Shown: one piece after another, positions 1-41,105 of the stretch
Position numbering within the stretch: the first letter of the stretch is position 1
Layout: each line of letters opens with the position of its first letter
From: a virus
DNA: 41,105 nt
IMG/VR virus record: IMGVR_UViG_3300025687_000105
Span: 1-41,105 of that record
Direction: 5' to 3' (one strand)
Made by a program: the position numbers and the translations under genes
The notes under the pieces: generated by a model
Databases searched by the model: none
What the model was told of the DNA's origin: nothing
The model's input: the letters and a program-made list of their open reading frames with translations, nothing else

Positions 1-112
1 TTTCGCCGTCGAGTCTGATGGCGCGGAGTCCTTCGATGAGGCCGAGGCCGAGCATCCCGGTTCCGGCTGCGAGTTCAAAGATTTCAAGGGGTGGTATAGC
101 CACATTAGTCAC
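1..112 (-). CDS. DNA cytosine-C5 methyltransferase, N-terminal fragment (runs off the window)
   Basis: Leftward reading frame starting at GTG 112-110, whose GTG overlaps the TGA of the upstream HTH gene; a GGAGG lies 4 nt before it. The visible N-terminus has FELAAGTGMLGLGL at about residues 12-25. This resembles motif I (SAM-binding loop) of phage C5-cytosine methyltransferases, where FxGxGG-like loops follow a short beta strand. Only 37 codons are present, so the PC and ENV catalytic motifs cannot be seen. The gene leaves the window at position 1; a plausible C-terminal part enters at 41105. A different class I methyltransferase is possible. Expected role: protection of phage DNA from host restriction. 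Confidence 0.55.
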   Translation of the reverse strand, partial: MTNVAIPPLEIFELAAGTGMLGLGLIEGLRAIRLDGE

Positions 113-390
113 GCTGCCTCCGTCTTGTTGGTTAGGCTGTCTAAATACCAGTCCGCAAGTTCATTCAACGTCTTGCGAGTCTCAGCACTAAAATTGCCGT
201 CACAGGCGTAGGCGCGGTGAAGCGAAACCCACCGCGCCACGTCGGCAACACTCACCATGCGCCGCGCGCCGATACGCCCGTGATCCATGCCAGCATCGCA
301 CCAACGCAGGATTGTGCGTGCGCTCACGCCGACGATGGCAGCGATGTGCGGGGTCGTGGTTCGTGCTGTCTTGCCCTGTGCGATGTTCAT
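109..390 (-). CDS. small helix-turn-helix DNA-binding protein (MerR/excisionase-like)
   Basis: 93 aa. The N-terminal half carries a winged-helix/HTH pattern: HIAAIVGVSARTILRWCDAG (about residues 15-34) gives the turn and recognition helix, and the wing region RIGARRMVSVADVARWV follows, as in MerR/Xis-like phage DNA-binding proteins that read a short site. The ATG (390-388) overlaps the stop of the replication-like gene as ATGA, with GGAGG 4 nt upstream. Its stop overlaps the GTG of the methyltransferase gene. A regulator or replication accessory role is inferred from position only; the target is unknown. Confidence 0.6.
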   Translation of the reverse strand: MNIAQGKTARTTTPHIAAIVGVSARTILRWCDAGMDHGRIGARRMVSVADVARWVSLHRAYACDGNFSAETRKTLNELADWYLDSLTNKTEAA

Positions 391-1208
391 GCTGCCTCCG
401 TGCGTTCGCGCTTCAAATGTGCGTACATCACCCCACGGAGTAGTTGCGAGGTTTGAGGGTCAGCCTCGACCATCGACGGCAGGGGTTTGGTGATTGCCGC
501 CAAGGCGCGGGACTTGAGTGAGGCAAGGTCGGCCTCGGTGAGCGCGTTTAACGCCTCATCTTGCTCCCGACGCGCCCGATCCGCCTCATCCCGCTGCCGC
601 TGGCGTTCTCTCATTTGGCTGTCGGCCACGCGCACCGACGACTCATTCACCGCCTGGTGCTTGGCGGCAATGTTTGAGCATGACCCGTTCGGCTTGGCCC
701 ATTCCGCCCGATCATCCAAATATCGACCGGAATTGAACCATGTGGCGGGGTGAGGTCTAAAATCCTCCCCATTCATAGACGGCCTCATACCGGCAGGAGA
801 GGCCGCGTAAGCCGTCGCAGCTTCCAAGAGGTATTCGTAGGGCGTCTTATCTCCGTCGAGTCTCAAGGACTCTGCGGCCTTGTGTATGGCTTTCAAGGCG
901 GATACCCGCCCGACCTTACGTGGGTAGGCCGCGTAAACCGCCTCCGCCCTGTCTTTTGACGCATTGTGGGTGGGTCTTGGAGTCTTGCGGGGGATGGTGG
1001 GGCTGTTCCCCCGCGACACCCTGGACGCGATGAGTTCCGCAAACCCCTCTGGATTGCAGGATATGCACGATTCGTCGGGTGTGTGCCAAGTGGTTGTGCA
1101 GCAGGTGGGGCAGAAGTTGGCGGAAAGCACCAATCCGGTGACAACCCTGCACCGCCGGCGGAGTACGGCTTGGAGTTCGAGTGATTCTGTGGTGGGTGGT
1201 GTTGTCAT
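387..1208 (-). CDS. putative phage replication-initiation (replisome organizer-like) protein
   Basis: 273 aa with start ATG 1208-1206, overlapping the upstream stop as TGATG; a longer in-frame extension to 1277 exists but reads through the upstream gene. Residues 33-51 hold a CPTC...CISC four-cysteine knuckle, probably zinc-binding. Residues about 89-170 contain AYPRKVGRVSALKAI and HPATWFNSGRYLDD, a segment typical of the C-terminal part of phage replication proteins that recruit or organise the replisome. Residues about 200-240 are a highly charged Arg/Glu coiled-coil-like segment. No helicase or polymerase gene accompanies it, so it may recruit host machinery. Family assignment is by motif memory. 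Confidence 0.5.
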   Translation of the reverse strand: MTTPPTTESLELQAVLRRRCRVVTGLVLSANFCPTCCTTTWHTPDESCISCNPEGFAELIASRVSRGNSPTIPRKTPRPTHNASKDRAEAVYAAYPRKVGRVSALKAIHKAAESLRLDGDKTPYEYLLEAATAYAASPAGMRPSMNGEDFRPHPATWFNSGRYLDDRAEWAKPNGSCSNIAAKHQAVNESSVRVADSQMRERQRQRDEADRARREQDEALNALTEADLASLKSRALAAITKPLPSMVEADPQTSQLLRGVMYAHLKRERTEAA

Positions 1209-1504
1209 CACGACGCCCCAATCACCATTCTCGCAGCTTCTGCCGCGTATGCGGGTGTTGTGAGTATGCCGTAGCATCGGGTCATAAACTCCAACTTGTC
1301 GCTCGACTTCTCCCCGTTGAGGATTTCTTTAAGGTTGATGCCTTTTGACTGGCACTCCCGCATGATTTTGTCGAGACGATTCCATTGGTTGTGCGATAGT
1401 CCGCTTGCACACCGATATTTTCGGCAGTCCGCCCGTGTTCTTGGCTCGCAGCCGATCTTGCCTTGCAACTCATTCATCCATTTTTCGCGTTTTCGTGAGT
1501 CCAT
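1208..1504 (-). CDS. hypothetical protein, cysteine-containing
   Basis: 98 aa, basic, with several cysteines in the first half (GCEPRTRADCRKYRCASG) and a predicted helical remainder (NQWNRLDKIMRECQSKGINL). I do not recognise a family. The start ATG is preceded by GAAAGGGTATAGAA, a good Shine-Dalgarno and a loose version of the AAGGGTAAT element seen before many genes between 4.7 and 12.8 kb. It is the first gene after an intrinsic terminator (1529-1561), so it is likely expressed by read-through, and it is translationally coupled (TGATG) to the replication-like gene. Confidence 0.55.
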   Translation of the reverse strand: MDSRKREKWMNELQGKIGCEPRTRADCRKYRCASGLSHNQWNRLDKIMRECQSKGINLKEILNGEKSSDKLEFMTRCYGILTTPAYAAEAARMVIGAS

Positions 1505-1528
1505 TTCTATACCCTTTCATGCTTTCTG

Positions 1529-1561
1529 AAAAACCCCACCCGGCCTTTCGACCGGGTGAGG
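1529..1561 (-). terminator. intrinsic terminator between the SSB-like gene and the replication-like genes
   Basis: Read leftward, 1561-1552 (CCTCACCCGG) pairs with 1543-1534 (CCGGGTGGGG) in a 10-bp stem with one G-U pair, around an 8-nt loop, followed by five T residues (1533-1529). It lies inside an otherwise continuous operon, so it probably attenuates rather than ends transcription. Confidence 0.65.
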
Positions 1562-1579
1562 CGGCTCTGGATGGACGGG

Positions 1580-2071
1580 TTAAAACGGGATATCTTCGCC
1601 GTCGTCAGGCGGAGCGGAATGCCCCTTCGTTGTTGCTGGTTCTGTCGCCTCTTGTGGCGAGGGTTTGGTGATTTCTTCGTAGAGGTAGTCGCCGACCGTG
1701 TTTTTGTCAGGGTAGTAGCCGCCAGCGGGATTGGCTTTGCCCTTTTGAATCTTGATGCTGCACTTGCCCGCCGCGCCGACAAGTGCGTTGGCGTCGATGT
1801 TGCCTTCTTCGTACATATCTTCGTTCTGAGTCGATCGGCAGAAGTGGCGTGTTTTCCACTCGGCCTTCTCGGTGTCAACGAGGTAGTCCCACACCTTCCG
1901 CTCGATGCCGTCGTGATCCCACACTTTGAGGGTGAGGGCGATCATTTCGTTGCCGCTCTGTGCGGTCTTGGGAACTGCGGCCTCCACCTCGAAGTCGTAG
2001 TTGCCGGGCTGAATGAGGGGGAAGTCGCCGCCCCCCACTTCATCATCTGGAATCTCTGGTCTGGTACGCAT
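1580..2071 (-). CDS. single-stranded-DNA-binding-like protein (DUF669-type)
   Basis: 163 aa. The body (about residues 20-125) looks like phage DUF669-type recombination-associated proteins: GNYDFEVEAAVPKTAQSG then IALTLKVWDHDG. The last residues are acidic with a terminal DDGEDIPF, which matches the SSB-tip that recruits replication and repair partners. It lies immediately downstream of the Sak4-like ATPase; SSB plus Sak4 is a known single-strand-annealing recombination pairing in phages. ATG with GAAAGG 5 nt upstream. Expected role: coating phage ssDNA during replication or recombination. Confidence 0.65.
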   Translation of the reverse strand: MRTRPEIPDDEVGGGDFPLIQPGNYDFEVEAAVPKTAQSGNEMIALTLKVWDHDGIERKVWDYLVDTEKAEWKTRHFCRSTQNEDMYEEGNIDANALVGAAGKCSIKIQKGKANPAGGYYPDKNTVGDYLYEEITKPSPQEATEPATTKGHSAPPDDGEDIPF

Positions 2072-2086
2072 GGTTGCCTTTCGGGG

Positions 2087-2980
2087 TTAGGATTTGGCAT
2101 CGGCGGGGAGTTTGGCCCGCAAAAACTCGATGCACTTGGTAATCAATTCACTGTCCATCTCATCGAAAGCCTCGACGCCGGCCTTCGTGTACCACTTGTC
2201 GATGATTTCCTGATCGACGCGCAGGACTTCGATGAGGTTTTCGATTTCCTTCACCTGCTTGTCGCTGGCGAGGACCAATTTGGTCGATTTGCCTTCGAGA
2301 ATCGTGCGACCGAACTTGTCGGCGAAGGCGGTGTAGGACCAATCGAACTGATCGGGTTCGGGGAAACCTTCAAGTCGGCTCTTGACCACACGCGCCTTGC
2401 GGCTGTTGCCTTGCTTGCTGATGTTCAGGGCGAGGTGGAGTTCGTATTCCAGCTTATCCCACCCGTCGAAGGTCACGCCGACCTGCTCGCCGTTCTTCCA
2501 GAGGTCTTTCTGGTGGCAGATCATAATGACGTTCATATCGAGGCGTTCAAACCACCGGACCATGCGGCGGGTGTAGGCGATGGCGGGCTTCTTCTCCGCG
2601 CCAAACGTCTTATCCATATCGCGGCCCGCGTCCTGCATCCGTTGGTATTCGATATCAATCGAAGTGTTGAACAGCTTGGAATAGCTGTCGATAACAAGGG
2701 TGCGGTAGTCGTGATCGGTGGTGGCCAGGGTGATGATTTCGTCGATCACCGTGGTAAAATCGTTGCTTCCATCGGCGGGGCCGAGGTACGCGCCGCCACT
2801 TGCTTTCAGCTTGGCGGTGTAGTGTGCGAGGTCCGCGCCGCCTTCCGTGTCGATGTAATACACCGATGGGAAGTCGAGCGAGGTCCACGTTTTTCCGACG
2901 CCAGGCTTGCCGTAGACCAAAATCTTCGGCTTACTCGGCTTGGCCGTCGTGGGGTCTTTACCCTTTAACTTGCGAGCCAT
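2087..2980 (-). CDS. Sak4-like RecA-fold ATPase (AAA_24 type)
   Basis: 297 aa. Walker A GKPGVGKT at residues 24-31; acidic YYIDTEGG at 41-48; Walker B TLVIDS at 94-99 (Asp98); and a sensor-like VIMICHQKD at 151-159. This set matches phage AAA_24/Sak4 proteins, which are RecA-core single-strand annealing recombinases working with an SSB. The C-terminal ~60 residues (from about 235) are helical and resemble the extra domain in longer members. ATG with GGAG about 8 nt upstream. The neighbouring SSB-like gene supports a role in phage recombination or recombination-dependent replication. Confidence 0.75.
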   Translation of the reverse strand: MARKLKGKDPTTAKPSKPKILVYGKPGVGKTWTSLDFPSVYYIDTEGGADLAHYTAKLKASGGAYLGPADGSNDFTTVIDEIITLATTDHDYRTLVIDSYSKLFNTSIDIEYQRMQDAGRDMDKTFGAEKKPAIAYTRRMVRWFERLDMNVIMICHQKDLWKNGEQVGVTFDGWDKLEYELHLALNISKQGNSRKARVVKSRLEGFPEPDQFDWSYTAFADKFGRTILEGKSTKLVLASDKQVKEIENLIEVLRVDQEIIDKWYTKAGVEAFDEMDSELITKCIEFLRAKLPADAKS

Positions 2981-3059
2981 GATTGAATCTCCATGCCAGC
3001 GGTTGTTTTTCGGCTCACGCGATGCTGGCGGTCGCGTGGTAGCCGTTCGTATCTAATCC

Positions 3060-3086
3060 CCCGCACCACCTACTCAGTGATGCGGG
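3060..3086 (-). other. stable RNA hairpin before the Sak4-like gene
   Basis: In the leftward transcript CCCGCATCAC (3086-3077) pairs with GTGGTGCGGG (3069-3060): 10 bp including one U-G pair, 7-nt loop. On the other strand the wobble becomes a C-A mismatch, so the structure favours the leftward RNA. No U-tract follows. Possible processing, stability or attenuation element in the ~120-nt gap. Confidence 0.5.
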
Positions 3087-3102
3087 AGTGGTGGAGAAGA
3101 GG

Positions 3103-3336
3103 CTACTTTGAACGGAGAGCGCCAAACACAAACATGCCAACCACGGCCAGTACCGCGACAACAACCGTTTGCCAGCGCACCTGCCCCGCCATAATTTGCG
3201 CAGCAAGCATCACCTCGCACACCAACGCCAAGAGCATGTAGCCGAAGATAATCCAGTCAACCCACGTCCAGCCACAGGCGATGCGTGAGGCGCGGCAGTT
3301 GGGGGCGATGGGGTGTATGTCGTTGGTGCATTTCAT
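3103..3336 (-). CDS. small membrane protein
   Basis: 77 aa. Two hydrophobic stretches look like membrane helices: about residues 25-48 (VDWIIFGYMLLALVCEVMLA) and 55-74 (WQTVVVAVLAVVGMFVFGAL). The N-terminal 20 residues are polar with two cysteines. The start codon overlaps the GHKL gene stop as ATGA, so the two are translationally coupled. No family recognised; position does not indicate a lysis role. Confidence 0.55.
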   Translation of the reverse strand: MKCTNDIHPIAPNCRASRIACGWTWVDWIIFGYMLLALVCEVMLAAQIMAGQVRWQTVVVAVLAVVGMFVFGALRSK

Positions 3337-4676
3337 TTCATCAACCTTTCCATTTCAAACAACGTTCGGTCGAGGCGGTCCATAAGCCAGTTTTGCAGGT
3401 CGATAGAACAGTCCGGCTTGTCGGTGATGTAGTGGATGGCTTCTTCAAGACACGTCACGCGCTCTTCGCGCGAACCGATGATGTCCTCGTTCACGTACAC
3501 CGTTCCGTTCGCGTAGAAGCCGTTGCGCCGCCCGCCTTCTTCGGTTCCAACCTCACGGAACACCACGACGGGCGGGCGGTCTTTGCTGTCCGTGAACCCG
3601 AGCAGATCAAGGCAATCCCAAACATGGTTGAATTGCGGGGCCGTTGCGTCTGGAATGACCTGCATCGGCGTGCGGTCTGATTCGTCTAATATTTCATCAT
3701 GCGTCTTAATCCCAACGGCGCGAAACAATTTGAACCACGTAGAGGGAAACGGCTTGGGCGCATAGCCGCGCTTAATCAACTTTTCGTACAGGTGGTGTGT
3801 CGGGTAGCAGGCGACAGCACCATCGCCGAACGCCTTATCCCATGCCTCTTGCCAATCACTGGCTTTTGAGTACGACTTTGCCAATGCCGCCGCCGTCGAT
3901 GGGTTGAAGTGCTTGCCCTCGAATAGCGACTCAAACTCAGGCTGCTGTGACGCGATGAGCAAGCGGGCAATGACGCTGGATGGTGCGATCGCGACCAGTA
4001 TCGCCATTTCAGAATGCACCTCATACCACGAACACGACCGGCTTTCATTGAGGCTGAGTTTCCGCATTTCGTAGTCAAACAGCGACGGTTCTTCGCTTTC
4101 CTGAACCCACACGCCACGGTGAAAAATCTGGCATGACGGGTTACCGTTCTTCGCGTAGATGTCGCCGTGGTAGCTGTCGCGCCATAACGGTTCGCGGTTC
4201 GACAGCATCATCAGTCGCTTCGGTAACTGCGAATAGCTTTCGAGAATGTCAAAGTCGGCTTCGACATAAACCCGCGTCGCGCCAGCCACACCATGCACGT
4301 CGCTTGTCACTTCATGGTGAAGATCGTCGATACCCTCGTCGATGGCGTTGCAGGTAATCTCACGCAGCGCCTGCCACGGTTCAGTCCAGTCCCTCTGGCC
4401 GAAGTTGACGTGCAGGTTCATCGCCTGCCAGTCGCCATCACCGACGCGGAACATGATTTCGCGTTCGCCGTCCACGTCCTGCGCCTCGAACGAAATAGGT
4501 GTTTCGCCGGAATAGATGGTTAGTGCGACACCTCGGCGCGCGAGTAACGCGATAGCCTCTTTCAAGCCTGTTCCAAACTGTCCGATTTGTTCATCGGATT
4601 TGTTCGACATGCCGAGCAGGCGCACCCCGCGAAGGGGAATCTCGCCACGGTTTTGAATCATCACGTACTGCGTCAC
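3333..4676 (-). CDS. GHKL/HATPase-like protein with apparently permuted motifs
   Basis: 447 aa, GTG start coupled to the upstream stop as GTGA, with GGAGGTGG 3 nt before it. Residues 21-47 (LLGMSNKSDEQIGQFGTGLK then EAIALLA) match the G-rich ATP-lid motif of GHKL ATPases (MORC, Hsp90, MutL). Residues 106-113 (EITCNAID) fit the N-box ExxxNAxD that binds Mg-ATP, but the N-box normally precedes the G-box and here follows it by about 65 residues. The C-terminus has CLEEAIHYIT then DCSIDLQNWLMDRL, resembling an ExxH-type metallopeptidase-like end without the usual first His. Function unknown; a conformational ATPase is inferred. Confidence 0.55.
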   Translation of the reverse strand: MTQYVMIQNRGEIPLRGVRLLGMSNKSDEQIGQFGTGLKEAIALLARRGVALTIYSGETPISFEAQDVDGEREIMFRVGDGDWQAMNLHVNFGQRDWTEPWQALREITCNAIDEGIDDLHHEVTSDVHGVAGATRVYVEADFDILESYSQLPKRLMMLSNREPLWRDSYHGDIYAKNGNPSCQIFHRGVWVQESEEPSLFDYEMRKLSLNESRSCSWYEVHSEMAILVAIAPSSVIARLLIASQQPEFESLFEGKHFNPSTAAALAKSYSKASDWQEAWDKAFGDGAVACYPTHHLYEKLIKRGYAPKPFPSTWFKLFRAVGIKTHDEILDESDRTPMQVIPDATAPQFNHVWDCLDLLGFTDSKDRPPVVVFREVGTEEGGRRNGFYANGTVYVNEDIIGSREERVTCLEEAIHYITDKPDCSIDLQNWLMDRLDRTLFEMERLMK

Positions 4677-4753
4677 AGGCCACCTCCCGCAATCTCATCC
4701 CACTCCGGCGCGTTTGGATCGTCAACGATTCTTTGTGCTTGTTTCAAGTTCAT
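4673..4753 (-). CDS. 26-aa small protein
   Basis: A 26-codon frame beginning MNLKQAQRIV and ending EWDEIAGGGL. ATG 4753-4751 follows GAAGGGTAATAAC, a copy of the element found before many accessory genes. Its stop overlaps the GTG of the GHKL gene, and its end encodes the GGAGGTGG ribosome site for that gene. It could be a leader peptide for translational coupling rather than a functional protein. Confidence 0.45.
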   Translation of the reverse strand: MNLKQAQRIVDDPNAPEWDEIAGGGL

Positions 4754-4757
4754 GTTA

Positions 4758-5108
4758 TTACCCTTCGTGAAGCGCCAAGTCTGCGCGTTGATCCTCTGAT
4801 TCCGTTTGCGGGTCAACCGCAAGCATGTCATCCAGTTCAATTTCCATGAAACCCTGCACAAACGCATCGACCGCCTGCTGGTCAATCGACGGGAGCATGA
4901 GGTAGCAATCCACCTCATCGTCATTCAGTACGGGGCAGCGGAGGTAGGCGTGGGCTGTGAAGTCAAGCACCTGGCCGTCGATCCTCTCGCCGTACTTGCG
5001 GACGTACGTGGGCGGTCGATAGGTAACGTCGGCGGTGATGTATGCGCCGACGCCGCCGGATAGGGGGTGGCTGATGCCTATGTCGAAGGTTTTGGTGATG
5101 CGGTTCAT
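4758..5108 (-). CDS. hypothetical protein
   Basis: 116 aa, acidic. The first half is predicted beta-rich (GGVGAYITADVTYRPPTYVR, about residues 18-37); the second half is strongly acidic (GFMEIELDDMLAVDPQTESE). No family recognised. The ATG overlaps the CsrA stop as ATGA. The TAA stop lies inside the GAAGGGTAAT element preceding the 26-aa gene, so translation of this gene runs straight into that initiation site. Function unknown. Confidence 0.55.
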   Translation of the reverse strand: MNRITKTFDIGISHPLSGGVGAYITADVTYRPPTYVRKYGERIDGQVLDFTAHAYLRCPVLNDDEVDCYLMLPSIDQQAVDAFVQGFMEIELDDMLAVDPQTESEDQRADLALHEG

Positions 5109-5293
5109 TTTGCACCACCCTTCACAGCGTCAACTTCTTCCCGGTCGATCCTGACGTTGCGCGGGAGGTCAAAGCCGATGGACGCCTTGTTCATTGTCCG
5201 AACCTCTGACAGCACTACCTTGCCGATCAGTTCCCCGGTATCTGCCCGTCGCAGGATTACCGATTCGCCGACGTGTCGCTCAAGTACGAGCAT
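5105..5293 (-). CDS. csrA: CsrA-family RNA-binding regulator
   Basis: 62 aa, the family's usual size. It begins MLVLERHVGESV, matching the CsrA beta-1 strand MLxLxRxxGE with Leu4 and Arg6, and ends NVRIDREEV, matching the beta-5 motif VxVHREE whose Arg contacts RNA. The middle (ADTGELIGKVVLSE) has a few extra residues relative to E. coli CsrA. CsrA dimers bind GGA motifs in RNA loops and control translation or stability. ATG preceded by GGAAGGAATCCC. Encoded early in the operon, it may remodel host translation or act on phage RNAs, such as the candidate small RNA at 6051-6128, which contains GGA triplets. Confidence 0.8.
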   Translation of the reverse strand: MLVLERHVGESVILRRADTGELIGKVVLSEVRTMNKASIGFDLPRNVRIDREEVDAVKGGAK

Positions 5294-5409
5294 GGGATTC
5301 CTTCCGTAGAGGGGTTAATAGAAAGCGCGGTAGTGTCGCAACTCACCGACGCGCCGAGGTCGCCCGATTCCGTGGCAGATTTAATGTGGGTTCCAGTCAC
5401 ACTATCCAT
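5257..5409 (-). CDS. 50-aa small protein overlapping the csrA start
   Basis: Short frame starting at ATG 5409-5407, 7 nt after the stop of the HTH gene, with GGGGAG about 9 nt upstream. It ends 37 nt inside csrA in another frame. It fills an otherwise empty 122-nt gap and may couple csrA translation to the HTH gene. Composition (MDSVTGTHIKSATESGDLGA) shows no recognisable family. It may be only a spacer with a fortuitous start. Confidence 0.35.
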   Translation of the reverse strand: MDSVTGTHIKSATESGDLGASVSCDTTALSINPSTEGIPCSYLSDTSANR

Positions 5410-5415
5410 TGCGAT

Positions 5416-5607
5416 TCACTCCCCGTCTTTTACGTTCCCAACTTCCATATCCCTGATCGCACCGGGGTGGATGCGGTACAAGCGGCCAAGCCGGATGTGC
5501 GGGATTTCGTTTGTGTGGAGTCGGCGCATGATCGTGTCACGCGAAACTCCAAGCAGTTTTGCGGTTTGGTCAACCGACAACCATTTTGTTTGTTGTTTGT
5601 CTGCCAT
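5416..5607 (-). CDS. helix-turn-helix (MerR/excisionase-type) DNA-binding protein
   Basis: 63 aa. It contains LSVDQTAKLLGVSRDTIMRR (about residues 10-29), then IPHIRLGRLYRIHPGAI, the classical HTH_17/excisionase pattern of helix-turn-helix plus wing. It is the promoter-proximal gene of the leftward early operon. There is no Shine-Dalgarno: the promoter -10 lies 7 nt before the ATG, so the mRNA is probably leaderless. With no integrase present, a role as transcriptional regulator or origin-binding protein fits better than excision; the repeats at 5688-5731 are candidate targets. Confidence 0.7.
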   Translation of the reverse strand: MADKQQTKWLSVDQTAKLLGVSRDTIMRRLHTNEIPHIRLGRLYRIHPGAIRDMEVGNVKDGE

Positions 5608-5614
5608 GTCAACC

Positions 5615-5642
5615 AGTATAGTGCTATGTTCTGCGGTGTCAA
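5615..5642 (-). promoter_or_regulatory. strong sigma70-type promoter of the leftward early operon
   Basis: Leftward -35 TTGACA (5642-5637), 16-nt spacer, -10 TATACT (5620-5615). The expected start site is at or next to the ATG of the HTH gene (5607), implying a leaderless transcript. Confidence 0.8.
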
Positions 5643-5687
5643 GCGTGATTGTTGGGAATTGTGAGAAAAAGGGGAAAAATATATTAC

Positions 5688-5731
5688 TTGGTTCGTTTTG
5701 GTTGGCTTTGGTTCATATTGGCTCGTTTTGG
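5688..5731. repeat. iteron-like repeats upstream of the early promoter
   Basis: On the + strand TTGGTTCGTTTTGG (5688-5701) and TTGGCTCGTTTTGG (5718-5731) are near-identical direct repeats 30 bp apart (about three helical turns). A partial TTGGCTTTGGTT lies between them and another TTGACT after. They sit about 50-90 bp upstream of the -35 of the early promoter. Candidate operator or replication-initiator binding sites. Confidence 0.55.
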
Positions 5732-6050
5732 TTGACTGTCGCGCATACTTGCGAAGGGTTATGCGGGGATGCGCATGTTTGTTTTGCTGCGCCAGCACAG
5801 CGTAGATCAGAGCAGTTGAGGCGCAAAGACCCCATTTCGGGGGGTCTGTTGCGACAGCGTGAGATCGTCACAGCGTCGGCTTTAGACCAGCACCTTTCGA
5901 CCTTTTGCGACGGCAGGGTGGGGTGCTGCTCCCCCTCGTGATTGCTCACGGCTTGCCGCAGGGTTGCGTTGGCAAGTCTCAGGCGTGTTCCGTCTGTCTA
6001 ACTGACTACTGCGACGTAAGCATGGTCCCCGCAGGGGTGGGCCGACGCGC
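5732..6050. other. non-coding, hairpin-rich control region
   Basis: No convincing gene. A 78-codon leftward frame (5949-5713, GTG start) exists but has odd, Cys/Pro-rich composition and ends in the repeats. Clear inverted repeats are AGACCCC/GGGGTCT at 5827-5847, CGTGA/TCACG at 5937-5950 and CTTGCC/GGCAAG at 5952-5976. I could not fit a tRNA cloverleaf. With the flanking repeats and the small RNA this is the best candidate for the replication origin or a regulatory hub. Confidence 0.4.
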
Positions 6051-6128
6051 AAAAAAACCGCCCTGATGCAGCCTGTCCAGCGCGTCAGAGCGGTTCGTTC
6101 CGGGGCAAGTTGTATGCTGGACAGGCAT
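6051..6128 (-). ncRNA. candidate ~78-nt small RNA with competing stems and an intrinsic terminator
   Basis: A promoter (6135-6164) should start RNA near 6128. Its first bases, GCCTGTCCAGC (6126-6116), are perfectly complementary over 11 bp to GCTGGACAGGC (6081-6071). Downstream, ACCGCTCTGA (6094-6085) and TCAGGGCGGT (6066-6057) form a 10-bp terminator stem followed by TTTTTT (6056-6051). The stems are interleaved (A-B-A'-B'), so they either form a pseudoknot or exclude each other, like an antiterminator and terminator. No reading frame of note lies within. GGA triplets occur in the 21-nt linker and in A', relevant because a CsrA homologue is encoded nearby. Confidence 0.6.
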
Positions 6129-6134
6129 GGCCGG

Positions 6135-6164
6135 ATATTACCCGACCGCGCTCGCCACTGTCAA
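6135..6164 (-). promoter_or_regulatory. promoter of the candidate small RNA
   Basis: Leftward TTGACA (6164-6159), 18-nt spacer, TAATAT (6140-6135). It lies directly after the stop of the 106-aa gene, and its predicted start falls at the first complementary arm of the RNA. Confidence 0.7.
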
Positions 6165-6169
6165 GCCCC

Positions 6170-6490
6170 TTACTTGCCTGATTCTTCCCCACGCTTCCAC
6201 GTGAGCCATTTTTGACAAATGCGAATTGACAGCGGCGTCGGCGTGTCGTCGGTGAAGTATTCTTCCATGATCTGCTGCACATCCATCATTGCGGCAAGCA
6301 CGTCGTGTTCGTGCATTTCTTCAACGAGGTCACCCCACGCCGCGTTCAGGTCGCGCGGCCAGTCGGGGCAACCGACGACAAGTATCTGGCCGTCGGCCAT
6401 GTACGTTGCACACGAAAGCCCGCGCCGCTCCGCAATTTCAACGCGCAGTTCTTCCGCGTCCATCTGCTCTACTGGTTTAAGGTCAGGCAT
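6170..6490 (-). CDS. conserved phage hypothetical protein
   Basis: 106 aa. Start chosen at ATG 6490 (MPDLKPVEQMDAEELRVEIA), with AAAGGAATCTTCC just upstream; a longer frame to 6574 overlaps the preceding small gene. The segments LKPVEQMDAEELRVEIAERRG and DWPRDLNAAWGDLVEEM are typical of a widespread phage family of about 100-130 aa with a D-L/I-xxAWxxxEEM core. Function unknown. It is coupled to the small TM gene by an ATGCCTGA overlap and is the last gene before the small RNA promoter. Confidence 0.6.
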   Translation of the reverse strand: MPDLKPVEQMDAEELRVEIAERRGLSCATYMADGQILVVGCPDWPRDLNAAWGDLVEEMHEHDVLAAMMDVQQIMEEYFTDDTPTPLSIRICQKWLTWKRGEESGK

Positions 6491-6599
6491 TGGAAGATTC
6501 CTTTCGCTTGCGCCACCACGCGGATGACGCTCTTTCAATTTTGATACCGATGAACGCGCCGCAGGATGACGCAATGAACACCCACCACAGGTCAGGCAT
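6483..6599 (-). CDS. 38-aa small membrane protein
   Basis: 38 codons: MPDLWWVFIASSCGAFIGIK, then a basic tail with WWRKRK. One hydrophobic helix (about residues 5-19) precedes a positively charged end, the topology of a small single-span inner-membrane protein. Start and stop both sit in ATGCCTGA overlaps: its ATG overlaps the stop of the 190-aa gene and its TGA overlaps the ATG of the 106-aa gene. The first four residues (MPDL) match the next protein, a trace of a small local duplication around the start site. Confidence 0.5.
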   Translation of the reverse strand: MPDLWWVFIASSCGAFIGIKIERASSAWWRKRKESSNA

Positions 6600-7164
6600 T
6601 GTGCTTACCCTCCCTTACGATGCGGGTTGCCTCGATTTGGGCGGCGCGGTGGGTGTCGAAGTATCTGGAGCTGTCGTGGCTTGGGTTCATCTTGACACCA
6701 TCCCACACAGCGATGGGGATGCACTGGCATATCCTCCACCGTCCACCATCAAGTTCGATGTAGATAAGATGCTCGGTGCGTAACTCATCAACCGTCATAA
6801 CATCCGGCTCTACCTGCTCGAAGGTGTCGAGGTTGATGGTGACGCGACCGACTTCCCGTGACTCTCTATCGCGCGGAACCCAATCGCACAAAGCAACGGA
6901 CCTCATGCCGTCCGTATGCTCGATGATGTAAACCATTTCCGTGCGCGGCTTCGGCTGGATGTTGCGGATGTGGCCGGGCGAGCGGTATCCATAGCCGCCT
7001 TGCATGTCGTATCGGAACACATGCCCGCCCCTGCTTTGGTCTTTGCCGATGTAAATAGCCTCCTTCCACACCGACGGTGAGCCGCCGTATTGCACTTCAC
7101 ACAACCCCCCGTCCTCATCCACGCACCTATCCACGTCGAACCCGTCTGTTTTCTGCTCAGTCAT
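6592..7164 (-). CDS. hypothetical protein
   Basis: 190 aa, no family recognised. The first half has glycine and aromatic-rich beta-type sequence (YIGKDQSRGGHVFRYDMQGG, about residues 38-57; GYGYRSPGHIRNIQP follows). The second half ends in DTHRAAQIEATRIVREGK, a helix often seen at the end of small phage proteins. ATG preceded by GAAAGGATAGTGTT. It follows the XRE-like gene by 4 nt, and its stop overlaps the small membrane gene, so it is part of one co-translated string. Confidence 0.6.
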   Translation of the reverse strand: MTEQKTDGFDVDRCVDEDGGLCEVQYGGSPSVWKEAIYIGKDQSRGGHVFRYDMQGGYGYRSPGHIRNIQPKPRTEMVYIIEHTDGMRSVALCDWVPRDRESREVGRVTINLDTFEQVEPDVMTVDELRTEHLIYIELDGGRWRICQCIPIAVWDGVKMNPSHDSSRYFDTHRAAQIEATRIVREGKHNA

Positions 7165-7168
7165 AACA

Positions 7169-7435
7169 CTATCCTTTCGTTGGGGTTTCCTTGTTTTCTT
7201 CCGCCGGCTGCACCCTCGGCAACCGCTTTGGCCAGGTCATTCGAGGCGGGCCGAGCGCGTCGAGGATGCGGTGAATGCGATCCCCGTACAGATCGCACTT
7301 CCCGCGCAGCCACAGGCTGATTTTGTCGTGGCCGATATTGCTCCGTCGCGCAAGCTCGCGCTGACTTGTTCCTGTCGCGTCCATGCGGGCGGCTACAAAT
7401 TGTCTGAGGTTGGTTGGTTCTTTGGGTGTTTGCAT
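7169..7435 (-). CDS. XRE/Cro-family repressor-like protein
   Basis: 88 aa. The HTH_XRE core spans about residues 9-65: LRQFVAARMDATGTSQRELA, then RRSNIGHDKISLWLRGK, with the canonical turn and recognition helix. There is no C-terminal oligomerisation or protease domain, so it is Cro-sized rather than CI-like. ATG with AAGGAAG about 9 nt upstream, inside the end of the previous gene. Candidate binders for its product are the two near-identical promoters at 10701-10728 and 12876-12903; this is inference. Confidence 0.7.
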   Translation of the reverse strand: MQTPKEPTNLRQFVAARMDATGTSQRELARRSNIGHDKISLWLRGKCDLYGDRIHRILDALGPPRMTWPKRLPRVQPAEENKETPTKG

Positions 7436-7438
7436 GGG

Positions 7439-7804
7439 TTAATCTTCCTTGTTGGGGCTGATGAAGTCGATGTAGTCGAAAAAGTCGTAGTAGTTTGGGT
7501 GTTTACAGGGCTTCCCGCGTTTGGTGTGGTGGCGAAGTATGATTTTGGGCTGGTCGGGGGTCTTTTTGATGAGGAAATAATCCAGCGTATTTTCTCTTAT
7601 CCCCTCGTATACGCACAGTTCCTTCCCATCGGCAAAGTCAACCAAAACATTTTCATTGATATCTAGACCCTTCTCGTAAGCGATCTGACGCGCCATTTCT
7701 GCCTCTAAGTCATATAGGGCGCGAACCCGACCTATCGCCTCGAACTGAGCCTCGAAGCATAGGCATCGGGCGCGATCTGCCATCTCTTGTGTGAACTTCC
7801 TCAT
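7439..7804 (-). CDS. hypothetical protein
   Basis: 121 aa, no family recognised. The N-terminal ~50 residues are predicted helical (MADRARCLCFEAQFEAIGRV). The rest contains beta-type sequence and an aromatic-rich end (HPNYYDFFDYIDFISPNKED). ATG preceded by AGCAGAGAACACA, a moderate ribosome site. A copy of the TTGAAGGGTAAT element lies about 36 nt upstream instead of directly at the start, unlike other genes in the block. Confidence 0.55.
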   Translation of the reverse strand: MRKFTQEMADRARCLCFEAQFEAIGRVRALYDLEAEMARQIAYEKGLDINENVLVDFADGKELCVYEGIRENTLDYFLIKKTPDQPKIILRHHTKRGKPCKHPNYYDFFDYIDFISPNKED

Positions 7805-7969
7805 TGTGTTCTCTGCTTTCTTTCTGGTATGATGCTCGCATTACCCTTCAACCAGCGCGTGAGCGTTGATTGTGACCCTGCGGCGAGAGTCGTGGGGTTT
7901 TTTTGTGCGCGTTGCCTCGCGTGAGGCGGTAAACCCGCCCGCGCCCTTTCGAGCGAAGGCGGGGAAGGG
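7805..7969. other. intergenic region with hairpins and a displaced 5' element
   Basis: Contains TTGAAGGGTAAT on the - strand (7851-7840), a perfect hairpin GCCTC/GAGGC (7914-7927), and a GC-rich imperfect stem just after the preceding gene. On the + strand ACCC..CGGC-GAGA-GTCG..GGGT followed by seven T (7875-7904) looks like a terminator facing the opposite direction. No gene seen. Confidence 0.4.
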
Positions 7970-8284
7970 TTAAGGTTTGTCGATCTTGTGGATAGTCGCC
8001 GCGTTGCGGGCGATGAGTTTGTCCATGGCGCGGCACAATTCGCTGGCGCGGTACTCTGCCGACGTTGCGCGCATCGTGGCGTGTAGGCCGTTTATATCCA
8101 GGTGGATATGCTCGGCGGTGTCGTACATTTCTGGCGCGGCTGCGATTAGGCGGGCGTTGGCTGTGTGATTGTTTCGGACGAGCGCCAAGTCTACGCCGTC
8201 TGGCTCGCTGTATATGGCGTGGTCGTGATTGCCTGCCAGGGGCTGATACTCCCATGGTCCGGGCGTGTGTTTTGAATTGCTCAT
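7970..8284 (-). CDS. conserved phage protein of the HTPGPW family
   Basis: 104 aa. It begins with KHTPGPWEYQPL (residues 5-16) and continues with VRNNHTANARLIAAAPEMYD (about 36-55). This signature is shared by a very common small phage and prophage protein (HTPGPW ... NARLIAAAPELL) found in early accessory regions. The molecular function is not known to me. ATG preceded by AGGATAAACAC. It stands between the methyltransferase gene and a structured spacer. Confidence 0.7.
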   Translation of the reverse strand: MSNSKHTPGPWEYQPLAGNHDHAIYSEPDGVDLALVRNNHTANARLIAAAPEMYDTAEHIHLDINGLHATMRATSAEYRASELCRAMDKLIARNAATIHKIDKP

Positions 8285-8321
8285 GTGTTTATCCTGCTTT
8301 CTATGGGGGGGTTGGTGTGGG

Positions 8322-8954
8322 TTATTTTGTCCAAGTCAACAACGCGACGCCAGCAGCCGTACCCTCGGCCTTAAACGATCCGGCGGGCAATTCCTGCCAT
8401 GTATCGACGATCGGGCGAAGGTGTTTATTCTGCCTCACGCCATTAAAGCACAGCGAAATCAACACCCCGCCAGGCTTGAGCATGGCGAAGGCGTGGCGAA
8501 TGTGCTTAATATCGCGGCCTTGCTTAAACGGTGGATTCATAATCACGCCGTCGAATAAGCCGCCAAGCCTTCCCGCGTCACAGGCCAGAAAATCGGCCTG
8601 TACGAGCCTATCGCCGGTTTGCTCGCTCTGGCGGTAGAGTTCGGCGCAACACTCTGGCGATGATTCGACCATAACAATCGGCCCTAAGCCGTGACGACGT
8701 GCGGACCTGCAAAGCCTGCCAAGCCCGGCCGACGGTTCGAGGACGCGCCCGCCTGCCGGGATTAACCCGGCAAGCGTGGCGGCCATGTCTGCGGCGATAT
8801 CTTCGGGCGTCTGAAACAGGTTAAAGCTGGATATCGCGCGGGTCGGTTCTTCCCCGGCGATCCGGGCGAACCTATCACGCTCCCGGCTCATCGCTTCACC
8901 TGCGGCGTCGTTTTGGTCGCGGAGGTGTAATAATCGCAGTTTGCCAGTATTCAT
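8322..8954 (-). CDS. SAM-dependent methyltransferase with NPPF motif (DNA adenine-type)
   Basis: 210 aa. SAM-binding loop VLEPSAGLGRL at residues 71-81 and catalytic NPPF at 140-143, preceded by the motif II acidic VMVESSP at 94-100. NPPF is the signature of N6-adenine or N4-cytosine amino-methyltransferases (and some RNA/protein glutamine MTases). There is no obvious target-recognition domain, so it is a compact catalytic module. The ATG overlaps the stop of the DUF3560 gene as ATGA, so the two are made together, possibly as partners. Likely role: phage DNA modification against restriction. Confidence 0.75.
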   Translation of the reverse strand: MNTGKLRLLHLRDQNDAAGEAMSRERDRFARIAGEEPTRAISSFNLFQTPEDIAADMAATLAGLIPAGGRVLEPSAGLGRLCRSARRHGLGPIVMVESSPECCAELYRQSEQTGDRLVQADFLACDAGRLGGLFDGVIMNPPFKQGRDIKHIRHAFAMLKPGGVLISLCFNGVRQNKHLRPIVDTWQELPAGSFKAEGTAAGVALLTWTK

Positions 8955-10240
8955 ACCTTCACCGCCTCGGCTTGTTCCGCTGGCGATGCTGCGGGTAGCG
9001 GCTTCTGCGGCTTGTCGGTGATGACGATGACGCGATAGCAGTCATTGTGATAAATCCGACGAACCTTGCACGCTGCGCCGTCGGGCGTGTTGCCGCAATA
9101 CTTGCGATGGGTGGGCTTGCCGGTTTCGTCGATATAAACGGGCTTAGCGGGCGAATACGTGCCTTTGCTCAAGGCGCTGTACTGGGCTTGAGTCATGCGG
9201 AACACTTCGCCGGGCTTGTCTTGGCTCATCCATGACGGTTTAGTGTTCCATGCCGCCTGGATGCGCTCGGCGTCCTCATCGGTGGGGTTAATGAGTTTGG
9301 GCGATTTGGCGTTGCGGGCTTTGGTTTTCGCCTTGCTCGCCTTTGTAATCTCGGCCAATTCTGCGAGCGATTCCGGGGTGGGCGGTGTGTAAACGCTTTC
9401 ACCGAACCGCTGCACGTTGATAAGCAGGGTATTGCCGCGGCGTCGATAATCCCACCCTTCGCCCTCTTGCTTTGGCGCGTGAACATTGACGGAAACAACC
9501 GCGCCTGTCGCGTTGGATTTGTTTACTTTGGTAATCAGGTGGCTCCCCAGCTTCCCGCCTGGCTTCATTTCGACATCGCCAGCGCTCCCGCCTTCGTTGG
9601 CGAGCATGGCACGCTCATATTCGAGGCGCAAGTTAAAATGCGCATCCCATCGCGGCGAATGCTTGCCCCATCGCCTCTGATCGGCCTCAAGCCTCAAAAT
9701 GCGAAGGCGTCGAGTTCTGGCGTCTGATTTGTGCAGTGCGTGGCTGATCACGCCGGCGGTGCGGTATTGCCAATACTCGGCCTTGGCCCATTGGCTGCAA
9801 GCCTTGCCGCCGATGCGGTCGCGTCTCGCTGCTGCGCGTTCGGCCTTGGCTGCGTTCTGGTGGCCGTAGGCGTCCGGGCTGGCTTCGTAGGTGTCGGCGA
9901 AGCCGTGAGCCTCTGCGCGTCGTTTCTCGCGGTACATGGCGAAGCGTTCGGCGCGATCGGCTGCGCGATCCTCTGGCGTTTCGTCTTCGTCGCCGATGTC
10001 GTCGCCGTCTGCGATCATCATAAATGCGGCATCTTCAGCGCGAGGCGACCACGTAGCTACAAAGCTGCACGATTGCTTTGGTGTGGCTTTGTAGCCGATG
10101 GCGCGAAGCCAAAGAAACGTGCTGCGCTCGACTCGATCCGTATAAAGCCGGATTTTATTGTCCTCTGGGCAGTACGTCGCGCTATAGCCTTCGTTGCATA
10201 GGTCTGTTTCGTCCGGTTTCATGGTTTCATCCTTGCCCAT
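8951..10240 (-). CDS. DUF3560 domain protein
   Basis: 429 aa from ATG 10240. The N-terminal ~140 residues match DUF3560: ATYCPEDNKIRLYTDRVE, then an FVATWSPRAEDAAF-like segment, an acidic stretch, and RAADRAERFAMYREKRRAEA. The middle is strongly basic/helical (ARRDRIGGKACSQWAKAEYW). The C-terminal third holds repeats of Lys/Ala-rich linker and a conserved CGNTPDGAACKVRRIYHNDC segment that could bind zinc. DUF3560 proteins occur on plasmids and phages beside antirestriction and methyltransferase genes; here the partner is an NPPF methyltransferase. Start chosen for the directly preceding TTGAAGGGTAATCAG element. Confidence 0.65.
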   Translation of the reverse strand: MGKDETMKPDETDLCNEGYSATYCPEDNKIRLYTDRVERSTFLWLRAIGYKATPKQSCSFVATWSPRAEDAAFMMIADGDDIGDEDETPEDRAADRAERFAMYREKRRAEAHGFADTYEASPDAYGHQNAAKAERAAARRDRIGGKACSQWAKAEYWQYRTAGVISHALHKSDARTRRLRILRLEADQRRWGKHSPRWDAHFNLRLEYERAMLANEGGSAGDVEMKPGGKLGSHLITKVNKSNATGAVVSVNVHAPKQEGEGWDYRRRGNTLLINVQRFGESVYTPPTPESLAELAEITKASKAKTKARNAKSPKLINPTDEDAERIQAAWNTKPSWMSQDKPGEVFRMTQAQYSALSKGTYSPAKPVYIDETGKPTHRKYCGNTPDGAACKVRRIYHNDCYRVIVITDKPQKPLPAASPAEQAEAVKV

Positions 10241-10273
10241 CTGATTACCCTTCAATCTGAGCGTGATTAAACT

Positions 10274-10324
10274 GCGGCACGTTGCCGCGTGAAAGTCCCC
10301 GCAAGCCTGTTGAGGCGCGCGGGG
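10274..10324 (-). other. paired intergenic hairpins
   Basis: Two inverted repeats in the 90-nt gap between the ArdC-N-like and DUF3560 genes: GCGGCA/TGCCGC with a 3-nt loop (10274-10288) and CCCCGC/GCGGGG (10297-10324). No U-tract. A similar pair occupies the 11101-11176 gap, suggesting mRNA processing or stabilising elements between genes. Confidence 0.5.
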
Positions 10325-10330
10325 AAAGTG

Positions 10331-10654
10331 TCAGTCGATAGGTTTGGTTTGCGATATATGAAACACGGTAGCGGTACGTGGTCGCGCGCCGCCTTTGCGC
10401 GTCACCTTGCCGGCCGCGTCGCGCTTCTCGTTGATAGGTATCCACGTTGTAACCTTTATGCCCTTCTCGCCCTTCTTCACGACGCGGCCAATCGCCTTCC
10501 ATGCGTGAAACGTCAACACGTTGACGCGGGGTGTGATATCGTCCGGCGCGATACCCTTGTCCATGAATCCCGCGATTATCGCGGCATAGTTTGACGTTGA
10601 CAGGTTGCCGCGAGCGCGGCTCAATGCCTCTTGCTGAATCTCGATAGTTGTCAT
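10331..10654 (-). CDS. ArdC N-terminal-like (ssDNA-binding, antirestriction-type) protein
   Basis: 107 aa from ATG 10654 (MTTIEIQQEALSRARGNL). The segment TFHAWKAIGRVVKKGEKG (residues 48-65), followed by a beta-type stretch, matches the N-terminal domain of ArdC-like proteins (W..GR.V.KGEKG), which bind single-stranded DNA and protect incoming DNA from restriction. The C-terminal metallopeptidase domain of full ArdC is absent. It has its own promoter (10701-10728) with a ~40-nt leader carrying TTGAAGGGTAAA just before the start. Confidence 0.6.
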   Translation of the reverse strand: MTTIEIQQEALSRARGNLSTSNYAAIIAGFMDKGIAPDDITPRVNVLTFHAWKAIGRVVKKGEKGIKVTTWIPINEKRDAAGKVTRKGGARPRTATVFHISQTKPID

Positions 10655-10700
10655 TGCTTTACCCTTCAATGATGGTGAGTTGTCCAGTCAATCCGATACC

Positions 10701-10728
10701 ATGTTACCATAATCGGAAACGTTGTCAA
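10701..10728 (-). promoter_or_regulatory. promoter of the ArdC-N-like gene with conserved spacer
   Basis: Leftward TTGACA (10728-10723), 16-nt spacer, TAACAT (10706-10701). The spacer carries GTTTCCGATTATGG, closely matching the promoter at 12876-12903. The inverted pair CCGAT/ATCGG flanks the -10, a candidate operator. Confidence 0.75.
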
Positions 10729-10734
10729 GTGGTG

Positions 10735-11085
10735 TTATGCGACGTAAACCAGCCCATCGTCGCCGATATACAGGCTTGATTTGCCCATATTTTGGCAAAT
10801 CTCGGTAAGTTTATCGCCAATCTCTCCAAGTCCACGATCCCAGAAGCCTACGCCGTGGCCGTTGCGCGTAAGCCAAATATCGTGACCGATTTGGGCAAGG
10901 TCGATACCGTCGAGCAGGTCGCCGGCTGCATTCTCGAACCATTCAATATCGGCCTCCATCGACGCGACGGCTTCCGGCGATATGTCGGCTGCGCTATGTT
11001 TTTTGTCGAGTGGTTCGCCGTCGTCATCGGATGATGACCATAAGGCGCATTCGATATAGCTCGATAGTGTTTTATTTCCATACAT
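10735..11085 (-). CDS. conserved phage hypothetical protein
   Basis: 116 aa from ATG 11085, directly after TTGAAGGGTAATCAA. Recognised segments are YIECALWSSSDDDGEPLDKK (residues 9-28) and HDIWLTRNGHGVGFWDRGLG (about 77-96). These are hallmarks of a widespread phage family (ALWxSxDExGxPLD ... GHDFWLTRNGHGAGFWDRG) of unknown function, often in early regions. Acidic overall. The stop lies just before the -35 of the next promoter. Confidence 0.65.
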   Translation of the reverse strand: MYGNKTLSSYIECALWSSSDDDGEPLDKKHSAADISPEAVASMEADIEWFENAAGDLLDGIDLAQIGHDIWLTRNGHGVGFWDRGLGEIGDKLTEICQNMGKSSLYIGDDGLVYVA

Positions 11086-11116
11086 TTGATTACCCTTCAA
11101 TGATGCGTTGCGAATC

Positions 11117-11164
11117 GCGCCACAATGGCGCTTGTAAAGGCGCGTCATGCCCGGTGAGGCATGA
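11117..11164 (-). other. paired intergenic hairpins
   Basis: GCGCCA/TGGCGC with a 3-nt loop (11117-11131) and the perfect 7-bp TCATGCC/GGCATGA with a 6-nt loop (11145-11164), between the 250-aa and 116-aa genes. No U-tract follows. Confidence 0.5.
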
Positions 11165-11176
11165 GGCGCGAAGGTG

Positions 11177-11929
11177 TTAAATGCCTGCACCATGCTGCAA
11201 ACCTACGGACTGGGCGCAATGTTCAGCCATTGCGATAGCCTCGGCCTTGCAATCATCCTCGCCGTAGAATCCCCAACATGATTCGAGCGTATCGCCTTCA
11301 TCATCCTCGATGATGAACCCGTAAACGTCGCCGGTTAGGTATTGATCGTAGGTTTCAACTTCACCGCGCAGGTATCTTTCGGCCTTGTCCCGATCGCCTT
11401 GCCATTCGTCGGCGATTGTCTGCGGTGTTAAGTAAATGTAGCCGACCTGCCCGCTATCCCAGGGGCAGGAAAACGCGCCTACGCTCATGCTGATACCGCT
11501 ATGGTCATAAAGATAAAGCGGGAGAATGACGTAACCGGCAGATTCGAGCGCATCAATGATGGACAGTTTGACGCCGTTGTTGAGCGCGTCTGATATGTAA
11601 TCTTGCAGCATATCGCGCTTGTCTCCGCCATTGTCGCGCCAATATCGGTAGTAATCGGCGTAATCGTCTCGGCCATAGTCTGCGCGTATCGCTTCAATGG
11701 CAATGGCGCGGATGGCCTCATCGGTCATAGATTCTGCCGCATCGGTGAACAGGTCGGCGAACAAGGCGTCGGGGTCGGCATGGTTGTGCTTATCGCCCAG
11801 GTCATACCGATTGTGCCAGCAAACCATAACGCCGGCGTTGTCCCAGTCTCGCGGGTTCATTGGATCATCATCGGACATAATCTTGACGGTGAGGCCGTGC
11901 GCGGTGAATTGATCGTGTTCGTAAGACAT
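11177..11929 (-). CDS. conserved hypothetical protein (acidic, ArdA-like in character)
   Basis: 250 aa from ATG 11929, after TTGAAGGGTAATCAA. Very acidic. It holds MVCWHNRYDLGDKHNHADPD (about residues 35-54), ILPLYLYDHSGISMSVGAFS (about 135-154) and CPWDSGQVGYIYL just after, then a YDQYLTGDVYGFIIED block. I remember this arrangement from a broadly distributed phage/plasmid protein of unknown function. Strong acidity and the accessory context recall DNA-mimic antirestriction proteins, but no ArdA domain is claimed. Confidence 0.6.
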   Translation of the reverse strand: MSYEHDQFTAHGLTVKIMSDDDPMNPRDWDNAGVMVCWHNRYDLGDKHNHADPDALFADLFTDAAESMTDEAIRAIAIEAIRADYGRDDYADYYRYWRDNGGDKRDMLQDYISDALNNGVKLSIIDALESAGYVILPLYLYDHSGISMSVGAFSCPWDSGQVGYIYLTPQTIADEWQGDRDKAERYLRGEVETYDQYLTGDVYGFIIEDDEGDTLESCWGFYGEDDCKAEAIAMAEHCAQSVGLQHGAGI

Positions 11930-11965
11930 TTGATTACCCTTCAATTGATGGTTGCGAATCAGTGA

Positions 11966-12136
11966 TTAGACGGTTTTGGGCTTGGCGTAGGTTATGACAG
12001 CACCATCGGACCACGAGACGGTTTTGATCGGAACAAGGCCAAGGTTTTCAAGGTGCTGTTTTTTGCGCTCAGCTTTCTTAATGCTTTCTTCGCTTGTCCA
12101 GTTAATAAACACGTCGTTTGGGTGTTCGTTTCGCAT
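11966..12136 (-). CDS. 56-aa hypothetical protein
   Basis: 56 codons from ATG 12136 (MRNEHPNDVFINWTSEESIK) to TAA. Basic central helix (KKAERKKQHLENLGL), then a beta-hairpin-like end (PIKTVSWSDGAVITYAKPKT). The element TTGAAGGGTAATACAA sits immediately before the start, as for its neighbours, which supports it as a real gene despite its size. No family recognised. Confidence 0.6.
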   Translation of the reverse strand: MRNEHPNDVFINWTSEESIKKAERKKQHLENLGLVPIKTVSWSDGAVITYAKPKTV

Positions 12137-12217
12137 TTGTATTACCCTTCAAAAAGTGGTGGTGAGGCGGACAGTAAAGGCATGGCGAACCTGTTAAGGC
12201 GCGCCGTGCGATAGGTG

Positions 12218-12568
12218 TTATTCATCGTCGCCATAGTCGCCATACATATCGGTGAGCGCGTCTCGCGCTTCTGCCTCAGTCTCATACAAACTCCAGTCTG
12301 TACAATCCGTGTAACCGGGAGCGGACATGCGCGCCAAGTAACCCTCGGCAAGCTCGATCGACACAATCTTGCCATCGACATAATCACGCAAGGTGTTGCA
12401 TGCGTGAATAAACTCATTGGTTACTTCATCATCGTCCATGTAATCGCCAACGGCCTCAAGACCGTCAATGACTCCGCAAACGTCGGAAGGCACGACAAAC
12501 GATCCCCAATAATCTGTTTCGATAACGTATGCGAACCCCTGCTCAATCTGTTGTTGCATGAATGACAT
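12218..12568 (-). CDS. conserved phage hypothetical protein
   Basis: 116 aa, acidic. The C-terminal segment GYLARMSAPGYTDCTDWSLY (about residues 77-96), followed by ETEAEARDALTDMYG, is a conserved end I recognise from small phage and plasmid proteins (GYxARxSAPGYxDCTDW). Function unknown. ATG 12568 follows TTGAAGGGTAAAAACA. The preceding gene ends about 40 nt upstream. Confidence 0.6.
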   Translation of the reverse strand: MSFMQQQIEQGFAYVIETDYWGSFVVPSDVCGVIDGLEAVGDYMDDDEVTNEFIHACNTLRDYVDGKIVSIELAEGYLARMSAPGYTDCTDWSLYETEAEARDALTDMYGDYGDDE

Positions 12569-12607
12569 TGTTTTTACCCTTCAAATAGTGGTGGATATTA
12601 ACTGTGA

Positions 12608-12817
12608 TTAGACTTCAAATTCGCCATAACCGTCTCGCATAATGCGCTCAACGGTGGACCATGCAAATTCGGCTTGATATGTTCCGCAGAATGATCCAAC
12701 CGTAGCAAAGCGGTTAAGGCGGCCGGTCACTTTGCCCGGCTCACCGTTAATTGTGCAAATATGGCCAGCGTAGTCATTGGCGATATCTTGCGTAGTTCGG
12801 TACGGCTTGTTTTTCAT
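12608..12817 (-). CDS. 69-aa hypothetical protein, first gene of the accessory operon
   Basis: 69 aa from ATG 12817 (MKNKPYRTTQDIANDYAGHI). It is followed by beta-rich sequence (TINGEPGKVTGRLNRFATVG) suggestive of a small SH3/OB-like barrel, and ends with an aromatic/acidic tail. A longer TTG start would add five codons that simply read through the TTGAAGGGTAATACA element. Promoter at 12876-12903; leader about 50 nt. Function unknown. Confidence 0.55.
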   Translation of the reverse strand: MKNKPYRTTQDIANDYAGHICTINGEPGKVTGRLNRFATVGSFCGTYQAEFAWSTVERIMRDGYGEFEV

Positions 12818-12875
12818 TGTATTACCCTTCAAATGACGGTGAATTGTTCAGCAATCACGTCGATTACATGCCCTA

Positions 12876-12903
12876 ATGATATCTTTATCGGCAACAGTGT
12901 CAA
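12876..12903 (-). promoter_or_regulatory. promoter of the leftward accessory operon
   Basis: Leftward TTGACA (12903-12898), 16-nt spacer, TATCAT (12881-12876). The shared pattern with the promoter at 10701-10728 is TTGACAnnGTTnCCGAT, then wAwGrTAwCAT, so the spacer is conserved as well as the hexamers. Confidence 0.75.
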
Positions 12904-12922
12904 GGGGTGTTTAGATGTTTTT

Positions 12923-12951
12923 TTGTTTTTTTTTGATAGTGGGTGTAAATT
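12923..12951 (+). promoter_or_regulatory. weak candidate promoter of the virion operon
   Basis: TTGTTT (12923-12928), 17-nt spacer, TAAATT (12946-12951), 6 nt before the ATG of the small-terminase-like gene. It lies in a T-rich tract diverging from the leftward promoter. No Shine-Dalgarno precedes the gene, so a leaderless start is possible. Confidence 0.35.
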
Positions 12952-12957
12952 GCACGT

Positions 12958-13512
12958 ATGGCGAAGCGTAAATACAAGCGGAAAACAAAGGTTAAAAGAA
13001 AAAAGGTAGAGGCTACTGGTGATAGCCTTGTGCGAAGGGATGAGAAGGGGAGGCTTCTACCTGGCTCTATTTGTAATCCAAAGGGCAACATGCATATCGC
13101 TAAGGTGAGCACGCTCAAGGCCGCCATGTATGACGCAATTGACGGCGACGACGTGCGACGCATCATTACCGCATTGATCGTTAAGGCCGAGGCTGGCGAC
13201 GTTGAGGCTGCTCGCCTTGTGCTCGATAGGACAATGGGGAAGGTTGAACAAAAAATCGAAATCGACGATGGCCCTAACCGCTCACTTGCCGAACTGCGCG
13301 CCGCTGTGCTCGCTCGTCTTGTCGATTCACCCCAATCCATCACGTCGATTATGGACCGCTTGCCGGAAGGCGACAAGCGCAACATGCTGAAACGTGTTGT
13401 GTCTAGTGTGTCGCCTTCCAGCGACGATACCGACAACGATATCAACGCACGACCTGCTACTAATATAGATAGCAGCGGTGACGATGATGATGGTGTACAT
13501 ATCGTGGATTGA
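12958..13512 (+). CDS. terS: putative terminase small subunit
   Basis: 184 aa. Lys/Arg-rich N-terminus (MAKRKYKRKTKVKRKK), then LPGSICNPKGNMHIAK (about residues 35-50). That resembles the GNPKG-type N-terminus of DUF5681 and small-terminase-like phage proteins. A helical segment follows (LIVKAEAGDVEAARLVLDRT). The C-terminus is strongly acidic with a DDDD run. Position as the first gene on the virion strand, 790 bp before the large terminase, supports DNA recognition for packaging. Assignment is by context and basic/helical character, not a firm family match. Confidence 0.5.
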   Translation: MAKRKYKRKTKVKRKKVEATGDSLVRRDEKGRLLPGSICNPKGNMHIAKVSTLKAAMYDAIDGDDVRRIITALIVKAEAGDVEAARLVLDRTMGKVEQKIEIDDGPNRSLAELRAAVLARLVDSPQSITSIMDRLPEGDKRNMLKRVVSSVSPSSDDTDNDINARPATNIDSSGDDDDGVHIVD

Positions 13513-13622
13513 GGGGTGGCACCCCCCCAAGGGGCGTGAGGGTGTGTGTGTGTTATTCCCCCTCCCACATCTCGCCCGAAAATCAATTTATCGAATTAGA
13601 CAACAGGGGTCGGATGGGTTAT

Positions 13623-13646
13623 TTGGAGTCCCATGTTGGAGTCCCA
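13623..13646. repeat. short tandem direct repeat
   Basis: TTGGAGTCCCA occurs at 13623-13633 and 13636-13646, two copies 13 bp apart, just beyond the leftward terminator. Purpose unknown. Confidence 0.5.
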
Positions 13647-13647
13647 C

Positions 13648-13684
13648 AAAAAAACCACCCCACGATTTTGATGTCGTGAGGTGG
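13648..13684 (-). terminator. intrinsic terminator of the DUF1737 gene
   Basis: Leftward CCACCTCACGA (13684-13674) pairs with TCGTGGGGTGG (13665-13655): 11 bp with one U-G pair, 8-nt loop, then seven T (13654-13648). Located just after the gene's stop, it isolates this one-gene leftward unit inside the rightward region. Confidence 0.85.
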
Positions 13685-13713
13685 CTGTGCCGAAGATGGC
13701 GTGACTGGACTGG

Positions 13714-13914
13714 TTATTTTACTTTGTCGGTCTTTGGTGTCAACGCTTTGCCTGCGCTTTGTTTTTTTGGTTTGACGAGTGCTTGGTAGAAGCGTCCGTT
13801 GGCGTGGGTGAAGTTGCCGTGTGGTTCCCACCCTTGGTCGAGGAGTGTGGTAACTTCTTCTTCGAGGCGGTTTGTATTTGTGGCGGTGATGATTTTGTAG
13901 AGTTCGCGGTTCAT
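13714..13914 (-). CDS. DUF1737-like small protein
   Basis: 66 aa from ATG 13914 (AGGAAACACAC upstream). It contains YKIITATNTNRLEEEVTTLL (residues 5-24), DQGWEPHGNF and FYQALVK, matching the small DUF1737-type fold (LE..V...L..GW.P.G......QA). Function unknown. It is a single-gene transcription unit opposed to its neighbours, with a palindromic -10 region (13990-14005) upstream and a strong terminator downstream. That layout suggests independent, possibly lysogeny-style or regulatory expression. Confidence 0.7.
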   Translation of the reverse strand: MNRELYKIITATNTNRLEEEVTTLLDQGWEPHGNFTHANGRFYQALVKPKKQSAGKALTPKTDKVK

Positions 13915-13989
13915 GTGTGTTTCCTGTTCTGCGCTGTGCGCTAAGGGGTAAGGGATTGGGAGTGGATATACCGACCCCTTCGCGGGGGT

Positions 13990-14005
13990 ACGGTAATTAT
14001 ACCGT
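13990..14005 (-). promoter_or_regulatory. palindromic operator containing a TATAAT -10
   Basis: ACGGTA-ATTA-TACCGT is a perfect 16-bp palindrome. Read leftward it contains TATAAT, properly oriented for the DUF1737 gene about 80 nt downstream; no good -35 is visible. A GC-rich hairpin (ACCCC/GGGGT) follows in the leader. Candidate repressor-controlled promoter. Confidence 0.5.
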
Positions 14006-14302
14006 GTGAGGTGTTTACCCAGCCTCACGTTTCACCCTGGGTGCGGTTCCGGATTATCCTGAGTAGTGTGTCGTCGCCGGCTCAGGCGGATGTTCCGCTT
14101 GCTCTACGTCTTATGCTTGGTGCTATCCCGGTTGTGCGGGCGCAGGTGCTTCGCGGCGTAGTGCGTGTGCGGGAATACAGTTCCTTCCAGCATGGAAACC
14201 GTCTTTGCCCGCAGGCCACGACGACGGCGACGTGAGTGCCGTGTTAGGTGGCTATTTCTGATATGTGTGTGTGTTTCGTCACGGTCTTAGTATACTGCGG
14301 GC
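14006..14302. other. non-coding structured region before the large terminase
   Basis: No convincing gene. Inverted repeats include GTGAGG/CCTCAC and the partly overlapping ACCCAG/CTGGGT (mutually exclusive) near 14005-14040, and GCGGA/TCCGC near 14088. A TATACT at 14291-14296 lies 6 nt before the terminase ATG with no clear -35. By position it could hold the packaging (pac/cos) site or a regulatory RNA. Confidence 0.4.
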
Positions 14303-15790
14303 ATGAGCGAAGCGGAAGTCACAACAGAGGTCGAAGAAGAATTACTGCGCGAACTTGAGGCTTTGCTGGAAGCGGAGAGCAGGGATCAGATCGGTTCCAT
14401 GTACGCGGGTACGGCGGAGAGCGGGCATGACGGTGGGCCGTACATTTGGCAGGAGCGTTTTCACGCTGCCGGCGCTGACAACTACCTCCGCTGCATCATG
14501 GCAGGCAACAGGTCTGGAAAGACGCGAACAGGAGCAGCAGAGGTCGGCGTTCACCTCACCGGCAGATACCCCGACTGGTGGAGGGGGAAGCGGTTTGATC
14601 GTGCGATCGAGTGTTGGGTTGGTTCGGAAACGAACGAAGCGTCCCGCGATATTGTGCAAAAAGCCCTTCTCGGCCCCGTAGGGCAGATCGGGACCGGCTG
14701 GATTCCCGCCGACGCGGTAGATGTGAAGGGTGTGCAGTACCGTCAGGCCGGTATTCCCGACGTGGCCGACCTTGTGAGGGTGCGTCATGTGTCTGGTGGG
14801 TGGTCGGAATGCCAGTTTAAGACGTATGAGCAGGGTCGGCGGCGTTGGCAGGGTACGGCCAAAGACCTGATTTGGCTCGACGAGGAACCTCCGGCTGACA
14901 TTTTCTCCGAAGCGATCACCCGCACACTGGACAAACAGGGCAGCACAATCCTCACCTTCACGCCTCTGATGGGTATGGGCGAGGTGGTTATCAAGGTTTT
15001 GGGCGGTGGGGATGGTATCTACCTCGTCAATGCGTCGTGGGATGACTGCCCCCACCTCGATGTGAAGGCCCAGGAGCAGTTGCTTGCAGCATATCCAGAG
15101 TACGAACGGGCGACGCGCAAGAGTGGTCAACCGATGTTGGGTGTGGGTGCGGTGTATCCGGTGCAGGATGAGGAGATTATCTGCGATCCGCTTGAGATTC
15201 CGAACTACTGGCGGCGTATCTGCGGCATTGACTTTGGCATCAACCACCCTGCGGCGGCGGTTTGGATCGCCCACGACGCGGATACAGACACGATTTACGT
15301 CTACGACGCCTATAAACAGGCGAATGAGGCGGTTCCATATCACGCCGCGGCAATCCGTCGGAGAGGTGATTGGATTCCCGTTGCATGGCCCCACGACGGC
15401 ATGAACCGCGATAAGGGTAGCGGAGTGCAGTTGGCAGAGCAGTATCGTGAGTCGGGTGTGGACATTTTGCCGTTCTCCGCCAGGTACGACGATGAGAAAG
15501 GCGGTGGCCAACCCAACGAGCCAGTGGTGAATGACATACTTGAGCGTATGCGAACTGGACGATTTAAAGTCTTTCGCACCCTCAACGAGTGGTTTGAGGA
15601 GAAGCGCATGTACCACCGAAACGACCGTGGCGTGATCGTCCGAGAGCGTGACGATATCATGGCTGCGACCAACTACGCGGTGATGATGGTAAGGCACGCA
15701 ATCAGCCAATCGAGCCATCAAAGCATGAAAAGGTTTGCTGGTGTGGAGCAAGAGCCTTATGATGCACTCGGAAACTTCTTACGGAGATAA
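14303..15790 (+). CDS. terL: terminase large subunit
   Basis: 495 aa. ATPase: Walker A AGNRSGKT at residues 67-74 and Walker B LIWLDEE at 189-195, with a coupling-motif-like FTPLMG at about 219-224. RNase H-like nuclease: CGIDFGINHPAAAVWIA at about 307-323 with catalytic Asp310, and later acidic residues near WPHDGMNRDKG and RERDDIMAA. The enzyme cuts concatemers and pumps DNA into the procapsid through the portal encoded just downstream. Length is usual for the family. No Shine-Dalgarno; the TATACT 6 nt before the ATG hints at a leaderless or very short leader. Confidence 0.92.
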   Translation: MSEAEVTTEVEEELLRELEALLEAESRDQIGSMYAGTAESGHDGGPYIWQERFHAAGADNYLRCIMAGNRSGKTRTGAAEVGVHLTGRYPDWWRGKRFDRAIECWVGSETNEASRDIVQKALLGPVGQIGTGWIPADAVDVKGVQYRQAGIPDVADLVRVRHVSGGWSECQFKTYEQGRRRWQGTAKDLIWLDEEPPADIFSEAITRTLDKQGSTILTFTPLMGMGEVVIKVLGGGDGIYLVNASWDDCPHLDVKAQEQLLAAYPEYERATRKSGQPMLGVGAVYPVQDEEIICDPLEIPNYWRRICGIDFGINHPAAAVWIAHDADTDTIYVYDAYKQANEAVPYHAAAIRRRGDWIPVAWPHDGMNRDKGSGVQLAEQYRESGVDILPFSARYDDEKGGGQPNEPVVNDILERMRTGRFKVFRTLNEWFEEKRMYHRNDRGVIVRERDDIMAATNYAVMMVRHAISQSSHQSMKRFAGVEQEPYDALGNFLRR

Positions 15791-15793
15791 GTC

Positions 15794-15997
15794 ATGGGCG
15801 GACTCTTTGGCGGCGGTGGCGGATCAAAAGCACCCCCACCCCCAACCCGATCGGCAGATGAAGTCGCGGCAGCGGAAGCCGCCGAACGTCGTCGCGCCGC
15901 AGGTGCGAAGGGGCGCAGCAGCACCATCCTCGGCGGCTCTCTGTCCAGCGACCTCGGTGACGAGAATGTGAAACGAAAAACCCTTCTTGGCGGGTGA
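15794..15997 (+). CDS. small phage protein between terminase and portal
   Basis: 67 aa. Gly-rich start (MGGLFGGGGGSKAPPPPTRS), Ala/Arg-rich helix (DEVAAAEAAERRRAAGAKGR) and ending KRKTLLGG. Similar Gly/Pro-starting proteins with a GRxSTILGG core frequently sit between terminase and portal genes of podovirus-like genomes; function unknown, perhaps a minor virion component. ATG with GGAGATAAGTC upstream; its TGA overlaps the portal ATG (TGATG). Confidence 0.65.
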   Translation: MGGLFGGGGGSKAPPPPTRSADEVAAAEAAERRRAAGAKGRSSTILGGSLSSDLGDENVKRKTLLGG

Positions 15998-17610
15998 TGC
16001 CGTTGGATGCAGAACAAATCATCAAGCGGTACGAATCTTCCAAGGGCGAACGCGGCACTTGGGAGTCACATTGGCAAGAGGTCGCCGACCTTGTTCTGCC
16101 TTCGCGCCAGTTCACCACCTCCAATCAGACACCTGGCGGCAAGCGTCGCACAAAAATCTACGACGCCACAGCACCACGCGACTGTATCAAGTTCGCGTCA
16201 GCACTCCACTCACTCCTGACCAACCCCGCGATCAGGTGGTTTGACCTGACTGTGCCGGATGAGGCTTTGAATCGTGAGCGTGATGTACGCATTTGGCTGG
16301 ATGACACCACCCGCCGGCTCTTAAACCTGTTCAACGACCCTTCGAGCGGGTTCGGAACTTCGAGTTTCGAGATTCTTCTCGACCTTGTGGCGTTTGGAAC
16401 GGGTATCCAGCAGGTTCATAAACGCGATGGCTCGATCCGCTTCACATCCCGCCCGATCAGCGAAATGTATCTGGTCAGCGATGACGACGGTGAAGTGGTG
16501 GCGTCTTTCCGTGGCTACTCTGCCCCCGCGTCGGAAGTGGTTTCGATGTTTGGCAACCGCGACCCCGGGCCGAGCGCTAAGGTTCGGGAGTTGGCAGAAG
16601 ATATCAAGAAGTCAGAGACGCAAGTTGAGATTATCCACTACGTTTTCTACCGCGATGACGCAGACCCCATGCGACGAGATGGGAAGAACAAGCCCGTCGG
16701 CTCGATTTACGTTGAAGTGGGCGAGAAGCATATCATCAGCGAAAGCGGGTTCGATGAGTTCCCATACCTTACGCCGCGGTGGTCGAGGGATTCGGGCGAG
16801 ACTTATGGACGAAGCGTGTCCATGTCAGCCCTGTCTGATATCGCCATGCTTAACGCAATGGCCAAGACCACGATTGAGGCGGCAGAGAAGGCGGTATCAC
16901 CGCCGTTGACCGTGACGGCCAATGCGATTGAAGGTCCGGTACGCACCGCCCCCAACTCCATGATCTATGTGCGGCATAATATGCAGGGCAGGGCGATTAC
17001 ACCGCTTGAACTCGGCGATCCACGCCTTGGCGTTGATTTGCTTGGAATGCAGCGCAGCTTGATCCATGAGCATTACTACATGGACCTGATTAACCTGCCC
17101 GAACTCGACCGCATGACCGCGACCGAGGTAATGGAGCGGGTGCGGCAGAAGTTGCAGATCATGTCGCCGGTGCTATCGAGGCTTTACAGCGAGTGGTTGA
17201 CGCCGCTTATTTCGCGGGCGTTCCGCTTTTTGAAGGATCAGGGAATGCTATTGGATGCGCCAGAGGGGATTCAGGGACGAAAATTGGATGTGCAGTACAC
17301 CTCTCCTCTGGCACTTTCCCAACGCGCAAGTGAATCCACGTCATTCCTGCAACTGATGAACTCGGCTACGCCGCTTCTCACGATTGACCCGGCGGCGATG
17401 GCAAATATCGACTCGGACGTGGCGATCAGGACGCTGGCGGCACAGTTGAATGTGAATCCGCTGATGCTCAGGACGGAACGCGAAGTGAAGTCCATGCGTC
17501 AGCAGCAGGATGAAATGTTAGAGGCGGCACAACAGGCTAAAATTGCCAAGACCGGATCAGAGGCGGCACGCAACGCCGCCGCCGGATTAAGGGATGTGAG
17601 AGGTGGATAA
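15997..17610 (+). CDS. portal (head-tail connector) protein
   Basis: 537 aa, about the size of T7 gp8. Signature start LDAEQIIKRYESSKGERGTW and LVLPSRQF, with ALHSLLTNPAIRWFDL and a later MPxLSxLYSEWLTPLISR-like segment typical of the bacteriophage head-to-tail connector family. Twelve copies form the ring through which the terminase moves DNA and onto which the tail tubular protein assembles. ATG 15997 chosen for the TGATG coupling. The C-terminal 60 residues are helical and Gln/Ala-rich, as expected for the portal barrel. Confidence 0.9.
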   Translation: MPLDAEQIIKRYESSKGERGTWESHWQEVADLVLPSRQFTTSNQTPGGKRRTKIYDATAPRDCIKFASALHSLLTNPAIRWFDLTVPDEALNRERDVRIWLDDTTRRLLNLFNDPSSGFGTSSFEILLDLVAFGTGIQQVHKRDGSIRFTSRPISEMYLVSDDDGEVVASFRGYSAPASEVVSMFGNRDPGPSAKVRELAEDIKKSETQVEIIHYVFYRDDADPMRRDGKNKPVGSIYVEVGEKHIISESGFDEFPYLTPRWSRDSGETYGRSVSMSALSDIAMLNAMAKTTIEAAEKAVSPPLTVTANAIEGPVRTAPNSMIYVRHNMQGRAITPLELGDPRLGVDLLGMQRSLIHEHYYMDLINLPELDRMTATEVMERVRQKLQIMSPVLSRLYSEWLTPLISRAFRFLKDQGMLLDAPEGIQGRKLDVQYTSPLALSQRASESTSFLQLMNSATPLLTIDPAAMANIDSDVAIRTLAAQLNVNPLMLRTEREVKSMRQQQDEMLEAAQQAKIAKTGSEAARNAAAGLRDVRGG

Positions 17611-17887
17611 GACCAACGATCATATCGAAGCTGACAAGAGACTGCGTAGCGACTACGCCGAGGTTTTCAGCGGTGATGCCGGTACACGGGTCTTGAATGA
17701 CCTGATGAGGCGATGCTGCATGTTCGAGCCGACGCTCGACGTGAATCCAAGCGCGATGGCATTTAATGATGGCCGAAGATCGGTCCTCATGGGTATCATT
17801 GAGATGACCAACGAGGATGTGAGCGTCGCATGGTTGCAGAGGCACAGGTCAAACCTACAACAGCAAGATAATCAGCAAGGGATATAA
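17603..17887 (+). CDS. Bbp19-like small phage protein
   Basis: 94 aa, GTG start overlapping the portal end. Core pattern VFSGDAGTRVLNDLMRRCCM (about residues 21-40), then AMAFNDGRRSVLMGIIEM. It matches the Bbp19-type protein found after the portal gene of podovirus-like phages (F....G..VL.DL ... F.EG.R...L.I). Its role is not established; it is probably a minor morphogenesis protein. AGAG upstream acts as a weak ribosome site. Confidence 0.65.
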   Translation: MDKTNDHIEADKRLRSDYAEVFSGDAGTRVLNDLMRRCCMFEPTLDVNPSAMAFNDGRRSVLMGIIEMTNEDVSVAWLQRHRSNLQQQDNQQGI

Positions 17888-17889
17888 CG

Positions 17890-18420
17890 ATGGCACTTGG
17901 AACAACGGTTGACATTCAGGATTACATGGACTCCACAGCCTCCCGCGCCACGGTCTACCCCGCAGGTATTCGAGGTCAGTGGGTTGATGTGATTGACGCC
18001 GCAGGCATGGACGATGCGGACAACTCTGGAAACAATATCACCAACCCCACCACGCAGATCACCGCGTCTACGCGAAAGCTGGTGCAGGCGTCGGACGAAG
18101 GCACTTTGATTCGCGTTCGGATGCAGTACGATGACGGCCTGACCTCGATTACCGATGCGGTGATTCAGGTGTTTGGCCGCCACAACTCTGACGAAATGTG
18201 GATGCCCCTTCACACGAAGGAAACCACACCCGCGTTAACAGCAACGATGACCACCGCATCCACCGACCTGACTGACGGTACGGACAAGTTCACCGCACCC
18301 GACCCGAAGGTTCACACCTTCGATACTGACGGTTGCAGCGAGTTTATTTTCGGCGTTAAGACGGCCCTTGCGGGTACGGGTGACGCCACCACCGCCAAAC
18401 TCCAAGCGAAGTTTATCTGA
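17890..18420 (+). CDS. hypothetical virion-associated protein
   Basis: 176 aa, Thr/Ala/Asp-rich and beta-type throughout, e.g. VIQVFGRHNSDEMWMPLHTK (about residues 96-115). Low Lys and Cys and a regular Gly/Thr-rich profile resemble phage surface or decoration proteins. ATG preceded by AAGGGATATAACG. It lies between portal-associated genes and the SGNH hydrolase. No family recognised. Confidence 0.5.
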   Translation: MALGTTVDIQDYMDSTASRATVYPAGIRGQWVDVIDAAGMDDADNSGNNITNPTTQITASTRKLVQASDEGTLIRVRMQYDDGLTSITDAVIQVFGRHNSDEMWMPLHTKETTPALTATMTTASTDLTDGTDKFTAPDPKVHTFDTDGCSEFIFGVKTALAGTGDATTAKLQAKFI

Positions 18421-18422
18421 GC

Positions 18423-19496
18423 ATGACCACGATTGAATCTTACAACTTGAGCGATGCGTCGCGTGTGAGGGGTCACACGAGGACAATTTCGCTTCGTAAG
18501 AAAGTCGCCTTTGCGTGCGTGGCGGTTGTGCTGTCTCTGTTTGTTTTACTGATTACTGGTGAGGTAACGGCGCGGCTGATGCGTGGGCGGTTGTTTTCAA
18601 CGCAACACGTCATGTCGGCAACGCTGCTGTCCGTTGAGGGTGCAGGTTGCCCAACACGCTACGACAGCCTGACTGGATGGGTCAACAGTCCCGGCTCGTC
18701 GAAATATGACGACAGGTTCGGTGTCACCTACAACATCGACGGCCAGGGGTTTCGATCCAATGGACAGCCACGACCGAACGGCCCGGCGATCCTTTGCGTG
18801 GGCGATTCGTTCACGTTCGGCGATGAGGTTGCCGACGCAGACACATTTTCAGCCTCGCTGGAGCGGGAACTTTCGCTGCCTGTCTATAACGCGGGCGTGG
18901 TTAATTTCGGCTTCGACCAGATTGTCTTGGAAGCCGAACGCAGGGTTGAGCAACTACAACCGGACATACTCGTCGTTGCGATTATCTCCGCCGACGTGCT
19001 GCGTTGCCAATACTCATCGTTCCAAGGTTGCAAGCCGTGGTTTTCGGTCAAAGACGGCATCCTGAAACATGAGTACAACCCCGTTCCGAGCATAGGCCAG
19101 TCGGGTTTTGTGTCCAAGGTTTTTGGGTACAGCCACTTGATCGTGTATCTGTCAGAGTTCACGCCTTCGCTTCGGAGGCGTGTCTACGGGGAGCATCGCA
19201 CTAAGGTCGAACATGACGACGAGCGGGTGGCGTTTAACGTTGGCCGCTTGCTAGTTCATCGGCTATCTCACTTGCGGAGTAAGACCAGCATCCTTGTCGT
19301 GGCATTGCCACGAAGGGGCGAGCGAGTCGGTGCGCGACTGGTTTTGGATGAATCAGATCGGTGTTCTCTTGAATCGGTGGACCTGCTGGATTCCGTAGCG
19401 CTGTATGGGATTGAATCTCATCCCACCGCCGGTCAGCATGGTTTTATTGCTTCGGAATTATTAAAGGCATCAGTTTTTCAATCGCTTATAGATTGA
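18423..19496 (+). CDS. membrane-anchored SGNH/GDSL-type hydrolase
   Basis: 357 aa. N-terminal membrane anchor at about residues 27-48 (VAFACVAVVLSLFVLLITGE) after a basic patch. SGNH block I is GDSFTFG at 127-133 (nucleophile Ser129); Gly/Asn blocks are in NAGVVNFGFDQ at 156-166; the C-terminal block is ESHPTAGQHG at 331-340 with catalytic His333 and Glu331 where Asp is usual. Such enzymes remove or transfer acetyl/acyl groups on polysaccharides. It looks host-derived and is unusual inside a virion operon: a candidate cell-surface-modifying moron. Weak ribosome site. Confidence 0.7.
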   Translation: MTTIESYNLSDASRVRGHTRTISLRKKVAFACVAVVLSLFVLLITGEVTARLMRGRLFSTQHVMSATLLSVEGAGCPTRYDSLTGWVNSPGSSKYDDRFGVTYNIDGQGFRSNGQPRPNGPAILCVGDSFTFGDEVADADTFSASLERELSLPVYNAGVVNFGFDQIVLEAERRVEQLQPDILVVAIISADVLRCQYSSFQGCKPWFSVKDGILKHEYNPVPSIGQSGFVSKVFGYSHLIVYLSEFTPSLRRRVYGEHRTKVEHDDERVAFNVGRLLVHRLSHLRSKTSILVVALPRRGERVGARLVLDESDRCSLESVDLLDSVALYGIESHPTAGQHGFIASELLKASVFQSLID

Positions 19497-19525
19497 TGCT
19501 GTTTTATTAGGCTGGAGGGCTGGTC

Positions 19526-20287
19526 ATGACAACAGTTTCAGGCGTTTCAGCCAACAATGCGGGGCAGGACGGCTTTGATATATCATCGATCGTCCCAACT
19601 TCTCTCAGGAACTTCTCATTTGCTGGTTGGTTTTATCCAGGCTCTAGCGCCGTCTTCCTCAATATGGCTAAGGTTTCGGGGGCGACTGACCTAATCCTTG
19701 AAAGTAAATCGGGCCACTACCGATTCTGGATTAGCTACTCCGAGGCCCACGATCACACCGGCGGAGCGCTATCAGCATCGGCGTGGGCCTTTGTGGGCGT
19801 CACCGTTGACGGAGCGGGAAACCTCAAGATGTGGCGAGGAGCCGACATGGAGTCGTTCAGCCTCACCGCAGACCTCGATAGCATTACAGAAGTCCGAGTA
19901 GGCGCGACCACCTACGACAACAACCCAGCCAGCTACGTCGGCCCTTTTGCATTTTGGAACTCCGAAGTTTCAGAAGCAAACATGGACGCGATGGCGGCGG
20001 GGGCGAACATCGGTGGCTACTCCCCCACACAATACTTTGACGATCTCTCCGGTGCAGGCCCACACGCGGCGGCAATTGGAAGCGGAACCGCAACAGAGGT
20101 CGGCACTATCGGAGATGCGCCGAGTGATCCGCCAATGGATGAGGCAACCCCCGCCTCCGAAGCCACCCCATCCCCCCTGCCCTTCGGCTTCACCGTTCCC
20201 GCCCCCTACTCCACCCACATTGTAAAAACCACAGCCGGCGGCAGCAGCGACCCGCTCCGCGCTGTCGGTATGCGACGCACCATCTGA
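19526..20287 (+). CDS. LamG/concanavalin-A-like lectin protein with one repeat unit
   Basis: 253 aa. Residues about 20-160 follow the LamG jelly-roll pattern: FSFAGWFYPGSSAVFLNMAK, then YRFWISYSE, WAFVGVTVDGAGNLKMWRG and YVGPFAFWNSEVSEANMDAM. Such domains bind carbohydrates on phage particles. The Pro/Thr-rich tail holds one copy (TPSPLPFGFTVPAP) of the ~22-residue unit repeated ten times in the protein at 20753-22231. ATG with GGAGGGCTGGTC upstream. Probable virion surface or host-recognition component. Confidence 0.65.
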   Translation: MTTVSGVSANNAGQDGFDISSIVPTSLRNFSFAGWFYPGSSAVFLNMAKVSGATDLILESKSGHYRFWISYSEAHDHTGGALSASAWAFVGVTVDGAGNLKMWRGADMESFSLTADLDSITEVRVGATTYDNNPASYVGPFAFWNSEVSEANMDAMAAGANIGGYSPTQYFDDLSGAGPHAAAIGSGTATEVGTIGDAPSDPPMDEATPASEATPSPLPFGFTVPAPYSTHIVKTTAGGSSDPLRAVGMRRTI

Positions 20288-20302
20288 ATCAAGGAACTTA
20301 TC

Positions 20303-20734
20303 ATGGCAGACAGCTTTTTCTACAAATCTCTCAGCAACGTGAACTTCTCGAACTGGGCCTCACTCGACGTGAGGGCTGCGCTGCTGATGACCAACACCAC
20401 CGGCGATACGGACGTGGACGCAGAGTTCATCGACGATATCACCACGCTCGACGAGTTCGACGGCAGCGGCTACTCCCGTCAAGCACTCGATTCCGAAGCG
20501 TTGAATGTCGATGCCGCGAACAACCGTGTCGAACTCGATGCGGCTGATGAGGTGTTCTCCACACTCGGCAACGGCACACGCCAGATCGCGGGGATTCTGC
20601 TCTATATTCACGTCACCGACGACACCGACAGTCCGGTTGTCGCATGGATTGACTCCGGCGGCTTCCCCCTCGACCCTGACGGTGGCGACCTCACGATCAC
20701 GTGGAACGCCGAAGGTATTTTGCAAGGCTCGTAA
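20303..20734 (+). CDS. conserved phage structural-type protein
   Basis: 143 aa, acidic and beta-rich. It contains ALLMTNTTGDTDVDAEFIDD (about residues 27-46) and LDEFDGSGYSRQAL, then RQIAGILLYIHVTDD and a C-terminal Gly/Asp-rich segment. This arrangement (IDDxxTLDEfdGsGYxRxal ... GxLLY) is common in a phage family encoded near capsid genes. Function not established; a decoration or minor capsid role is likely. ATG with AAGGAACTTATC upstream. Confidence 0.6.
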   Translation: MADSFFYKSLSNVNFSNWASLDVRAALLMTNTTGDTDVDAEFIDDITTLDEFDGSGYSRQALDSEALNVDAANNRVELDAADEVFSTLGNGTRQIAGILLYIHVTDDTDSPVVAWIDSGGFPLDPDGGDLTITWNAEGILQGS

Positions 20735-20752
20735 GCCGAAAGGCGGCGGGCA

Positions 20753-22231
20753 ATGCCTGATACAGGGTGGCTTTCGTTTGCTACATTTACATCGCAGTTG
20801 TCTGGGTTGGCGTGGAGCAACCCATCTTACGCGCAAAGTGATGATGGGAATTATTCGAGCGCGGGTACTCTTACGACGATCGGACAAGGGACACAACGGC
20901 TTTACGGTCGCAATGTTGGTTCGCCATCTATACCATCAAACGCGGTGGTTGTTGGTATTGAGGTTCGGATCGAAAGATATGCCTCTGCCGCAAACTTGTT
21001 ATACCACAGGGTTCAGGTGATGGATGGGGGTGGAACGCCGCAAGGCGACTTGAAAACCATAAATGATACGTGGTCAACATCCGTAGAAACCAAGATATTT
21101 GGAAGTAGTACGGATGACTGGAATGCCGGGTTTGACGGAAGTGATGTGCTAGGGTCGCTTTTTGGTATTAGAACCTATGTAACAAATCCGCTAACCCAAA
21201 ACACAGACGTGTATATTGATTACGCGGAAATCAAGGTTTATTACGAGTATTTCTCTCCAGAGCCGTCAACTGTCGCCTTTGCCTTCACGCCAGTCAGCCC
21301 GGCAATATCTGTGGACAAAGCAGTATCGCCAAATGGGATTTCATTCTCCATATCCCCACAATCGCCGTCGATTACCGTTGGAACCACCGTCACGCCAGCC
21401 GCCATTTCGTTCGGGTTCTCTCCAACCACGCCAACAGTCGAGATTGATTATTCAATAACCCCGACAGCGACACCGTTTGGATTTTCTCTTGCGGCCCCAA
21501 CCGCCACAGTAGATAAATCTGTTTCAACCGACCCTGTTACATTCGGCTTCGCCATCGCATCGCCAACCGCCACGCCGCACAAGACTGTAACGCCGTCGCC
21601 CGCGGCGTTTGCTTTCACGGTGAACACGCCGGGAGTAACCTCTGGCGGGAACGTGGCACCAAGCCCAACAACCTTTTCAATTTCTGTCGCTTCGCCAGGG
21701 GTTTCGGTGGATAAGGGTGTTTCCCCATCCCCCCTCGCCCTTGGCATTTCAATTCCGACACCATCTGTCAGTGTGGGTAAATCGCCCGATCCATCCACGC
21801 TACCATTCACCATGACGCCGGTTGCCCCCGGTATTTCAGTGGATAAAACCGTTTCCCCACTCCCCGTAGGCTTCGCCTTCACAGTGATGAATCCGGCGAT
21901 TACTATCGGCCCCACCGTCGATGCCGGACGCCACATCGACACCATAATCGACCTCGACTACACAATGAGGCCAACGGTTCTTGAGGGCGGGTCGGCGATC
22001 ACGACATACTTGTGGGAAGTGGTGAGTGAGCCGATGGGCGCGACCGTGACATTCAGCGCCACCAGTGTAGAAGCACCAACCGTCAGCTTTGATACCGTAG
22101 GCGATTACACCCTCCGCCTCACCGTGACGGATGCGAACGGGAATGACGGCGACGACACTGTGACAGCGACGGTTTATCTGTCCCTCGGCGGTGATCCGCT
22201 ATACCGTTCACTACCAAGGAAGTTTGTATGA
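20753..22231 (+). CDS. repeat-rich surface protein with C-terminal PKD-like domain
   Basis: 492 aa. Residues 1-165 form a beta-rich domain (NAVVVGIEVRIERYASAANL and VYIDYAEIKVYYEY), as in phage lectin-like proteins. About residues 168-390 hold ten tandem units of roughly 22 residues, consensus TPSPxxFxFxxxxPxxxVDKTV. About residues 395-480 look like a PKD domain (SAITTYLWEVVSEPMGATVT then YTLRLTVTDANGNDGDDTVT). Repeat-plus-PKD architecture suggests a stalk displaying a binding domain on the particle. Its stop overlaps the sulfotransferase start (ATGA). Confidence 0.7.
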   Translation: MPDTGWLSFATFTSQLSGLAWSNPSYAQSDDGNYSSAGTLTTIGQGTQRLYGRNVGSPSIPSNAVVVGIEVRIERYASAANLLYHRVQVMDGGGTPQGDLKTINDTWSTSVETKIFGSSTDDWNAGFDGSDVLGSLFGIRTYVTNPLTQNTDVYIDYAEIKVYYEYFSPEPSTVAFAFTPVSPAISVDKAVSPNGISFSISPQSPSITVGTTVTPAAISFGFSPTTPTVEIDYSITPTATPFGFSLAAPTATVDKSVSTDPVTFGFAIASPTATPHKTVTPSPAAFAFTVNTPGVTSGGNVAPSPTTFSISVASPGVSVDKGVSPSPLALGISIPTPSVSVGKSPDPSTLPFTMTPVAPGISVDKTVSPLPVGFAFTVMNPAITIGPTVDAGRHIDTIIDLDYTMRPTVLEGGSAITTYLWEVVSEPMGATVTFSATSVEAPTVSFDTVGDYTLRLTVTDANGNDGDDTVTATVYLSLGGDPLYRSLPRKFV

Positions 22232-22836
22232 TCTGCATACTATCCAGCGGTCGATCTGGAACCACCTACACCTCGAACCTACTCAACGCGCTCGGTGTTG
22301 ACGTGGGGCATGAGAAGGTGGGAGAGCGGGGGATGATCGGGTGCAATTGGTACGAGTTCCTTGACAGACCGAAGTATCGTGGGAAGTTCACGCGCAGGCT
22401 ACACCAGGTCCGCGAACCCATTGCCTGCATCCGTTCCATGCTCACCCTGAAAAACGGGATTTTCAGTCGAATCGAATCGGTGGTGGGCGCTCCGAAGCTG
22501 CACCCGAACGAAGAACTCCGCAAGGTCCATCGTGCCGCATCCGTCTACATGAGGTTTAACCACCTGATGGCGAGCAAAGCGTCGTGGACCTACCGCGTCG
22601 AGGACTTGAAGTTCGGGAGTGCGGTGTATGACAACCTGTGCAACATATTCGATGTTCCACGTGGAACACGCCCCCGCATCCTCAGGTTGCCCCTGAATAT
22701 CAACACAAGGCCCAAGGCAGGCGTGCCGGAGGTTTCGTGGGAAATACTCAAGAAGATTGACGAAAGCCTGTCAGATGGCATAATGAGCATGGCAGAGAGT
22801 TACGGATACACCTACGCAAAACAGGAAATCACATAA
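22228..22836 (+). CDS. sulfotransferase-like protein
   Basis: 202 aa. 5'-PSB loop SSGRSGTTYTSNLL at residues 6-19, the P-loop-like PAPS-binding motif of sulfotransferases. 3'-PB-like segment HQVREPIACIRSML at 59-72, with Arg62 and Ser70 placed to bind the 3'-phosphate. Length is short for the family but both cofactor motifs are present. It would move sulfate from PAPS onto a glycan, lipid or small molecule. Translationally coupled to the repeat protein before it and the scaffold after it, so made with the virion proteins. Possibly modifies the phage or host surface. Confidence 0.7.
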   Translation: MICILSSGRSGTTYTSNLLNALGVDVGHEKVGERGMIGCNWYEFLDRPKYRGKFTRRLHQVREPIACIRSMLTLKNGIFSRIESVVGAPKLHPNEELRKVHRAASVYMRFNHLMASKASWTYRVEDLKFGSAVYDNLCNIFDVPRGTRPRILRLPLNINTRPKAGVPEVSWEILKKIDESLSDGIMSMAESYGYTYAKQEIT

Positions 22837-23681
22837 TGAGCGAAGAATCAACGACCGCAGAAGCAACCGAAACCAGCGAATCCACGGAATCTACGGTTTC
22901 AACTACGGAAACCACCGACTGGCGCGACTCACTTCCCGATGACCTGAAAGCCGATCCGTCCTTGGCCTCGATCAAGGATGTGCAGGGGCTTGCAAAGGGC
23001 TATGTTCACGCGCAAAAACTCGTCGGTGCCGACAAGGTTGTGATCCCCGGTCGTGACGCGCCGCAAGAGGAAATCGACGCCTTCTACGCCAAACTCGGTC
23101 GCCCCGAATCAGCCGACAAATACGAGTGGCCAACCGAAAACCTACCGGAAGGTGTGGAAATTGCCGACGCGGACAAGGGTAAGATCGGCGAAATCGCACA
23201 CGACCTCGGCCTCAGCAAGACGCAGGCGGCGAAACTCTACCGCGCCTACGCGCAGCAGATCGCGGACGGTCAAGCATCAATCTCGTCCACGATTGAGCAG
23301 CAGCGGACAGAAGCCGAGCAATCCCTTCGTAAAGAATGGGGTAAGGCGTTCGACCAGAATATCGCCCTTGCTCAATCAGCGGTGAAGGAGTTTGGCGGCG
23401 ATGAGCTTTTACAGGCTCTTGATGGCGCGGGCCTCTCCAATCACCCTGCCGTCGTGAAGGCAATGGCGAAGATCGGTCGCGCAATCTCCGAAGATGAGGT
23501 TATCGGGGGCGGCAAAAAGCAGAGTTTCGACAAGTCGCCGGCGGAGGCGCAGGCGGAATTGGCCAATCTCGGCATGGATGCGGAGTTCACAAAGGCGCTC
23601 ACCCAAGACAACCACCCCGGCCATGCAGCAGCCGTGAAACGACGCCAAGCACTCTACGAGCAGGCTTATCCTGAAAACTAG
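22836..23681 (+). CDS. scaffolding (capsid assembly) protein
   Basis: 281 aa, acidic; the start overlaps the previous stop (TAATG). Ser/Thr/Glu-rich N-terminus, then WRDSLPDDLKADPSLASIKD (about residues 29-48), QGLAKGYVHAQKLVGADKVV (about 50-69) and YAKLGRPESADKYEWP, all typical of T7 gp9-like scaffold proteins (LP.D...D.SL..F.d...LAKsYv.aq..ig). Helical middle and a basic C-terminus (HAAAVKRRQALYEQAYPEN) that would contact the coat. It directs procapsid assembly of the capsid gene downstream and then leaves. Confidence 0.85.
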   Translation: MSEESTTAEATETSESTESTVSTTETTDWRDSLPDDLKADPSLASIKDVQGLAKGYVHAQKLVGADKVVIPGRDAPQEEIDAFYAKLGRPESADKYEWPTENLPEGVEIADADKGKIGEIAHDLGLSKTQAAKLYRAYAQQIADGQASISSTIEQQRTEAEQSLRKEWGKAFDQNIALAQSAVKEFGGDELLQALDGAGLSNHPAVVKAMAKIGRAISEDEVIGGGKKQSFDKSPAEAQAELANLGMDAEFTKALTQDNHPGHAAAVKRRQALYEQAYPEN

Positions 23682-23684
23682 CGC

Positions 23685-23714
23685 TTGACTTTGAGATTTA
23701 GTGTCAGTTATAGT
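23685..23714 (+). promoter_or_regulatory. internal promoter of the capsid mini-operon
   Basis: TTGACT (23685-23690), 18-nt spacer, TATAGT (23709-23714), just after the scaffold stop. The predicted leader is about 145 nt. Confidence 0.7.
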
Positions 23715-23865
23715 GGTGGCGGCGGATAACCTTCGGGCCTGCCTGACCACGCGAAAGGGCGTCACCGACCGGGTGTAAAACGACAGGAAGTGTCCACATC
23801 GTTTGTGTGGGTAGCCCTTCCGAAGCATACGGAATCCCCCGTTGTTTCGTGAAAGGAAACTCACA
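23715..23865 (+). promoter_or_regulatory. structured 5' leader of the capsid mRNA
   Basis: No gene. Hairpins: CCACA/TGTGG at 23794-23810, TTCCG/CGGAA at 23818-23834, and GTTTC/GAAAC at 23844-23860, whose loop and 3' arm contain the capsid gene's GAAAGGA ribosome site. ACGC/GCGT with a GAAAGG loop lies further upstream. It may stabilise the mRNA or control ribosome access. Confidence 0.5.
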
Positions 23866-24759
23866 GTGTCTTTTGAAATTACCACAGCCTTCGTCGAGCA
23901 GTTCAAATCTGCCGTTGACCTCAAACTCCAAGCTGGCGGTTCCAAAATCCGCCCCTACGTGATGGAAGAATCCGTCACCGGCGATACCGCATGGTTTGAA
24001 CAGATCGGTGCTACCGAAGTTCAAGACGTTGCGAGCCGTCACGGCGACTCCCCCCTCGTCAGTACGCCGCATGACCGCAGGAAATGCGTGTTGCAGGACA
24101 AGGAGTGGGGCGACATGATCGACAAACTCGACCGTGTTCGCACCCTCATCGACCCGACCAACCCCTACGTCACCAACGCACGCATGGCTTTCGGTCGGTC
24201 ACTCGACAGCATCATCCTCACCGCCATGAATGGCACGGCCTACTCCGGCCACACCGGGGCAACGGCCAACACCCTCGCCACGGCCAACAAGGTTGCCATC
24301 AACTACGTTGAAACCGGCTCGGCTGCGAACAGCGGCCTCACGGTCGGCAAACTTCGTCGCGCCAAGGCGATCATGGACGATGATGAAGTGCCGGAAGATG
24401 ACGGCAACCGCCACATCGCGGTCACCGCAACCCAACTCCACGATCTGTTGCAAGACCCCGAAGTCACAAGCTCGGACTACAACACGGTCAAAGCCTTGGT
24501 CAATGGTGAAATCAACCAATACCTCGGCTTCAACTTCCACCGGATTTCGTCCGGCATCCTGCCCGCATCAAGCACGACCCGTCAATGCCTCGCATGGCAT
24601 CGTAACGGCGTGAAGTTGGGCGTCGGCATGGATGTTACCGCCCGCGTCGCGGAACGCGCCGACAAGCGCTTTTCGTGGTACGCCTACCTCTGCATGTCGT
24701 TCGGCGCTGTCCGACTGCAAGAGGAATACGTCGTCCAAATCAGTTGCGATGAGTCGTAA
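23866..24759 (+). CDS. major capsid protein
   Basis: 297 aa from GTG 23866, with GAAAGGA about 8 nt upstream; a TTG 24 nt earlier is in frame but falls within the leader hairpin. Recognised segments: FEITTAFVEQFKSAVDLKLQ, KIRPYVMEESVTGDTAWFEQ, IDPTNPYVTNARMAFGRSLD and MDVTARVAERADKRFSWYAY near the end, a pattern of the phage capsid family of podovirus-like genomes (HK97-type fold). It follows the scaffold gene and has its own promoter and terminator, as expected for the most abundant virion protein. Confidence 0.88.
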   Translation: MSFEITTAFVEQFKSAVDLKLQAGGSKIRPYVMEESVTGDTAWFEQIGATEVQDVASRHGDSPLVSTPHDRRKCVLQDKEWGDMIDKLDRVRTLIDPTNPYVTNARMAFGRSLDSIILTAMNGTAYSGHTGATANTLATANKVAINYVETGSAANSGLTVGKLRRAKAIMDDDEVPEDDGNRHIAVTATQLHDLLQDPEVTSSDYNTVKALVNGEINQYLGFNFHRISSGILPASSTTRQCLAWHRNGVKLGVGMDVTARVAERADKRFSWYAYLCMSFGAVRLQEEYVVQISCDES

Positions 24760-24827
24760 GACCCGTTCGACTGAACCCCGCTTACTCGTATGAGGCACAT
24801 TAACCCCGTTCAGAAAGGCAATCCCCA

Positions 24828-25343
24828 ATGGGAACCACTTACTCAGACACAGTGACCAACTTGGTCGCCAACCCGCCCGTACCGAACTCTGTTTCCGTCC
24901 AAGGCGGGCGCGTCCGAACGGTCAAAAGCACCATCGCGCTCGGCACAGGCGACATTGACGATGACGATATCATCGTGATGGCTCGTGTCCCGTCGAACGC
25001 CGTCATCCAGAGCATCAGGCTCTTTAACGACGACCTCGACGCACACACCACGCCGACGTTGGTCGCCGACGTGGGCCTCTATAAGCCCGATGGTACGGTC
25101 GCAGACCGCGATTGCTATGCGTCGCTCATCACCACGTTGCAGTCGGCCAACACCGCCGGCGTCGAACTCATGTTCGAGGCTCGCAACATCAACGAAGTCG
25201 CTAACAAGGTGTGGCAAGACGGCGACGCCGTTCTCACCACCGATCCGGGCGGCTTGCTCGACATCGCAATCACGATCGAGACTGTCGCTGCAACCGCGGC
25301 AGCAGGCGATGTGACCATGATCGTTGAATACACGGTCGATTGA
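24828..25343 (+). CDS. capsid-operon companion protein (probable decoration protein)
   Basis: 171 aa, beta-rich and acidic. Segments DDDDIIVMARVPSNAVIQSI (about residues 45-64) and IRLFNDDLDAHTTPTLVADV, then GLYKPDGTVADRDCYASLIT, match a phage family regularly found directly after the capsid gene (lPsnA.i.si.l.nDd ... dvGlY..dG...d.d.fa). Function unknown; high expression with the capsid suggests a decoration role. ATG with AGAAAGGCAATCCCC upstream. Followed by a strong terminator. Confidence 0.6.
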   Translation: MGTTYSDTVTNLVANPPVPNSVSVQGGRVRTVKSTIALGTGDIDDDDIIVMARVPSNAVIQSIRLFNDDLDAHTTPTLVADVGLYKPDGTVADRDCYASLITTLQSANTAGVELMFEARNINEVANKVWQDGDAVLTTDPGGLLDIAITIETVAATAAAGDVTMIVEYTVD

Positions 25344-25376
25344 TCCAGCGGGTCGAAAGATTCCTGTTTTCTGCTC

Positions 25377-25414
25377 GACCCCCGGCCTGTTAAATGGTCG
25401 GGGGTCTTTTTTTT
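25377..25414 (+). terminator. strong intrinsic terminator after the capsid mini-operon
   Basis: GACCCCCGGCC (25377-25387) pairs with GGTCGGGGGTC (25396-25406): 11 bp with one G-U, 8-nt loop, then eight T (25407-25414). The upstream GGGTCGA (25350-25356) can instead pair with TCGACCC (25375-25381), a 7-bp alternative hairpin that overlaps the terminator's 5' arm. Confidence 0.9.
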
Positions 25415-25456
25415 GCTCCTCATGCGTTATACTCTTATCAAGATTGGAGGCGGCAC

Positions 25457-26062
25457 ATGGCGTCCAGTGAAGTCGATATTGCAAATGCGGCCTTGATTAT
25501 GGTTGGTGAGTCCACAATCGCCTCCTTGACGGACGAAACCAAGTCTGCCAGGGTGTGCAACCACCGCTACGCCTCCGTCCGCGACGCCATTCTCCGCCGC
25601 CACCCTTGGAACTGCGCTACGAAGCGGGTTGACCTTGGCGCAGTTTTGGCCGGAACGGACGTACCTGCTTTCGGCTACACCTACGCTTACCAACTCCCTG
25701 CTGATTTCCTCCGCGTGGTGCAACTTCAAGAGTTGGACGAGCCGTACAAGGTCGAGGGGCGCAAGTTCCTGACGAATGTGAACCCGGCGAAGATCATTTA
25801 CATCTACAAAATCACCGACGTATCTGCTATGGATTCGCTTCTCACAGAGGCGATTTCGGCTCAACTCGCGTCGGAGATTGCCAAATCCATCGGCGGTAGT
25901 GAGACAATGGCAAGAGCAATGGCTGAAATGGCCAACGAGAAGATTCAGGAGGCGCAGTACGCCGACTCCCGCGAATCAGGTATCGACCAGATCACAAGCA
26001 GCACGTGGCTCGATGCACGACATGGCCAAGACTCGAACTATCGAGCAATCTCTGAGGTTTAA
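25457..26062 (+). CDS. tail tubular protein A-like
   Basis: 201 aa from ATG 25457 with GGAGGCGGCAC upstream; a longer in-frame start would lie inside the terminator. N-terminal SSEVDIANAALIMVGESTIA (residues 3-22), then ARVCNHRYASVRDAILRRHP and YAYQLPADFLRVVQLQE, match the T7 gp11-type head-completion protein that attaches to the portal ring (VxICNxALxxLGxxxIxSL ... ARxxxxxYxxxRdxxLrxhPW). It forms the upper tail tube together with the next gene's product. Confidence 0.85.
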   Translation: MASSEVDIANAALIMVGESTIASLTDETKSARVCNHRYASVRDAILRRHPWNCATKRVDLGAVLAGTDVPAFGYTYAYQLPADFLRVVQLQELDEPYKVEGRKFLTNVNPAKIIYIYKITDVSAMDSLLTEAISAQLASEIAKSIGGSETMARAMAEMANEKIQEAQYADSRESGIDQITSSTWLDARHGQDSNYRAISEV

Positions 26063-26064
26063 CC

Positions 26065-28323
26065 TTGACGCGATCAACGAAAGTACAAACGAACTTCACC
26101 GCTGGCGAACTATCGCCCCGGCTGTTCGGTCGTACTGACATTGCCAAGGTTCAAAGCGGGGCCAAGACGGTTGAAAATATCATCTGTCAGAAGCATGGCG
26201 GGGCAATGCGTCGTCCGGGTACGAAGTACGTCAGCGAAGTGAGGGATTCGTCCGACACCACACGGCTGATTGGCTTTGAGTATTCTGTCGATCAGACCTA
26301 CGTTCTTGAGTTTGGCGATCAGACGATTCGCTTCTACCGCAGCAGCGGGCAACTCACAAAGTCTCACACGGTCACAGGAGCGACGTGGAGCGGTGGTACG
26401 GCAACGGTGACTGTATCTGCCGCGCACACGATGCTCGTCGGTACGACCGTCACAGTCGCCAGTATTGACCCGTCAGGCTACAACGGTACGAAGGTTATCA
26501 CCGCCGTAACCTCAACGACGATCGAATACGCGGTAGCGTCCGACCCCGGCTCTTATTCGAGTGGCGGGACTGTGGTTGCCCCCTATGAAATCAGTAGTCC
26601 ATGGACTTCCGCCGAACTCGCCGAAATCAAGTACACACAGAGCGCGGATATCCTCTACCTCTGCCACCCCGACTATTCCCCGCGTGAACTTCGCAGGAAC
26701 GGTGACACGGATTGGGAGTTGGCGGAGTTTGACTTCACCGATGGCCCATACCTCGATGTGAACCTCACAACCACCACCCTGACACCTGCCGCGACCTCTG
26801 GAACGGGCGTGAATATCACCGCGTCAGCCACGACGGGCATCAATGGGGGCGATGGGTTCAAGACAACCGATGTTGGCCGATGGATCAGGATTAAGCACAC
26901 CTCGACGTGGGGTGCAGCGCAGATCACGTCCCGAACCTCATCGACGGTGGTGGTGGTTGATATTGCGGAGAACTTTGGCGGGACAACGGGGAAAACCGAG
27001 TGGCGACTTGGAACATGGTCTGACACCACAAGCTGGCCGTGGGTGTGCAGCTTCCACCAGGAACGCCTCTACTTCGGCGGCAGCGACAACCACCCGCAAA
27101 CCCTGTGGGGTTCGGTGGTGGGTGATTTCGTCAACTTCCAGCCCTCGCAGACGGATGGTACGGTGGCCGACGATGATGCTGTCACGTACACGATCAGCGC
27201 CAACCAGGTGAACGCCATCCGGTCCTTGAGCAGCAACGCACGCGGCATTTTGATCGGTACGCAGGGTGGCCCGTGGGTGGGTAAGTCCACCGCCGCTTTC
27301 GACCCGATCAGCCCGACCAACTTCGCGGTGTTTAAGCAGAGCAGCTACGGCGTCAGCGACACGATCAGGTCGCATGAAGTCGGCCCCTCAATTCTCATGG
27401 TCCAACGCGGGGATCAGGTGGTGCGTGAACTGGCGTTCAGCTTCGACGCCGATCAGTTCATCGCACCCGACATGACCATCCTTTCCGAGCATATCACTAC
27501 CGGAGGCGTGGTTGACTCGGCTTATCAGCATGAGCCAAACAGCGTGTTGTGGCTTGCGCGTGCGGACGGCCAACTACTCGGCATGACCTACGAGCGAGAG
27601 CAAGAGGTTGTGGGGTGGCATCGCCACGTCATCGGTGGGACTTTGACGGGAGCATCGCAGCCGGCGGTAGAGTCGATCGTTTCGATCCGCGAAGGCAACG
27701 AAGATCAGTTGTGGATGATCGTGAAGCGGACGATTAACGGGGCGACGGTTCGATACGTCGAATACCTCACGTCCGACTTCGACGGCGTGGCCTCCGACGT
27801 TGACGATGCGATTTTCGTTGATAGTTCCCTGACCTACGACAGTACCGCGACGGACACGATCACCGGCCTTGACCACCTTGAAGGCGAGTCTGTGACAATC
27901 CTTGCCGATGGTGCGGTTCACCCTGCCCGAACCGTGAGCAGCGGAAGTATCACGTTAAAGGACACCTACTCCACTGTGCAGGTCGGCTTGCCCTACACAT
28001 CGACGCTTCAATCAATGCCGATTCACCCTGAGTCAACGGTGATGGATTCACGCGGTAAGATTGGCCGAGTCTACAAGGCGTCAATCCGTTTCTTTGAAAC
28101 CATTGGCGCCAAGATTGGTGACACGGCAGAAACACTCGATATCATTAAGTTCAGGAGTTCTGACGACCCGATGGACGCTGGAACGCCGTTGTTCTCTGGA
28201 TATAAGACGGTTGCCCCAAACTCATCAATGAGCCGAGGGGTGATGTTGACCTTGACGCAAGATCAGCCGTTACCAATGACCGTTCTTTCAATCGTATGGG
28301 AGTTTGACCTTGGCGGAGTTTGA
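26065..28323 (+). CDS. tail tubular protein B-like (tail nozzle)
   Basis: 752 aa. TTG start with GAGGT 6 nt upstream; the family start pattern STKVQTNFTAGELSPRLFGR confirms it. It continues GGAMRRPGTKYVSEVR, then ELAEIKYTQSADILYLCHPD, SSPWTSAELAEIKYTQSADI and a long beta-propeller-like body, as in T7 gp12 and related nozzle proteins. An Ig-like insertion near residues 95-170 (GTATVTVSAAHTMLVGTTVT) is characteristic of longer members. Forms the tail nozzle that docks fibres and channels DNA. Confidence 0.85.
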   Translation: MTRSTKVQTNFTAGELSPRLFGRTDIAKVQSGAKTVENIICQKHGGAMRRPGTKYVSEVRDSSDTTRLIGFEYSVDQTYVLEFGDQTIRFYRSSGQLTKSHTVTGATWSGGTATVTVSAAHTMLVGTTVTVASIDPSGYNGTKVITAVTSTTIEYAVASDPGSYSSGGTVVAPYEISSPWTSAELAEIKYTQSADILYLCHPDYSPRELRRNGDTDWELAEFDFTDGPYLDVNLTTTTLTPAATSGTGVNITASATTGINGGDGFKTTDVGRWIRIKHTSTWGAAQITSRTSSTVVVVDIAENFGGTTGKTEWRLGTWSDTTSWPWVCSFHQERLYFGGSDNHPQTLWGSVVGDFVNFQPSQTDGTVADDDAVTYTISANQVNAIRSLSSNARGILIGTQGGPWVGKSTAAFDPISPTNFAVFKQSSYGVSDTIRSHEVGPSILMVQRGDQVVRELAFSFDADQFIAPDMTILSEHITTGGVVDSAYQHEPNSVLWLARADGQLLGMTYEREQEVVGWHRHVIGGTLTGASQPAVESIVSIREGNEDQLWMIVKRTINGATVRYVEYLTSDFDGVASDVDDAIFVDSSLTYDSTATDTITGLDHLEGESVTILADGAVHPARTVSSGSITLKDTYSTVQVGLPYTSTLQSMPIHPESTVMDSRGKIGRVYKASIRFFETIGAKIGDTAETLDIIKFRSSDDPMDAGTPLFSGYKTVAPNSSMSRGVMLTLTQDQPLPMTVLSIVWEFDLGGV

Positions 28324-28732
28324 CCTTCGACAATTCGAGCCAAGCGACGCAGGTGAGATTCAGTTGCAATCCTACATGGAGGTTCCGAGCGACCCGAAAG
28401 TGTGGGAGGCGGCGGCAAGCGGCGGCGATTGCTTCACCGGCAGGCACGACGGCAGGATTATCGTTTGCTCTGGCATCGTTCGCCATTGGCAGACACGCGC
28501 CGAGGCGTGGCTACTCATGGGATGCCCCGTCAGCCGAACGGAAATGCTTTGGATTCACCGCCGGGTGTCTGATTTCCTTGAGAACGCGGGCATCGTCAGG
28601 ATTGAAACGACGGTCAAACAAAACTTTGACGCCGGCCATCGGTGGGCGAAGATGTTGGGATTTAAGGCTGAGGGGCGAATGAGTCGCTTCGGCCCTGACG
28701 GTACAGATTACCAGATGTATGCGAGGGTTTGA
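28310..28732 (+). CDS. GNAT-like small virion protein (T7 gp13-type, DUF2833)
   Basis: 140 aa. Start placed at TTG 28310, because GGGAG lies 7 nt before it; an alternative TTG is 6 nt upstream. The sequence IIVCSGIVRHWQTRAEAWLL (about residues 50-69), then HRRVSDFLENAGIVRIETTV and WAKMLGFKAEGRMSRFGPDG, has the acetyltransferase-like layout of DUF2833/T7 gp13 proteins (morphogenesis, no enzymatic role proven). It overlaps the end of the nozzle gene and precedes the internal virion proteins, as in T7. Confidence 0.7.
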   Translation: MAEFDLRQFEPSDAGEIQLQSYMEVPSDPKVWEAAASGGDCFTGRHDGRIIVCSGIVRHWQTRAEAWLLMGCPVSRTEMLWIHRRVSDFLENAGIVRIETTVKQNFDAGHRWAKMLGFKAEGRMSRFGPDGTDYQMYARV

Positions 28733-28733
28733 T

Positions 28734-29222
28734 ATGGCTCCAGTGACAATATTTGCGATTGCGGCAGCGGCAGGAACCGGCATTAGCGCCATCGCTTCCT
28801 ACTCCGCTTATCAGCAGCAAGCCAAGGTAGCCGAGTCGAACGCGGACGCTGCAAGTGCGGCGGCGCGGGCTGAGGAGCAACGCCTACGTCGTGACCGCGC
28901 CCGACGCATGGGGTCGATTCGTGCGGCCTACGGCGCAGCAGGTGTGCAGGCAACAGGGACGCCGCTGGAAGTGCTTGGCGATCAGGCGATGGAGGCGGAA
29001 CTGGACGCTCTGGCCGTTCGATACGGTGGTGCGGTCAGGTCACGTAACTTCGAGAATCAGGCCGACTCCAATAGATCGTCAGCCATCGGCTCACTTATCG
29101 GCGGCGCTGCGGGTGTTGGCACTTCACTCCTTGGCAGCGCGCAGGCAGGGGCATTTAAGAAATCGCCGGGTACGTCATCAGACTTTTATGTTCCAGAGGC
29201 CCAACACGGAAGCCTTTACTAA
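28734..29222 (+). CDS. internal virion protein (T7 gp14-like)
   Basis: 162 aa from ATG 28734 with GCGAGGGTTTGAT upstream. N-terminal hydrophobic helix (TIFAIAAAAGTGISAIASYS, about residues 4-23), then an Ala/Arg-rich coiled segment (QQQAKVAESNADAASAAARA), GSIRAAYGAAGVQATGTPLE, and a Gly-rich hydrophobic hairpin near the end (IGSLIGGAAGVGTSLLGSAQ). This matches the small ejection protein that sits in the outer membrane during T7 infection. Its TAA overlaps the next ATG. Confidence 0.8.
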   Translation: MAPVTIFAIAAAAGTGISAIASYSAYQQQAKVAESNADAASAAARAEEQRLRRDRARRMGSIRAAYGAAGVQATGTPLEVLGDQAMEAELDALAVRYGGAVRSRNFENQADSNRSSAIGSLIGGAAGVGTSLLGSAQAGAFKKSPGTSSDFYVPEAQHGSLY

Positions 29223-31531
29223 TGGCCAGAATCCCCGCATTTGCATCGTCAACCTCTCACGCGCCTGGTCGTGTTCCTATCGTTGCTGACATTCAGACCA
29301 ATGTGAACACGGGGCAGGCTGGCGTCGCTCTTGGCCAGGGTATCGCACAGCTTGGGAATGCGGGAGAGCGGTTTGCGCTCAGTATCAAAAAGACGCAGCA
29401 GGCAAACGCCGCTGCCAAACTGCAACTTCAATTCCTCGAAGCGGACGACGCTGCGTGGGCGGCATCGCAAGAGGCAGACCCATCGCAGGCATCTTCGGTT
29501 TACAGCCAGCAAATCGGCTCATTTATCGAGGGTTTGGACAATCTTGAAGATCGAGAGTTGCGGGACGCAATGATCAACCGCTTCGCTGACCAAGCAAAGC
29601 GGCGTGAGATTGGCATTCGCCGCGAATCGGCAGGCAGAGTTGTCAAGGAAAGCATCGACACGGTAAAGGAAAGTGGATTGCAGTTGGCCGACCGTCTTGG
29701 CAAAGACGACACGATGCGATACGACGACGCCGCCAAAATGGTCGATGAACACCTGTCGCTGATTGAGGGGCAGGTTGGCAAGGATGTGGTGGATGATCTG
29801 CGAAAAAGCATTAAGCCCAAGCTGCTACGCGCCAAGATTGATTTTCTATTCGACACAGGCCAATATGAATCGGCGGAAGCCCTTGCATCGAGCGACGAGG
29901 GCATGAAGTATTTGAGCGGGCATGATATCCGCAGCGTGAAGGACGCGGCTAAGAAGGGTCTTGATTCCGTCTCTGAACACGCGGTCGGTGCTGCCACCAA
30001 CGACCTTCGACAGCGATTGAGCCATGTGTTCTCTGCCAAGAAGTTCGCCGCCGAGGACTTCAATGAGTCGATGCAAATGTTCGACGCAGAAATGCGCATC
30101 CTCTCTGATGCCGGAACACGAAACGAAGTGCTGATCGAAGTGCTTACTCCCGAACTTGAGGACGCTGCGGCAGACGGCGACGGTCCCCGATTCGAGGCAA
30201 TCGTCGATGCAATGCCTACCACGGCTGACGCTCGCAACGAAGTCAACAAACATCGCAAGACATACGAAGCGGTAGTGAAGCGGTCGCAGGAGTCGGACGA
30301 CCTGGCGATGGAACTTGACACCCGTATGCAAAAGGGCGAGTCGATCGACGGTATTCCAATTACGAGCGATGTTCTTGATAAGTTTTTCAGGATGCGTGTG
30401 GCAAGGGGTGAGAGCGTTGAGTCCGTAGCCGCAGATACCGCCGAGGCGGGGCTTCGCCAATCGCCAGCACTCATGCGAGAATTAAACGACCGGACGCGGG
30501 GCGGCGCGGACCTCCCAGGCTTCGCGTCTGTTATGCACGCGATTGATGAAAAAAACCACAATCAGGCGCGTCAACTGTTGCGCGAAAATGAAAACCGAAA
30601 ACTCGCAGAGGATGCTTTCTATCTCACGCGAAACATGAAAGACCCGAAAGCGATTAGTGCGGTTCTCGATAAGCTGGTCACCCCGCAAGCCGCGTCAATT
30701 TCTGAGAAATCGGCGGCACTCTTATCGACCGGCGTTGAGAAATTGAACGGCGGCAACGCGATCAACGTCTTGTCCGCAGTAAAGAACGCCTACGGCAGAG
30801 ACATTACGATGCTCTTGTACGAGCAAAAGAAAGAGTTTGGTGCGAGGTTTACGCTGGCGTTGATAGATCAAACTGGCCAAAGCGCAGAGATTACAGAGGA
30901 AGCTATTTCAAAGGCGACCAGTGACGCCACCGCGTTCCTCGGTAACTTCCTGATCCTACAAAATGCCACGGGGCAAAACGTGCCTGCAAGGGCTGAGTTG
31001 TTCGGCGTCGGCACTTCCGCTGCACCAGACGAAGTTGGTGTGGCGAGGCTTGAGGCTTCGATTGCGGAGATTAGCGACGCGCCAAATTGGCTAACTCAAT
31101 ATGTCAGGGATGGATTAGACGACCGCCCCTGGCTTTCGTACCGGGAGGGTATCAGGACTCAAGTGCCATTCTTCGACGGCGACGGAAACCTTGCCGCTGC
31201 GATGGAGTGGAATGTGGCGACTGCATCTCCAAACAACGTCCTACGTCGTGGCGATGACGGGTTTGAAGAAATCGAGCGAAAATTTCAAAAGCATATCTCC
31301 AAAACGGACGGTATGCCGAACGCTCAGCTTTACTGGCAACCGGAGTACGGTGACAAAACACCGCAGAATGTTGACGCTTCTATTGTTAGCGGGATGATGG
31401 AACTTGCGAAAGAGAAGTTCTCGTCTTTGGGCGGACATGGCCGACAGCCAAACCTTGACAATGAAGAAGATGTGGCAGAGCTTGAAGAATACCTTAGACC
31501 GATACTCGCTGAATACGGTTGGATACGATGA
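29222..31531 (+). CDS. internal virion protein (T7 gp15-like ejection protein)
   Basis: 769 aa, overwhelmingly helical and charged. N-terminal motif VNTGQAGVALGQGIAQLGNA, then long helices such as LQLQFLEADDAAWAASQEAD. Size and position between the gp14-like and the very large gp16-like genes match T7 gp15, which forms the periplasmic part of the ejection tunnel. Little sequence identity to known members can be claimed by eye. Ends ILAEYGWIR with ATGA overlap to the next gene. Confidence 0.75.
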   Translation: MARIPAFASSTSHAPGRVPIVADIQTNVNTGQAGVALGQGIAQLGNAGERFALSIKKTQQANAAAKLQLQFLEADDAAWAASQEADPSQASSVYSQQIGSFIEGLDNLEDRELRDAMINRFADQAKRREIGIRRESAGRVVKESIDTVKESGLQLADRLGKDDTMRYDDAAKMVDEHLSLIEGQVGKDVVDDLRKSIKPKLLRAKIDFLFDTGQYESAEALASSDEGMKYLSGHDIRSVKDAAKKGLDSVSEHAVGAATNDLRQRLSHVFSAKKFAAEDFNESMQMFDAEMRILSDAGTRNEVLIEVLTPELEDAAADGDGPRFEAIVDAMPTTADARNEVNKHRKTYEAVVKRSQESDDLAMELDTRMQKGESIDGIPITSDVLDKFFRMRVARGESVESVAADTAEAGLRQSPALMRELNDRTRGGADLPGFASVMHAIDEKNHNQARQLLRENENRKLAEDAFYLTRNMKDPKAISAVLDKLVTPQAASISEKSAALLSTGVEKLNGGNAINVLSAVKNAYGRDITMLLYEQKKEFGARFTLALIDQTGQSAEITEEAISKATSDATAFLGNFLILQNATGQNVPARAELFGVGTSAAPDEVGVARLEASIAEISDAPNWLTQYVRDGLDDRPWLSYREGIRTQVPFFDGDGNLAAAMEWNVATASPNNVLRRGDDGFEEIERKFQKHISKTDGMPNAQLYWQPEYGDKTPQNVDASIVSGMMELAKEKFSSLGGHGRQPNLDNEEDVAELEEYLRPILAEYGWIR

Positions 31532-34500
31532 CCCAAGCCACAACCAGCCAAACCGAACTTGATATTTTTGCAAAAGCTCTTGGCCAAAAGCCGGCGTCTG
31601 CGCAGGAAGCCGAGCCAAAGCCCACCGATCCCCCGCTTCCCATCGAGCAGGACATGATACGTCGGTATCGAAAGCAGGAGTCGGTTGGCGCTATGGGCGG
31701 CATCTCGCGTGGCGTTGCTCGCGGCACGATTGGTTTTATTGAGGGCATGGCCCGACAGCCAGCAGCCGCAGCATCAGCAGTAAGTCGTGGTGGGAGTGAG
31801 GCCGATCTTGCGATAGCCCGGATGATTCGGGACGACCCACGGGAAACCCCGATCAACAGGATCAGTTCTGCCTTGCGGCTTTTTGTTGAGCCGGTCCTTA
31901 GCTATATACGCGACACTTCCAACAAGCGGGCTGATCTGTACAGCAGCATCCGTGAGTCTCGCCACCTTGCGCCCGACCCCGCTTCGGTGATTGAAGGCCA
32001 AGGGTGGGATTCCGTAAAAGAGGCGATGGAAAGCCCTGAATGGTGGCAGAACCAAGCGCCCGAACTTATTACAAGCACCGCCATGTCGATACTGATTGGT
32101 GGTGGCATGTCAAAAGCTGCCGCCGTACCCGGTATGTCGCAGCAGGCGGCAAGGCAATTTGGCTTCGCCGTTGCTGCCGCAATGACCACCGCCTCTGAAA
32201 TGGGTGGCACGTACAAGTCTATGCGCGACGATCTTATCGAAAAGGGCGTTCCGAAAGAGGAAGCCGAGATTGTTGCGGGTCGTGGCGCTGTTGCGTATGG
32301 CATTATCGCAGGTGTGCTGGAACGCGGCATCTTGCCCCATCAGTTCACTGAGGTTCCAGGTAAGGGTTTTTGGGCTTTCACCAACCGCGTGCTTCGCGGT
32401 GGCGCGGGCGAAATGTTCGAAGAAGATTCGCAGATGTTTTTGGAGGGCGTGACGCGCCTTGTCGCCGGGCTCGATCACGGCATAACCCCGCGTGGTGCTT
32501 TTGAGTCAACACTTGCAGGTGGTCTTGGCGGTGGCGTTGGCGCTTCCGTCACCACGTTTTCGGGTGGTGACGCTGACGCCTCCAAAGACATCGAACAAAA
32601 TATCTCTGATGCGCTGAATGAGTCTGCGCCAGATACCGCCGCCGACACCACGACCGAGGTTGATGTAACCGAAGCTATCGAAGGCATGTCCATCGAGGAA
32701 AAGCGAGAATCCTCTGCCAAAATTGAGGAATTGCTTGAGCAGGATGAAGCGGACAGGGCGGAAGGTTCGGATGTACCCCTCGAAGATCGCCTGACCGATG
32801 ACGACAGGTCTAATTGGCAGTTCATCCTTGAGCGGATTGAGGTTGGTATTGCCGCTGATGAAGCCGCTGCCGCTGCTGATGAGTCGGTAAAACCAAAGCT
32901 GAACATCTCTGAAAAGAAGCGGGCCGACAAGGGGCAAGCCGCCGCAGACGAGCAGCGTTCACCACGCCTCAGCGAAAAGCCCACAGACACGCTCCGTAGG
33001 CTCGGCATAGTTCCATCCAAGGAAAGAGCCACGATTACAGACAGGCAGGCTCTACGGGCCTCTCTGTCCCGGCAACAGACAACGGCGCGTCAGGTGGAGC
33101 TCGCCACACGCAAAACAGAGCGTGCGAAAGCAAAAGCGGCTATTAACGAGGTCAAGCGGTTTGCGAAAGATCGTGAGGCTCGGCTGAACGGACTTCGCGC
33201 TGAACTTGTGGATATCACCGAGCGCCTACTCCCCAAAGAGATTCAAGGTGAGATGCTCAAGGATGTGAGGGATATCAAGACTCGGCCCGGATTAGAGAGG
33301 GCGATTGAGAAGATTCAGGGGAAACTTGAAACGCTGGCCCGCAAGGACGCGGTAAGCCAGATGAAAACTGCGGCAAAGTCGGCCAAGCCCAAAACCATGC
33401 TCACGCCAGAGCGAAAGAAGGCGGTCGAGGAACTTCTGGAAAAGGTTGAAGCCTATGACACCAAGGACGGCAGTACGGATGGCATGACGGAACTTGCCAA
33501 CGGCCTTGCCGAGTTGGTTGCGGCGAACGACCGAGAGCAAAGGGCGATCATTCTTGGGAAAAAGGTAGAACTTCAAAAACTCAAAAAAGCCCTCATTGCC
33601 GAAATCAGCAAACTCAAAAAGCGGAAGGTTGACCCGTCCGACGATAGGCTTGAGTCTTTAAGGGGTACGAAGATACTCGACGCTGTTGCGAGCGTGGAAT
33701 CGCACGCCACGATGGATACGCTCGGCATCATGGTTGGCGAAACCTTCCGCAAAGTTATCTACGAAAACGTCGTCGCCGGACAGGACGCACAAGAGGCGGA
33801 CCTTGCCAAGTTCCAAGACTTCATCATCAGCGCTTTGAAGTCTGCGGGCATGGCTCCGGGTACGCCTGCGTGGGCGAGGATTAACAAAACTACTGGCAAT
33901 CTTTACAAGCGGTGGACGCGGCTCAGGTTTCCCGGATCAAGTGTGCAGACGCAGAAGTTTGGCGATCAGAAGGTAAAGCTGGACCTTGACCAGAGGATGC
34001 ACCTATTTGCAACGCTCCTTGATAAAAGCACGATGGCCGCTGTTGTGGACACCGAGAATGAAGCGGGCGAGGTGAAGCGAGGTACGGGCATCGTAATCGA
34101 GGGCCAAGATAAGACCCGCACGATTCACCTGAGCGATCAAGATATCGCCACCATTATGTCTGACACATCCTTCCTGACCGAAGCAGAGCGTGGGTATGTC
34201 AGGAAGGTTGTCGAGTATATGAACGGGCCGCTAAAGAAGCTCATCGCTGATTGGTCGCTTGCAAATCTCGGACGAGATATTACAAAAGACGACACCTATT
34301 TCCCGCGTGCATCCCTCAAAGATGGTGATCCGATCCCGTTCGGGTCGTCAAAACTCATGGATGTAAGGATGCTGGAACAGGCCAGCGTTATCCAGAGGCG
34401 TAGTGGACCGGCTGGCCCTGTCATTATCGGCTCGTTCGTAATGTCAACGGAGAATCATGCTCGAAAGACTACTGCCGTCGCGCATATGTCTGAGGCGATT

Positions 34501-35727
34501 GATACCGCTACGCGACTTCTCGAATCCATATCGCCCGAACTGAACAACGTGAAGCGTGGGCAGCGTCTTGTGAGGCGAGTCCTTATGACGTTCGACACGC
34601 TCGCTGAACATAACATCGGAGCGAAAAAGAATCTGTCGTTTTGGGAGCCGGCGGTGCGGTTTGTCGCCAATAACATAACCAGTTCACTCCTGATCGTTAA
34701 TCCGAGAATCGCCGCATACCAGTATTCGTCAATCGCTGCGGCTGAGTCTGAAATCAGTTCGATTTATTTGTCGAGGGCAATCGCCACAGGCGCGATAGCC
34801 GACAAGAGGATTGATGATCGCATCAACCGTTATTCCCCTCCACTTCGCGCTCGTGCTGCGGCCAGCGGTCAGTATCTGGTGCATGAAGGTGCGGACAGCG
34901 ACGTGGGTTTGCATGGCGTGCATCCCAAACGCCAAATTGGATTCGCATGGATTCACGCAGTTGACGCGGCGGCAATCCGAACCATCTGGAAAGCGGCAGA
35001 GTTTCAGGCGACAAAAGAAACGGGGAAGATCAACGGTGATGAATACTTTGCCCGCGTTGCGGAAATTGCCAACCGTGTTGTTCGCCGAACACAACCGACG
35101 TTTGACCCATTGCATGTCAGCGGGTTGGCTCTTGAGTCACGGGCGCATGGATCAGCCAAGATCGTAAACGCCTTCCGTTCGCAGCGGTCGAAGCACATTG
35201 ACATTGCGATACGTTCGACGATTCAGATGTCCAGGGGGCAAATGTCAAGGCGTAGGTGGGTTGCGACGATGACCAACGTTTTCGTCCTATCGTCTATCAC
35301 CGTCGCCAGCATTGCCAGCCTTTTCGACTGGGATAATGAAGATGAGAAGGAAGATCGGCTAAAGGCGTTGGCGCAGCGGGTTGCGGAAACAGCGGCAAGC
35401 AATGTGCTGTTCGGCGATATGGCGGCAACGATATTAAGCGCTCTCGTCTTTCGCGGTAGCCAGAGCCACGCACCAGCAGTATCGCCGCACATCTCCTTTA
35501 TCGAGGGAGCACAGGAACGCGCACGGGGCTTGATTGACAGTATGCAGCGCGAAGAAGATATCGAAGATATGCTACCCAAGATTGTAATCTTGTCAGCCGA
35601 CCTTGCTGCCATCTGGGTTGGCAATGTTCCGCTTTACCCGATCCGTGAAGGCATGAAGGTTTACAAACACGTAAGAGAAAAAGACACCAACGCCGCGAAG
35701 CGCAGGCAAAACGCGACCCTTGATTGA
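31528..35727 (+). CDS. giant internal virion protein (T7 gp16-like)
   Basis: 1399 aa from ATG 31528 (ATGA overlap). Hydrophobic helices near residues 70-95 and 165-220 (QFGFAVAAAMTTASEMGGTY), then FEEDSQMFLEGVTRLVAGLD at about residue 300, an acidic and then Lys/Glu-rich coiled-coil middle (about 360-720), and a C-terminal membrane-type helix (TNVFVLSSITVASIASLFDW). Size and place match T7 gp16, which spans the host membrane during DNA ejection. I find no lytic transglycosylase motif at the N-terminus where T7 gp16 has one, so the cell-wall-opening activity is missing or unrecognised. Confidence 0.75.
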   Translation: MTQATTSQTELDIFAKALGQKPASAQEAEPKPTDPPLPIEQDMIRRYRKQESVGAMGGISRGVARGTIGFIEGMARQPAAAASAVSRGGSEADLAIARMIRDDPRETPINRISSALRLFVEPVLSYIRDTSNKRADLYSSIRESRHLAPDPASVIEGQGWDSVKEAMESPEWWQNQAPELITSTAMSILIGGGMSKAAAVPGMSQQAARQFGFAVAAAMTTASEMGGTYKSMRDDLIEKGVPKEEAEIVAGRGAVAYGIIAGVLERGILPHQFTEVPGKGFWAFTNRVLRGGAGEMFEEDSQMFLEGVTRLVAGLDHGITPRGAFESTLAGGLGGGVGASVTTFSGGDADASKDIEQNISDALNESAPDTAADTTTEVDVTEAIEGMSIEEKRESSAKIEELLEQDEADRAEGSDVPLEDRLTDDDRSNWQFILERIEVGIAADEAAAAADESVKPKLNISEKKRADKGQAAADEQRSPRLSEKPTDTLRRLGIVPSKERATITDRQALRASLSRQQTTARQVELATRKTERAKAKAAINEVKRFAKDREARLNGLRAELVDITERLLPKEIQGEMLKDVRDIKTRPGLERAIEKIQGKLETLARKDAVSQMKTAAKSAKPKTMLTPERKKAVEELLEKVEAYDTKDGSTDGMTELANGLAELVAANDREQRAIILGKKVELQKLKKALIAEISKLKKRKVDPSDDRLESLRGTKILDAVASVESHATMDTLGIMVGETFRKVIYENVVAGQDAQEADLAKFQDFIISALKSAGMAPGTPAWARINKTTGNLYKRWTRLRFPGSSVQTQKFGDQKVKLDLDQRMHLFATLLDKSTMAAVVDTENEAGEVKRGTGIVIEGQDKTRTIHLSDQDIATIMSDTSFLTEAERGYVRKVVEYMNGPLKKLIADWSLANLGRDITKDDTYFPRASLKDGDPIPFGSSKLMDVRMLEQASVIQRRSGPAGPVIIGSFVMSTENHARKTTAVAHMSEAIDTATRLLESISPELNNVKRGQRLVRRVLMTFDTLAEHNIGAKKNLSFWEPAVRFVANNITSSLLIVNPRIAAYQYSSIAAAESEISSIYLSRAIATGAIADKRIDDRINRYSPPLRARAAASGQYLVHEGADSDVGLHGVHPKRQIGFAWIHAVDAAAIRTIWKAAEFQATKETGKINGDEYFARVAEIANRVVRRTQPTFDPLHVSGLALESRAHGSAKIVNAFRSQRSKHIDIAIRSTIQMSRGQMSRRRWVATMTNVFVLSSITVASIASLFDWDNEDEKEDRLKALAQRVAETAASNVLFGDMAATILSALVFRGSQSHAPAVSPHISFIEGAQERARGLIDSMQREEDIEDMLPKIVILSADLAAIWVGNVPLYPIREGMKVYKHVREKDTNAAKRRQNATLD

Positions 35728-35741
35728 TTTGGAGATTTAAC

Positions 35742-37076
35742 ATGACCGTTGCCAGTTCCACAAGTACCGTCAGCTACGCAGGCGATGGCGCGACCGTGGC
35801 GTTTTCCGTCCCGTACTACTTCCTCGCCGACGGCGACTTGGTGGTTTACGTGGTGGTGGACTCCACAAGCGTACCCACGATCAAGACCCTCACCACCCAT
35901 TACACCGTGACGGGCGCTGGCAATCTGGCGGGCGGTACGGTCACGATGCTCACCGCCCCCGCCTCTGGCGAGACGATCCACATCGACAGGTGGGTGACGC
36001 CTACCCAGGGTGTGGACTACGTGGAGAATGACGACTTCCCCGCCGAGACGCATGAGCAAGCCCTCGACCGGCTCACGATGCTGGCGCAGCAGGCTTTCAC
36101 CAGGACTGGTGGTGCGGCTTTCTACGTTGGTGCGACACAACTCATGTCCCTCTCGGCCACTGACCTCAGCGCATGGGATGCCGACTCCAAACGCATCACA
36201 AATGGCGCGGACGCAACAGCGGCTACGGACTACGTAACGTTGCAGCAGTTGCAGGCTGCGGAAGTGAGTGGCGGCAACCTGCCTACGGTTACTGGTGATG
36301 ATAAGTTCCTCGTTGCGGCAAGTGATGCGTGGGCTGTGGAAACAGCAACGCAAGCCCGGACTTCGCTTGGGCTTGGTACGGCGGCGGTGGTTGATACGGG
36401 GACCGACGCTGGCGACGTACCCCTCAACAGCGATCTCGGCTCTGCCTCGCTGGTGGATACGGGCGTGGCCAATGGAAACGTACCCGTTATGGACGCCACG
36501 GGCTACCCGGCTGCGGACGGTTCGCAGATCACGGGGTTGACTGGCGCGCAGGGCGCAAGCCTTGTCCTCATCGAAACCGTCACGGCATCCAACACCGCCA
36601 CGATCGACTTCGCCACTGGCATAAGTTCGACGTACAGGACGTACCTCGTTGTCCTCAGTAACGTCGTACCCGCGACTGACGCGGTGCAGTTGCTTATGCG
36701 GTTTTCAGATGACGCGGGCAGTACGTGGAAGTCTGGTGCATCTGACTACGCATGGGCTGTTACGGGTGGTGATGGTACAGCACGAAATGGCACTGACACC
36801 GCAGACACCGCCATATCGCTCTCTCACGCGACGTACACCGTGGGTAGCGATACGTCCGAAGGTCTATCTGGTGTGGCTCGCATCCACAACCCCGCCGGCA
36901 CAACTACATTCCAGTTCGCCGAGGGTCAAACCTTCTGCATCCAAGGTGCAGGCACACCCCTGATCCTCTCGTTTGGTGGCGCGTACCTCACCGCAGTTGC
37001 AATCACCGGCATCCAGTTCCTGTTTTCAAGCGGGAATGTGGAGTCGGGTGTGTTTAAGCTGTATGGGGTGAAGTAA
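35742..37076 (+). CDS. tail fibre/tail spike protein
   Basis: 444 aa from ATG 35742 with GGAGATTTAAC upstream. Residues 1-130 form a T7 gp17 N-terminal-type particle-binding domain: TSTVSYAGDGATVAFSVPYY, then LTTHYTVTGAGNLAGGTVTM, HIDRWVTPTQGVDYVENDDF and HEQALDRLTMLAQQ. The middle is repeat-like (GDVPLNSDLGSASLVDTGVA). The C-terminus (about 330-444) is a beta-sandwich tip ending GVFKLYGVK, typical of receptor-binding heads. It determines host specificity. Confidence 0.85.
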   Translation: MTVASSTSTVSYAGDGATVAFSVPYYFLADGDLVVYVVVDSTSVPTIKTLTTHYTVTGAGNLAGGTVTMLTAPASGETIHIDRWVTPTQGVDYVENDDFPAETHEQALDRLTMLAQQAFTRTGGAAFYVGATQLMSLSATDLSAWDADSKRITNGADATAATDYVTLQQLQAAEVSGGNLPTVTGDDKFLVAASDAWAVETATQARTSLGLGTAAVVDTGTDAGDVPLNSDLGSASLVDTGVANGNVPVMDATGYPAADGSQITGLTGAQGASLVLIETVTASNTATIDFATGISSTYRTYLVVLSNVVPATDAVQLLMRFSDDAGSTWKSGASDYAWAVTGGDGTARNGTDTADTAISLSHATYTVGSDTSEGLSGVARIHNPAGTTTFQFAEGQTFCIQGAGTPLILSFGGAYLTAVAITGIQFLFSSGNVESGVFKLYGVK

Positions 37077-37087
37077 GAAGCTACTTC
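37070..37087. other. hairpin at convergent gene ends
   Basis: GAAGTA (37070-37075) and TACTTC (37082-37087) form a perfect 6-bp stem across the 4-bp gap between the tail fibre and the leftward TM gene. There is no T-tract, so any terminator activity would be weak or factor-dependent. Confidence 0.4.
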
Positions 37088-37353
37088 GTCATTGCATCTG
37101 GAAGCGTGCCGAGGCGTGTTTCAATGCGGATCGTGGCGTTGTAGATGTACTCCTGCCGCTGCTCGACCTTGCTTATCCGCTTGGAGTGATCCGCTAGTGT
37201 CATATCAATCTTCGTTGCAATTGTCGCGTCGTCACGCGCCGAGTCAATTGCTGCTGACACTATTGGATTGATTATGCCGAAGGCAACGATAATCGCGCCA
37301 CAGACAAGACCAATAGGAATCATGGTTTTTCCATCAAGTACGCTGACGTTCAC
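37081..37353 (-). CDS. small membrane protein with coiled coil (spanin/holin-like context)
   Basis: 90 aa, GTG start overlapping the upstream stop (GTGA). One membrane helix at about residues 12-36 (IPIGLVCGAIIVAFGIINPI) is followed by a charged helix rich in heptad-like residues (DMTLADHSKRISKVEQRQEY). A single N-terminal span plus coiled coil resembles inner-membrane spanins or XhlA-like lysis accessory proteins, and it sits next to the holin/lipoprotein gene. Lysis role is inferred from context. Confidence 0.5.
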   Translation of the reverse strand: MNVSVLDGKTMIPIGLVCGAIIVAFGIINPIVSAAIDSARDDATIATKIDMTLADHSKRISKVEQRQEYIYNATIRIETRLGTLPDAMTK

Positions 37354-37568
37354 GTTTGGACCTCCGGGCTGGTAGGTTTCGGCTTGCCATGCAATACATT
37401 TGCTACATGGTCGATGGCTGAAAGTAACTGCTCGTTGGTTGCCTCATCCGTCAGCACGACGATAACCGACTTGCGATCCTGCTTATAATCACCATGCCCG
37501 CGCATAAGGGCATAGTCGGCACTTCGGCCAATCCAAACCGCTTCACGTTCGATGGTGGATAGCGTCAT
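37350..37568 (-). CDS. hypothetical protein
   Basis: 72 aa. Contains KSVIVVLTDEATNEQLLSAI (about residues 33-52), then DHVANVLHGK, with an N-terminal charged segment (TIEREAVWIGRSADYALMRG). No family recognised and no membrane segment. Weak ribosome site (GGCGGCTAACCC). Its stop overlaps the GTG of the small TM gene, so it is part of the presumed lysis cassette. Confidence 0.5.
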   Translation of the reverse strand: MTLSTIEREAVWIGRSADYALMRGHGDYKQDRKSVIVVLTDEATNEQLLSAIDHVANVLHGKPKPTSPEVQT

Positions 37569-37571
37569 GGG

Positions 37572-38273
37572 TTAGCCGCCGCTTCCCGGCGTCACGTTCA
37601 CGTCAACAGGGATGTTGGGGTTGGCGGTTGCCGTGGGGGTTTGGTTGGTGGTATTGCCTTGGGTGGGCGATTGAGTAGGGGTTTGCGTTTGGCCCTGCGT
37701 TGTACCTTCGGTAGAACCACTGATTGTGGCGCTGGCGGAAGGGCTGTACTCGGCGTTTTGAGCGATGATGAGGGTTTCGATAGGGCCGCTGGCCGATCCT
37801 GTGACCTTGCCATTCTCATCGACCGACCATGTTACGGAAGCCTGACCGGGTGTATCACCCGCCCTACGGTTTGGCTTATCACCCACACCCGCCTGTGCGC
37901 CGCCGGCTGCAGCCGCTACATTGTTATCACCCTGCCCCGCTCGCTGTTGCCCCGTCTGCGGGGTGGCTTGGCGTGCGGCCTGCGGGGTTGTGTTGGTTGC
38001 TGATGCTGGCGCGCAACCGACGATTGACAGGGAGGGTAGGAGCATGAGGGCAATGACCAATGCCCCACCTGCCGCCCGCTTCACCCCGCCGCGGTTGACT
38101 TGATACCCCATCGCCACAAGCACCGCGCCGAGGATTGCGGCGATCTTCTCGCGTGGCGACCCTGCTGCGAAGTGGTCGCTCACGACGAGGGCTGAAACGA
38201 TGGTGGCTGCGACAGAAAGCCAGAACTCAGTTGTTTTGTATCCGGGTTTGACTTCGGCGGTTGACTTGGCCAT
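37572..38273 (-). CDS. holin-like protein fused to a lipoprotein
   Basis: 233 aa. Residues 1-62 are holin-like, with two short membrane spans (about 17-33 FWLSVAATIVSALVVS-like, and 43-57 KIAAILGAVLVAMGY). A third hydrophobic stretch, 66-86, ends in the lipobox LSIVGC (Cys87) after basic residues KR, exactly like a type II signal peptide. The rest is Gln/Thr/Pro/Gly-rich, low complexity, ending in NVTPGSGG. A GTG at residue 64 (38084) could start a free lipoprotein of about 170 aa. Holin plus outer-membrane spanin in one frame is a plausible reading. Ribosome site AAGGAACCCGTC. Confidence 0.55.
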   Translation of the reverse strand: MAKSTAEVKPGYKTTEFWLSVAATIVSALVVSDHFAAGSPREKIAAILGAVLVAMGYQVNRGGVKRAAGGALVIALMLLPSLSIVGCAPASATNTTPQAARQATPQTGQQRAGQGDNNVAAAAGGAQAGVGDKPNRRAGDTPGQASVTWSVDENGKVTGSASGPIETLIIAQNAEYSPSASATISGSTEGTTQGQTQTPTQSPTQGNTTNQTPTATANPNIPVDVNVTPGSGG

Positions 38274-38352
38274 GACGGGTTCCTTACCTGTTTTGGGGTT
38301 TAGCTTTGCAGTAATATCATAAGTAAACTACACCTTTGCAGCAACGATCAAT
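38274..38352 (-). other. intergenic gap with direct repeat
   Basis: CTGCAAAG occurs twice 28 nt apart in the leftward sequence, flanking a TATGATATT A/T-rich block that might be a -10. No convincing -35 and no gene. A separate promoter for the lysis genes is possible. Confidence 0.3.
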
Positions 38353-39081
38353 TCAAAGGCCGACCGCCTCCAATTCTTCTCGTTCCGCAAGCCTTGACTG
38401 GAACGCCCCGAAATTGCGGGGTGGTCTGGACACGCCAATATAAAAAGACTCGGCGTACAAGAGAGTTGCGGCGGGAAACTCAAGGTATCCAACCCATTCT
38501 CCATCAAAAATATTTGGATGTGATAGGGTCGCCCGCTTACTGAGGTTTATGCTTTGCCCCACATAAACAATATCGCCGTACTCGTCGCGTACAAAATAAA
38601 CACCAGATGATTCAGGAAGCCCATCGCCATCGCAAGTCGCTGGAAGCCGGAGTGGGGGGATTGGGGGATACGCATCTGACCAGTACGGCGGGGCTTTGGG
38701 GTCAGGGCGTATCTGGATTGCGTTTGCGGTGTGACGGCTGATTGCGCGAAGCCTATCCTCGACCTCAGCCTCTATACGACGATCACGATCAGCGCGTTCC
38801 AGTTTATACAAATACCCATAATCAAGATTCACATTCCCAATCTCTTGTAGCCGATCTAGCGATTCCGGGGCTATCCGACTCAATATTTCGGCGTATAGGC
38901 CACTCGGAACATGGTTCCAGCGGACAGCACACATGATGCACGCGGACAGATGCTCGATAACCGCAATTAGTTCGCGGTTTTTGCCGGTGGCAATGATGTG
39001 CTTGACCTCACTATCGTCACACGACTTTACCCAACACTCATGCCCACCACCCCTACAGCGTCGAACGCCAGAATCAGCCAT
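38353..39081 (-). CDS. GIY-YIG nuclease with N-terminal cysteine-rich region
   Basis: 242 aa from ATG 39081, with GGAG 9 nt upstream; a second ATG 15 nt earlier lies on that ribosome site. C-terminal GIY-YIG fold: GVYFV at 160-164, IVYVGQS at 171-177, candidate Arg183 and His188, catalytic Glu211 in LLYAESFYIG, then Asn223. The N-terminus has C9, H14, C16, C21 and an ACIMC pair (48-51) suggesting zinc binding for DNA targeting. Could be a homing endonuclease-like mobile gene or a repair/host-DNA-degrading nuclease. No intron is seen nearby. Confidence 0.7.
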   Translation of the reverse strand: MADSGVRRCRGGGHECWVKSCDDSEVKHIIATGKNRELIAVIEHLSACIMCAVRWNHVPSGLYAEILSRIAPESLDRLQEIGNVNLDYGYLYKLERADRDRRIEAEVEDRLRAISRHTANAIQIRPDPKAPPYWSDAYPPIPPLRLPATCDGDGLPESSGVYFVRDEYGDIVYVGQSINLSKRATLSHPNIFDGEWVGYLEFPAATLLYAESFYIGVSRPPRNFGAFQSRLAEREELEAVGL

Positions 39082-39102
39082 TTCAAGAATCTCCATGTAG
39101 AA

Positions 39103-39456
39103 TTAAAGGTCGGCTATTGTCAGTTCTTCTCGCCTCACCGTCCACACCTTCCGCTTGCCTCTCGCCCCCCGCTTCGCCCACGACACCACCTCAAACCTAC
39201 CACCAGCTTTAAGCCAGTCCTGCAACGCCTCTCGCTCCAGCGCCTTTGTCCTGCGTGCCGCGTGACTCGACCCAGCGCACGCCTGAATACCGACCACGCC
39301 AACACCCTCACGCACCGCGATAATGTCGATGCAACCGAACAGGTCGATGCGCCTGCGGGAGTATTGGCACCACCGCTCGACCACCTGCACCTTGAATCCA
39401 AGGTCGCGGAAGTATGCGAGTGTTCGTTGTGTGGGTGAATTACTTGCCACGTTCAC
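39103..39456 (-). CDS. PD-(D/E)XK-like phage nuclease
   Basis: 117 aa, GTG start overlapping the preceding stop (GTGA). The core IDLFGCIDIIAVREG (about residues 37-51), then VVGIQACAGSSHAARRTKAL (about 54-73), fits a PD-(D/E)XK variant seen in phage and Holliday-junction-resolvase-like nucleases: Asp44 then I-Q-A instead of E-x-K. A basic tail follows (KRGARGKRKVW). Expected role: cleavage of branched or damaged DNA in replication or packaging. Catalytic status uncertain because Lys is not obvious. Confidence 0.55.
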   Translation of the reverse strand: MNVASNSPTQRTLAYFRDLGFKVQVVERWCQYSRRRIDLFGCIDIIAVREGVGVVGIQACAGSSHAARRTKALEREALQDWLKAGGRFEVVSWAKRGARGKRKVWTVRREELTIADL

Positions 39457-39854
39457 GCCCCCCTCGCATCGCGCGCGGCGGCTTCGGCAAGGGCGCGGGT
39501 GGAGTACAGCGCCGTCGTGTACGGGTCGCTTTCATCCGCCATTACATTACCGCCATCAGTTATGTCAATCGGGTGTCCGTATTGAACGCGGACACGGAGT
39601 AAATCAGCGCCTGCTACGCGACCGTCAATTGTGCCTGTGCGGAACGCACAATAGACGTACATCCCCGGAACGATCGGCACGCCGTCAGCCGTCTTTGGCA
39701 GCTTTTCGACGATGGCACGCAGGCGGGTGAGTTGGTCAAGCCTTGCTGTGACGACTTCCCACGCATCACCTACGCCGGTGTCGGGTTCAGTAAAGCCCGC
39801 GACGTTTTCAATCGTGCGGATAGCTCCATCAAGTTGCTCGTCGTTGTTACTCAT
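39453..39854 (-). CDS. hypothetical protein
   Basis: 133 aa from ATG 39854 (MSNNDEQLDGAIRTIENVAG); the longer frame upstream overlaps two genes. Helical N-terminus with DQLTRLRAIVEKLPKTADGV (about residues 32-51), then beta-type PIVPGMYVYCAFRTGTIDGR and DADSDPYTTALYSTRALAEAA-like sequence ending in an Ala-rich helix. LPKTADGVPIVPGM is reminiscent of small phage proteins that carry the text LPKTADGVPV near their middle. Function unknown. Confidence 0.5.
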   Translation of the reverse strand: MSNNDEQLDGAIRTIENVAGFTEPDTGVGDAWEVVTARLDQLTRLRAIVEKLPKTADGVPIVPGMYVYCAFRTGTIDGRVAGADLLRVRVQYGHPIDITDGGNVMADESDPYTTALYSTRALAEAAARDARGA

Positions 39855-40083
39855 CTGCGGCCTGCCTTTCCTGTTGCCCGCACTCGTCGGGTGCGTTCCA
39901 AGTAAACGAACCATCGCGGGGGTCGTAGTGCGCGTGGCCGTGGTCGATGGCCTCGCGCTGTATGTCTCGGCGTTCGGTGAGTCTCGCGGAGGTATCGACG
40001 CTTCCAACCACTCTGAAGGCCGCGTTCGCGACAAAGCAAACAAAGGCACACACACACACGGCAAAAAGGAGGGGTTTTAGCAT
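39847..40083 (-). CDS. small exported or membrane-anchored protein
   Basis: 78 aa from ATG 40083 (TGATG overlap). The N-terminal helix MLKPLLFAVCVCAFVCFVAN (residues 1-20) looks like a signal anchor, followed by a soluble charged domain (RDIQREAIDHGHAHYDPRDG) and an acidic end. HAHYDPRDGSFTWNAPDE resembles phage early proteins of the signal-anchor type. Function unknown. Ends with an 8-nt overlap with the next gene (ATGAGTAA). Confidence 0.5.
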   Translation of the reverse strand: MLKPLLFAVCVCAFVCFVANAAFRVVGSVDTSARLTERRDIQREAIDHGHAHYDPRDGSFTWNAPDECGQQERQAADE

Positions 40084-40538
40084 CACCGCACCTCACTTTC
40101 TGTTTCACCCTGCGCGTCGGCGGGCGGGGCCAGGGCGGCTAAGGCGATCCTTGCTAAATAATCTTCTGCCTCAATAACAGCGCACTCTAACTCCCCATAT
40201 CCTTGCGCTGGCAAGCTGCACGAAGTATCCCCGTGCTTAGCCGAAGCAATTTTCTTTAGCGCCTCCTGCAACCGCTCCACCTCCACATCCGTCGCCTGCG
40301 CGGGTGAGGGTGCAGGGGTGGTGAGGTAGGCGTTTATGTTTTTCGCGGCAAGGGCTGCGTCACAGCCATCGCAGTCGAAGTTTGTGCCGCGATTCCCGGC
40401 TTCAAGACACTGGTGATAAAACTCGCCCTTGTCCAGAAAGACGGTTGCGGCCTCAAGCAACCCCCTCGCCTCCCGCACCTGTCGCTCCGCAGCTTCCGCG
40501 CGGGCCTGCCAGTCAATTTGTGTTTGTTGGTCGGTCAT
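40083..40538 (-). CDS. hypothetical protein
   Basis: 151 aa from ATG 40538 (MTDQQTQIDWQARAEAAERQ). An N-terminal helix precedes CLEAGNRGTNFDCDGCDAAL (about residues 43-62), with a CDGC cysteine pair, an Ala/Pro-rich linker, and a helical acidic end. The longer frame upstream overlaps the preceding gene. The layout (helix, Cys pair, linker) resembles small phage hypothetical proteins. No function assigned. Confidence 0.5.
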   Translation of the reverse strand: MTDQQTQIDWQARAEAAERQVREARGLLEAATVFLDKGEFYHQCLEAGNRGTNFDCDGCDAALAAKNINAYLTTPAPSPAQATDVEVERLQEALKKIASAKHGDTSCSLPAQGYGELECAVIEAEDYLARIALAALAPPADAQGETESEVR

Positions 40539-40539
40539 T

Positions 40540-40911
40540 TCAAGAGTCCTTGTCGGGGGTGGTGGATCGAAACTCAAAAAAGTCCGCGAATCGCGGGTCA
40601 ACGCCAACCAGCTTGTGCGCGTAGTAGGTACTCATGTGGTCGTTGATTTTGAAGCCGTCGTTATCCGCTCGGTCGATGGTGTATTCCCATCGGATGCGGT
40701 GGATGATTGCTCGCGCAGAGAATCGCGTCAGACCTTTGTCCTTGGCCTCACGAGCGAGCTTGACAAACAACTGCCACACGTCGGGGTGGTCGCGGTCGTA
40801 CTGCTCAGGTGTGAATAGCCGGGCGATGGGTTTGTCCTCGCCATACGTCCTGCCGGTTCCGTCGCCAGTCGGCGCGGTGTTGAATAGCGTTGGTTGTTCG
40901 GTCGTACTCAT
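40540..40911 (-). CDS. conserved phage hypothetical protein
   Basis: 123 aa with ATG preceded by GGAGGCTGAACG. Contains DHPDVWQLFVKLAREAKDKG (about residues 41-60), ARAIIHRIRWEYTIDRADND and NDHMSTYYAHKLVGVDPRFA, then DFFEFR. I recognise these as a frequently found phage family (FxxFt...i..G....SA..iihRIRWe......d...g.kiNDh..syYAr.l....P.f..fFE.R). Function unknown. Confidence 0.7.
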   Translation of the reverse strand: MSTTEQPTLFNTAPTGDGTGRTYGEDKPIARLFTPEQYDRDHPDVWQLFVKLAREAKDKGLTRFSARAIIHRIRWEYTIDRADNDGFKINDHMSTYYAHKLVGVDPRFADFFEFRSTTPDKDS

Positions 40912-40985
40912 CGTTCAGCCTCCACGCGATTAAGGGTGTGCTTCGGGAGTAGTAAGCGCCGGGTTTTTACTTTGGGGGTGGGCAT
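40908..40985 (-). CDS. 25-aa basic small protein
   Basis: 25 codons (MPTPKVKTRRLLLPKHTLNR then VEAER), strongly basic. ATG preceded by GGAGGCAGCGTA; the TGA overlaps the ATG of the next gene (ATGA). Its 3' end encodes the GGAGG site of the next gene, so it may act mostly as a translational-coupling leader. Confidence 0.4.
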   Translation of the reverse strand: MPTPKVKTRRLLLPKHTLNRVEAER

Positions 40986-41012
40986 TACGCTGCCTCCATA
41001 AATGATTCCGAT

Positions 41013-41105
41013 TCAACACTCGACACCAGCGAACAGAGGCCCGACCGCAGCCGGGTCATCCACTGGTTCCATGAGGCAAGCGAACAGGTTGATGAAAGCC
41101 CACGC
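41013..41105 (-). CDS. C-terminal fragment, probably of the cytosine-C5 methyltransferase (enters from the window edge)
   Basis: Leftward frame open from the window edge to TGA 41015-41013: AWAFINLFACLMEPVDDPAA, then VGPLFAGVEC. The AWxFIxLFxxL helix resembles the segment that follows motif X (GNxVVPxxAxxAW) at the end of C5 methyltransferases, and codon composition favours this frame. A second frame is open to TAA 40987-40985, overlapping the next ATG, and cannot be excluded. Identification relies on the matching N-terminal fragment at 1-112 and on the order and orientation of the ends. Confidence 0.4.
   Translation of the reverse strand, partial: AWAFINLFACLMEPVDDPAAVGPLFAGVEC

Follow-up and report, generated by a model that had tools for sequence, protein, structure and literature searches.

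The GHKL superfamily, which comprises gyrase, Hsp90, histidine kinases, MutL, and MORC, has to our knowledge always been described with the N-box first, and the RIIA proteins of T4-type phages have this canonical motif order as well. Hsp90 swaps its N-terminal strand between subunits, and its arginine loop is catalytic. In the literature within reach of our search, which largely excludes subscription papers and bioRxiv preprints, we came across no account of a GHKL fold that is permuted, nor is one described in the accessible portions of PMC7824862, PMC3710099, PMC11946847, and PMC2292703. Since all proteins of phage Lydia were modeled with AlphaFold 3, according to the accessible portion of PMC11946847, the protein studied here may already have been observed in that work.

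The window (the whole 41,105-nucleotide stretch of viral DNA analyzed here, IMG/VR record IMGVR_UViG_3300025687_000105) encodes a protein in which the N-box follows the ATP lid. Taken alone, its Bergerat domain is almost certainly circularly permuted, and it is very probable that the protein as a whole is a permuted GHKL ATPase of the Hsp90/MORC type. Its motif order, family, and domain layout follow from sequence and prediction: the model places an S5-like middle domain after the Bergerat domain, then a helical linker, and then a minigluzincin-like domain with an EExxH motif. Within the Bergerat domain, the putative ancestral strand-N-box helix-strand unit appears to follow the motif I-lid-helix-three-strand unit, with the new N terminus lying in the hairpin that precedes motif I. 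The features of the gene are as follows, with conservation given for the 50 rows of alignment A5, that is, the window and 49 of the 103 related loci, chosen for length and diversity.

3333 to 4676, minus strand: gene of the very probably permuted GHKL/Hsp90-like ATPase with a C-terminal zincin-like domain (447 amino acids, from GTG at 4676 to the stop at 3333).
4681 to 4688, minus strand: Shine-Dalgarno sequence GGGAGGTG 5' of the GTG start, recognized by its sequence.
4641 to 4667, minus strand: residues 4 to 12, strand with an altered motif I, QNRGEIP (DSSP strand at 4 to 10; N9 in 48/50).
4554 to 4583, minus strand: residues 32 to 41, ATP lid GQFGTGLKEA (G32, G35, G37, and K39 each 50/50).
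4299 to 4433, minus strand: residues 82 to 126, relocated strand-helix-strand N-box unit, from the correspondence of its elements to canonical ones and from profile rearrangement.
4338 to 4364, minus strand: residues 105 to 113, N-box REITCNAID (R105, E106, N110, and D113 each 50/50).
4038 to 4058, minus strand: residues 207 to 213, LSLNESR, similar to the catalytic arginine loop of the Hsp90 middle domain, from HtpG loci (E211 and R213 50/50).
3360 to 3647, minus strand: residues 344 to 439, minigluzincin-like domain (VIA-align Z of 6.0 with 4jix, 5.8 with 4jiu, and 5.4 with 4qhj).
3432 to 3446, minus strand: residues 411 to 415, EEAIH, zinc-motif site with the first His replaced by Glu (E411 and E412 each 48/50, H415 49/50).

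A preliminary description, made from the sequence alone, had given this open reading frame (ORF) without its strand, which is minus. The lid it reported at residues 32 to 41 and the N-box EITCNAID it placed C-terminal to the lid, at residues 106 to 113, are found exactly there in the translation, and its EExxH-like C-terminal segment is EEAIH, located within the minigluzincin-like domain.

The order of the motifs depends on where the protein begins, and from the sequence the GTG start is sound. It is preceded by the Shine-Dalgarno sequence and overlaps the stop of the preceding ORF (GTGA), the frame upstream stays open for just six more codons before a stop, and ATG stands at this residue in a relative of 98% identity. 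Because the start is so defined, there is no space for an N-box upstream of the lid; the residues before position 31 are too few for an N-box helix and its strands. While GHKL proteins have the order N-box, motif I, lid, the window protein has motif I, lid, N-box. Its N-box conforms to ExxxNAxD and its lid (GQFGTG) to GxxGxG, whereas the motif I consensus DxGxG is replaced by NRGEI, lacking the Asp and the second Gly (G11 is kept in 42 of the 50 rows). Invariant throughout the alignment (50/50) are residues G32, G35, G37, K39, R105, E106, N110, and D113.

Profiles from Pfam, NCBIfam, and PADLOC gave no match to the window protein above their cutoffs. It is matched by PHROG 8203 (E 3.6e-31) and, over residues 3 to 61 only, by PHROG 6077 (E 1.2e-11), neither of which is given a function in PHROG, and weakly by the metallo-protease family PHROG 87 (E 0.0073). 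A sequence search of the PDB with the single protein returned weak unrelated matches only, and with the A5 profile it returned MORC2 at E 0.69, restricted to the lid region. Plasmids held no match. In a tblastn search of 50,697 phage records, 71 matched at an E value of 1e-3 or lower, all with less than 60% identity and 61 covering at least 80% of the query; the motif order was checked in part of these 71, so that not all are necessarily permuted, and weaker matches such as Cronobacter GAP31 have the canonical order. A few of these relatives are annotated as HATPase, ATP-binding protein, or metallopeptidase.

According to profile searches, relatives are encoded by 297 of 309 stretches with the lid pattern in viral_contigs, the best 80 of the 297 being taken, and by 24 of 48 such stretches in genome_contigs. 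Across the window and 103 loci, the lid is followed 71 to 86 residues on by RE[LIFVY]xxNxxD in 101 of 104 rows, which corresponds to 92 of 95 distinct sequences, 9 rows being duplicates (L026 was omitted from the count as a copy of L025). Since the 103 loci were found by the lid pattern and a permuted query, this figure describes the constancy of the order and not its frequency: the lid, and probably the lid-first order, were partly selected for, and the canonical-order relatives came from other searches. The three exceptions are L119, which when read by eye has FREAFANALD after the lid and is thus permuted, L120, which is incomplete, and L122, which is canonical. L120 (masked bases) and truncated rows were excluded from the model and the tree, and L011 (shortened C terminus) and L015 from alignment A2.

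Canonical-order members of the same family comprise L013, L014, L016 to L018, L123 to L130, and L151 to L155. In those from Vequintavirinae (W70, GAP31, and Kashira) and Vibrio phages the N-box is N-terminal (e.g., WSWWQGARELMQNAID), the motif I-lid segment and the downstream YDF..LDRDR segment are kept, and no second N-box was seen. Seven further viral loci are also canonical; L126, near identical to L125, was left unaligned. Motif I deviates in the canonical-order phage relatives as well (SRGG), and L151 has DDGPG. Both orders occur within Mesyanzhinovviridae, where Rabinowitzvirinae (YuA, MW2) are permuted and Bradleyvirinae (PaMx11, Ab18) canonical; L153:4480-5562 and L003:7998-9176 are the canonical and permuted forms in these sister subfamilies. 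The full architecture including the zincin occurs in canonical order, with HExxH, in proteins of Moorella phage MTATph1 (L151, WPA89660.1; 446 amino acids) and Exiguobacterium phage vB_EalM-132 (AYP68649.1; 437 amino acids), whose N-boxes are altered (REVLQEMFD and KEFIQNAVF).

Two proteins from metagenome-assembled genomes (MAGs) stand apart. One, from a Bacillota MAG (L122:2730-5132), has two tandem canonical GHKL domains and an HExxH zincin and is a possible model for a duplication leading to permutation. As an actual intermediate of permutation by duplication it was rejected as unproven, because its spacing does not fit (first lid at 76, second N-box at about 344) and it comes from a single low-coverage contig. 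The other, from an archaeal MAG (L119:4873-6417), combines the permuted order with an intact HExxH, so that the permutation and the loss of the first His need not occur together. No close relatives of either were found in viral_contigs.

A comparison of predicted secondary structure points to a single rearrangement. The window protein was modeled with AF2 from alignment A5 at a pLDDT of 92.6 and a pTM of 0.82, with pLDDT values below 50 only at residues 23 to 26 and 28 to 34, the latter as expected of a mobile lid; the model of canonical L129, built from 7 sequences, is weak (pLDDT 74.4). The strands (E) and helices (H) of L129 run E2-5, H18-32, E35-40, then E43-49, H55-60, H75-88, E92-97, E100-109, E114-123, then E133-139, its short helix 10-13 being left out. 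Those of the window run E4-10, H15-19, H36-47, E52-56, E59-68, E71-78, then E84-89, H100-113, E120-124, then E133-139. The two sets correspond one to one with a single strand-helix-strand block shifted, such that the N-box unit of the window (E84-89, H100-113, E120-124) matches E2-5, H18-32, and E35-40 of the canonical protein.

When alignment A5 was compared by hhalign with 12 canonical-order sequences, the native order scored 142.8, and moving the N-box unit to the front (cuts at 59 to 86) raised this to 199.3 to 205.6, while other cuts gave 113 to 133 (at 8 to 23) and 140 to 144 (at 110 to 125). Rearrangement also raised the score against the full-architecture canonical relatives (164.3 to 197.2), against L151 alone (131.6 to 155.6), and against L122b alone (90.7 to 113.9). 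The gain was small against HtpG (33.6 to 44.3, at one cut only) and near nil against MutL (29.6 to 30.7), and the single distant GHKL sequences L131, L132, L140, and L143 gave no consistent gain. The protein could alternatively be an unpermuted, degenerate GHKL fragment that lacks an N-box and carries ExxxNAxD elsewhere by chance, given that removal of the N-box alone would likewise leave motif I and the lid N-terminal and that Pfam is silent. Yet R105, E106, N110, and D113 are invariant, and the segment W..W.A.RE..CNA.DE, once moved, aligns with the canonical N-terminal N-box, which makes a chance motif barely credible.

Structural comparisons of the model agree with a permuted Bergerat domain. 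With Foldseek, all 13 PDB matches below an E value of 0.001 are TRAP1/Hsp90 (best E 1.6e-5, probability 0.99), at TM-scores that are low (0.22 to 0.29 for these top 13). VIA-align Z scores are 7.0 for TRAP1, 6.6 for HSP90B, 6.4 to 6.5 for MORC2, and 5.4 to 5.5 for GyrB, all of them 7.0 or lower, which is middling by the scale of the tool, and none reaching 8. In these alignments residue 1 of the window protein pairs with residue 80 of HSP90B and residues 54 to 60 of MORC2, whereas residue 1 of a canonical relative pairs with residue 17 of Hsp90-alpha (Z of about 10); the N-box of Hsp90 lies between these two starting points (17 and 80). The predicted structure aligns to Hsp90 and MORC from just past their N-box helix, a Bergerat fold is present by prediction, and the N-box helix (100 to 113) probably sits in the nucleotide pocket. 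The proposal of a circularly permuted Bergerat fold in the preliminary description is therefore borne out by the canonical relatives, the elements of the moved block, the profile scores, and the model alignment: the AF2 model resembles Hsp90/TRAP1 and MORC, and there is no room for another N-box before the lid.

It is also conceivable that the permuted chain forms a segment-exchanged dimer, in which each pocket is completed by the N-box unit of the partner subunit. This seems very unlikely, as the AF2 monomer model is of high confidence and the junction that a monomer needs, from E71-78 to E84-89, is local. A tree was built from 71 rows, 15 of them canonical (including both L122 domains) and 56 permuted, the permuted ones being put in canonical order beforehand; it requires one order change only (SH-aLRT 100). 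Judging from these sequences, the permutation most likely arose once. This single origin is likely but unproven, because the reordering may itself group the rows, the tree search was quick, and the branches of L119, L122b, and L152 are long.

Behind the Bergerat domain, LSLNESR in the predicted middle domain agrees with the LxLNxSR loop of the Hsp90 family and resembles the DLxLNVSR of HtpG, seen in three of the five HtpG-like loci tested (L142, L139, and L140). Some TRAP1 alignments span residues 1 to 440 of the window protein, at an rmsd above 10; residues 344 to 439 match minigluzincins, aligning to 4jix over 84 residues at an rmsd of 4.2. The window protein has EEAIH instead of HExxH. Among 94 distinct ORFs (window excluded), 78 have an [EHQD]ExxH motif, namely 75 EExxH, two HExxH (L119 and L122, both with weak SprT-like matches), and one DExxH (L101, also with EENEH at 396); the motif is absent in the other 16, several of which are truncated. 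Six permuted proteins from viral contigs (L037, L040, L046, L048, L064, and L095) end in a different C terminus without an EExxH motif. The position of the distal Glu ligand, 426 in a register set by eye from L122 and L151, is D in the window and varies among the 50 rows (14 E, 10 D, 26 others).

These observations bear on whether the domain is still a peptidase. Residues E411, E412, H415, D422, and Q428 are kept in 48 to 49 of 50 rows and are thus too constant for decay. Together with the minigluzincin-like fold and the HExxH of canonical-order L151, L152, and L122 and of permuted L119, this constancy would suit a permuted ATPase with an active peptidase, whose EExxH binds metal in an altered way and whose ATP cycle gates the cleavage of clients. 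We consider this unlikely, since among the 78 distinct ORFs with a motif match 75 have Glu for the first His ligand, and residue 426, where the third ligand (Glu) would lie, is variable.

The gene lies among the following neighbors.

3103 to 3336, minus strand: small ORF for a membrane-like protein with two helices, downstream, overlapping the stop of the GHKL gene (weak PHROG match only).
2087 to 2980: Sak4-like gene, downstream.
1580 to 2071: DUF669/SSB-like gene, downstream.
387 to 1277: replication initiation gene, downstream.
4758 to 5108: ORF without assigned function, upstream.
5105 to 5293, minus strand: CsrA homologue, upstream in the same operon (Pfam PF02599, 29.2 bits).

The Sak4-like, SSB-like/DUF669, replication initiation, and CsrA genes agree with the phage early operon suggested at the outset. 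Vibrio phage 1.122.B likewise has a CsrA gene near its GHKL gene of canonical order (L017:6479-6772). At 3.6 kb from the ATPase gene, a methyltransferase-domain gene (8322 to 8954, minus strand; PF13489, 31.3 bits) adjoins a DUF3560-like gene (8951 to 10255). In YuA and MW2 the permuted gene lies directly downstream of a primase gene. Across 100 loci no conserved neighbor was found, and the 18 most frequent neighbor families do not include the window; with at most 10 of the 100 loci sharing a family, neighbor conservation was rejected as a guide to function.

The replication neighbors in the window and the primase gene in YuA and MW2 would fit a MORC- or MutL-like DNA clamp that serves phage replication, recombination, or antirestriction and whose zincin-like domain contacts DNA-bound proteins. 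The MORC2 scores and the SprT-like matches of L119 and L122 lean the same way, with Wss1/SprT-type minigluzincins as an analogy: according to the abstract of PMC4559962, Wss1 is a minigluzincin that acts on proteins bound to chromatin. However, Hsp90 ranks equal to or higher than MORC2, no DNA-binding domain was seen, and no neighbor is constant, and we regard a DNA clamp as equally unlikely as an active peptidase.

Returning to a permuted ATPase that holds client proteins, ATP would probably be bound in the usual pocket, given that N-box and lid are intact, with the lid closing over it, and R213 of the middle domain would complete the active site for hydrolysis. The nucleotide state would drive clamp-like opening and closing, as in Hsp90 and MORC. 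The strand that Hsp90 swaps has no free end here, being attached on both sides, and the clamp should therefore close without exchange of N-terminal strands. A client protein would probably be held by the C-terminal domain rather than cut by ordinary zinc chemistry. Such a client-holding clamp is a tentative proposal that we hold with somewhat less than even confidence. It is doubtful whether the more far-reaching reading applies, in which a widespread natural permutation created an ATP-gated clamp free of strand exchange that drives a repurposed EExxH zincin on phage or host clients.

The permutation suggests why standard domain models miss this family. Many hypothetical phage genes could be annotated as ATPases, and motif searches that take order into account may find more.

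Among known systems, the Hsp90 family (HtpG, TRAP1, HSP90) shares with the window protein the lid IGQFGxG, an ExxxNAxD-like N-box, the S5-like middle domain with its LxLNxSR loop, and the best structural matches. The window protein differs in its permuted Bergerat order, in having Asn for the Asp of motif I, and in a C terminus that is minigluzincin-like and was not recognized as an Hsp90 C-terminal domain. MORC proteins, including prokaryotic ones, likewise have a GHKL domain followed by an S5-like module, and the MORC2 lid IGQYGNGLKS was aligned by HMMER; in contrast to them, the window protein is permuted, no CW finger was recognized by Pfam, and no restriction-modification operon was seen. 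T4-type RIIA, found by structure search of BFVD, is also a phage GHKL protein but is much longer and has another C terminus. Minigluzincins (abylysin, jannalysin, and selecase) match the fold of residues 344 to 439 at Z of 5.4 to 6.0 but have HExxH where the window has EExxH. PaMx11 gp71, Ab18 ORF34, GAP31_101, and NVP1122B_56 of Vibrio phage 1.122.B share the sequence family and the middle domain; their N-box comes first, and the aligned ones are without the zincin domain. From the range over which PHROG 6077 matches the window protein, these canonical-order phage relatives would belong to that family. The Moorella (WPA89660.1) and Exiguobacterium (AYP68649.1) phage proteins share the length class and the full architecture including the zincin and differ in canonical order, intact HExxH, and altered N-box. 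Permuted and full-length canonical phage proteins of this kind form natural pairs for asking where in the Hsp90 cycle a free N-terminal strand is needed.

Follow-up and report, generated by a model that had tools for sequence, protein, structure and literature searches.

The element under study lies on the minus strand at positions 6051-6164 of a 41-kb window (the whole stretch of DNA that was analysed) and is known from one uncultured phage genome. Immediately upstream is a leftward gene (6170-6490, minus strand) encoding a 106-residue protein with no family assignment, which ends 5 nt before a -35-like hexamer, and further upstream a small HTH protein is also encoded leftward (7169-7435). 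The next gene downstream, which is equipped with a promoter-like site of its own (5642-5615), specifies an HTH_17/excisionase-like DNA-binding protein (5416-5607, minus strand). A CsrA-like protein (5105-5293, minus strand; 29.2 bits against Pfam CsrA, cut-off 27) is encoded 0.8 kb downstream of the element, and further on are genes for a Sak4-like protein with a replication function (2980-2087) and a replication-initiation-like protein (1277-387). The element stands at the start of a 562-bp gap (5608-6169) where none of the ORFs scores positively for coding, and is thus located outside any gene, as an earlier note on this DNA had stated.

Several other features of the window were observed. 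The promoter-like site of the HTH_17 gene, TTGACA-16-TATACT (in the region 5642-5607), ends only 7 nt before the ATG and the resulting transcript would therefore be leaderless. Just upstream of this site, at 5688-5737, five head-to-tail 10-bp repeats (TTGGTTCGTT-like) with helical spacing adjoin an A+T-rich stretch; these could be sites of the excisionase-like protein or origin iterons. A common leader, TTGAAGGGTAA(T), is found ahead of the start codons in eight or more of the early leftward genes, with sites at 4749-4766, 7840-7862, 10236-10266, 10651-10685, 11081-11116, 11925-11960, 12134-12163, 12566-12595 and 12813-12842, and could be a ribosome-binding leader common to them or a regulatory site that they share. 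The CsrA-like protein had no tblastn match in 50,697 phage records and no relative in the PDB by sequence. At 109-390 (minus strand) an HTH protein scores above the cut-off for DUF1580, which we take to be a planctomycete family and thus a hint to the host.

Read leftward in the 5' to 3' direction, the minus strand presents the end of the 106-residue gene, TTGACA, TAATAT, four pairing segments in the order A, B, A' and B', and a run of T. The promoter-like arrangement TTGACA-N18-TAATAT is present as described earlier, with the -35-like hexamer at 6164-6159 and the -10-like hexamer at 6140-6135, and it places the predicted start (+1) at 6128, next to the first arm. This arm, A (GCCTGTCCAGC, 6116-6126), starts 2 nt past the +1 and forms a perfect 11-bp pair (6126-6116 with 6081-6071) with A' (GCTGGACAGGC), which, again as claimed, sits between the two arms of a terminator stem, B (AACCGCTCTGA, 6085-6095) and B' (TCAGGGCGGTT, 6056-6066). 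The linkers are 20 nt (A-B), 3 nt (B-A') and 4 nt (A'-B'). The terminator stem and T-run had been correctly recognised but undersized: the stem AACCGCTCTGA/TCAGGGCGGTT comprises 11 bp, one of them U-G, rather than 10 bp, and is followed by T7 (6051-6057, with two T also paired in the stem) rather than T6. The -35-like hexamer is also part of a further arm, P (TTGACAGTGGCG, 6153-6164), which pairs over 12 bp, including one G-U, with P' (CGCCGCTGTCAA, 6226-6237) within the 3' end of the upstream gene, and which is a weaker alternative partner of A. A hairpin, GGUCGGGU/AUCCGGCC, at 6130-6150 has the -10-like TAATAT at its loop.

The hairpin formed by B and B' has a predicted folding energy of -24.7 kcal/mol and its G+C-rich stem carries the T-run (6057-6051) directly 3', displaying both sequence features of an intrinsic terminator, a stable G+C-rich stem-loop and a T-run directly after the stem. 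Its position, right behind the stop codon of the 6490-6170 gene, is at the end of a leftward block of which this gene is the last. The window contains 14 runs of six or more T, four of which, including that at 6051, follow a strong compact hairpin; the T-run at 12918, which follows a loose 60-nt fold, was left out of the four. B:B' together with T7 is, as a prediction, a convincing intrinsic terminator.

The significance of the upstream arm and of the promoter-like hexamers was assessed against chance, using statistics that were picked after the feature had been seen, so the figures are rough. TTGACA-N18-TAATAT matches the promoter consensus at 10 of 12 positions; five such sites were found in 8 kb against 4.4 expected, and the match therefore provides no evidence on its own. 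Similarly, the window contains two perfect inverted repeats of at least 11 bp with a gap of up to 60 nt, compared with 0.68 expected, and one of the two lies inside a gene; taken alone, arm A is thus weak. Given this terminator, however, a second-order Markov model puts the probability that the 85 nt upstream contain a perfect 11-nt complement to the loop at ~1e-4, the model being that of the window, or at 4e-4 over the four terminators. The minus strand as a whole contains 12 stems of 11 bp or more when no more than one G-U and a gap of up to 90 nt are allowed, and three of these longest stems are located within 6237-6056, namely A:A', B:B' and P:P' (6237-6226 with 6164-6153). If B' is constrained to stay unpaired, the most stable alternative to the terminator lies 3.7 kcal/mol higher, compared with a mean of 14.4 kcal/mol in controls carrying shuffled or genomic upstream 33-mers, and only 11 of 2,000 controls of either kind match the real gap. 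The 79-nt RNA has a folding z of -2.6, and ~5% of the 120-nt windows of the genome reach -2.7. The improbability of the complement, the small gap between the rival folds and the clustering of long stems indicate that arm A is probably not accidental.

Structure predictions placed the two folds close together in energy. In an 84-nt RNA (6128-6045) the A:A' fold is at -30.2 kcal/mol and the terminator fold at -30.5 kcal/mol, while for the RNA ending at 6051 the gaps at 37 °C were 2.4, 0.8, 0.1 and 4.2 kcal/mol with four parameter sets, the terminator being favoured in every case. When elongation was simulated as the equilibrium folding of growing 5' fragments, A:A' formed with P > 0.99 from the point at which seven of its pairs were available until B' had nearly emerged, after which the terminator took over. 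In H-type pseudoknots a linker of 4 nt is short for crossing an 11-bp stem; because A' and B' are separated by such a linker, it is unlikely that A:A' and B:B' are fully paired at the same time. The mutual exclusion of the two stems favoured in the earlier note finds some support in silico, with folds 0.1-4.2 kcal/mol apart and A:A' forming first. At equilibrium the terminator prevails for most transcript starts (P 0.68-0.99). The probability of A:A' is 0.97 for a 5' end at 6300, 0.31 at 6250, 0.07 at 6245 and 0.00 at 6200-6168, and this swing with the chosen 5' end shows that the energetics are fragile. In transcripts lacking P', arm P can pair with A, with a probability of 0.63 when transcription starts at 6200 and 0.87 when it starts at 6180. 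These modelled structures suggest a chain of alternative pairings that could be biased by a ribosome finishing the upstream gene.

The most economical reading of these data is that an intrinsic terminator at the end of an operon is made conditional, in the manner of an attenuator, by the upstream arm A; we hold this reading tentatively, as the best single account although one that falls somewhat short of an even chance. The leftward operon, with 6490-6170 as its final gene, would end at the B:B' stem and its T-run. Arm A, being complementary to the loop segment A', would fold first into the rival hairpin A:A', and this hairpin may hinder formation of the terminator. The outcome would be a conditional terminator placed between that operon and the downstream HTH_17, CsrA and replication genes, with the balance presumably set by ribosomes completing the upstream gene, by a protein or by the speed of elongation. 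What the analysis shows is the anatomy of the sequence, a terminator of good predicted quality, an arm that is improbable once the terminator is given, and predicted folds that are nearly degenerate; that they constitute a switch in the cell is plausible from the models. Against a conditional terminator stand the fragile energetics, the occurrence in a single genome, the lack of common bases between A and B, and the promoter-like site that the HTH_17 gene possesses itself. A more elaborate version, in which translation or a protein acts through the chain P', P, A and A' to decide whether A:A' topologically blocks B:B', thereby coupling the early operons, is quite improbable.

In one rival reading B:B' is an ordinary operon terminator, and both the promoter-like hexamers and the complementary arm arose by coincidence and serve no function. 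This would fit the location right behind the last gene of the leftward block, the chance-level count of promoter-like sites, the count of two perfect 11-bp inverted repeats (one of which is in a gene) against 0.68 expected and the lack of conservation evidence for the arm. It leaves unexplained the ~1e-4 probability of the arm given the terminator, the rival-fold gap matched by so few controls and the concentration of long stems in 6237-6056, and we regard it as unlikely. The arms could instead be sites in the DNA, at the predicted start and in the terminator respectively, to which a dimeric regulator of the phage binds, rather than the two strands of an RNA stem. Indeed, a 15-mer with partial symmetry, ATGCCTGTCCAGCAT, lies at the predicted +1 and has arm A in its centre, and small HTH proteins are encoded nearby (7169-7435 and 5416-5607). 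Further copies of the motif are no more frequent in the window than chance predicts, however, and symmetry around A' is poor, making this explanation very improbable.

The main rival of the conditional terminator is a free-standing phage RNA of ~78 nt, extending from ~6128 to ~6051, which would resemble the OOP RNA of phage lambda in layout and act in trans or by occupying the surroundings of a possible origin. Lambda OOP is a 77-nt RNA transcribed from a pO-oop-tO unit with its own promoter and terminator (PMC12197685; PMC5869508). The similarity in size, the +1 at 6128 that TTGACA-N18-TAATAT sets next to arm A, the compact promoter-RNA-terminator arrangement in a non-coding gap and the 10-bp direct repeats ~310 bp downstream are all consistent with such an RNA. 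Conversely, compared with the promoter-like site in front of the HTH_17 gene, the spacer here is longer and the -10 hexamer a worse match, the TTGACA is also part of the 12-bp stem P:P' with the end of the upstream gene, and promoter matches occur at chance frequency (5 versus 4.4). The plus strand of 5608-6169 contains no ORF with a positive coding score, and the RNA therefore lacks the opposing gene expected of an OOP-like antisense RNA; nor did its pairing to the starts of the window's genes exceed that of random 35-mers. The copy-control or antisense role envisaged in the earlier note finds no support in these two results. Rfam returned no match at the gathering score and none credible at E up to 10, and membership of a known RNA family was rejected. 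For the proposed ~78-nt RNA with its own promoter, the promoter is no better than chance and the site is just past a stop codon, where an operon terminator is expected. With a chance-level promoter whose TTGACA lies within P:P', such a free RNA may exist but is not the preferred reading, and we consider it doubtful.

Three other candidates for the element were rejected. The RNA had been suggested to bind CsrA, but its GGA triplets number two (at 6101 and 6078) where 1.0 would be expected, ANGGA is absent, and a CsrA sponge was discarded; as the GGA at 6078 is in the apical loop when the terminator folds, weak binding of CsrA at this position is possible. A leaderless 40-codon ORF starting at 6128 has a negative coding score and would contain the terminator. 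A tRNA was likewise rejected.

Relatives carrying the element were sought in phage and plasmid DNA and, by DNA patterns and protein scans, in IMG/VR, and none was found. A distant blastn search of the region against phages and plasmids yielded nothing significant. In IMG/VR the exact-arm pattern matched once, in a coding-like stretch (judged to be a chance hit), and the terminator pattern did not match; protein scans returned no relatives of the upstream gene 6490-6170 and only a 43-residue fragment match for 6592-7164. The TerL scan retrieved 78 loci, among them a near-identical contig that stops near 9262, and in the 34 records searched from these loci only short chance words match the region. 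All 44 loci from the Sak4 scan are without the region, and a joint HTH/CsrA/7439 query returned no locus. A protein scan with the 3333-4676 gene (minus strand) pointed to a 39-kb contig, L090, which shares this gene at 98% DNA identity and has a close relative of 3103-3336 but does not contain the element. Such identity with an otherwise largely different phage contig suggests, from sequence comparison, a recent exchange of the 3333-4676 gene.

Should arm A control read-through, the element would offer a compact, naturally occurring example of termination governed by topological exclusion instead of shared bases, and could serve as a simple model of co-transcriptional folding. Otherwise an ordinary operon terminator is left; the element is for now a well-formed candidate, seen in a single uncultured phage.

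The element was compared with several known systems. It resembles intrinsic (rho-independent) terminators in its G+C-rich 11-bp stem, its T7 and its position immediately behind the final gene of a leftward block, but differs in that its 18-nt loop contains an 11-nt perfect complement to an upstream segment. Lambda OOP is likewise a short promoter-RNA-terminator unit in a phage early region; in contrast, the element has no opposite-strand gene, no Rfam match and a promoter that is not above chance. The CsrA-sequestering RNAs of the CsrB/RsmZ type are brought to mind by the CsrA-like gene 0.8 kb away and the single GGA in the apical loop of the terminator, although these RNAs display repeated GGA hairpins, typically with ANGGA in the loops, whereas here there are only two GGA, neither within ANGGA. 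With the trp-type attenuators and riboswitch expression platforms the element would have in common a pair of rival folds, predicted to be similarly stable and with the upstream fold forming first; no ligand domain or leader peptide was recognised here, however, and the element is located at the end of an operon and not just ahead of a gene. In classical antiterminators the rival stem shares bases with the terminator stem. In the order A-B-A'-B', A:A' and B:B' have no bases in common, and exclusion of one by the other would thus be topological.
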